Assembly: GCF_964355755.1 (NCBI RefSeq)
Contig: NC_092674.1
Location: forward strand, 19,742,001 to 19,806,000
Source: Antedon mediterranea
Lineage: Eukaryota; Echinodermata; Crinoidea; Comatulida; Antedonidae
Direction: 5' to 3'
DNA length: 64,000 nucleotides
The translations under genes were made by a program, and so were the position numbers. The notes under the pieces are model-generated. The model was not told the DNA's origin. It did no database searches and worked only from the letters and a program-made list of their open reading frames with translations. Positions 1-64,000 of the stretch are shown piece after piece. How positions within the stretch are numbered: the stretch's first letter is position 1; every line of letters starts with the position of its first letter.

Positions 1-563
1 AATTTAGTGACCTGCATGCTGTACAAAGTAGGCAAACATGGCAGCTTTTTTAGCTACGATCTACATATTTTGGGGTCAATTTAAGGTCAACCTAGATTTT
101 ACGAATCCCATGTATTACGCATGCCTTTCGGTCCCATACCGTATGTAAATGAAGTTTCTACTGTACTTAACATTCTTGGAACAGAAGGTATTTCATTATT
201 CAAGGCACTATAATACTGATTTTCAAATCTTTGTATTGAATTGCATTACTATATATTTGTTTTAATTATCGGATGGTTGCTTCTGCGAGCTAATCAATTT
301 ATGTAAAAAAGTGCCATTTGTATTTTTGTGTTATATTGTCAAATTTGAAATGTTTCTAATAAAAAAACTAATATTATTGATGACATCACAATGATGTGTC
401 AGGACTTACAAAAGTTGGATAGCTCTCAAAAAGCAGATTTTATATAATTTACTGATATAAACTACTTTAAAAATTGTAAAACAATCACCGTTTACTCAAA
501 ATGTATAATAATATGAATCTACAGTATTGATAAATGTTCTTTTTGTTATGTTTATCATTTCAG

Positions 564-690
564 ATCCAAATTCATTGAGTTTGACTTAAAACCAGTCTGC
601 AAAAAGTGCTATGATAAATTTCCCAATGAACTGAAACGAAGACAGAAAAAGATAGAAGAACACAGCAAGAAGTTTGGAAAAGAAAAATAA
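564..690 (+). CDS. LIMS1: PINCH/LIMS-family LIM protein, last coding exon (partial gene)
   Basis: The exon follows a clear acceptor (tttatcatttcag, ending at 563) and reads to a TAA at 688-690. It encodes the end of a LIM domain, including a CKKCYDKFP zinc-ligand segment, then a short basic helix ending in FGKEK. This matches the end of LIM5 plus the C-terminal tail of PINCH (LIMS1/LIMS2), the five-LIM adaptor that joins integrin-linked kinase and parvin at cell-matrix adhesions and contacts Rsu1 through LIM5. The first base completes a codon begun in the previous exon. Earlier exons lie left of the window. Invertebrates usually have one PINCH gene, so LIMS1 is a family label, not a statement of orthology to one vertebrate paralogue. 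Confidence 0.85.
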
Positions 691-3377
691 CAAAATGTAA
701 TAACATTTTATGCAAAACAAAAACTACTTAAATGATAGCACTACATAATGCTTGATAAACTGCATTTAAAGTGCCTTATTTTCCATACAGTTAATATTCC
801 TTTATTGTAAATACAGCCAATACTATTGCCATAAAAAAACTATATAAAAGCTATAAAAATCCAACTAAAGTTTTAAAACAATTTTGGTCACAGCCTTTTA
901 GGTTGAATACCTTTTATTATGTTCTATTGTTTAGTATTAATCATAATTTGCCCTTTTTTGCATCTATACAAACCAACTTATAAACATTATAAGATCTTAT
1001 AAACCAAAGGCTATATATTTATTTAGCTTATCTAGGATTGTAGCTGAAGAGGTGTACCATCCAATATCATTATATGCCAACAACTGAATGTTGGTCAATT
1101 TGAAGCCACTTACCTTCCATACTTGTGCATGCTCCATACATGTGTCAAGAATGTTTGACCAGAGTGGCAACATTATGTGGGTCGCCTCTCTGTTGCATAG
1201 CTTGATACATAAATTTTGATTTAGATTGACCAACTAGTATTATACATAAATAATTTTGCATATTTTGACCAAAAATGCATCAAAATTTTTCTAGATTAGT
1301 TTAGATAAGGAGTAAAGACTTTGAATGAAGTGTACAAAGTAGACAAACTTTTATACAGTATGTTATTTATTAGTGCTTAAAATGAATTAATTAGATACAA
1401 TATTAAATAATAGTATTTAGCTTAATTTTCTAGTGATGTACATTTATGTTGTTTTCCATTTGTTTAACTACATATCCAACGTGTGTGTGTTTGCATTAAA
1501 ATATAGAAATATTTATGAATTATTTAACCACGTCTTCCTGTGTATAAGATCAGTAATCAAAGATAATTTTGATAGAATTGACATTGTGTATATTTAAACT
1601 TGTTTGTAGGTGCTATATGAATTTAAAAAAATGTCCTGTCATTAACTTTCACACCCTTGGTGACAAAGAACTTTGAACCCCTTAATGATTTAATGTAATG
1701 ATATTAATGCATCTTATTATTTCACTGGCTGTCAGTGGTATTGGATGCCATGATTTTTTTCATTCACTACCCATCAACGGTATAAATTGCATTTTTTTTA
1801 AAGCTATCTATCTGAATGGTGCTTTAAATATATTTATGACAAAAATGTGTGTTTTTTAGCTATATAAATGTTTACACTGCTTCTAGATAGTTTCACTGCT
1901 ATTTTTATTTGTTTATGCAGTTTCTAAATCTAAACTGCAAGTACCAACAACTTTTAGATTAATTTCCATTTGTAGTGAAGTATTAAATCAGTTTATTACA
2001 TTTATTTTAGTTCACATAAAATGTTCTTTTTACTTTTTATGTTCTTAAATATTCCTTCAAACTTGAAGATTATTGAAATAAGGTTTGAACAAAGTATTTA
2101 GAGGATGAAGTAAAGTTGAACATTCATTGTTTTAAAGGTTTTTTTTCAAATTGTATCAAGTCTTAATTTAACATTCAGTTAGTAATTCCCTTAATATTAT
2201 GAGTGTGTTTTAATGTAGAATTTAATCATGTATATATAATAGTGTGTATTTTCCATAGTAAATTAATGAAGAATGTAGTATTGTGATGAATGGTGAACTA
2301 TACAGTAAGTTATGTATTACTGTATTAATGATAATGTAAAGCTTGAACCAAATGACCTCAGGGGTTTTAGGTTATGCTGAACAATAGCCAACCGTACATA
2401 GAGATATCAAACTTGTATATTCTTCTTGTGAATTGATACACATTAGCAATGGCCAGCCATACCATACCATAGAGATATCAAATCTGTATATTGTACATTT
2501 ACAATAATATATTTTTGGTTGAATATTGTATATTCTTTCTTTTGAAAATTCATCTAAATTTAGTATTGCAATCCTTATATCTAATATACAATAATGTGTG
2601 TTACGACTAATTTCTTTTTATTTTTTTGTTAGTTTTATATAATTACCATTAAATTGCATATAAGATAAATAATTGTAGTTGTGTCTGATGCAGATTCAAA
2701 AGGTCAAAATGATGAATGTTTGAGAGCAATAGTACAAACAATTTCATGAGGTGAAATATGAAAGGTTATATTTTTACGTATAAAATTATTTGTTCCATTG
2801 CACAAAGATAACCATTTGAAAGGCATCACTCCAATTTTAGTATTGGAACCAAAGATGTATGAGTTACTAGCAGTTATATGAATTAGTTATATTGGTTTGA
2901 TCATTACCTACCAATGATATGGTGCCATTATTTGTTATTGATGCAAAATTCTGTTCTTCTAGTTGATCCAAAATGTATCAATGATATGAAAAAGTTATGT
3001 GCCGATTCATTAACTAACTATTAACAGTATGCATCCACCAGTTGAGCTATGATGACATCATGCATACTGAATAATTAAACCCAAATACCTTACAATCCAT
3101 CCACATTTCTTTATTTTCTTTGACTGTTAAACTGTAATGTGTTTGATCATGCATAATTGTACAATTCAATCCATAAACTTTATTTTCATATAAAATGATG
3201 TACTTATTATATTTTTCTACCATTATAAAATACCCAAATCTGAGCTTTAAATTTAACAAAACTGATTGAAAGTCTGTCGGATTTTCACAATGTTTTAATC
3301 TTCATTTTTTAGTTTAAAAAAATGTAAAACTGAGTAGTACTGATGGATATATCTATATAAACTACTATGATTATTGT
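691..3377. other. 3' UTR of the PINCH gene and convergent intergenic spacer
   Basis: AT-rich sequence between two genes that converge here. Several ATTAAA-type hexamers occur (for example near 1402 and 1493) and could end the PINCH transcript, so an extended 3' UTR is plausible. No ORF here has coding character and I see no repeat structure. Confidence 0.5.
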
Positions 3378-3383
3378 TTTATT
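3378..3383 (-). promoter_or_regulatory. Candidate polyadenylation signal of the SIR2/metallo-beta-lactamase gene
   Basis: TTTATT on the + strand reads AATAAA on the minus strand, about 107 nt past the TGA stop at 3490-3492. Position and sequence fit the poly(A) signal of the minus-strand gene. AATAAA is common in such AT-rich DNA, so this rests on position. Confidence 0.45.
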
Positions 3384-3489
3384 CATTTAGTTAACATTTA
3401 AATTTTGGGCCATCATCTTTTTAATTTGGACCATTATCAACAGTTTCAAACAATGACTGCTGGCATAGTTATATCTTTTGCTATATATT

Positions 3490-3776
3490 TCACAAGTTGT
3501 AAAAATCTCCTTCTCTCATTTGGTTTAAACCCATCTTATCTTCGTTAGGCCCTTCTTCGTTCGTACCATATCCTGTGATATAAACTGTTGGACTTTTCTT
3601 ACACTCTTTCATGTACTTTGAAACTTGGTCAAATGAAGCATGTTCATAACTTGAGGATGTTCGTGCATCTACAAGCACTGTTGGTGCCTGGAAAATGCTG
3701 TCATAAACATCTTTGTTGAAGCCAGAATCAGCAGAAAAGCCAAGGATACGCTTACCATTTTGATACAATGTGAAAC
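3490..3776 (-). CDS. SIR2/MBL gene exon 16 (C-terminus, stop)
   Basis: 287 nt ending in TGA. RILGFSADSG corresponds to the F-S-G-D-T/S-G motif with the bridging Asp. EHASFDQVSKYMK resembles the G-H-S/T helix of RNase Z. VYITGYG sits where the family has L-x-L-T-H, so the last metal His is absent. Confidence 0.85.
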
Positions 3777-6700
3777 CTGAGATAAAAGTATTGGTATTGT
3801 TGTTAAAAAAAATAATGTTTATGAGTTGAATGGATTTCACAAGTGAAACTGTTCTTTTCAATGAGGCAAACCTGAATTGAATGAAATGCCACACTAGTCT
3901 CAACAAATGAAATATTCTCCAAATTCATGATTATAAAACATTCATTTATACTGTGTGGGTTGTACCATTTATAACTGCTCTGGTGTTATGTTGTTACAAG
4001 TTTTGAACTTACCATAACAAACTTCACTATGTTGACTTTTGTGTGATATAATATGGAACTTTTCATCAATAGAAACATTTTGACCAGCCTTACAAACATG
4101 CCAAGTAACATACTTGGAAAATTGCTCCTAAATAGAAAAATTCATGAAGAAATATTTTTGCTATTTCTACGTTTCAGTGTTAGGTGCTGATAAAAATGAG
4201 AGTTCAAATTGTGAAAAATAGTAAAATGTGAGAGGAAATACATGTGGCTATTTTATCAAAACATTGTATCTTGTTTTCTGAAATTTACTTTTTGTATTCA
4301 ATATGTTGGCATGGTTACTGTGCTAAATGGCGATATTTTTAGAGCAACAGCCAATAGGAAAGAAAAGTTTTTGTTTTTGTCTTGGTGGCTCATAAGGTTT
4401 TGAACATTCCTGGAAAAATTCTTTGCATGTCATTTTGTATGTCTTCTGCTATTACAGAAATTATTTCCAGTGGATGCAGTAAATTACATTTTTAAATAAG
4501 TTTAAACATGTGGTATTATAAAACCGGCACACAAGCTTTTAAGTGTGTAATTCTGCTGCCTTAAGTACAAAAATTTATTCAGTAAATGCAAAATGTTAGT
4601 ATGCCTTTTATTCTCAAGATTTTACTAGAATAACCCATGTAGCCTACAGGTATTTCAGATATTCTTAATGCGTACCCTTGGAAATGCACTGTATATCTCA
4701 TCAAAGCGATGATCCATCAGCTTCTGTTGTACTTCTGGTCCACAGTATAAGTGAAACTCTGGTTTAAGATTTAGCTTTAACATTTCATCTAATGTGATAA
4801 TCAGGCCCAAAGCTAACTCAGCAGCATGGTCTGTGTGGTTGTGTGTAATGAAGATTCTCTTTGGCAACATGTTACCTGGAAGAAATTTATTGTTAGTTTA
4901 TTGTATTAAAAAACATTGCTATTTTATCGTTTACCATGGATAAATAAGAGAGAAGGATTTGTATTGATCTCAGATAATACATACAATTTCACTTTCTACC
5001 AGCATGTGGACCACCCACAATGTTACAGAATAGAAAACGTCTTTTATCAACACATGCACTGTTGATGACGGAAACTAATATATATATATATGTATTACAT
5101 AAAAGTTAAAGTAGGTTTCTTGAAAACAAATAATTATTATTTTTTGCATGAGCATTATGTACAGCTTTTGCATAAAGTAGTTTACTGATTTCTAGATAGC
5201 TATTTTCAATCAATTTGTGGTATACTCTATAACAGTACAGGATAAAAGCCAACAAACCAATTTTCTCTCTGTAAGACTGAATCACGCCGAGTCCAACATC
5301 AACCAAAAACATAGGTTCTCCTTTTCGCAGAAGTACATATGATGAACTTGGGTCTCCATTTAACACAGCTAAAATACAAACAATAATACTAATAATAATA
5401 ATAATAATTATACTGTATATCATATTTCTGTTCTTTTCCATAAATATATAAAAGTGATGATCTGATTACATTTGAATGGTAGTTTATCAAAACATAATAA
5501 TGTTTGTTGTAAAATTGAAAATAAAATGTAGTAGTCTTTATTTATTCAATTATATTCTAAAATGAAAATATATATTCTATAATAGCTGCTCATATCAACC
5601 ATCTTCATTTGGGAAGGAGTAGTATCATAAATTAGCATGTCATATATATTTGTGTACCACTAAATGAGCATATTTGAATTAACATCAACTCTACTTTAAC
5701 ACTTCTTACACACTAATTTATTATTGAATCATAGACCTACTTGTCGCTCCCTTTCCAGTTCCAAGGCAGAGCAACTGCACATCAGCCTCCTCATCTTTAA
5801 TTGATTTTCCAGCTAGTATAGCCAACGCCTTCTCTGCAGTCGCCCGTACTGAATGGGGCTTCAAACAAGCTTTTAACATGGCTACCATATTTTCACCATG
5901 TTTTTCACAACTATTCTGGAAAATAAGTTGCATATAAATTCCAAATCTAGGTCTTCAGTTTAATCTTAATTTCAAAATCAAGGACACACAATAAAAGTTG
6001 CGAAGACGCATATTAAATCTAGATTTTCATAGCCACCAAAATTAAAAGTAATTCAGCACTATAAACATACAGACATCAAGTTTCTGCATACATAATTGAT
6101 TGCATGAATTTCCTGTGTTACATTATACACAGTAGTATATTACTTACAGGTAGAGCAGGTGCATATGATTGGTCAGTAGCCTTTTTCTCAAAGACGATAT
6201 TTGCGTTGAAATAATCTTCAAATACATATCGTCCCTCAATTGCTTCTATCAGCAAAAGTGCTTAATTAAATAAAATATAAATAGAACAGTAATAATTATT
6301 TTTCAAAAATACATTGCGTGGGCGAGGCATGACAATTTAATTTCGGAAGGATCAACTTTTAGACATATACTGTATACTTTTAGTCTTACTTCAAATTTTT
6401 TATTGTTTATTTATTTATTATTTATTTTTTTTTTTTATTGTTTTTGTCTGCGTCAGTAATAGGTACGCCCTCCACAAGATGTGTTTTTCATCTTTCTGGG
6501 CTTGTACCTTCTTCTTTCGAAATTTGTGTATATATTGTTCATTGAAATCAATTTTGTATATGAAAGGAGAAAATAAATGTTGCTTTGAATTGAATTGAAT
6601 TGAATTCACTTAGGCACTATGAGGCCACTTTAGAAAAAGACAGTTAACACTATAATATTTTTGGATTTATCTCTAAATAGGTTATCAAAAAACAATTACG

Positions 6701-9700
6701 GTAAATCTTCTAATAGTAACCCACATTCTAATAGTAAACCCCTTCTAATAGTAACCCACCTTATAAGTCAATCTATAATAATAACCCACTACTCTAATAG
6801 TAACCCACCTTATAAGTCAATCTATAATAATAACCCACTACTCTAATAGTAACCCATGGGAGTTACTATTAGAGTCACAAAAACTTGATGCAGCCGTATT
6901 TTGAAAATAAGGAGATAATGCATGTTGATCTCGGGAGTGAGTGTTTCTGAGTTTATAAAATAAAGTTCAACCAAATTTGTTTATTCGTACTGTTTTATTA
7001 TTTATGAGTTGCTGACCAGAAGTTGGGGGTGGGTTACTATTTTCAGGTGCCTAATTTAAGATTAGTAACAGTAACCCACTCTAATAGTAACTCCCCTTCT
7101 AATAGTAACTCCCCTTCTAATAGTAACCCCCCTTCTAATAGTAACCCACCCTAAAAAACAATTAAAGAATAATAACCCAGGGTTACAATTAAAAGATTTA
7201 CGGTATTGTTTAGAACTTCTCCTTTTCCCGGCTACAAAATACAAAACACCAGTACCCACCATAGCTATAGACATCTGCTTTAAATGAGTTTATATATACT
7301 AAAGGTAAAAAAGGTAAAAGTTAAAACAACACAAAGAGAATGTCGAAAGATAGTTCTATAGGAAAAAATATGGCAAACTAAAAGTGGGTTTTCAAAATTC
7401 TTAACATTTGAGATGAACCTAAAGTGATATGGACACTGTGTTATAGTATAATTTTATTTATTGAACGTTTTTAATTCCCACAGAAAACCCCTAATTGTGG
7501 TAGCAAATCTTTGAACTTACTCTAGAGATTTAGCTTCTTTTTTGAAAGCTTCAATTATATCTTGCTGTTCACCTTGTAACTCTTTGAGCATCTTCAAGGC
7601 AAACACCTTTCCTTCTCTGTCTGTTACTTTGTAAACTTCTCCAAATGATCCTTTTCCAAGAAGTTTCATAGATTTTGTATCGTATTCGTCACTACTTGAC
7701 AGAATCTGCACATCATGTAAACTTAATAATTTTTCACGAACTGCATCCTGTAAAAAAACAAAATTAAAACCAGTTAATATACAGGCTTTTGTTTTCACCT
7801 AAACAATGTTAATGACAGTAGAAAAGGTAAATAAAAATTATTAATTGGGAACTTGTGTTACCTCTAAAACATGTTCAACATTGTCACATTTGATGACAAG
7901 GGTCAGTAATCGGAGAAGTGAGTTGTCAGAATCCCAACCAACTGAAACACTTGTGTCATATGTGTTCCTCCGTTTGGCAACTTCTTCCCCATTGATAACA
8001 ATAAGATGAGTAGTGACCTTCTTTGAACTTGTTGTAGCAGTATCTGCATAGCAAATTGCTTCATTTACACCACCTGAAGGAACAAAAAGATCCCTTAAAG
8101 AAATTTGATGTTTCAGGAATTTCAATTAGGGAACAAAAATGTTTGGTCACATAATAATTATTCACTTTGACCAAAACTTGGATTTAAAACAAGAATTATT
8201 TACCTAAAAAACTGTAATTTAAAGCAAAAACTAGTAAAATTGCCTGCCAGCCAATGGGTTTCAGTGGAATTTTATCCTTTCATTTTGTCTCTTTTTATAT
8301 TTTTTTTAACAGAAATGATTAACTTTAATAAATCTACAAAAATTCAAAGTCTGATTTTAATCTTCATTATTCATGTTTTTTGGGGGAATAATACATCTTA
8401 CATAATTATATATTAAATTACATTTCTAGAAAAACATGTCAGTCAGGATTAGCAGACAAGTTGTTGTTATCAAAACATTATAAATACTATGTGTGTAGGC
8501 CCTAAAATTGTTAATAAAAAAAATCAATGAGGACACATGGTAATAAAGCGTGGTTCCCACTAGCGACGCAACACAGGGACGTAATGCAACGCAAGTGAAT
8601 TGACCAATCACAAGCGATGGCTTATTCGCTATTTGCTAACTGTCTATAACTTCGCTTGTCATTGGTTAAAACGCTTGCGTTACGTAGTTTACGTCCTTGC
8701 GTTACGTTCTAGTAGAAACCAAGCTTAAAAGTGAAAGGAGTTTATATAGGCTACTATAATGATAATTGTAGTTAAACACAAACCTTTTAATTTAATGTAC
8801 GCGAAAGTGTCGTCTTTCAACCGCTTGTAAGCCTCTGTTCCAATTTCCGCATCAACTATGACCAACTCCAAAGAATTCTTAGTTTTAAGGACAGACTTGG
8901 ATTGGAGTATGACCTCTGCATATTTTCTCAAGGCCATACAACGTTTGTCTTTATCTGGTTGGTGTTCCAATTCCTCAACAACAGCTTGGTAAAGGAATGT
9001 CGCAACTACAGGTGTTTTTCCTAATTCAATTACCTAAAGAAACAATTAGCTTGTTGTTTATTGTTAATTTTTTAATGTATTCAATTGAAAATAATAATGT
9101 TCAAAAAAATGCTTTTTGCTCCTCAAGATTAGTAAATTATTGCTACTATACAGGGGCGGATCCAGCATGTTGGAATAGAGTGGGGGAGGGAGGGGGGGCA
9201 GGTCAGACAGCAAGTACAAAATTTGCTTCGCCACAGCCCCCGCAGCAATCAGCAAATCAGTAATAGTAATTTACAGGCAGTAAAAACACAGACATTGTCG
9301 ACAGTGTTTTGTTTTGCGTTCAATGCAATAATGCTGTACATGGTTAAGGCGATAGGTATATGAAGCTATACCACCCCAACCAGCCTCAGACAAAAAAGCA
9401 CTTGGCATACCAGGAACTAATTTGGCGTAGGAAAAACACCAGGCCTGGCTGCCAACCACCCCCTACTCCCCCACCCTTGGATTCACACCTGTTATACTTA
9501 TTAAGAACTGACGTGAAGCAAACATTACTATAAAATCAGATTTTAAAAAGGATCATTTTGATCCCTAATGTTTTTCTTGAATAACTAAAATAAATATCAA
9601 ATGTAACACTAAAAAGTTGATACATCAGTAGCAATTCAGTAATTTTTTTTTAAAAGACACTTGCATTTAATAGATTTCTTCTTCTACCCTTCATAGCATC

Positions 9701-12700
9701 CATTGCTGCTTCAATTTGCTTCTCTTGGCTTTCTCCTAAAACCCACAAGTGAAACAACCATTACAGAGATTTTCATAAAAAATGTAAAGAAATAATAATA
9801 TGACATTGGCAAGACGTTATTCATTGACTGCAAAAGAATAATTTACCTAATAGTTTAAGTACAGTAGAAAGAAAGAAGCACTGAAAGGACATTATGATTA
9901 AACAAGTCAGGCTGAAGCTATTTTTTCTTCAATCATATAACAATTCATTCAGTTATTACTTCTTCTTTGCTAAACTTTCAACAACAAAAAAGTTATCAAC
10001 TTTTTAAACTTCTGGTTAGTCAATTAAAAAAAAATCTTGTTATTTACCAAAAGGATCATTACGAAAAATTCTTTCTAATGAAGGTTTGGATTCCTTTTCA
10101 AGTAATTCTAGTGTAGTCAGTGCGTTAGTTACTTTTGTTGTATGGAAATGAATTTCTGTTGCAGTTTTCTCCAGAAGAAGTTGTTGAGTTAAATAGTTCT
10201 CACGTTGAGTTGGCAAAAATGAGATCTCACGAATCTAAGAACACAAAATACAAATCTTCTATAAAAGTAGCAGAATAAATGTTTTGGAAAGTAAGCACTT
10301 ATTTATGGAATACTAATAGAGGCATGCTGTTGCCATGAAAAAAATTAACATAAAAGATGGTGGAGATCATGCAGCATGTTATGGATAAAACTCCTGTAGA
10401 TATAGAAGTAGAGCAAATTTCATTTGTGACAACCTCAAAGGTGTATCAAAGAATTGAGTGAGAAAGCACATCCAATGCTGTTATAAATATACAAAATAAA
10501 CTCAAATTTAATATTGATACAAAGGTCAACAGACACAGGTAGATGCTAACCTCTCCAGGGGTAATTTCAGATATTTCTCTGATGACATCCCCACTTTTTA
10601 AATGCAGCACAAATTCCCATAACTCCATATCTGCCATTAATGTTGTAAGTTGACCTTCTTGTTCAATTTCATTTTTATTGCTTTTCAAAAAACAAAAATG
10701 TTCTTTCTAAAAATAAAAATAATTTAAATGATCAATTTCTAATATCCTTTTTGCAGTACATAGGTTACAACTTTATAATAAACTGTATTTAACTAACACA
10801 GTGAAACCTTTCAGTTAAAAATGAGGGTATAACATGCGCATTAACAATGTTTATGTCTGTCACCCCCAAACTTGACCCAATATTGTATTGCTAAAACTTA
10901 CAGATGATGGTGTCACAAATCGCTGAATGAAGTTTTTGTACAGACTGTGTTTAGTATCACAACCAAGAAACAGAACATTTCTGCTGTTGAAAATGTTTGT
11001 AAGTTTGGCTGTCAGTCTGTTCTCCTCCTGGTGCAGCAACTCAAATTGTTTTCTTGATTCATCCTATTTATGTTAAAGTATTTTAAGTAAAAATTAAATT
11101 AATTCACCATTGACAATATTTGTAAAGAAATATGATGTGGAAATGATAATTCAATAAAAAAGCATTAACTTTGTATACATACTGTCACAAACATAGAATA
11201 ACTTTTGTCCCCAAACAACTTAACAATGACCTGCCGGTCAAGATTGTTAACTTCTGGCAATCTTGCAACCTATAAATTAAAAATAGCAAATATCTAACTA
11301 TATATCTCAAAAGAAAATAATTCAAGGATATTTCAATTAAATACAAATAAATACATGTTTCTATATTTCAAAACTAGAAGTTTAAAAAAAGTGACAGTGA
11401 ATATATTATTTTAAGAAAATTTTATTTTCAATTATCTAATCTAAAGCCGGGAGAACTTTAACCACATACTGTATGTTATGTGCAATCTGAACAAGGATTT
11501 CCTTTTTAGAAAGATACCAATATAAGGATTTTGTTGTGCAAAAATACTTAATTCATATTGGGCAGGAAATTTCAAATTGGGCAGGAAATTTCAAATTGCG
11601 CAAGTACTGTATTTTGAGTATTTGATCCCAAAGCTTACTTTTTAATATCCAAATCAATAAATATTGCAAGTAATAATATTTATTAATAATTACTTATAGA
11701 ATAAAATGTTAAAAATATAAAGAATAAACAATTTTTGTTATGTTTTAATAAGAGAGACAAAAAATTGAATGGAAAATTAGGCCTACTTTCAGAGAGGCTG
11801 TGATCCTCTCGCCCTCTTGCCGCTGCGTGGATGTTATGATGAACTAATATTGCGTTGGTATTTTATGCCAATATGAATGTGGGGCTTCCCCTTTTTATGC
11901 CTACTAAGTTTCAAGATTAAAAACATTTTATTGGTCTACTTAAAATGGAAATTCATTTTTTTTAGCATTTAAGACAATAAAACATTACAAAGAAAAATCT
12001 CAAATTACAAACATGCTATAGGCCTAGGCCAATGTTAAAATAATGTTAATTAGGCCAATGTTAAAATACTTATCACAATATTTTTTTGTTTGTTCAAATT
12101 GCGCAGCGCAATTTGAAATTTCGCAAGGCAAATATCTGTGCAATTCAAATTGCGCAAAAAAATTCTTGCGCAAATCGTTCAAATTGCGCATAACATGTTT
12201 TATCCCATAAGAGGTAAACACGAGGCCTACTAAGTTGTTAGTGACAAGGGGTAGCACACCTTTTCCACAATTTTTTTATTTTTTATCATTATCTTCACTC
12301 TCGTGTCTTGTAATGTATAGCATTTGCAGCAAATATTAAATCAAACCTTGATCATTACCTGTTCCAATGTAATTTTATCTCCATCTGTTCCAGATTTCCA
12401 CAAAAAGTGCTCCAATAATTCATCAATATTTGTGGTGAAAATGATAGGAACTTTACCAAGCATGCGAATGGCACCATGGAAACGAGATTGCCGAGCTTCT
12501 GGAGCATTGTCTCTGATGTAACGATTTTCAAGATCAGAAATCTTCTCTCTTGTCAACTATAAGGTCAACATTATTGTTAGCGCACTGTCAATCAACCTGG
12601 CCAATTTTAATCTTTAACTAGATTTGAAATCGTCACTTTGACGAGTTCGGGTTATCCGTGCAAACGCAACATGCAATTACGTTAAAATATCAACGGCAAC

Positions 12701-15700
12701 AATTATGCCATCCTATGAAATGAATTAAATATATTGACAGTGCTGAATTGTACCTATTTTGTGTCATAAAGCATAACAGTATTTACGAAATACACTGTAT
12801 ATGTTATATACAGTGTAGACTTGCCCCAAGTCTGTATTATCTTTTTTTTTTATTTATTTGTTTTTATTTCGACCGCGATTTTTGTCTGAAAATACAGACT
12901 TGTGAAACACGTATAGAAATCGATTTGCAGGCCGCAAACATACCATAAGAATGACGTAGGTTATCATACCGTATTTGGCTATATGGGGCGGGCGGTATGT
13001 AAATATGGATTTCGAATCAACCAATTATCATTTTTTTTCAAAATGAAAGAGATCGAGTACGTAGGCCTACCAGTGCTTAATGTACGATCGAGACTGTTGA
13101 AATATAAAATAGTAATGCCAAGTTGTTTTGTTAATTAATTGTTTAGTCCTTGGCCTAGGCCTCTTTCCTAGGTCCTACTCAACTCGCACGTATGACCTGC
13201 CAAATAAAACGCCAATGAAGTAGGCCTACATACCACCGGCACACAACAGGGCTACACCACCACACAGAACAGGACAGGGCCGGGTCTGGGTGGGAATTAA
13301 ATCAAAATTATCTCCGCGTAATAAATGATCCATTCAATGTTTGATTTGCGGAGAAGCTAGCCTATCAAGTATCATATATCAAGACGAGTTTTCATGTTTC
13401 AAAGATCCCATCAAATGTTTACCAGACTACTAGGCATATAAAATAATTTCTAGCCTTCAGAACTTTCATAAATGTACCCAAGTACACATTGTCTAAACGT
13501 AACGGCGCATGCGCATCATCTTAGTTGTTGAGTCTTTGAAATTCTTAAATATGAATATTTAAACGGTGTACGAGAGAGTAGCCAATCGCATGCAGCTGAA
13601 ACTAGTCAACCGGATAATCGTATGCACCAAGAATTCTTGGTGTCAAACCACGTGACTTGTGCGTGTTTCCCCAGACGGAGTATCCAAAATCAAGTAGTAT
13701 ACGTATGAAACGCCATATGTGCCAAAATATTTATCTTTTAACTAATATTAAGACAAAACTCCGTCTGGAACCCAGACTATATACAGTGTAGCATAGATGA
13801 AATTACGAGACCCATCTTTTAATCCAATTTTTAACATGATGTCATCAAAATGAAACACGTCGATAGCAATTTTGGAAGGAAATTATCGGAGCAACAACAT
13901 ATCAACATGTTGAAGAAATTTGGATACGTAAAATATGGAAGCGCGCTCTTTTAAATGTCATGAACTATGAAGCAAAATATGAAATTACTTTTATAATTGA
14001 ACTGGCCATATGATGACGTCACAACATCCGATGCGAATAATTTGTACATGAATTCGTATCTACAATTCAACAGCTTCCAGAAAATGACTTAATCATGAGT
14101 ATCACTTTTTATTCTGAGGAGCTATAGCATATTGAAATTGATTGGAAAGATGAAAATAAGTGACAGGATGACGTCATAAAAATTTTAAAAACGGTATATC
14201 ATGCGAAAGATAATTGATTGACCTAGACAATATCAAAATATGGGGGGAAATGGAATACGGATAAGTGGAGATGTGCTCAGACTATTAAATGTGATGAGCT
14301 ATGACGAAAGAGACAAAAATCCTATATTTTATATTTGAATAGCCATACGATGACTTCACAATGTCTGGTTAGCCATAATAATGCATGATCCGATATCTAC
14401 AACTTAACAACTTCCAGAATGTGTAATAAAAATAAACTTCACCATGTACTAGAATCTATGACTGTTTAAAAAAAGGCCTAATTTTGACAATTTTTGGAAC
14501 TTCTTCTTAAAAAACACGTGCGAATTGTCCAATTCGAAGTGTTCGTATGACGTGATTATAAGTCGAAATTGTTTAAAAGTTGGTAAAATTACTAGAAAAG
14601 GCTAGAAAAAAAAAAATTCATGCTAAAAACGTTAAAAAAAAAAAAAAAATTTGCATGCGCGTGGAAATTTGTATATGCTTAAAATGACATGAAATGCGTA
14701 GAAAAGGGATTAGAATTTGATTTTTCGCATTTTAACATTTTAAACACGCATACGCGCAGAATTTTATGTGCAACACGCCATTTTTACTTGAAGGGAATTT
14801 GACCCTTGATATGATTTATCATTTTCTCAAGTTTCAATAACAAATTTAAGATAAATTTCAAAAAATCGTATAGCAGGCCCGTAGCCAGGGGGGTTTTTTA
14901 TGGTTCGGGCGAACCTCCCTTTTACAGCAACCCCCCCCCCCCCCCTTTTACAGCAAACCTCCCCTTTACAGCAAACCGACTGCGAACCCCCATCCCCGAC
15001 ATGCCTAGTACCTCACCCTCATCTCCGAAAATCCTCCAAATACGTGCCCCACAGTAAAAAAGTTGTTTGTAAATTGAAAAATTTGTAAACTCGTTCGTGA
15101 ATAACTCATACAGTATACCTAATTCTTCCCTGTATGAGCGTACTTCGAGCGATAGTGTCTGTAAATTTCTAAGAGTTGCAAATGAATTGCCGATTTTAAC
15201 CTGAAAAATAAATGTTTGGTCCGTGCATGTAACATGATATTCACGCGTATCAGCAAGCTGGGACACGAACGATTCGTACAAAGGACACCGCAAGACAACT
15301 GTGTACCTATTGTTTAGATCACTGGCAGTCAGGCAGCATGCATAAAGTATATAGCCTTCCGACGTACATCATTATTTATGTGTGGCTATGAAATATAATG
15401 TATCATCATCATAGAGGATTAGTGAATATTAATATATTACACATAATATCTATGGTGGTATCATGTACTGTAGTTCACATTATGGCATCAGATTATTTGT
15501 TTCTAGACCACCAGCCGATACGTACTCAACTGTATCAATATCACCTATTTACATTGGCATATTTAATTTTCTCAACAAAGTGCTGTAAATAATTATTATA
15601 GATAGAGCTATAATAAGAATTGAATTTGCCTTCACCCAGTGTGCTTTTTTCGGGGCTTCTTCTAGACGTACGTTCGCATTGAACTTGAACGCAAAACAAA

Positions 15701-18700
15701 ATACTGAGTGAATGATCAACCAATCGGCAATTCCGCACAGAGCACGCGCATCTAAAGCCTGTTTTTCTGTCGACGTTATTCGACGCCATCGTTGTTGATC
15801 GTTAACGATCGTTTGAAAACGATTAAATGACAACGATAGCGAGTACCTTTTCCTGTAAATCATTAACATTTTAATTTTAACCTAGAAGATCGCCGATTAT
15901 TGTTAACGATACCGTCGAATAACGTTGACATACATACGGCAACAAATGTTATCGTCCATTAAATAGTCCACGGTCCAAGTACGATCGTTTTGCTCATTGG
16001 TAGCATGCTGCATGAGAGTGTCTTTTCCGGCCATCTAGGGGTGTCATTAAAAAAAATTTGCTTCGCCTCAGGCCACACCCCCAAGGGGGGGGGGGGGGGG
16101 GTGACCCAAATACTTAGTGTCCGAACCCCCCTTGACACATCCTGGCTACGGCCCTGTATAATCATGCGTCAACTTGGACAGCACCAAAAACCTTATTACG
16201 ACATCTTCAGATAGAGGTCAATCTTATAAAGATATAAAATGTTATGTTGAGAAGATTTAGAGATACACATGCAACAAAATTTGTGGAAAGAAAGAAGAAT
16301 AAGATAAAAAAAAAATATCCTGACAATAACAAGGGGTTATCCGCCAAGTGCGGATAACCAAAAAATATTGCAGATTATATTCATAATATTGTCCATCTGA
16401 ATAATAATTGTTTGAACTTCTTATACTTCAATAGAGCAATTAGTTTTTCACTTTGACCAAAATTGGATTGAAAAAAATGTGTTTAACTAAAAAAACTGTA
16501 ATTTAAAGTTAGATGCTATAGAGGCACCATTTACCAAAGGTAGGCCTAATTATTATACATGAGCACTGTAAGCATATTCATATTTTAAGAAGGTCAATAG
16601 GTCACCTCAACGTATAGAGCGCAGATAGCATGCACCGTGTGTGTGATTTTCATATGTGTGTGATTTTCATATGTTTTTCCTTTTCGTGTATCTAAGAGGC
16701 CTAAATAATGTTGTGTTTCTGGTGTCGGTAGTCAGTTTGGTATTTGTTAAGGAAACTATGATTTTATATCAGGCTTGTGAGTTTTTATTTTTAATTAAAT
16801 AGACATGACCCTAATAAACCTATGATATAGCCAACCAATTAAATGGTACCTAACTATTTAATAACACAGTAAAGTGTTGCTTATCACAATTTCAGTTAAC
16901 TTTCACATAATAAACACAGTAAAGTGGTGCTAATCACAATTAAATGGTGGTGTCTCAGCATGGAGGTATACCTCCATGGTCTCAGTTACCTTGTATTTAA
17001 ATCCCCCTTCCCTACGTTTTTTAGATCTAATTTAAGATCACAAACTATATTTAATGTAAAAATAATACTATATGGTCCTATTGCGATAACTTTTTTCGTC
17101 TTTAAACGGTTAAAAATGTGAAAAATAAGTCGATTCTAATAATTATAGCGGCCCGCTATAAATCCCAAAATGCATTGCGCGCGGATTGATATTTTTGTTT
17201 TTCATCTGTAATTCGCCCACTTTTCGATCGATCGTGAGGCCAAAACAAATGGAAGACAATTAATGCAGCAACTATACAACGTCAGGCTAGGTATATAGCT
17301 AGCGTATGATGTTCGTACGTTACCAATGTTTACCAGCTAGGCCTACAAAACTAAGCCTAGCTAGGCTAGGCCTAAGACTGTCCACGAGAGGTCGATCGCC
17401 GCGAGCTACTTAGGTAGTGCATAGTTTCTCACTTTTTATCATAATTTACCATAAAACGTACATTTAAGACAAGGAATGACATGGTTTAATGTTTTTAAAG
17501 TGATATATATGTATTATTTTCTAAAAAACGTCCAAAATTGCAGGGAAGGGGTCTTTAATAAACACATTAAAAAGTGGTGCCGATCACAAATAAATGGTCC
17601 GATACCTCAGTTAAATTTTATTTAATAAAGCAGTAAAGTGGTGTTTATCACAATTAAATGGTGCCTCAGTTAACTTTTATTAAAATAACACAGTAAAAGT
17701 GGTGTTTATTAATAAAAGTTAACGGAGGCACCATTTAATTGTGATGGGCACTACTTTATTGTGTTTATTAATTAAAAGTAGGTACCATTTACTTGGTGGC
17801 TATATCATAGGTTTATTAGGGTCATGTCTATTTAATTAAAAATAAAAACTCAAAAGAGCCAGATATAAAATCATGTTATGTTATTTCAATATGATGGAGA
17901 TAGCAGAGGTAGACTGCACAGAGAGACAGACGTTACACGACACATGGATGATGAAGTCTACCTATCACGTGTTGTGCGCTGCACGAACGACGATAGCCGA
18001 CGACGGTCGGCTATTTACCCGGATTGTCTATTTTTCGATAGGGTGTACTTTTCATTAAAAAGGAACATAGTATCTTCAATGAATGACGTCTTAATCTTAT
18101 CAAAATCAAATATTTATGCGTTATGCATTTTAGAATCTGCCAATTTAATGTAGTTTCATATTTTACCCTTAATAAACTTTCCTCGTGCGTGCAGTGCGTC
18201 AGTAGAGTATACAAAACAACATTCAAAAAAATGGTAGAGTCTAACAGAGATTTAACTAAACACACACATTATGCATTTTATTGCGGACTATTAATACAGC
18301 TAGCTGAGCAGGGCCGGCCGCCGACTTCTGTGTTGTTGTTGTGTATAAATAATCGGGATGGTATAAGTTTCTCCCCCTGACAGAAACGCTTTGGCGCAGC
18401 CTGAGGGATGGAAAGACGTGGTACTCCGTGCTTTGGCCTAAATTATCTGTACGTTCAACAACGATACGAGTGTTCATTTGCTAGGAATTGTCCTCAATAT
18501 TTTTAGCATACGACGTACATATTTTATAGGCCTAGGCCGCCGCTACTGCACTTTCGCAACTCTTGAGCATACCCACTTTAAAAACATTCACCGGCTGCAC
18601 GGCGGTGACGGTGAGTGTCAGTGACCGTGAAGTCTTAGGACACGATTTTCGCCTGGTGGGTACGGAAGCCATCAGACAAATGACCAGCCAACCGTAAAAA

Positions 18701-20641
18701 ATAAAAATAACATAGCGTTCAGGGGATTTCAGAAAACTGTAAAATGTTTCTTATTAAATTCATAACTGTATGAATCCTGTATGAATAAAACCATTTTGAA
18801 CAATTGTTTGATCATTGTTATAAAATACAACGAAAATGATTATTTTTAATATAGTGATTTAGGCATGGCTCTCTCTCTCTAAATGCCTTACAAAAACCAT
18901 TATTTAAAACATTTTTTATTTTGGCTAAAAACCAGTTCATTTGGCTAAAAAAAAAAATTGAACTTTAGCCATTTTGGCTATAGATATTAAACTGATTTGA
19001 CTGAAAAAAATATTTTGATTTTCGCCAAAAGGCTAAACAAAATGAAATGTTAGTGCTACCCCAGTTACTTGCTGCTGCAACCACTTTTATTTTTCAAGGC
19101 TACAGTGCATCTTCTCATAAAATAATCGCCGTGGCTAAAGATACGGTACTGTATCCATACTTCTAAAAACTAAAGGTACGTTAATTATAAATTGCATTCC
19201 TAAATCTGGATCCTTAATATAAAACTCATTCCTAAATATTAAACTCGTTCCTAAGTATTAAAAACCTAACCCTCTAAATAATAAATAATAATAATAAATT
19301 AAAAACTAAAAAAAAAAAAAGACCATGCAACTTATTCCATTGCCCCAAAGACCCACATCATAGTTCATTTACTACTAACCAGAAATGTAAGAAAAATTAA
19401 AATACTGTATCATAGGTCTGCTTTTGAATGAAACAGGGTTCACCCCTCACAAGAGACCAATTGTTGGTTGGCTACTATTCTGGGTTCCTGACAGAGTTTT
19501 GTTTTAATATTAGGTAAAAGATAAATATTTTGGCACATATGGCTTTTCATATGTATACAACTTGAGCTTGGATATTTCAGACAAAAATCGGAATAAAAAC
19601 AAATAAATAAAAGACAAGTCTAGTAGGCAACTTACAATTCATTCTTTGGTAAATAAAATAAAAGACAAATTTCAAACTTTAATTAAATAGGATGTTGGAA
19701 TGGTCCAGTAGAAGGCTACCGTTCAGACCAAATGAAGACATATGATACTGAGCAAACACAATCCATCCAATATAGGTTATGGAATATGGGCGGCCATTAG
19801 GGCCAAAATAGACAAACGTTGCTTTACGAACAATTCCGCTTCCGTAAGCCAAACAAATGGCGTTAAAAAGACATTATCCACTCCTGTAAGCCAAACAAAT
19901 GGCGTTAAAGACATAATTCATCGAGTGACAAACAAATATTGCTGTACGGACAAACGCACACATTGCCGTATGAACAAATTGCCGTTCATACAGCAATGTG
20001 TGCGTTTGTCCGTACGGCAAAATTTGTTTGTCACTCGATGAATTAGGTCTTTAACGCCATTTGTTTGGCTTACAAGAGCGGATAATTGTCGTATTCGATT
20101 TAGACTTTCACCGTTGAGTACAGTTTTTCCGTTGAGTACTTCTTTAACGGAGAATTTTGAGCGTTGAGATTGTTCTTAACGAAAAAGCTTTCGTTGTCAA
20201 CGTTTTCTATTCGAATGACTTTCTGTTGAGCACAAATTTACAATTCAAATACAAAAAGTACTCAACGAATCTTTACGTTGACAACGAAAGTTCCCAATCG
20301 AATACGACAATTGTCTTTAACGCCATTTGTTTGGCTTACATACAAGAGCGGATAATGTCTTTAACGCCATTTGTTTGGCTTACGGAAGCGGAATTGTTCG
20401 TACGGCAACGTTTGTCTATTTTGGCACTAATGGCCGCCCATAATGGAAGACATTTTTTGTAGGCCTACGGTATTACCTGAGGATTATCAGCATCTACATG
20501 GCCCCACCACTGATCAATCGTGGCTGCACGAGGTAGAGCAGATTCACCCTCTCCTATAACAAGTAGCAATTCCTTTTCTTTTATGAGCTTACGGAGATCT
20601 TTTACCCCATCGAAAAGTGTTCTATTGTTACGACCTTCCAT
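3490..20641 (-). CDS. Multidomain protein: SIR2-like domain, middle region, protein-kinase N-lobe, metallo-beta-lactamase domain
   Basis: Sixteen exons were built by eye from splice sites and phase: 20641-20477, 12556-12359, 11269-11183, 11063-10902, 10706-10551, 10234-10048, 9735-9659, 9033-8784, 8073-7862, 7747-7521, 6260-6148, 5915-5741, 5368-5258, 4875-4676, 4127-4013 and 3776-3490. Residues 1-256 form a SIR2_2-like NAD-binding fold: GEGES at 30-34, TTNID at 96-100, KLFGD at 138-142, FLGCD at 182-186. Residues 257-498 are an unrecognised helical then alpha/beta region. Residues 499-574 are a kinase N-lobe with GKGSFGEV at 529-536, K550 and E569. The last ~333 residues are an RNase Z-like metallo-beta-lactamase with HNHTDH. 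All junctions are in phase except exon 10 to 11 (phase 2 into 1), so an exon is missing from my model, the gene is damaged, or these are two genes. The SIR2 His is Phe and the final metal-site His is Gly. Intron 1 is 7.8 kb, mostly transposons. Known SIR2-like NADases cleave NAD; activity here is unproven. I know no named orthologue. Confidence 0.7.
4013..4127 (-). CDS. SIR2/MBL gene exon 15 (third metal His)
   Basis: 115 nt, phase 0 in and 1 out. HIISHKSQHSEVCYG supplies the conserved His before the S-x-x-Y/F-G strand of the family. Confidence 0.75.
4676..4875 (-). CDS. SIR2/MBL gene exon 14 (HxHxDH metal motif)
   Basis: 200 nt, phase 1 in and 0 out. RIFITHNHTDHAAEL carries the full HxHxDH zinc-binding signature of metallo-beta-lactamases. 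Confidence 0.9.
5258..5368 (-). CDS. SIR2/MBL gene exon 13 (MBL domain)
   Basis: 111 nt, phase 1 in and 1 out. GDPSSSYVLLRKGEPMFLVD and the following GLGVIQSYREKIG match the S-S-x-x-L and L-V/I-D-x-G strands of RNase Z-like enzymes. Confidence 0.75.
5741..5915 (-). CDS. SIR2/MBL gene exon 12 (helical repeat, first MBL strand)
   Basis: 175 nt, phase 0 in and 1 out. The helices MVAMLKACLKP and ATAEKALAILAGKS look armadillo-like (weak), then VQLLCLGTGKGAT is the first beta strand and glycine turn of a metallo-beta-lactamase fold. Confidence 0.75.
6148..6260 (-). CDS. SIR2/MBL gene exon 11
   Basis: 113 nt with donor gtaagt and acceptor ttaattaag. The open frame (LLLIEAIEGRYVFEDYF onward) needs phase 1 from upstream, whereas exon 10 leaves phase 2. 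It reads in frame into exon 12. Confidence 0.6.
6470..6606 (+). repeat. L2/CR1-like LINE 3' tail
   Basis: The end reads ataaatgttgctttgaattg followed by a short (GAATT)n run, typical of 3' ends of L2/CR1 LINEs. It lies between exons 10 and 11 of the SIR2/MBL gene, where the kinase C-lobe would be expected. No LINE coding sequence remains. Confidence 0.5.
6700..7195. repeat. Inverted arrays of a ~12-bp TAATAGTAACCC repeat
   Basis: Tandem, variable copies of taatagtaaccc occur at about 6710-6860 and 7060-7150, with the reverse complement (gttactattag) near 6858-6873 and 7033. Part of the left array is duplicated (segments near 6770 and 6820 are almost identical). It behaves like a foldback element in the intron between exons 10 and 11. 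Confidence 0.6.
7521..7747 (-). CDS. SIR2/MBL gene exon 10 (protein-kinase N-lobe)
   Basis: 227 nt from a ttttttacag acceptor to a GA|gtaagt donor (phase 2). It encodes the glycine loop GKGSFGEVYKV, the ATP-binding Lys in FALKML and a downstream Glu in KKEAKSLE for the Lys-Glu salt bridge. No HRD or DFG motif exists in the next 1.2 kb. Read through without splicing, the frame stops at 7517-7519, so an isoform ending here is possible. Confidence 0.8.
7862..8073 (-). CDS. SIR2/MBL gene exon 9
   Basis: 212 nt, phase 1 in and 0 out. Contains a beta strand THLIVINGEEV and a helix LLRLLTLVIKCDNVEHVLE. Function unknown. Confidence 0.75.
8546..8726. mobile_element. Short MITE with imperfect terminal inverted repeats
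   Basis: Left end aagcgtggttcccactag and right end ctagtagaaaccaagctt are imperfect inverted repeats, and GACGTAA/TTACGTC motifs are mirrored inside. It lies in intron 8 of the SIR2/MBL gene. A related left-end fragment is at about 63057-63098 and more distant similarity is near 36950-37090. Confidence 0.6.
8784..9033 (-). CDS. SIR2/MBL gene exon 8
   Basis: 250 nt, phase 0 in and 1 out, with a tttctttag acceptor. Helices are followed by strand NSLELVIVDAEI. Not assigned to a family. Confidence 0.75.
9149..9480. mobile_element. Possible hAT-type MITE remnant
   Basis: Begins tacaggggcggatccagcat, the kind of end common in non-autonomous hAT-like elements, followed by a G-rich tract and 'tttgcttcgcc', also seen near 16065. 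The right end is not defined. Confidence 0.35.
9659..9735 (-). CDS. SIR2/MBL gene exon 7 (helical linker)
   Basis: 77 nt, phase 1 in and 0 out. ESQEKQIEAAMDAMKGRR is strongly helical. The donor is weak (AGT|gtctt); it was chosen because it alone keeps the frame into exon 8. Confidence 0.6.
10048..10234 (-). CDS. SIR2/MBL gene exon 6 (helical linker)
   Basis: 187 nt, ending in phase 1 (gtaaat donor). It encodes an amphipathic, Gln/Glu/Leu-rich stretch, probably helical or coiled coil. No family recognised. Confidence 0.7.
10551..10706 (-). CDS. SIR2/MBL gene exon 5
   Basis: 52 codons, phase 0. It begins KEHFCFLKSN, resembling the last strand (H-y-f-l-v) of SIR2_2 domains, then a helix ELWEFVLHLKS, and ends the SIR2-like region. 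Confidence 0.75.
10902..11063 (-). CDS. SIR2/MBL gene exon 4
   Basis: 54 codons, phase 0, donor gtaagt. A charged helix is followed by RNVLFLGCDTKHSLYKNF, which fits the strand and turn (F-L/V-G-x-S/D) that closes the SIR2_2 Rossmann fold. Confidence 0.8.
11183..11269 (-). CDS. SIR2/MBL gene exon 3 (K-L-F-G-D, catalytic His replaced)
   Basis: 29 codons, phase 0 at both ends. VIVKLFGDKSYSMFVT aligns with the SIR2 strand normally read as K-L-H-G-D; Phe stands where the general-base His is expected. Confidence 0.8.
12359..12556 (-). CDS. SIR2/MBL gene exon 2 (TTN-x-D catalytic motif)
   Basis: 66 codons between ttatag and gtaatg splice sites, phase 0 at both ends. The strand VPIIFTTNIDELLEHF carries the TTN(x)D signature of the SIR2 fold; its Asn is catalytic in SIR2 NADases and deacylases. 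Confidence 0.85.
14875..15115. repeat. Dispersed repeat, also present at 62925-63045
   Basis: Starts with ggcccgtagccagggggg, then a C-rich tract. Positions 14993-15110 are about 80-90% similar by eye to 62925-63045 in the same orientation (shared catccccgacatgcc, ctccaaatacgtgcccca and cgtgaataactc). An ORF of 123 codons on the minus strand here is broken in the other copy, so it is unlikely to be a gene. Confidence 0.55.
15769..15929. mobile_element. Small MITE with 17-bp inverted repeats
   Basis: gtcgacgttattcgacg at 15769-15785 is mirrored by cgtcgaataacgttgac at 15913-15929, and nested gttaacgat/atcgttaac motifs lie inside. It sits within the second non-B block of the element at 12618-16359. 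Confidence 0.55.
16030..16160. mobile_element. hAT-like MITE fragment
   Basis: Contains tttgcttcgcc, a poly-G tract and the terminus ctggctacggccctgtat, the complement of the tacagggccgtagccag end seen in many non-autonomous hAT-like elements. Similar ends occur at 14877 and 56995. Confidence 0.45.
16758..17874. mobile_element. 1.1-kb foldback element with ~95-bp terminal inverted repeats
   Basis: The left arm (atgattttatatc, then aattaaatagacatgaccct) is repeated in reverse complement at the right end (agggtcatgtctatttaatt, then gatataaaatcat, ending 17874). Inside each arm are several copies of a ~45-bp unit around cacagtaaagtggtg and cacaattaaatggt in both orientations. The centre (17060-17560) is unique and carries a palindromic ctagctaggc stretch. 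No ORF. Lies in intron 1 of the SIR2/MBL gene. Confidence 0.75.
17878..19785. other. Intronic spacer without recognised features
   Basis: Part of intron 1 of the SIR2/MBL gene. Overlapping ORFs of 60-90 codons at 17873-18380 occur in several frames on both strands and show no conserved motif. Short ggctaaa repeats occur at 18920-19040. Confidence 0.4.
19786..20441. mobile_element. 656-bp composite foldback element next to exon 1 of the SIR2/MBL gene
   Basis: Outer inverted repeats start atgggcggccatta at 19786 and end taatggccgcccat at 20441, running inward about 100 bp and including a twice-repeated gccaaacaaatggcgtta motif. An inner near-perfect hairpin (caatgtgtgcgtttgtccgta) is centred near 19978. 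A second foldback with arms cgtattcgatt and ctttcgttgtcaacg spans about 20085-20310. The right end is 35 bp from the exon 1 boundary at 20477. Confidence 0.8.
20477..20641 (-). CDS. SIR2/MBL gene exon 1 (start codon, Rossmann-type glycine motif)
   Basis: The ATG is the complement of 20639-20641; 55 codons follow to a CAG|gtaata donor. The segment LIKEKELLLVIGEGES is a basic helix, a hydrophobic strand and a glycine turn, as at the start of SIR2-like domains (usual form G-A-G-x-S). Phase 0 out. Confidence 0.75.
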
Positions 20642-22149
20642 TTCGGTGACTCCCTAAACACTGGGCATAATAAGTAACCAAAACAATACAAACTTTCCAT
20701 TAAGCTAAAATTAGTTGTTTTTAAATTCCCATTGCAATATTAATAGCTGCGAGTACCTTCTTACTACGTAAACAGGATGGAATTTCACGGGGAAAGTCCC
20801 TATTACGTAATGCACCAATACGCAAACTTCATTGGTTGGCTTGGCTAAAACAGTCAACAGATTTGAAGATTAATACGTGGTGTAGCAAACAATCCTCTCA
20901 TTTTCTAGCCTAGAAGATAAATTGACAAGTTGATCTATTGAAAAGTAAGTATAGTGTATACCTTTCTTGTATAAAATACAAGCTAACAAACAAATCCGTA
21001 AAATGTTTTTGTCGAATTCACATAAAGGCAAGATGTCAGCAGGGTCTGCTCTCTAGACTCTCAACGCAGGCAGAGAGGAAGAGGGAGCTGTTCAGTATAC
21101 ATACGTCTAGCCTACAATGTGTTTGCCAGAATAGACACAAAAAAAACAGGTTCTCATTTTCTGTCAATAGATACTTTCCGGTTTATCCTTATGTTTTTTA
21201 TTCAGGAGGAAGTCTTTGTCTAGGTAGGAAAACCCGGATTAACTACTTCAGGACCAGAATAATTTATGTTTGGCTATATGTGTAGCAGACCTACCACATA
21301 GCTTTTAATTCAACAATTACTTTTAATTTGATTATTTATACATCCTCTATATATCTCTTTATTTAACCTCACATTGACAGGTTACCTTCACTTTTCTAGC
21401 TAATGGATTTTAAGAATGTTAATGACTCTAACAGAAAACCACATTAATTCTCTTAATCCTAATTGGTCAGATGAGATGGGCCAAGCCCAATATTACCATG
21501 CACTGACCACAACACACTCTTTTCTCAACTAGTCGTGTAGCTACTTTTATTGCTCTGTGTTATCAAACATTGTATATTGTATATTTTATCTGTTTATTGA
21601 GAATCCTCACTTGATTCACTTGGAATAAATGGCATACTTACTTTATACATTTAGTAGTTGTTTTATTTTACCGTTGCGCCGACAATTACTAAATATGCAA
21701 TTGTAAATATTTGATTTCTGTTCTTTGATACATCACTTCAGTAATGTTTGTCTTCAAAAATTGAAACATTTGTATAAAATATTCTAGTACTGTAGAAGTA
21801 TAAATGTAACTGCATAAGCTAAGACATAATTTACCTTTTCTGATTTTTTTTTTTTATTATTTTATTAGATCCTTGTTTTGACATTTAAATTTTTTCCGTC
21901 CATCTTAATCACCCATTTGATAATTTCCACCTTGTCGCCTTCACTCCTCGGACAAATCATTGCTATCTGTTCCTTGTTTCTGGACTAAGAATAGTGGACG
22001 CTGCTTTTCTTTTATTCCAAAACAATGCATAACTTCTAATATGTATCAACCCTGGCAATTAGTAACCCCACCCCAAGCTAAATTGTGACAAATTAGTAGA
22101 AATAAAACAACTACAGTAAAGTAAACACATTTTTTTGAATTAACTTACA
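20642..22149. other. Upstream region of the SIR2/MBL gene
   Basis: Contains whatever promoter and 5' UTR that gene uses. I see no convincing TATA box, initiator or conserved motif. ORFs here (for example 20938-21285) have no recognisable product. Confidence 0.35.
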
Positions 22150-23897
22150 AACTCATACTGTAGGTACTCATACTGTAGATACTCACACTGTAGATACTCA
22201 TACTGTAGATACTCATACTGTAGATACTCATACTGTACTAGTACTCATACTGTAGGTACTCATACTGTAGATACTCATACTGTAGGTACTCATACTGTAG
22301 ATACTCACACTGTAGATACTCACACTGTAGATACTCACACTGTAGATACTCATACTGTAGATACTCACACTGTAGATACTCATACTGTAGATACTCATAC
22401 TGTAGGTACTCATACTGTAGATACTCATACTGTAGATACTCATACTGTAGATACTCATACTGTAGATACTCACACTGTAGATACTCATACTGTAGGTACT
22501 CATACTGTAGATACTCATACTGTAGGTACTCATACTGTAGATACTCATACTGTAGGTACTCATACTGTACTAGTACTCATACTGTAGATACTCATACTGT
22601 AGGTACTCATACTGTAGATACTCATACTGTAGATACTCATACTGTACTAGTACTCATACTGTAGGTACTCATACTGTAGATACTCATACTGTAGGTACTC
22701 ATACTGTAGATACTCATACTGTAGGTACTCATACTGTACTAGTACTCATACTGTAGATACTCATACTGTAGGTACTCATACTGTAGATACTCATACTGTA
22801 GATACTCATACTGTAGATACTCATACTGTAGGTACTCATACTGTACTAGTACTCATACTGTAGATACTCATACTGTAGGTACTCATACTGTAGGTACTCA
22901 TACTGTAGATACTCATACTGTAGATACTCATACTGTAGATACTCATACTGTAGGTACTCATACTGTAGGTACTCATACTGTAGATACTCATACTGTAGAT
23001 ACTCATACTGTAGGTACTCATACTGTAGGTACTCATACTGTAGGTACTCATACTGTAGATACTCATACTGTAGGTACTCATACTGTACTAGTACTCATAC
23101 TGTAGATACTCATACTGTAGGTACTCATACTGTAGGTACTCATACTGTAGATACTCATACTGTAGGTACTCATACTGTAGATACTCATACTGTAGGTACT
23201 CATACTGTAGGTACTCATACTGTAGATACTCATACTGTAGATACTCATACTGTAGGTACTCATACTGTAGGTACTCATACTGTAGGTACTCATACTGTAG
23301 ATACTCATACTGTAGGTACTCATACTGTACTAGTACTCATACTGTAGATACTCATACTGTAGATACTCATACTGTAGATACTCATACTGTAGATACTCAT
23401 ACTGTAGGTACTCATACTGTACTAGTACTCATACTGTAGATACTCATACTGTAGGTACTCATACTGTAGGTACTCATACTGTAGATACTCATACTGTAGG
23501 TACTCATACTGTAGATACTCATACTGTAGATACTCATACTGTAGGTACTCATACTGTAGATACTCATACTGTAGATACTCATACTGTACTAGTACTCATA
23601 CTGTAGGTACTCATACTGTAGATACTCATACTGTAGGTACTCATACTGTAGATACTCATACTGTAGGTACTCATACTGTACTAGTTAGTACTCATACTGT
23701 AGATACTCATACTGTAGGTACTCATACTGTAGATACTCATACTGTAGATACTCATACTGTAGATACTCATACTGTAGGTACTCATACTGTACTAGTACTC
23801 ATACTGTAGATACTCATACTGTAGGTACTCATACTGTAGGTACTCATACTGTAGGTACTCATACTGTAGATACTCATACTGTAGATACTCATACTGT
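22150..23897. repeat. 15-bp minisatellite (tactcatactgtaga/g) of about 115 units
   Basis: Near-perfect tandem units differ mainly at one A/G position (gatac or ggtac) and occasionally C (cacactg) in the left third. About every 80-330 bp a junction reads tactgtactagtactc, where a unit is shortened to form a small palindrome. Being a multiple of three, the array stays open in several frames and gives a spurious Ser/Met/Tyr ORF on the minus strand. Confidence 0.95.
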
Positions 23898-24522
23898 TTT
23901 AACACTTTTGGTTGATGAACTATCAAACACTATACTGAAATATCTATATTGTTTAATTAAAATTGGAGCAGTCATCTACTTGATAAAAATATTGATATGA
24001 ACGAATTGTTTATATTTTGTTGTTATTATATTATGTTGTTTGCTTTTACTATTAGAATAGTGAATTATTATCACTATAGATTAATATTTAGGATAGGTTA
24101 GTATTACTATAGAAGGGGTGGGGTTGTTGCTAACCATGATAGCATGACAAACAATATACACTATCTACAATTGTTCTGGGGGAATTGTTTTTCTGCATAC
24201 TGTACTGTATACTGTAATGCTGACTATGTGTACATATACTTAACCTTTTATCCTTGCTGAATAGGCCTACTTGTATTACTACTTGAGATAGCTTTGATGA
24301 GGTATAATATAAGAGATAAGGCTTTTATAAACATCATTCAATCTGTATTATAAAGTTAGTTTTATTTACAAATGACAACCATTATTTATATTATTTTTTA
24401 TTCACTTTGTTTTTCTATACTTATATATTGAACAAAATAAATTTAAAGCCAATTTCACTTCTTAAATTCAAAGGTTAAAAACAAAAAGCAACCTAACCTG
24501 CTGTTATTATACAATTCTCTTT
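23898..24522. other. Intergenic spacer
   Basis: AT-rich, with scattered tactgta motifs near 24200 resembling the adjoining minisatellite. No gene seen. Confidence 0.35.
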
Positions 24523-25809
24523 AGGTTATATGCATTATCATGCATAAATAACCTTATTTATTCTGTCAGAATCTTTATTTATCTTTCCTCTCCAATTTTG
24601 TCCGTCAATTATCTTGAGATCAGTTTCATCTAGCTAAGTTAATTTTTTACAGTATATTCCTTATGGCCAGGAATCGATGTGGTTATGTTTTCACGATGCA
24701 CAATCAAAAATTACGCGGTCTACACGCAATTTAGGAAAATCACGTTTGTAATCATACTGTATCTTCGCAAGCATCATTAAACCAAATTTGGTACTCATAA
24801 ATTTCAGGTCATATTTCATCATATGGCAATATAATTACGTGCGTAGCGCATATAACCATAAGTATGGCTATGCACGCTTACAATTTTCACAATTTATTTT
24901 CGGTGAAATTAGTGTACGTTTCAGGCAATTTTAAATATTTACAAAATTGCCATGAGTGCGCACACCTTTGCACACGCAATGCGCGTTAAACGTTACTGCG
25001 CAATCTTTTTGCCCGATTTATGTTTTACAACCTTTCTTTAGTAATTTCATCATATTTTATTCATTTTTCAACTTGAAACCATGTTATACGAGCATGTCAA
25101 ATGTGACAGACTACGTACATGTAAGTTAACAAAATGATGAAAATATGCAAAATTTTTTAATTAATATAGATCGTCAGAATGCTCGGAAACCCTATTTTTC
25201 ATATATTTCATATGTATGATTTTATATGAAATTAAGACAAAAAAAAGTTGATTACGTCATCATTAATTGTATATTAAATAAACAAAATTTCCACAATCAA
25301 ACAAACTATGACATGTTCTTGGACCTTAATAACAAATTTAACATTTAATCTTCTTCTTTAAAATGCTCATATCTTATTATTATTATTATTATTTTTAAAT
25401 TCCATCATAGTAAAAAATTATGATTCATTGCGGTATGTAACATTAATCTTTCTGCACTAAAGTCGTTACTGCATAGTAAATACACAGAGAAATCTTTCTT
25501 TATCTCTTAGTCAGTTGTGTATGGCTCGGTGGTCTGTGCTCGCATCTACTGTATAGCATTCAAGGTACTGAGATCGAGTCTCACCTTGGGATCCGAAACG
25601 AATAAAGGTTTTTTTGTCTGTATTATTTTTTTCCATTTATTTCTTAGTGTATAGATTATATGCATGATGTATAATGAAATCTAGAGAAAAGGTAACTTAT
25701 GTCATTATTATTATGTAACAAGGGTAGTTTATGACGTCATTATACGTGGAGGGATTTTTGATCGGAGTGTTATACCGGCTAATTTGTCATAGTGACAAAT
25801 TAAATCTAG
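24523..25809 (+). mobile_element. Helentron-like non-autonomous element, family A, copy 1
   Basis: Starts with the hairpin half aggttatatgcattatca preceded by T and ends with a stem-loop (atttgtcatagtgacaaat) and taaatctag followed by T, as in Helitron2/Helentron-related elements that end in a hairpin plus CTAG/CTRR. The interior shares long stretches with copy 2 (31831-33197), such as attccttatggccaggaatc. It also contains a tRNA-like A-box/B-box pair. No Rep/helicase ORF. Confidence 0.7.
25519..25592 (+). repeat. tRNA-like sequence (A and B boxes) inside element A copy 1
   Basis: tggctcggtggtc matches a pol III A box and gatcgagtctc a B box about 35 bp later. No convincing acceptor stem, so not a functional tRNA. 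The same module is at 32810-32875. Confidence 0.5.
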
Positions 25810-25918
25810 TTATTATTATTTTAATACATTAATTAAAATTAATTATCCTTCAAAACATGAAAAATAAAGATTAATAAATAAAATTGAATTGAAAAAAAAA
25901 AGATTTTGAAAAAAAAAA

Positions 25919-25989
25919 CTAGATTTAATTTTTCACTATGACGAATTATAGGTTATATGCATTGATTTAAATAAATGTAATTGATTTTT
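25919..25989 (-). mobile_element. Family A 3'-end fragment, reverse orientation
   Basis: Reads ctagatttaatttttcacta, then gacgaattataggttatatg: the reverse complement of the family A 3' end (subterminal tgcatataacc, stem-loop, CTAG). The rest of the element is missing. Confidence 0.6.
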
Positions 25990-26320
25990 ACTCGGGGTAC
26001 CCGAGTCTAGGACTTACTCATTTTCTCCTCCTCCTCTTCATCCTCCATCTGGACACTATTGAGTAAAAAGTGCAATTTTTAAAGTACTACTCCTCTCTTA
26101 TTCGTTGTAGTATTGAGCTGGGATTTGGCATGAATATACTACAGGGACATGTCTTCAAAGCTATAGAGCTGGATTTTTTATTTTCAAACCGAATGCAGCC
26201 ATATGACGTCTCGAAGATGGTACCATATAGCCGTATTTTGATGTGTATGTGACGTCACATCCCGTCTTATGACGTCATTACAGCTTCATTTGCTGTACCC
26301 CGAGTATCGCACATTCATGC
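25990..26320. mobile_element. Family D element, copy 1 (~330 bp)
   Basis: Begins with the palindrome actcggggtacccgagt and ends gtaccccgagtatcgcacat. About 85% alike by eye to 26805-27126. The 5' hairpin plus matching inverted sequence near the 3' end repeats the asymmetric layout of families A, B and C. Confidence 0.7.
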
Positions 26321-26393
26321 TTTTTTGTTAATTAATTTGTTTAATTAAGAAGCCACAATGTGTGACACACACCACAGCGTTATGTTGTTATGC

Positions 26394-26466
26394 GGCTTCT
26401 TGGCGTAGTGGTTATCACGTTTGTTTAACACGCAGAAGGTCCCCGGTTCGAGACCGGGCGAAACCT
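26394..26466 (+). tRNA. tRNA-Val(AAC)-like sequence, probably a degenerate copy
   Basis: 73 nt with D-arm GTAGTGGTTATCAC, anticodon loop TTAACAC (anticodon AAC) and a perfect T-arm (CCCGG TTCGAGA CCGGG). The acceptor stem GGCTTCT against CGAAACC has two mismatches, so it is probably a pseudogene or tRNA-derived repeat. Confidence 0.6.
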
Positions 26467-26662
26467 ATTTTTCTTAAACTTATGGTGAAATATACTGTGT
26501 AGGCAATATGATATACAGTATATATTTTTTACATACTTATTTTGTATAATCGGTAATTATCACTTTTACACATGTTTAATTTGCTTTGTGCTTATTACCA
26601 TGTTTATTTTGTAATTTAAATGGATTAAAAAACTTTGTGTAACCCACATTTTTGGTGTAAGA

Positions 26663-26735
26663 GGTTTCGTAGTGTAGTGGTTATCAAGTCTGCTTAACAC
26701 GAAGAAGGTCCCCGGTTCGAGCTCTGGCGAAACCT
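26663..26735 (+). tRNA. tRNA-Val(AAC)-like sequence, second copy
   Basis: The acceptor stem GGTTTCG/CGAAACC pairs perfectly, with the Val D-arm GTGTAGTGGTTATCA and anticodon loop TTAACAC. The T-arm (CCCGG TTCGAGC TCTGG) has a mismatch and a G-T pair, and the anticodon stem one mismatch. The ~40 bp after the 3' end match those after the first copy, showing both came from one duplicated unit. Confidence 0.6.
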
Positions 26736-26804
26736 ATTTTTCTTAAACTTATGGTGAAATATACTGTATACGTAATATACCGGAAGAGTATATCTCGTTT
26801 TATT

Positions 26805-27126
26805 ACTCGGGGTACCTGAGTCTAGGACTCTCTCATCTTTCCTCTTCTTCTTCCATCCGGACACTAATTGAGTAAAAAGTGCGACTTGTAAAGTGCTACT
26901 CCTCCCTTATTTTTTGTGGTATTGAGCTGGGATTTGGCATGAATATACTACAGGGGCATGTCCTCAAATCTATAGATTTTTTTATTTCAAACCGGATGCA
27001 GCCATATCACGTCTCGAAGATGGTATTTGGTAGCGAGGTTATTAATGTGTATGTGTGACGTTTCATCAGGTCTTATGACGTCATTACAGCTTTTTTTGAT
27101 GTACCCCGAGTATCGCACATTCGTGC
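26805..27126. mobile_element. Family D element, copy 2
   Basis: Same ends and interior as 25990-26320: actcggggtacctgag start, tgagctgggatttggcatga inside, gtaccccgagtatcgcacat end. With copy 1 it brackets the two tRNA-Val-like sequences. Confidence 0.7.
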
Positions 27127-27420
27127 TTGTTAAAAGATATATTGATTGAATGATTTTGTAAGAATCTTTAATTATTTATAACATAGTATTTTCATCAAGA
27201 TGAAGAAAAAGAGAGATATTTTTGTGAGGTGAAATAGGTAATTAATACAAGCATCCCAATCTATAGCTCTCCCAAATTTCGTTATAGATCTCCCAAATTT
27301 CATTATACTGTAGATCTATAATGAAAATGTATCTATCCACCCCTTGTTTAAGGTCACACAGAGCAAAATAAGTTTTTATTTTTAATTATGTAATTTCTTC
27401 TATGCAGAAAACTTTGAAGC

Positions 27421-27594
27421 ATGTCGTTGTCATTCCAAGAAGAAATGCAAAATGCATTTGAAAAGTACTACAACCACTCCAACTATCCAACAACAGTGGC
27501 AAATGAACTTGAAGTTTTACAAAAGAAATTTGGAAAAGAAGAATTTCATGAGAAGTTTGTGAAACCCACTCAGAAGTTGCTACACACACTTCAG
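27421..27594 (+). CDS. 565-residue gene, exon 1 coding part
   Basis: 58 codons from ATG to CAG|gtcttt (weak donor, chosen because exon 2 continues in frame). Encodes a charged helical segment, MSLSFQEEMQ to TQKLLHTLQ. Confidence 0.7.
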
Positions 27595-30500
27595 GTCTTT
27601 AGCAACAAAGTGAACTCTTGTTACATGAGAATTTTAACCAACAAAAATATTTTCTATCACAATTCAAAGATAAGCAAATTACCTATTATGGTATTAAAGT
27701 TTTATTGTGAAGTTTATAATACAGTAATGGCAAAAATACATTTTGGACATACACTATTCAATATAGATTAGATAAAAAAAATTTTGAATTTGCAATTTTA
27801 ATGTCATTTAATAATTATTCTGATAAAACCATTATTTTAAGAAACAAAATGGAAGCCCATTGTTGGAAAGTCAACAGGTTTATGGTTCATCAATGTTTAA
27901 AGCAAAATCACTATTGTTAATTTTTTCCAATTACCCTAAATAACTAAATTTAAAATACAAATAACCTATTTAAAATGTTTTCATCTTATGGATGACAATA
28001 CATCTTTATTATTTAAAATCCTTCAAGTCCTCTTCTGTTGTTCCTTAATTTCATTTATTCATTGATGGTCATTTCATCATTTTACTACTATTATACTACA
28101 CTTTTAAAAAATCAATTTTTCCACTATTCAATTTCTTTAAATATTTTGTTTTGCAGGACAAGCAAATGCCTTTATACAAAAAAGATGGCCAGACACTAAA
28201 GATTATAGTTCACATTGCATTGAAGGAGAAACAGAAAGTTGAAACAGGAGAGTTCTTATTTTGTGTAAGTTTATCATTTAATTATGTTTAAAAGTTATTT
28301 CTATAAAAAAAAATCCTGGTAAAATAATTTCAATAATATTCCTGCCACACAAATCTTCAAAATGATTATATGCATGTGATTTGGTTTAGTATTAAAAACC
28401 CAGCTAGGCACCATAACATTACCCAAATAACTAGACCTTTGTACCTTCCAACATGCTGTTGTGTGTGACCAATAATGTGCTTTTAACATTAAATCATCAA
28501 AAGCAAAAGCTTTTTGTTTTTATTAAGGTTTTGTGGCAAAATTTGTGAATGTGAATAACTTTAAAAACCAATTAATATTATTATATTATTATTTTCTTAA
28601 ACATTGCACCCTTGTTAGGTTATATGCATTATCATGCATATAACCTCTTGATTCTGTCAAAATCTTTATTTATTTATTAGTTATCCGCATTCAGCGGATA
28701 ACTCCTTGTAACTGTCCTGTTACTTTTTAGTTATCCGCTTAGTAGCGGATAACTCCTTGTAATCGTCCTGTTTCATCATATTTTTTTTTCTTTTCTGTAT
28801 TATACTTCTTTCCTTCTGTCATTTTTGTGCGTCGCGTTTCTCTAAAACGTGTAAACAGAACATATCGTAACTTTGTCAACATATCGACATTTACGTGAAC
28901 TTGTGCACCTCCTATTTTTGAATGACGTCAGAGTTGCGCAACGTGACTTACGCGCGATTTTATGAATTTCAATGATTGATCATAGACTAAAAACCAAACA
29001 TAATTTTGTTTTGACACTTTGTGAAAATTTAAATCATATCAAGCGCAAACTTTCTATGGATTAAAAATAGCATGTTTCACAAAAAGTTACGCGCGCACGC
29101 GCGTTTAAAATTTTAGAATGCGAAAAATCAACTTCTAATCAACTTTCTATGCGTTTCATGTCATTTTGAGCATGTCAAAAATTCCCAAGCGCGCGAACAT
29201 TTTTACGCACGCGGTGCATACGTAGGGTTAAAAACATATTTTTTTCGCGTGATTTATGTTTTTTTCAGCCTTTTCTAGTAATTTTACCAAATTTTAAACA
29301 ATTTCGACTTAAAATTACGTCATACGAGCACGTCGAATTAGATAATTTGCACGCGTTTTTGGTGAAAAAGTTCAAAAATTCGTCAAAATTATGCCTATTT
29401 TTAAACAGTCATAGATTCTAAACTACATGGAGAACTTTTTTTTAATTTCATATTCTGGAAGTTGATGAGTTGTAGATATCGGATCATGTATTAATATGGC
29501 TAACCGGACATTGTGACGTCATCGTATGGCCACGCGAATATAAAATATAGGATTTTTGTCTCTTTCGTCATAGCTCATCACATTTAATAGAGCGCATCTC
29601 CACTTATTCGTTGTCCATTTTCACTCCGATTTTAATATATTCTAGATCAATCAACTATCTTTTGCATGAATTAAAAATTTTTTAATTTTTTGAACGTCAT
29701 CATGCCTAAAAATTTAAATTACGTTGGTCATTAATTTCATCTTTACAGTAAATTTTAATCTGTTATACCTCGTAAGAATAAAATGTGATAATCACAATTA
29801 AAACGTTTTCAGGAAGCTATTGTATTGTAGATACAAAATCATGTGTAAATTGTGCCAATCGAATGTTGTGACGTCATCATATGGCCAGTTAAATAAAAAA
29901 AGTCGTATTTTCATCTTTTGCACTATATTTCATTACATTTAAAAGAGCGCGCATCAATATTTCACGTATTCAAATTTCTTCTACACGTTAATACGTTGTT
30001 GCTGAGATAATTTCATTCAGAAATTTCTACTTTTACATTTCATTTTGAAACCATCAAGATGTTAAAAATTACAATAAAATACGGGTCCCGTAATTTCACC
30101 TATTTTACACTGTTTGTGATATGTATACAGATTGTACTGTGTATACTATATGACACAAAATAACAGAATTCAGAAATATCAACATATCATATTCTTCAGT
30201 TCAGGTCATAATGCCTTAATATTTTTCTGTGTGCAATATTCTAACGTATGACGTGCACGTGGCGTTTGTCGAGCGGATAACTAACTCGTCAAAGTGACGA
30301 GTTTCATGTCTAGTTTTTTTTTTCTTTCTTTCTCCTCTATTTTTGTGTCTCGCGTATCTCAAAAACGTGTAAACATAACATGTTATAACTTTGTCAGCAT
30401 GAGATCATTCAGGTGAAGTTGTGCACCTCCTATTTTTGAATGACGTCAGAGTTGCGCAACATGACTTACGCGCGTTTTTACAAATTTCGCCTATTTAACA

Positions 30501-33500
30501 TAGATTGAAAACCATATAGCAATTTAAATTGAAACTTAACAAAAGTTTAATTGATTTCTTGCGCTAACTGAATGTGAAAAAAAATTGGCATGTTTCACAC
30601 GAAGTTACGCGCGCACGCGCATTTAAAATTTCAAAATGCGAAAAATCAATTTCTAATCAACTTTCTACGCGTTTCATGTCATTTAGAGCATGTAAAAAAT
30701 TCCCACGTGCGGGCATTTTTTTACGCGCGCGGTGCGCACGTAGCGTTGAACACAATTTTTTTTGCGTGATTTATGTTTTTCCAGCCTTTTCTAGTAATTT
30801 TACCAACTTTTGAACAATTTCGACTTAAAATTACGTCACACGGGCACGTTGAATTGGATAATTTACGTGCATTTTAGATGAAAAAGTTCAAAAAATCGTC
30901 AAAATTATGCCCTCTTTTAAACAGTCGTAGTTCCTAAACTAAACGGTGAAAGTTATTTTTATTGCATATTCTGAAAGTTGATGAGTTGTAGCTTTTGGAT
31001 CATGCATTAATATGGCTAACCGAACATTGTGACGTCACCGTATGGCCATGCGAATATAAAATATAGGATTTTTGTATCTTTCATCATAGTGCATGACATT
31101 TAATAGAGCGCATCTCCAATTATCTGTTTTCCATCTTTACCCCGATTTTTATATTATCTAGGTCAATCAACTATCTTTCGTATGAGTTAAAAATATTTTA
31201 AGTTTTATGACGTCATCATGTCTAAAAATGTAAATAACGTGGGTCACTTATTTTCGTCTTTACAGTAAATTTCAATCTGTTATAGCTCGTCAGAATAAAA
31301 CGTGATAATCATGATTAAAACGTTTTCTGGAAGCAATTGGATTGTAGATACGAATTTATGTAAACATTTTGCCAATCGGATGTTGTGACGTCATCATATG
31401 GCCAGTTGAATAAAAAAAGTCGTATTTTCATATTTTGCGTAATAGTTCATCACATTTAAAAGGGCGCGTATCTATATTTTACGTATTCAAATTTCTTCTA
31501 CACGTTAATATGTTTTTGCCGAGATAATTTTCTTCCGAAATTGCTATCTTAGTGTTTCATTTTGATACCGTCGCCATGTTAAAAATTGGAATAAATGGCG
31601 GGTCCAGTTATTTCACCTATTCTACACTGTATGTAATATGTATACAGATTATATTGTATATACTATATGACACAAAATAACAGAATTCAGCAATAACAAC
31701 ATATCATATTCTTCAGTTCAGGTCATATTGCCATAATCTTTTTCCGTGTGCAATATTCTAACGTATGACGTGCACGTGGCCTTTATCGTGCGGATAACTA
31801 ACTCGTCAAAGTGACGAGTTACATGTCTAGTTTATTTATTCTTTCCTTAGCACCATTTTGTCCGTGAATTATCTTGATATCAGTTTCATCTATCTAAGTC
31901 AATTTTTCAGAGTATATTCCTTATGGCCAAGAATCGATGTGGTTATGTTTTCAGGGTGCGCAATCAAACATTACGCGATCTACGCGCAATTTAACGAAAT
32001 CACGTTTGTAATCGTATCTTCACAAGCATGAATCACTTTTGAACAAAATTTGGTACTCATAAATTTCAGGTCATATTTCATCATATGGCAATACAATTAC
32101 GTGCGTAGCGCATATAACGCATGCGTACGCGCGCTTAAAATGTTGAAAATTGTCAGAATTTATTTTTGATGAAATTAGAGTACGTTTCAAGCAATTTTAA
32201 GCGTTTAAAAAATTGCCATGAGTGCGCAGATTATTGCACGCGCACTGTTTTTGTCAGATTACTGTTGTATAACCTTTCTTTAATAATATCATCATATTTT
32301 ATTCACTTTTCAACGCGAAACAGCGTTATACGAGCACGTCAAAAGTGACAGGCTACGCACGTGTAAGTTAACAAAATGGTGAAAATATGCTAAATTTTAA
32401 AATTAATATATATCGTTAGAATGCTCGGGAACACCTATTTTTTATTTAATTTTCTTGAAGTGTATGTATCATATGTATGATTTATTATGAAATTAGAAGA
32501 ACAAAAGTTGATTAAGTCATCATTAATGGCATATTAAATTTAACCAAATTAATTTCGACAATCAAACAAATTATAACATTTTCTTAGGCCAAAATAACAA
32601 ACTTAACATTAACTTTCTTCCTTAAGAAGTTCATATATTAAAGTTAAAAGTATATAGTTTGACAGTGCATCATTTTTTTAAATTTTTAAAGATGTCATCA
32701 TAGTAAAACATTATAATTCATTGCGTTATGTAATAATCTATCTGCACCAAAGTGGTTACTGCATAGTAAATACACGGAGGAATCTTTCCATAACTTTTAG
32801 TCAGTTGTGTATGGCTCGGTGGTCTTTGCTCGTGTCTATAGCATTCAAGTACCGAGTTCGAGTCTCACCTTGGGAAACCAAACGAAATAAGATTTTTTTT
32901 ATTATCCGTATTGGTTGTTCAATTGTATTTCTTAGTGTATAGATTATACACATGATTTATAATGAAATCTAAATAAAAACACAAATGTGGTTTATGACAT
33001 TATATACGCAGAAAGATCTTTGATCGGATTATGATACCGGCTATTGTATTTGCGTTAGCCAGATCCTATCATATTCCTATAATTAACTAACGATTCTGAG
33101 AAAATCAATCAATCAATATATCTTAAATCAATCAATTATCTTTATTTAAATCAATGCATATAACCTATAATTCGTCATAGTGACGAATTAAATCTAGTTG
33201 TTATTTCTTTTCATCATTAAAAGCCAATCAATAACAAAGCCCAAAATAAGATAAAGGACTAAAGACAAATATTATCTGTGTTATAGTTTAACTAGCAGGT
33301 TCTTTTGTTCATTGCAGGTTGGTCAAACCAAACCAGGAACCTTAACTCTTCGGTTCTGTAAATACATTACACAGCTGGACAGTGGAGTGACTCTTGCTGA
33401 ACCAAAATATGACACTATAAAAATGACAGTTGAAGAGGGTTCATATAACAAGTGTTTGACTCTTGATTACTTAGACCAACTGCGCAGTTCAGGAAAATTG

Positions 33501-35009
33501 ACAGGAACCGAAAGAACATCTGTAATGTTACGTTTGTGTTGGGTGAAAGTACTTACTGACCAGCCACCAGAAGGATTCTTGAAGGTATATGATGCTGAGG
33601 ATTTGTTTGAACAGACCATTCAAAAGGTATGTTATTATTTAGGATCAGACGACTGTCCCTTCAAGACACAGTTTTAATAGGTTTCAGTCAAATGTAAAAA
33701 ATGGTAAATCTACATTTATAAATACTTATAACTTTGATGCTGAGATTTTGTTTATAGGCCTATGACAGAATAATAGACCCTTTTTTTCTGTTTTTGTTTC
33801 ATCCAGAATCCAACACGTTTGCCACACCAAGTGTCTGACGAAGCCAGCTTTAGAAGCCATCATCCCATGGAAATGACCAGACAACGAGCCTATGAGGAAG
33901 ACTCGCAAAAGTATGATTCTGGGTCAAGTAAACCTCAACAGCAATCGAAAAATGATCCTACTGAAATGGAATCTTCTTCAGGTAATTTAGATCTTCCATG
34001 TGAACCAGAATCTTCAGATGTACCAGTAGTAGCATCTAAGCTTCCTTTTAATGAATGGCAGTCTCAATCTGATGCACCTGGGTACTTAACAGACACAGAT
34101 ATTACAGCTCCAGCTAAAGATGTCAATAATGAGTATGTTGATGAAGTGAATGGTGTTGGACCAAAAGCTGGGATATCTGCAGCTAACAAAGTAAGTAATG
34201 CCAGGATGTCCAGGAATTCTGTTTTCTAAATGCTATTGTGTTAAAATCCTGTTTTAGAGAACAACTTTCTGTTTTGTTTTATATAGAATACACATCTGCC
34301 ACACCAAGTTTCTAGTGAAGAACAAGTTAATGATGAAGGCCAGAAATCTGATCCAAACAAACCTCAACGGGAATGGCGAGATGGTCCTACTGGAATGGGA
34401 GGGGAATATGTTCCTGTAGAATCAAATTCTTCCTCAGATAATATAAATCGACAAGAACCAAAACCATTTTCAGGTGTAAAACTACCTTGTAATGAAATGC
34501 AGTCTGAAGATGGGATTAGTTCTCTGAAGTCAAATCTATCTGGAGGTCTAACTAACATACAATATACAAGAAATGTTAGTAGTGGCCCAGCAGCACTGTT
34601 GCAAACAAATGGAGGTCAGACAAAAAGTAAAATAGCCTCAACCACCTCTACAGTATCCTCAGCCAGAGAAGTTGATAATAGTTATGTTACAGAAGTTCAG
34701 GGTGTTGGACCAAGTGGGACATCGGGAATCCATTCTAATGTGGAGAGACAGAAAACTCAAGCCAAAGAAGTTGATAATAGTTATGTTACAGAAGTTCAGA
34801 GTGTTGGACCAAGTGGGAGATCAGGAATCCATTCTAATGTGGAGAGACACAAAATGGAAGCCAAAGAAGTTGATAATACTTATGTTGGAGAATCCAATGC
34901 AATTGGACCAAGTGGGACATCAAGAATCCATTCTAATGTGGAGACACAGAAAAAAACTCAAGCCAAAGAAGTTGATAATAGTTATGTTGGAGAATCCAAG
35001 GCAGTTTGA
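27421..35009 (+). CDS. Unrecognised 565-residue protein with C-terminal 33-residue Tyr-Val repeats
   Basis: Five exons, all phase 0: 27421-27594, 28157-28264, 33318-33626, 33807-34190 and 34287-35009. The ATG follows an acceptor (tatgcag at 27401-27407), so a 5' UTR exon must lie upstream. Residues 1-94 are helical and basic. Residues 95-197 look like a compact beta-rich domain (TLTLRFCKYI, then MLRLCWVKVL). Residues 198-565 are polar, low-complexity and probably disordered. Exons 4 and 5 both begin with an LPHQVS segment, implying exon duplication. Residues 451-565 are three full 33-34-residue repeats plus a partial one, each with EVDN(S/T)YV and (S/A)(V/I)GPSG; a degenerate NNEYVDEV unit occurs in exon 4. 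No signal peptide, membrane segment or known domain seen. The regular Tyr-Val-x-Glu spacing could be a docking array, which is inference only. Intron 2 (5.05 kb) holds the nested Helentron-like elements. Confidence 0.7.
28157..28264 (+). CDS. 565-residue gene, exon 2
   Basis: 36 codons between ttttgcag and gtaagt. Includes TLKIIVHIALKEKQKVE, a strand-helix pair. Confidence 0.75.
28679..31830 (+). mobile_element. Helentron-like element B1, split by B2
   Basis: B1 is 28679-28728 plus 30314-31830 (about 1.57 kb). Start agttatccgc with matching gcggataact; end tgcggataacta, stem-loop actcgtcaaagtgacgagt, acatgtctag, then T. Interior shares nearly all its sequence with B2, for example gcacctcctatttttgaatg. 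Confidence 0.75.
28729..30313 (+). mobile_element. Helentron-like element B2, nested in B1
   Basis: A complete 1585-bp copy: start agttatccgcttagtagcgg preceded by TTTTT, end gcggataacta, hairpin, catgtctag followed by T. Same family and orientation as B1. Confidence 0.8.
32810..32876 (+). repeat. tRNA-like sequence inside element A copy 2
   Basis: A box tggctcggtggtc at 32812-32824 and B box gttcgagtctc at 32856-32866. Less decayed B box than in copy 1. Not a foldable full tRNA. Confidence 0.5.
33318..33626 (+). CDS. 565-residue gene, exon 3
   Basis: 103 codons between cattgcag and gtatgt. Best-folded part of the protein, with alternating hydrophobic strands and Cys at FCKY, NKCL and RLCW. 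No family recognised. Confidence 0.8.
33807..34190 (+). CDS. 565-residue gene, exon 4
   Basis: 128 codons, phase 0. Ser/Gln/Pro-rich, ends with a degenerate repeat around NNEYVDEVNGVGP. Its start resembles that of exon 5. Confidence 0.75.
34287..35009 (+). CDS. 565-residue gene, exon 5 (repeats and stop)
   Basis: 240 codons and TGA. The 99-bp repeats run 34662-34760, 34761-34859, 34860-34961 and a partial 34962-35006. Confidence 0.8.
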   Translation, partial: NTHLPHQVSSEEQVNDEGQKSDPNKPQREWRDGPTGMGGEYVPVESNSSSDNINRQEPKPFSGVKLPCNEMQSEDGISSLKSNLSGGLTNIQYTRNVSSGPAALLQTNGGQTKSKIASTTSTVSSAREVDNSYVTEVQGVGPSGTSGIHSNVERQKTQAKEVDNSYVTEVQSVGPSGRSGIHSNVERHKMEAKEVDNTYVGESNAIGPSGTSRIHSNVETQKKTQAKEVDNSYVGESKAV

Positions 35010-35084
35010 CCAAGATGAGATTGATATTGTTTTAACATGTTTAAAGTATTTATTTACATCTTTGCTATAATCTTACAATATTGA

Positions 35085-35090
35085 ATTAAA
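35085..35090 (+). promoter_or_regulatory. Candidate polyadenylation signal of the 565-residue gene
   Basis: ATTAAA about 75 nt after the stop codon at 35007-35009. Variant hexamer in a suitable place; similar hexamers are frequent in this AT-rich DNA. Confidence 0.4.
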
Positions 35091-35623
35091 ATATTATGGG
35101 TTGTAATTTATTTTTAAAAAGCAATAGGATTTCATAGTAAATGTACTTATGTAGTAATTAGGTTGAATTTAGACAATATGAAATGCATCAAACTATTGTT
35201 GCTTATCTTAAAAACTTGAATTATGTGTGTAAATATATCTGTATATAATAATAATAATGATAACTGTTAATTTAGGATACATCTACATTATTTAATATAA
35301 CAATTGCCAAACACTTAAATGCAACAACTTTTTAAACACATATTGCCATTTTTGCATATTTTTTTACAATATTTACTTTTTTGACATTTTAGGCTTTTTA
35401 TAGAAAATATCATTACATTTGTATTTCTGTTCCATTTTAACTAAAGTTAATATGAAGAAACATACAACAAGTTAGACATACTGAAAGAAACAGGGAAAAG
35501 AAGAAATGGAAAAATCTCATTAGGGAAATAAAGGGAAAGCTGAAGTGGAAACATTGTGGGAAACTGAAGTGGAAAAGACTTCTAAAATTAAATAGAATTA
35601 TTACTTGATAAATATTGATGTCT

Positions 35624-36480
35624 GAAAGTCTACTCCTCTATCCATGGTATGCATTCATCTACTTCCCTGTTCAATTTTCCTAACATCCATTCCACAACCT
35701 TTTCTTAAAAACTAATGAATAGTGGGTAGGAAAAATTAATACAGTATTTGTTTTTATTATATTAGGAATTGCGACTATGTTGTCTTCCATTAAAACTGTT
35801 TCTACTGTATATATATATATATATAATACCCGTGTCTGTCTTACTACTAACTGGTTAATTTTTTGTTTACCAATTCAGTATTTCTCACTTCTTCCTCTGT
35901 GTTTATGGGTTTGTTTCTGAATGAATATTCAAATTATTTTTTTAGCAACTGTACATAAACAAATCCCATTATTAACAATGTAATCAGCATAATATAAACT
36001 AGCATGTACAATTTGTTTAAATATTAGTATTAAATAAATAATTTAAGTTAATTTTTAAATACTGTAGTACTGTATTCGTATGTCATGGTTGAAAGTCTAA
36101 TCCTCTATCCATAGTATGCATTCATTTACTTCCCTGTTCAATTTTCTCAACATCCATTTCACAAGATTTCCTTTAAAATGTGTAGCAAAATTAATACAGT
36201 ATTTGTGTTTTTTATTATGCGACTATTTTGTCTTTCGTTGAAACTTGTTTTACTTACTCACTGGTTAATGTCTTTGTTTTTACCAATTCAGTATTTCTCA
36301 CTTCTTCCTCTTATTGTTTATGGTTTTGTTTCTGAATAGATATTCAAACTATGTTTTATTGCACATAAACAACTGCCATTATTAACTTTCAACCATGTAA
36401 TCATCATATATGAGTTGTAAGTTAAATTTGTTAAAATATTAGTATTAAATAAATAATTAAGTTAATTTGTAAATACTGTA
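35624..36480 (+). repeat. Diverged tandem duplication (~465-bp period)
   Basis: 35624-36069 is repeated at 36091-36480: shared gaaagtct(a)ctcctctatcc, gcattcat(c/t)tacttccctg, ccaattcagtatttctcact and aataattaagttaattt. Several indels separate the copies. Non-coding. Confidence 0.75.
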
Positions 36481-36778
36481 GGCTTACTTGTTTTTTTTAC
36501 TACAATTATTGATTGTTTCTGTATAAATAACCTGCAGTGTTGACTAAAAACCCAGTGCAAATCAAGAATCTGAATGTATTGCGATATTTGTTGAATGGAG
36601 AGAGTCAGAATATTTGACTATTCTATTTGAATATTCACCCATTCAAGTATTATAATAAATGTTCATATTATAAATAATTATTACATTACATGTTCATTAT
36701 TATTTATTTTGTTGACAATTCTTTTCTTTTTTGCGACATAATTTCAAGCAGGCATTACCCAAAAAATTATCCCTTTTC

Positions 36779-36879
36779 AGTCGCGTGCAACGCGACTCTA
36801 CAGCTCACTATGTCGGTCGGTCGGTTGGTCGGTAAACAAAACTTGAGCACGCGACTGCAGCGATGTATATGGCCTTGTT
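36779..36879 (+). mobile_element. Short GTCY-type Helentron-like element, family C copy 2
   Basis: Starts agtcgcgtgcaacgcgact, then cactatgtcggtcggtcgg, and ends gcacgcgactgcagcg with tatggccttgtt. Same ends as 41843-42707 but only ~100 bp. Confidence 0.7.
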
Positions 36880-38864
36880 CAATATATTGAAAGTTACAAA
36901 CAGCCAACAAGGTAATCACAACACAATCATTGTCTAATGCTTGCTAACGACTAATTCATCGCTTGTGATTGGTCCAGTCACGTAGCGTTAACGTCCATGC
37001 ACATTATATTATTCGCCTATCTACTTTTGTGACGTGAACAGTTACGCAATTCACCCAATCACAACCGAGGAATGTTCGATAGGTGAATGTATTCGCTACT
37101 AATGGAAAACTTAGATGATTGGCTATTCTTTTTCAAGGATTCGTTTCTTTCTTTAAACTAAACTGGTTTTACTAATCGGATAAAAATATTGGTGATAAAA
37201 TAAGATTATTAAGATAATTAATTGTCCTGTTTATAAGTGGGGTTGCGACAGTAATGAAAATAAAAGTAAAGAAAAGTGATTATCAGTAGGCCGATTTACA
37301 CGAAACTAAATTCTGGAGAGTAGAACATGCGAAAAGGAAATGTCTGAATATCTTCTGTGGATTTAGAATTACGTAGGGTGACCTCACCTCACCAGCTTTG
37401 ATATACGTTTGTTTAATGGTAGCGTATATGACCGAAATTTAAATTATATAAAGTTATACTTTTAAATTAGGCCTACATATTATAATGGTTCAAGTAATAC
37501 GGTAATCTTTAATAATTTGATGACAATTCGATAAAAACATACATACGCAAGCATTTTATACGTATGACATTTATTGGAAACAAACTCAGTTCACCAATAA
37601 CGTAAATAGAATGTACATAACTGGTTTCCTAAATGAACTTCAAGTTTACAAGATGGGCTATTTTGATTTTTTAATTAACATGTTGTTAGTACAGTATTAT
37701 CTGTTTTTTATTTATTCTTGGTGTACCATTCATTGTAATTATAGTTAATTTCATCATTCGCTTTTTCTGAAACGTATATGACAACGTTATCAGCAAAGTT
37801 TACAGGAAGACCCATATTGTTACAGATTTTATATGTCGTTAAAACATCTAAAAGAAACCTGGGCTGTGTAATTTTCTAAAAGAAGGGACAACTAAATATA
37901 ATATGTGAATAACGTGGACATATTTGTTTGTAATGTAAAATCGAATTGATTAGATAAGCAAGGTGCTGTAGAATACGATGTATGTATATCCGTGAAACGA
38001 TTTAGGCCTACCAGTATGTGGTTTATGCTATGTGTTTATTATATATACAGTACAAGTAATAATTAACTTCACTGAAAATAAAATACGAATAATATTGTGA
38101 GAGAAAGACATTTGCACGCATGATTAAAGCTAAACACACCTTTTTTAAGGCCATCAAAAAAGTGAATGAATGAAGTTAATAGAGCGTTTTATTGTCAGCA
38201 GTTATATTTTCTACTGAAATCGTCATTTTCAAGTTATGGAACGTCATATGGTCAGTATTTTTTTTTTAAACGTACTTATTAGACTTCGTCCAATAGTTAT
38301 CTAACTAGTGTATGATCCAGACGTGGTTTTAGCGTTAAGGCGAACAGTATTTTAGCCTATCAGAATATCCTGAATTTGTATAGGCTACAGTTCCAACCTT
38401 GGTTGGTCCACCTTTGTAGCTTGGTCAGTGACCCACGTAGACGTCGATATTGATCAGGTCAGCTTCATTCACCACCTATATGTCAATAAAATAGAGGACC
38501 AGGAAGGATATATTGAGACATTTTATATTGATAGATGATTCTGCCTGTCTGTGAATCTCTTACTTAATTAACAACCACTCTGGTTAATGATGACGTATTT
38601 GACATAAGCAAGACCTATTTGTAGTTTGTAAGCCTAAAGCTTGCAAGAATGGCATAAAGTGGTGTTATTAGTAGTTTATTCAAATATGATGTATTATGCG
38701 TACAATTTCAGACCACTTTTTGTTTAGAGGACGCCATTAATTGATTTGATTATTATGACTTACTTTTTACAACAGTGTAGTTCTCCAAAAACTATTTTCT
38801 TGTCAATAAATTGCCTGAATGACTGAATTTATTATATATTTTAATTTTTAAGATTAATCGTAAA
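36880..38864. other. Upstream region of the SLC17 gene
   Basis: Presumably holds the promoter and 5' UTR exon(s). The ATG exon at 38865 is preceded by an acceptor-like ttttaatttttaag. Nothing else is recognised apart from weak similarity near 36950-37090 to the MITE at 8546-8726. Confidence 0.35.
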
Positions 38865-50000
<11,136 letters not shown>

Positions 50001-50519
50001 GGTATTGAACCTACAGTACCTGATTCATATTTTGTATTGACATTGAAGCAGTATTTTATTTATAATCTATTGAATAGAATGACACACAAAAGATGGAACA
50101 GTATAAACGAAACTAATTGAACCAGAATAAGCAAAACAACTTTGAATAGGCCTAATATAAAACCTTTTATTTGACAATGGAGAATACACATGTGGACACA
50201 ATAGTCACGTTCTGAGTTTTGTTTTAAAAGTGTATAGTGCACTTCGGTTTTGTCATGAATTGCCCTATTTTATAGAGAAGATTGTATTTCCTGGACGGTG
50301 ATCATCTCGTAAAAAAAAACCACAGCTAAAACACGTTTCGTAGGTAAGCAATGCAGAAAACATGAAATATTCATTACCGTAGTAGGCCTACTAGTAATAA
50401 TTTATTTGGAAGCTATATACCTTTGAAACAGTGGCACGTTTCTTAAGTTCAGCGTAATTAAAATAATAATATTATATTAAAATATTTAGTTATATTAAAA
50501 TTATTATAATTATGGGAGA
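50001..50519. other. 3' region of the SLC17 gene
   Basis: AT-rich 3' UTR and spacer. No clear AATAAA within the first 150 bp after the stop. No other feature. Confidence 0.35.
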
Positions 50520-52890
50520 AGACAACTCCCATCCCGGCTTTAGATATGGAGGTTAGCTGCGAATATTAAATAAGCAGTCCCGGACAAAATCACGGGTCGC
50601 CCTTTAGCAAGGCATAGCACCCGACAGCTGCCCTACCAGGGTTAAGGAGAAGTCATTGGCCGCAGGATTATGGTTTAATTCTTTTGGCAGAATAACAACA
50701 AATCGTTATTCTGGCAATGTTTCCATTTTGCGTTTGGCGGAGGATGCTTCATGCACAACGACAAAGGCAAAACAACTTTGTAAAGAAGGTACTGCACTGC
50801 TAGATACCTGGCGTATCCGTAGCAGTACATATCCACCGAAAGGAATTTTATGACTCGTACTCGAAACCCCACAACATACCGCATCGCTCGTCACGTGGTT
50901 TCGGTTACCGCGTTATACTGATGGTACGACTTTGATTCAGTGCTCGAAAAATCAACTACAAAGTCACAATAACACCCCTCTTATAAAATGTAAGAGGACG
51001 ACAACCTTCTCAACGTTCAACGTTCGAACTCTAAACACCATAAATCAACTTCCTGAACTCGTTGCCTCTGCCATTCTTTTCAACATCGACATTATTTGCA
51101 TACAGGAACACCGCTTCTTTCACGATGATTTAACACTTTAAAAACCACGATGTCGGCAAAGGCTGGACATTTATCCCAGCTTCTGCTTTGAAAAACAATA
51201 TGAATGCTTCCATCGGTGGTGTTGGACTCCTTGTAAGTCCCAACGCCCGGAGATCTTTGAGTAATATCGAAATGATCCTAATTCCCCGAATATTAAATCA
51301 TTGTTTCAACGGAAATCCTGCAACAACCGTTATTTCGTGGTACAGTCCAACCAACACTAGTCTTGAGAATGATGTCGAGGACTTTTACAAAGCCCTCTCT
51401 TCACTTCGAAATATCCCTAAACATAATGTTTTGGTAATAGGAGGTGATATGAATGCACAACTTGGAAATGAAAATCATCTGTTTACTTACCACCATGAAA
51501 CAAATCGAAACGGTCAATATCTATAAGACTTCGAAAATGATCTCATCTGTCTAAACACCAATTTCCAAAAAAAACCCCATCAAAGCTGCGGACACATACA
51601 TACCCTCACGAAATGAAAGCCCAACTCGATTATATGCTTGTACATATGAAATAGATTAACAGCATCGTCAATAGTGAGGCATATAATACGTTTGAAAGAG
51701 TGAGCTCAGATCACAGGATTGTTTCAACAAAAATACGCCTTAGTCTCCGCAACAAAATCATCATCACCATCTTACGACTGGTCAGCTCTATCCAACCAAA
51801 ATACTCGAGACATCTACACGGGGCTGCCGGTCTAGACTCAATACCTCCTGAAGTATGGAAAACAGAAGCGTTTAATGACATAATTATACAACTTTTTAAT
51901 GCTATGTAACACGGTGAAAAATGACAAACGGTCGGAAGGATGCATACTCCCGTTTCCAAAAAAAAGGAGATCTTATAGTGACCCGAAAAATTACAGGGGT
52001 ATAACCCTCACCCCTATCGCAGCAAAAATCTACAACTCGCTTTCATTGAATCATCTTCAATACGTGGTAGATAACATCTTACGTGTAATCAGAATGCCTT
52101 CAGAAAGAACCGGTCAACGATCAGTCAAATACTGACCATCAGAAGAATTATTTAAGGTATCAACTTAAAGAATCTACCAGCTGTGATCTTATTCATAGAT
52201 TTTTAGAAGCTGTTGACTCCGTACACCGTGGCAAAATGGAGAAAATTCTGCTTGCCTACGGTATCCCTCATGAAACTGTGAAAGCAATAATGATGCTCTA
52301 TAAAGACAACACCGATAACGGTATCCCATTCAAAGAGGTGAATACATTTAAATATCTAGGAAGTCACATCGAATCGTCAAAAAGTTGAAATAAATAAGAA
52401 TATCTAAAGCCTGGACTGCTCTCAACTCACTAAAGGTTATTTGGAAATCTTTTCTAACACAGAGCATCAAAAGCCACAGTTGAATTGGTGCTGCTGTATG
52501 GATCCTCTACCTGGACACTAACGAAAGCTTAAGAAGCGAAACTTGATTATACATACACTCGAATGCTAAGAGTAGTTCTGGACATATCTTGGAGAGATCA
52601 TCCAACCAAACCGCAGTTATACGGAAATATGCGTCCAGTCTCATCCACAACGGCGTCTTCGCTTTGCTGGACATTGTTAAAGATCGAGACCTTGTTAGCT
52701 CTACACTTCTATGGAATCCAAGATATGGTCGCCAGAAGGTTGGACGTCCCCACAAAACCTACATAGATCAACTATGCGAAGAAACAGAATGCAAGCCGAA
52801 TGAACTGCCTGCTGCCACGGAAGACCAGAAAGGGTGGCGTATCCGAGTAAAAGCTTTTACGATCGATCAAATGCAACTTCAACATTTGTA
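50520..52890 (+). pseudogene. Degenerate RTE-like non-LTR retrotransposon
   Basis: Fragments in order on the + strand: a 5' region, endonuclease start FSTFNVRTLNTINQLPEL and IICIQEHRFF (50998-51130), endonuclease strand NVLVIGGDMNAQLGNE (51428-51475), short reverse-transcriptase pieces (about 51940-52330, e.g. KNYRGITLTPIAAKIYN), and a C-terminal segment YTRMLRVVLDISWRDHPT with GRPHKTYIDQL near 52750. Many stops and frameshifts and an RT domain much shortened by deletion. Resembles RTE-type elements with R-G-R-P-x-x-T-Y-x-D-Q-L ends. Not active. Confidence 0.7.
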
Positions 52891-53088
52891 GGAAGATAAA
52901 TTACAGATGGTGAACCAAGAACATACATTGATTTTTGATCTATTATTGCTTCATTAATAATTGATTCGTATAAGTTGCTTTCGATAGACTTTGCCCAAGC
53001 ATCTAAAATTCCTCCAGTCTGATATTCTGGAGAGCAGGACATGAGAACAGGAAACATCGGCAGTGTATTTAGAGTATTTATTGTTTCG

Positions 53089-53125
53089 TCTAATTCAATT
53101 CAACTTTATTTAGGCCTATTTACTT
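53089..53125 (-). repeat. L2/CR1-like LINE tail fragment
   Basis: cgtctaattcaattcaactt then tatttaggcctatttactta: complement of an AATAAAGTTGAATTGAATT-type tail. Confidence 0.4.
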
Positions 53126-53514
53126 ATTAAAATATTTCCAAACAAACCGTGGATCGACAAAGGTTTTCAAAACCTGCTTAATTTTGCAAATGGAACAATC
53201 TTGGAAAGAAAGGCAACGTCAAATAAATCAGAAAACTAAGGAATAAAAAAAAGTATAAAAACAAAATTGAGAAAGAAAGAAAACAATAAAGGATGGAAAC
53301 GTTTGCAAACAATGACGGGTTATAAACAAAATCTAAAGATTTAACTCTAAATAACGAAAGTAAATATGTAAATGATCTAATAAGTAGAGTCGATAGAAAT
53401 AGTTATAGCAACCCTCAATCCAGATACACGATCCTGGTGTTGTTATAGATAATCAGTTAAAATTTGACAACAAATCTATTTCGTTACTGAGAGGATAAAG
53501 GATATATATTTAAA

Positions 53515-54086
53515 CTAGAGGGTACTCCGAGAGTACAAACCTCCGCCTACTGTAAAATTCCCCTACATAAAATGCCCCCTGAATATTTTTTTTTTACATT
53601 TTTTTTATTAGTTCTAAGTGTAAAAACTGCACACTACAAAGTTGTGGAGGACAGTGTGGTGTAATGGTTATGTATCCAGCCTCTCAAAGGTGAGATCGCT
53701 GGTTCAAGTCCCACTGAGGGTTTTTTTTTTTTTTTTTTTTTTTGTGGACCTTGATCTTTGACCCTGACCGTTCAAAATTTAACCACAATTATATGATGTG
53801 TCATTGATCATTGTGGCTAAGTTTGGTGAGAATCGGATCAAAACTGTCGTCTCTAGGCAGTAAAATAGTTTTTTGTTAGTTGTGACCTTGACCTACGACC
53901 TTTCCCCCTCAAATTCGAACTCGTCCGAGATCATTGAGCATAGATCATTGTGTCCAAATTTGGTTAGAATCGGATAAAAACTGTGGCCTCCAGGCTGTTC
54001 ACAGACACACACACAAACACACACACAAACACACAAACACACACACAAACATACAGGGGTGAAAACATAACCTCCTTGGCGGAGGT
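53515..54086 (-). mobile_element. Helentron-like element family E, copy 1
   Basis: Orientation set by copy 2. On the + strand it starts ctagagggtactccgagagt and ends cctccttggcggaggt. Reverse-complemented it starts acctccgcc with a small hairpin and ends with the stem-loop gtactctcggagtac and CTAG. It carries an ACACAAAC microsatellite and a tRNA-like module. 572 bp, no ORF. Confidence 0.7.
53648..53720 (+). repeat. tRNA-like sequence in family E copy 1
   Basis: A-box-like gtgtggtgtaatggtt and B-box-like ggttcaagtcc at 53701-53711, with cagtg/cactg able to pair as part of an acceptor stem. Followed by poly-T, a pol III stop. Stems are incomplete, so probably tRNA-derived. Confidence 0.5.
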
Positions 54087-54942
54087 AAAAATTGTTCTTC
54101 CCATCCTCTTCCCCATCCCTCAACTCTAATGTTATATACAAAACACAAATTGGGTTTGTTTAAATGAGTTCAAATAAAAAAGTTTCTCCTTCGGAAGTAG
54201 GTCTAATTACCAGGGTGTTAATTTTAGTTGACTACATAAATCATCGTTTCTATTTATTCGTTTCTGTAAACGACAATGTACTATAGTCCTGCGGTAAGTA
54301 CATTTGAAATCGCCAGTTTTTTTGTTCACGCTGAAATTACTGCGTATTCGAGAACCATCCGTGGACACGACCATCTAGTTTAATTAATTACAATAAATCC
54401 ACAATCCACTTTTAAAAATAAATATTAGGCCTAACTGAAGAAAATGCAAACAAAGATTTCTATAGCAGTAGGCCTACTAACAGTTTTAAATTAATCAATT
54501 AAAACTAAACACCTACAAAATATGATTCCTTTCATATTTTATATATATATCCAATGGCAAATTTATATATAAATATATATAAAAATAATCCTCAATCAAT
54601 AATAATCAAAGAATATCCCTTGAAAATAAGTGTCCATAAAGTATTTAACTTTCATGGTACGGACGATTCCATTTACTATAATAGGGATGTTGCGCATTTC
54701 TTACTAATATGTTTTAAAATACTTCAAAATAATTAAGTACCTATTATTAATTCTTCGGAACGTTAGGAATGGCAAATATATTAATCATAATTACAATCGA
54801 TATTGGTTAAAATACAATATATAGAAGATTTAACCTCCGCACTCAGCCCGAGACAATGGAACTAATGGACCGAGAATCGAAAAACATGTGCCTACTCTTT
54901 TCTTTTTCCATTCATCAATTCTCATATTTTTAATGTTTTATT
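54087..54942. other. Spacer between the two family E copies
   Basis: AT-rich with no gene or repeat recognised, apart from tatata stretches near 54540-54590. Confidence 0.3.
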
Positions 54943-55531
54943 ACCTCCGCCAATGAGGTTATGTTTTCACCCCTGTATGTTTGTGTGTGTTTGTGTGTTT
55001 GTGTGTGTGTCTGTGAACAGCCTGGAGGCCACAGTTTTTATCCGATTCTAACCAAATTTGGACACAATGATCTATGCCCAAAAAGCTTGGACGAGTTCGA
55101 ATTTGAGGGGGAAAGGTCATAGGTCAAGGTCAAGGTCACAACTAACAAAAAACTATTTTACTGCCTAGAGACCACAGTTTTGATCTGATTGTCACCAAAC
55201 TTAGCCACAATGATCAATGACAAATCATATAATTGTGGTTAAATTTTGAAGGGTCAGGGTCAAAGATCAAGGTCCACAAAAAAAAAAAATAAAATAAAAA
55301 AATAATAAAAAAAAAACCCCTCAGTGGGACTTGAACCAGCGATCTCAACTGTGAGAGGCTGGATACATAACCATTACACCACACTGTCATCCACAACTTT
55401 GAAGTGTGCAGTTAACATATTTACACTTAGAACTAATAAAAAAAAAATGAAAAAAAAAAATATTCAGGGGGAATTTTATGTAGGGGAATTTTACAGTAGG
55501 CGGAGGTTTGTACTCTCGGAGTACCCTCTAG
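54943..55531 (+). mobile_element. Helentron-like element family E, copy 2 (inverted relative to copy 1)
   Basis: Starts acctccgccaatgaggtt (5' hairpin), ends ggcggaggtttgtactctcg with hairpin gtactctcggagtac and ctctag followed by T. 589 bp. The tRNA-like module runs on the minus strand at about 55395-55322. Similar to copy 1 over its full length. Confidence 0.7.
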
Positions 55532-57060
55532 TATATTGTATGTGTTTTTAAGCATCAAGGAAAACCAATTTCATGTTCGCCTTGCTGTGTTCATGACAAT
55601 AAAGATTTAGCTTATCATATCTTAACTTATCTTAACCTGGGACATGCTTTGTTGACAACCTAAAGCCCTTGGCAATCTAATTGACAATCACCTCAAGTTG
55701 TTACGGAAACTCCAATCAAAAAGCATCATACTTTTAGATCTCCAAAAATGGGCGGTCATAAACTGCAAACAGGGATTTCCCTCATCATGTTCATGAGGTG
55801 GCCAGCTGTATTGTTGTATTTCATTGAATAATTTATATTTCTGCGAATTTTCAACAACATAATAAAAATCTACATTTACATTATAACTCACATCCATGCG
55901 TTTTTATTTTTTCTGTCAGTTTTGTTTATTGACGATGTGTTAGTACAACTTTGCTCCCATTGCAGTGCACGGTAGTGGAGCCCTTGGATTAGTCTTGGGT
56001 GGAAGGTGCTGATGCTCAACATACTGCCATGAAGTATCTGCGTATACTTTCATGGGGAGCATCGTTGTATTAATGGTGATTTTTGTACCTATCAGTCTCT
56101 TTGGAGACTCTTCCAGGGAGTCCTGGTTGTTTTTTTTTTATCTCAGTTTCATGTGGGTAAGTGAACATTCTTCCTTATTTCCTGCACTTTGGTGTGCTGC
56201 TCTTGGCGGTGCCTTGGCACCTGCCGCGGGCTATTTTTCTCTGAGCATCCCTGTTGTGCTTACTTAGAATTGGAAAATTATTGCTATATAACTTATATTT
56301 GCTTATGACTTTTATGTGCAGTTTTACATGGGTGAATGTTCATTTACTAATTAAACTATTTAAGCCAGAACTTATGTTGTATGCGTCTTTATTTATTATT
56401 CTATGAGTTTGTTAATTGCCGCAGTCTCCGAGTAGCAAAAATCAGTTTTACAACAAATCTGAATTATACTTATGGTAAACCTCGACAACAAATGTTTTTT
56501 TATTGCTGGCGTTTTAAAATTACTTTGTACATGAATTGCGATGAGGAAACAGTTATTTGATCGTTAGATGCGTTCATTAAATATAAATAAAATTCGTTAG
56601 TATTAACTTATAATAAGAGTAAAAGAAGTAAAAGGAAGAAACGCAAAGCGAGTATGGAGCGGCTGTTCCAGAATATACAACAGGCAAATTAACTTTAAAA
56701 TACAAACATTTAGGTGATTCTGTCAAAGGTCAAGCGCCTTCAGCCTGCCACGTATTCAGTATTGTACCAACATAATAATAATAATAATCTGATTTACTAA
56801 TCAGATAGGATGATAAAATAAGATTATTAAAATAAGCATCGAAAGACAACTTGAGCTCTCGTCAGTTAAGCTACGTACATACACTGGACATATAATGGAT
56901 TTTTTGGGTTAAATTAATGCGTAAGTTACATACCAGAGTACGACTATCAATATTACCGTTAACGATTGTGCGAACAGATGGAACTACCCTACAAGCCCGT
57001 AGCCAGGATTTTTACAGGGGGGTTCTTTTTTCTCAAAAAGGCCCAATGATATTGATCACC
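55532..57060. other. Region without a supported gene
   Basis: A 71-codon hydrophobic ORF at 56052-56267 has no conserved motif. A hAT-like end (caagcccgtagccaggattt) occurs at 56991-57010. Confidence 0.3.
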
Positions 57061-57697
57061 AGCCACAAGAGCACCCCCTCTCCTAAGAGTTTCCTGCCCA
57101 AGGATTTTGGCCTCATCATGGTTGTGGCTGAGGTAAGAAAAATAGGAAAAGATAGAGCGATACAGGGGCGGTCGCAGACTCGCAGGACTATTTTAAGAGG
57201 GTTGCCCAAAGACTCCAGTGCTGTAGAAAATGAGTATTTGAGCAAGAAAATTGTTAAATGACACCCCTACATGGTAGGCCTACTCTCGGACGTAAAATTC
57301 ATAATAAATTGCACCTCTAGTTCGACGGAAATGTCACTCATTCTATAGTGCGCTAGCAAACAGAGGATCGTAGCCGCAGCCACAAGAGCACCCCCTCTCC
57401 TAAGAGTTTCCTGCCCAAGGATTTTGGCCTCATCATGGTTGTGGCTGAGGTAAGAAAAATAGGAAAAGATAGAGCGCTACAGGGGCGGTCGCAGACTCGC
57501 AGGACTATTTTAAGAGGGTTGCCCAAAGACTCCAGTGCTATAGAAAATGAGTATTTGAGCAAGAAAATTGTTAAATGACTGTGACACCCCTACATGGTAG
57601 GCCTACTCTCGCACGTAAAATTCATAATAAATTGCACCTCTAGTTCGACGGAAATGTCACTCATTCTATAGTGCGCTAGCAAACAGAGGATCGTAGC
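57061..57697 (+). repeat. Recent tandem duplication, 317-bp period
   Basis: 57061-57374 and 57378-57697 differ by a handful of substitutions and a 6-bp insertion (gactgt) in the second copy. Each carries aggggcggtcgcagactcgc (hAT-like end) and ends cagaggatcgtagc. Confidence 0.9.
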
Positions 57698-59869
57698 ATA
57701 ATGTTATTCGACCGGTAATAAAACATACGCGACTAACAATGCCTATAGGATAACATTTTTGTTTTTGTTCAATGCGAACGTCACGGGGAAGTTCCCGATG
57801 AAGGTACTTCTGGTACGGTATTACATTCTAATAACTGTACTCATATTGTAAATTTATTAGCAATTAATAATTTTAAAAAGTTATGCAAAAAAATATGAAG
57901 CTGCTTCTATAAATATATTGCGCAAAACGTTAAATTGTGTTATTTTCAATTAAATGCTAAATAAAGTCAGATGTTAAAACCATAATTTCAAAAATTCATT
58001 TTTTATTTATCCACTATAAACTTGAAAAAAGGTGTTGTTTAAACCACACTCCAAAATAAAACAAAGAAAATTATGATATGACATTTGCAGAAGGAAGCAA
58101 ACTTTGCTCTGCTACCGGTATAACACGATTCAAATTTCGGAACTTCCATAAATTACTACGGAAATTCGGCCTAATATTTACGGACGTATGGAAGTGAAGA
58201 TAAATAGGGTACTACACGCATCGAAAAAAAAAACTATAGGCACAATTATGATTTGGCCTAAAAATTGGCCTTAGATTATGGAAGACCCCCTGCAAAACGC
58301 AATAATTATGGACAGATCGATTATTAGCCTTGGTAATATGCCTAATATTTAAAAAGAATGAATATAAGCTATATTTTTGTTTTGTCGCAAAGTTCATGTG
58401 AATGCTTGATCCATTAGAGGTAATCTGTGATAGTTTTTATTTGCTTGTATTATAACACAAGTTCATTTTGGATTTTCAGTAAATTACCACTGGTTTATTT
58501 AAGGTCAACACACTGTAACTAATCCCTCACCATTCAATCAACAATTATTATACTACCATTGTTGAAGAATTGATTGCGTGATATCAAAATGGATTGATTT
58601 AAAACGTAACAAAGATACGACCTTGTCTGGTATTTATGCATTTAAAATAAATTTTGTTTGTGAAATATTTTGGTTAGGTCGCTAAATTCGTTGGCGCCAG
58701 ACTTTACTTCTTTTACCAATTTTAACAATAAGCTAACAACAAAACATTGAACAATGATAAAATGCCGTAAAACTCTGTAACTACTTTATGACTAAGTCTA
58801 TCAAGTTCCGAGTTTGCTCAGCTACCGACGCGGTATAATAATTCTCTGTTAATTCTGAAATTTGCCCTAATATTTCGGACGTATACGGAAATGAAGATAA
58901 ACTGGGTACTCCACGGAAAAATAAAACTATACGCAAAACTATGATTTGGCCTTAAATTATGGAAAAACGCAATAATGTTGAACAAATTGACGACCCATAG
59001 GACGGGTTTTTCCCGAACACAGTGTGTGTTGTCCTCCTTTCGTACCTCTCATCAAGAGAGAGATACATCTCCCTGCTCTCTAACGCGCGCACCACAAGCA
59101 ACTAATCAATCAGAAATTTGTTCTGCGTATGCTCAGAAACTTATCTACTTTTATCTGTGCGCGGTATAGTGGGCCTATTGGTGATTGCTGTGCCAATTTA
59201 CAAATATTCTCTTTCAGACTAGACTTCTATAACGTATAAATATGGGTATTGTATACGAAGAAATGGGACTCAATTTTAATTTAGTGGCAGAAACAACATT
59301 TAGTATGAAATTAAGGGTGTTGCCCGGGCCACTAAGGCAACACCCCTGGGTCCGCCCCTGCGCTAAATGCTTGGAAATTAGTGTTATTGAAAATATCAGG
59401 ATGTTTGGTAGAAAATATGCCTGATACTGTACACCGCACCGCGGCACCATACCAAACTGTTGCTGTCCGACATGACTGTGCCCTACACACACCTGGCATA
59501 TGTTTCAGTCCATCACGTCTCCTTGTGTTTTCGAGGAAATAATGACCCTCAACGCCCCACTCGGGGTGGGGGCTGCAGGATACAGTCCAACAGTATAAAA
59601 CAAGAAATAAGGCCATGGCCTAACGTGGCTGGGAGTCATTGGACAACTAGGTCTACTTGACCTGGCTGGGCTAGCTAAAGTAGGTAGGGGATAAAAGGCC
59701 TAAAAAATCGGACAGAAAATGTGGAGTTATTTACATGTATTTGACTAATACAGTACAAATATAACAAAATATAGCAAAATAGTCAACAAAATATTGATAA
59801 TAAAATACAATCATTTTAAAGTTAAAAAAGGGTTATTATTATTATTATATAATATATCGATTGTAGTAT
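57698..59869. other. Non-genic region with a diverged repeat pair
   Basis: 58080-58300 and 58810-58990 share gatttggcct, cggacgtat, gaagataaa(c/t)(t/a)gggtac and aaaactata, an old duplication. A CAGGGGCGGACCCAGG-type end (on the minus strand) occurs near 59340-59362. Confidence 0.4.
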
Positions 59870-61120
59870 TTACCACCTCTATGGAACGACCAACGTCTCT
59901 CATAAGGGACCGATTCTCATAACCGACCACCTTTCCTAACGAAAGCTTCTCTCGGAAGCGACCACCTCTTTTAAGGGACCACTGCCTCTCGAAAGTGACC
60001 ACGTGTCTTAATTACCACTCGCAAGGGCCAGAAACTGACAGCGTGTCTCTGTGTGTTTTCAGAATTCGTTTGCCATTTTGATTTTTTTAAATTTTATTTC
60101 ATTTAATTTAAAAAAATCAAAAGTGTGCAATTATAGGTGACTTTAAAGGCCAATATAAATTGAATTGCACTGTTATAAAATTCACCTTTAAACCAACTTG
60201 ACCAATATAGGCTACAGTTAAAAAAACACTTACCCAAAAAATATTCATTGTAGAATATTAGAACCAATTATTTCCCCAAAAGAACAAAGTGTATTTAACC
60301 CCTGTACCCTTTTCACCATAAAACAATTAATCAATGACAGTTTCGAGCAGAAATCAGCCAGCCATCTAATCAACCTTAAGAAGTAGGCCTACCTGCTGGA
60401 AAAATAGGATTTATAGTTAAGCTCACAAATAAGATGGTCATTTAAAAGAGGTGGTCACTTACAGGTGGTGTGGTCGTTAAGAGAGATACGGTAGTCGCTT
60501 ACAAGAGGAGGTCGATTATGAAAAGCAGTCCCTTATGAGAGGAGGTGATCACTTCCGAGAGGTGGTCGATTACGATAAATGGTCCCTTCTTAAAAGAGAC
60601 GGTGATCGTTCAATAGAGGTGGTCACTTACCAGAGGTCGTTGTGACGGGAGATAGTCGATTATGAGAAGCGGTTCCTTTATAGAGAGAAAGAGGTCGTGG
60701 TCCTTTAAAAGAGGTGATCACTTACGAGAGGTGGTCGATTATAAGAAGTGGCCCCTTAACAGAAACGGTGGACGTTTAAAAGAGGTGGTCACTTGACAGA
60801 GGTCGTTGTGACGAAAAATAGTTGATTATGAGAAGCGGTTCTTAATAACGATAAAGATGTCGTGGTCCCTTAACAGAAACGGTGGACGTTCAATAGAGGT
60901 GGTCACTTACAAAAGGTCGTTGTGACAGGAGATAGGTGGTCATTTACGAGAGGTGTGGTCGTTGAGAGGTGGTCGCTTACGGGGTGGTCGATTATGAGAA
61001 GCGGTCTCTTATGAGAGGAGGTGATCCCTTACGAGAGGTGGTTGATTATGAGAAGCGGTCTCTTAACAGAGATGGTGCGATGTGTGGTCGTTTTAGAATG
61101 TTGGTTGCTTACGAGAGGTG
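59870..61120. repeat. Inverted arrays of a degenerate GAGAGGTGGTC repeat
   Basis: The left arm (59870-60015) repeats units such as gaccacct and aagggaccac. The right arm (60430-61120) repeats the complement, ttacgagaggtggtcgatta and gagaagcggtcccttat, in about 20-30-bp degenerate units. The ~400 bp between is unique. No coding potential; looks like a foldback element with expanded arms. Confidence 0.75.
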
Positions 61121-61184
61121 GAAAGTAAAGATCGATGCATTTGCACATGATTTAGACAATTTTGTAAAATATATAATATTTTCT

Positions 61185-61380
61185 ACATTAGCTGGCGATA
61201 GTAACTACATAAGCTGAGAGGCAATTTTCTTTACTACATAAGCTGTTGACCGTTTCTATATTAACTGGTGTTGATTTTTATTTACTACATAAGCTGTTAG
61301 TGTTTCTACATAACCTGGAGGTTTTACTACATAAGCGGTGGATTGTTCTACATTAACGGTTGTTTCGAAATTAGCTGGTG
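61185..61380. repeat. Degenerate TACTACATAAGCTG repeat array
   Basis: At least six variants of tactacataagctg or ttctacattaactgg spaced ~25-35 bp apart. Confidence 0.65.
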
Positions 61381-61399
61381 TTTTCTACATTCTGTGGAG

Positions 61400-61625
61400 C
61401 CGTGAAATGTGCAAAAAGTCACATTTGTGCAAACAACCACATTTGTGCAAACATTTTACCTTCAAATGTGCAAACAACCACATTTGTGCAAACATTTTAC
61501 CTTCAAATGTGCAAATCTGTAAACATTCATTACCCGCAAATGTGCAAACATCACGCCGTTAAATGTAAAAATGGTCAGTTTTGACGTTAAATGTGCAAAA
61601 GGTATTCTACAAATGTGCAAATCAT
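61400..61625. repeat. AAATGTGCAAAC repeat array
   Basis: About ten copies of aaatgtgcaaa or catttgtgcaaac, with a ~45-bp unit (aacattttaccttcaaatgt) repeated twice. Follows directly on the previous array. Confidence 0.75.
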
Positions 61626-61971
61626 TTATTCAGTCAAATTCCTATTACATTTTATATTTTTGGTTCGTAGGTCTTTCAGAGTAGAAATAACAATAGGAAA
61701 AAGAGTCTAATAAATTTAAAATGCTCAATATCATAACAACTAATTATACTGTTGTATTTTATTATGATCAAAGGCTTTAACCCGTCTAAGTCAAATTCAA
61801 GTCGACCCCAAGTCAACTTGCCCAGACGTCAACTCGGCCTCACGTCAACTAAAGTAAGCCTCTACTAATTCTAATCTTTAAACACAACTGCAAGTAACAA
61901 AAACCGATAATTGGTTTTCCCTATCCCTTATATATAGATATGTGTGTGTTAATAGGCATTTATGTGTGTTA

Positions 61972-62211
61972 TATAGGCCAAAATTTAAAAGTGGCGTAAA
62001 AAAATTTTCCCAAGATGGGGATTTTTTTTGGACATTCTATATGGTATACTCTATCAGAAAAACCCCCAAAACATTTCCTATAATTTTTTCCCGCAAATGT
62101 GTATATTAACTGTTCTGCACCCAGGCTAAATCTTTTATTTACTGTTATTGGGTCTTCTACATCAAGCCAAGGTGGTTCATTTGTGTTAGATGGCAATGTA
62201 TCAGAGAGCAT
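61972..62211 (-). CDS. Small ORF of unknown function, possibly an orphan or decayed exon
   Basis: An ATG-initiated frame on the minus strand begins MLSDTLPSNTNEPPWLDVED and has protein-like composition (acidic-polar, then FSLGAEQLIYTFAGKNYRKC). It degrades into Lys/Phe-rich sequence near its end. No acceptor, donor or neighbouring exon was found and no family recognised. It could be a fragment of a gene lying elsewhere. Confidence 0.25.
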
Positions 62212-64000
62212 ATAAATGAAAATCAGTCATGGGCAAAACAAATCTACAAGATACATTTTATTTCTAATATAGGTTATAATTACCATCAAATTTCACTCTA
62301 GCATTTACTACTTTTAGCCAAATAAGAAATGTTTACTTAATACGTTTATAGACGTTCAAAGGTGGCAATCGAAAAAGAATTGAATGCATAACATAATTAT
62401 CCTAGTGAACGCCAGGCTAGTGATCTGGAGTTTGTTGGAGTCCCACATTACTTAAGTATTAATGATTTATTCTTGGTAAAAGTGAAAAATACGTCAGAGT
62501 ATGGCCAAAATATCTGACCAATATTTATCCATCCTTGTAAATAGCTATTCTCTATGTCAATGGTGAATAATTTTACTTCCGGTCATTTTCTTACAAAATA
62601 TTGCATTCCAATAATTATAAATATGTAAGGTCTGAGCAATTTGAGACCATTTTTTAATTTCCATGACCAGCCGTTTTTTTAGATACAGTGCGAGTCAAGG
62701 TCAAGGGTCACTAGTAAAGAACAATAGCATTTCCGGTTACATTTAGTCAAAATGGTCTATTAGAACGAATATAAATATATTTATTCCGAGTATTTTGATA
62801 CCAATATCTTGTCAATAGACCAAAGGGTTATCGAGATATGACCAGAGACTACTGAATAAAAATGCTTGTCAGCTATTCTATATGTCAAAGGTCAATAACT
62901 TTGCTTCTGGACATATTTTTCATCCCCGACATGCCCAATACCTCACCACATCTCTAAACTCCTCCAAATACGTGCCCCACATTACAAGGTTATTCGTAAA
63001 TTGAAAAATTCGCAAACTCGACGTTCGTGAATAACTCGATACCTTTTTCACTGTATAAAGCGTGGTTCTCACTAGAACGCAACGCAGCGACGTATTGAAG
63101 TGCTGTATTGCGTAATCACAGATGGGAACCGACGACGCAACAGCGCATGTTTGATTTCACGCAGGTTTCGTGATCTTATGTATTAGGGGGTTTTAGCTTT
63201 TGTGATCTTATGTTTCATGACACCCCAAAATGTTATGCTTTTTATAGCTAGCTAAATATTTGCTATGCGTGGGTAATTTGTGAATGACGTAGTAGGCTAC
63301 ATAGCCTATAGGTAAGGATGATCTGTACTGCCGTTCATTGCCAGAGGAGGGGGAAATCTGGTAATGTGTCATGATAATGTAACAAGCCAGAGATGAAATC
63401 ACGAATATATTTTGCTGATTGTCGTTGTATTAGTCGTCGTCAGAAGTTGATCGACCGACATCTATTATCATGTGTAGTAGAGCGTACCATCGCCCCAACG
63501 AATAGACGGATTCAAACTCCTCCATCCCACCCCTCCCCTTTCTCCAAGCCCCCACCCACCCCAAGTTAAAAAATTGCAATGCAAAAGATAGGACATAAAG
63601 TTAAGTTTTTAGACCCTCGCCTCCATCCCCTAACTATTTCAAAGTCCTGGATCCACCACTTTCCCCTCCCCAAAATAGAACCAATCAAAAGTCAATGATA
63701 TACTCAGGTATGTTAATGCTACATAACAAATATTGAAGCCCTGATGTGAAATTTCATTTCATTTAAGGTCAGCATGTAAAACATCACACTTTATTATTAA
63801 ATATTGGTTTTAAATTCTATATTTTTTTTACTGTGATGGTTGGATTCAGTATTAATTATTAATTAATAATTATCTGATAATTATTTAATTTCCCATGCAT
63901 AGCAACAGTTACTATGGTAACTAAAATTGAGATATTCTTTAGATTTTGCATATTTATCTTATACAAATTTAAATTTGTAGATTATTAGCAGGCATGCCTT
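62212..64000. other. Right-end region without a supported gene
   Basis: Contains the second copy of the 14993-15110 repeat (62925-63045) and a fragment of the MITE seen at 8546 (63057-63098), then a C-rich tract near 63520-63560. No exon with convincing sites was found. Confidence 0.4.

Follow-up and report, generated by a model that had tools for sequence, protein, structure and literature searches.

A crinoid gene model joining a SIR2-like domain, an interrupted kinase domain and a metallo-beta-lactamase domain

On the minus strand of a 64-kb stretch of Antedon mediterranea DNA (hereafter the window, part of contig C5 in a genome of 354 Mb and 18 contigs), 18 exons with GT-AG introns were modelled between positions 20641 and 3490, and they very probably fuse three domains in one gene, namely a SIR2-like domain, a kinase domain and a metallo-beta-lactamase domain. 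As anatomy this gene is real. Its presence of introns and the size of the genome make a eukaryotic, animal origin very likely. The reading that we tentatively prefer is a fused sensor or scaffold built from immunity-type domains, of which the assembled sequence represents a copy with a deletion in the kinase, be it an allele, an assembly gap or a case of decay. The damage to this copy is of equal concern to the proposed sensor role, because the core of the kinase is gone and the reading frame is broken at that place.

Gene model and unity of the gene

The exons (Table 1) occupy the strand and the interval given in the first-pass annotation of this DNA. Splice phases agree at 16 of the 17 junctions, and the sole exception is the step from exon 11, which exits in phase 2, to exon 12, which is entered in phase 1. 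The chosen frame contains no stop codon in any of the 18 exons compared to 51 and 82 stops in the other two frames, a zero that is partly due to construction because open exons were picked. The G+C content is 38.2% in the exons and 33.2% in the introns. For exon 9, a start at 9033 was rejected since it gave stops; the start at 9020 restores the phase. With the kinase core absent and the phases clashing there, in silico splicing of all exons stops at 573 amino acids, soon after the kinase N-lobe, and never reaches the lactamase. The product of about 900 residues that had been expected earlier is thus not encoded by the assembled copy. If exons 11-13 are skipped in silico, an open frame of 787 residues results, which joins the SIR2 domain and the orphan region behind it to the lactamase.

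Exon 14 carries both the end of the kinase and the start of the lactamase, and therefore these two domains belong to one gene. This finding strengthens the earlier proposal of a single transcription unit, and it is very likely that the SIR2 domain and the kinase also reside in one gene. A highly improbable alternative would be two neighbouring genes, one for SIR2 and the orphan region (exons 1-10) and the other for kinase and lactamase (exons 11-18). In favour of such an arrangement, exon 11 has an in-frame ATG a few codons ahead of the glycine loop. However, merely 114 bp separate exons 10 and 11, AATAAA or ATTAAA was not found in this intron, the phase is 0 on both of its sides, and exon 11 is open from its first base and preceded by the good acceptor gtttttttacag. 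The gene is present in a single copy as far as the genome search sees. All eight places found in the 354 Mb with the SIR2-to-orphan part (E<=0.01) and all five found with the lactamase part (E<=1) are the gene's own exons; these searches were six-frame and single-exon, are weak for split exons, and give copy counts that are lower bounds. No other SIR2_2 gene was found in the genome at E<=0.001, and at E<=10 only exon 5 of the same gene appeared (E 6.2). The kinase N-lobe had six other weak matches (E 0.029 to 0.82), as expected for kinases generally.

Two repeat structures accompany the 5' part of the gene. Intron 1 contains inverted, mutually complementary repeats (19877-20462, with words such as CCAAACAAATGGCGTTAAAGAC), which by eye have the look of a foldback mobile element. 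A 15-bp minisatellite with the unit ACTCATACTGTAGAT (22151-23897, about 115 copies, 91% matches) lies 1.5 kb upstream of exon 1.

Table 1. Exons and associated features of the gene model
Feature	Position	Strand	Basis or remark
Exon 1: ATG, GEGES (putative SIR2 glycine loop)	20477..20641	-	Open; in phase with exon 2; donor gtaata
Exon 2 (32 nt), putative	12681..12712	-	In phase
Exon 3: SIR2, TTNID	12359..12548	-	Within SIR2_2 match
Exon 4: SIR2, KLFGD, Phe in catalytic His column	11183..11269	-	SIR2_2 profile, alignments
Exon 5: SIR2, FLGCD	10902..11063	-	SIR2_2 profile
Exon 6: SIR2 end, start of orphan region	10551..10706	-	SIR2_2 match stops here, at residue 226
Exon 7: orphan region	10048..10234	-	Open; phase fits; no Pfam match
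Exon 8: orphan region	9688..9735	-	Open; phase fits
Exon 9: orphan region	8784..9020	-	Open; phase fits; acceptor directly before 9020
Exon 10: orphan region	7862..8073	-	Open; phase fits; 114-bp intron to exon 11
Exon 11: kinase N-lobe (GKGSFGEVYKV, ALK, EAKSLE)	7521..7747	-	Pkinase profile, PDB kinases
222-bp gap in place of kinase core, phase clash	7299..7520	-	
Exon 12 (39 nt): kinase subdomain IX, FKADVYSY	7260..7298	-	roco4 match starts here
Exon 13: kinase C-lobe	6148..6260	-	Ungapped roco4 alignment across junctions 12/13 and 13/14
Exon 14: kinase C-lobe end, metallo-beta-lactamase start	5741..5915	-	Kinase matches, RNase Z models
Exon 15: lactamase	5258..5368	-	Lactamase_B, RNase Z models
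Exon 16: lactamase, HNHTDH	4676..4875	-	Profiles, alignment
Exon 17: lactamase, third metal-site His	4013..4127	-	Alignment
Exon 18: lactamase Asp (SADSG), Gly for the last metal His (ITGYGT), stop codon	3490..3776	-	Alignment
AATAAA polyadenylation-like signal	3378..3383	-	About 107 nt past the stop; AATAAA/ATTAAA common in the AT-rich DNA here

SIR2-like domain and orphan region

The Pfam profile SIR2_2 (PF13289) matches protein residues 101-226, encoded by exons 3-6, with 50.3 bits (E 3.6e-13, cut-off 24.5), and the motifs TTNID, KLFGD and FLGCD lie inside this match in consecutive exons. Three of the four SIR2_2 motifs named in the first-pass annotation are thereby secured. The fourth, GEGES in exon 1, is a plausible candidate for the SIR2 glycine loop (GAGxS NAD loop); its exon is located 7.8 kb upstream of exon 2, in the right phase and with a fitting motif. 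A profile built from three SIR2 proteins of the ThsA type gives exons 1-2 a score of 0.1 bits, which six of 200 shuffles exceed. With the same profile, the upstream part of the product (567 aa) obtains 31.7 bits versus 33.7 bits for exons 3 onward alone (264 aa), so that exons 1-2 contribute nothing visible. Since the glycine-loop exon is unproven, binding of NAD by the predicted domain is uncertain.

Residue assignments in this domain, as in the lactamase, derive from low-identity alignments of four sequences each. The motif TTNID, with the catalytic Asn in TTN, aligns with TTNYD in all three plasmid SIR2 relatives, and KEHFC in exon 6 aligns with R[EQ]HYC. The column of the catalytic His (K.HGD), which is His in each of the three relatives, is occupied by Phe in KLFGD, and FLGCDTKHSL replaces the F[LIV]GFSF.DPN of the same relatives. 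According to a PDB sequence search, this Phe stands at the column altered in the entry KomC(H146N), a variant that is presumably inactive. With the catalytic His gone, destruction of NAD by this domain is improbable, and an active NADase would not be expected from its sequence.

Relatives of the domain were found among proteins of bacterial defence. A PDB search with the SIR2 part (E<=10) returned three KomC-type sequences and one RPB11 and nothing else; the best KomC match has an E value of 0.00095, and KomC is the sole SIR2 protein matched in this database. In the PADLOC defence library, ThsA ranks best (E 9.7e-7), followed by weaker profiles that include Argonaute-associated SIR2. Twelve plasmid records also contain relatives, which singly are weak (E 0.1 to 0.9). 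An annotated TIR gene adjoins SIR2, like in Thoeris, in two of the three that were fetched, and the third record carries no annotation; the three relatives are named ThsA-type because of the TIR gene next door in these two. At the level of sequence, the anti-phage SIR2 connection suggested earlier is thus borne out.

Behind the SIR2 domain, exons 6-10 encode roughly 270 residues that form an orphan region. No convincing relatives of this region were found in Pfam (best E 0.077) or PHROGs (best E 0.11). Plasmids yielded one match at E<=10 (E 8) and phages none, and a scan of the genomes of bacteria and archaea, which reaches close relatives only, gave 16 pattern matches of which not one was confirmed. 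A SLOG family domain, which was looked for behind SIR2, was not found by Pfam in the orphan region, where a strongly diverged domain would escape detection.

Kinase and metallo-beta-lactamase domains

The glycine loop, Lys and Glu in exon 11, which had led to the earlier designation as a kinase N-lobe, correspond to positions 3-49 of the Pkinase profile (E 4.2e-4; 20.2 bits, under the cut-off of 31.7), and in the PDB exon 11 matches kinases, with STK24 as the best (E 6.6e-4). This designation holds for exon 11 and is too narrow for the gene, which also contains the end of a C-lobe in exons 12-14. The latter matches positions 175-258 of the Pkinase profile weakly (E 0.065) and residues 207-265 of roco4 in the PDB without gaps and across two splice junctions (E 0.0019). 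It also aligns with residues 188-253 of B-Raf, and kinases or pseudokinases account for 32 of the 33 PDB sequences found at E<=10, the remaining one being a dehydrogenase. The kinases matched are roco4, B-Raf and RAF1, ILK, MLKL and two others, most of which we take to be TKL-type. The N-lobe and the C-lobe end each match kinases independently. What is absent is the profile from about position 50 to 174, comprising the catalytic loop, DFG and the activation segment, in whose place 222 bp lie between exons 11 and 12. Strict HRD, DFG and APE patterns have no match on either strand within the 64-kb window. A search for an extra exon that rescues the frame, which covered the 222-bp gap except for its first 30 and last 40 bases, yielded a single canonical candidate of 17 nt that is not convincing.

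The exon with HNHTDH, recognised earlier as metallo-beta-lactamase, indeed belongs to a Lactamase_B_2 domain (Pfam, E 3e-8, 33.9 bits, cut-off 27), and a Lactamase_B match includes exon 15. RNase Z models match with E values of 6.2e-13 and 1.3e-10, the best at 48.5 bits versus an NCBIfam cut-off of 252, and are followed by a model of a cyclic nucleotide-degrading phosphodiesterase (E 1.7e-9, far below its cut-off). In an alignment with three bacterial relatives, HNHTDH, the following His and the metal-site Asp (SADS) are kept, and the last metal-site His, present in all three fetched relatives, is replaced by Gly (ITGYGT). Given the residues that are kept, some hydrolase activity is possible. 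Thirteen plasmid records contain relatives of the lactamase part (best E 0.003), and its PDB matches are weak, with PNGM-1 as the best (E 0.013). A designed repeat protein, which was the top PDB row for a shorter lactamase query (E 0.012), was dismissed as a chance match. The PADLOC models gave no match to the lactamase part at E<=1, and the one pattern match in viral contigs failed confirmation.

It is rather unlikely, in our estimate, that the fusion gene formerly functioned and now decays in this lineage, or that the sequenced animal carries a null allele, with the kinase core deleted, the frame broken and catalytic residues lost. The missing stretch of the kinase profile and the phase clash coincide, short direct repeats occur in the next intron after the break, and both the SIR2 and the lactamase domains have changes in their active sites, all of which would suit such a process. 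On the other hand, the 18 exons, although chosen as open, show neither a stop codon nor a further phase clash, and the kinase glycine loop, ALK, HNHTDH and TTN have been retained, which random decay would not favour. An assembly gap, in which about 125 codons and their introns would have been lost between exons 11 and 12 while the kinase of the animal is intact, is unlikely. It would account for two recognisable kinase ends in the right order and would predict a phase clash, but the window contains no N and the 222 bp are ordinary AT-rich sequence. Such a gap is compatible with our preferred reading of a fused sensor or scaffold, with which it agrees in everything save for the frame break.

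Possible function and relation to known systems

A NADase or nuclease role is not supported, considering that other residues stand in place of the SIR2 His and of one metal ligand of the lactamase, and that the kinase lacks its core. An immune effector with active NADase and nuclease is very unlikely, even though KomC, an NADase, is the nearest SIR2 protein of known structure, ThsA is the best defence profile, and the lactamase resembles RNase Z and next the phosphodiesterase model. The Phe in place of the SIR2 His, the FLGCDTKHSL segment and the replacement of the last lactamase His all speak against it.

The fused sensor or scaffold could operate as follows. A SIR2 domain of the ThsA/KomC type, the orphan region, a TKL-type kinase and an RNase Z-like lactamase are, in this order, very probably fused in an intron-rich animal gene. 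The SIR2 domain would bind NAD or a derived nucleotide without cleaving it and might serve for sensing or assembly. Its state would be relayed to the lactamase via the kinase-like domain, and in stress or immunity the whole might function as a scaffold for signalling, in the manner of a pseudoenzyme. This mechanism is held even more tentatively than the reading of which it is part. The losses of catalytic residues and the broken kinase also fit plain decay. From the assembled copy, one would expect either a protein of SIR2 plus a stub or, by skipping of exons 11-13, the 787-residue SIR2-lactamase. Given the lost kinase core and the frame break, orthologues would have to reveal the functional form of the protein, should there be one. 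A more far-reaching and quite improbable version would make the gene a hitherto undescribed animal sensor for immunity or stress, with a catalytically silent SIR2 of the anti-phage type that would read NAD-derived nucleotides and, through a TKL pseudokinase, control an RNase Z-like effector. If true, a nucleotide-signalled defence system of the bacterial kind would have an animal counterpart contained in one protein.

Among known systems, ThsA of Thoeris is similar in that the SIR2 core aligns with the three plasmid ThsA-type relatives and the ThsA profile is the best PADLOC match. Here, however, Phe replaces the catalytic His, no SLOG-type domain was detected, kinase and lactamase are fused to SIR2, and the gene has introns. 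No TIR gene that could represent a ThsB-type partner was found among the nine neighbouring open frames (Pfam, E<=0.01). KomC, the NADase of the Kongming system, is the only SIR2 that the PDB search by sequence identified, but differs from the multi-domain fusion of Antedon, which has Phe in place of His146. The TKL kinases (roco4 and the RAF family) resemble the C-lobe end, whereas the assembled gene lacks the catalytic core. RNase Z and other Lactamase_B_2 proteins share HNHTDH and the Asp, whereas here the last metal His is Gly and the scores are far under the RNase Z cut-offs.

Other animal proteins with SIR2-like domains have been described. In PMC12700824, FAM118A/B are presented as vertebrate SIR2_2 proteins close to anti-phage sirtuins and are called vertebrate-specific, H206 and N163 are given as active-site residues, and the published figure for identity to human FAM118 is at least 41%. 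The Antedon gene likewise encodes an animal SIR2_2 protein but has Phe in the His column, and the word "lactamase" is absent from the main text of that paper (PMC12700824). The SAMD9 family, according to PMC5445408, consists of multi-domain animal proteins with a variant Sir2-like domain and a link to antiviral responses. The domains that underlie this family are AlbA_2, STAND NTPase, TPR and OB-fold, none of which appears in the Pfam results for the Antedon gene. No animal SIR2-kinase-lactamase protein was found in titles and the starts of abstracts in open PubMed Central among the matches listed, a scope confined to open literature, so that a predicted protein with such a composition may already be on record without a name. 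The novelty is the combination; the individual domains are of known kinds. Conservation in relatives would mean that non-vertebrate animals have fused a bacterial-immunity-type SIR2 with a kinase and a lactamase in one polypeptide, and would provide an example of an immunity-type SIR2 domain retained without the catalytic His. This bears on the extent to which nucleotide-based immune signalling has been reused in animals. Even as a decayed copy, the fusion would be a marker to seek in related genomes.

The remainder of the window contains further features. On the minus strand, LINE-like pieces (41300-46100) include an Exo_endo_phos endonuclease domain (44920-45327) with reverse-transcriptase-like frames close by. 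Exons of major-facilitator type transporters, from one or two genes, are found on the plus strand, with 40201-40473 over the Sugar_tr cut-off and a weak match at 49159-49488. A 99-bp repeat (34661-34988, 3.3 copies) lies within the plus-strand open frame 34287-35006, which has no Pfam match at E<=0.01 and possibly belongs to a repeat-bearing gene. Two tRNA-like genes, also on the plus strand (26394-26466 and 26663-26735; Rfam, 35 bits each), are situated about 200 bp apart.
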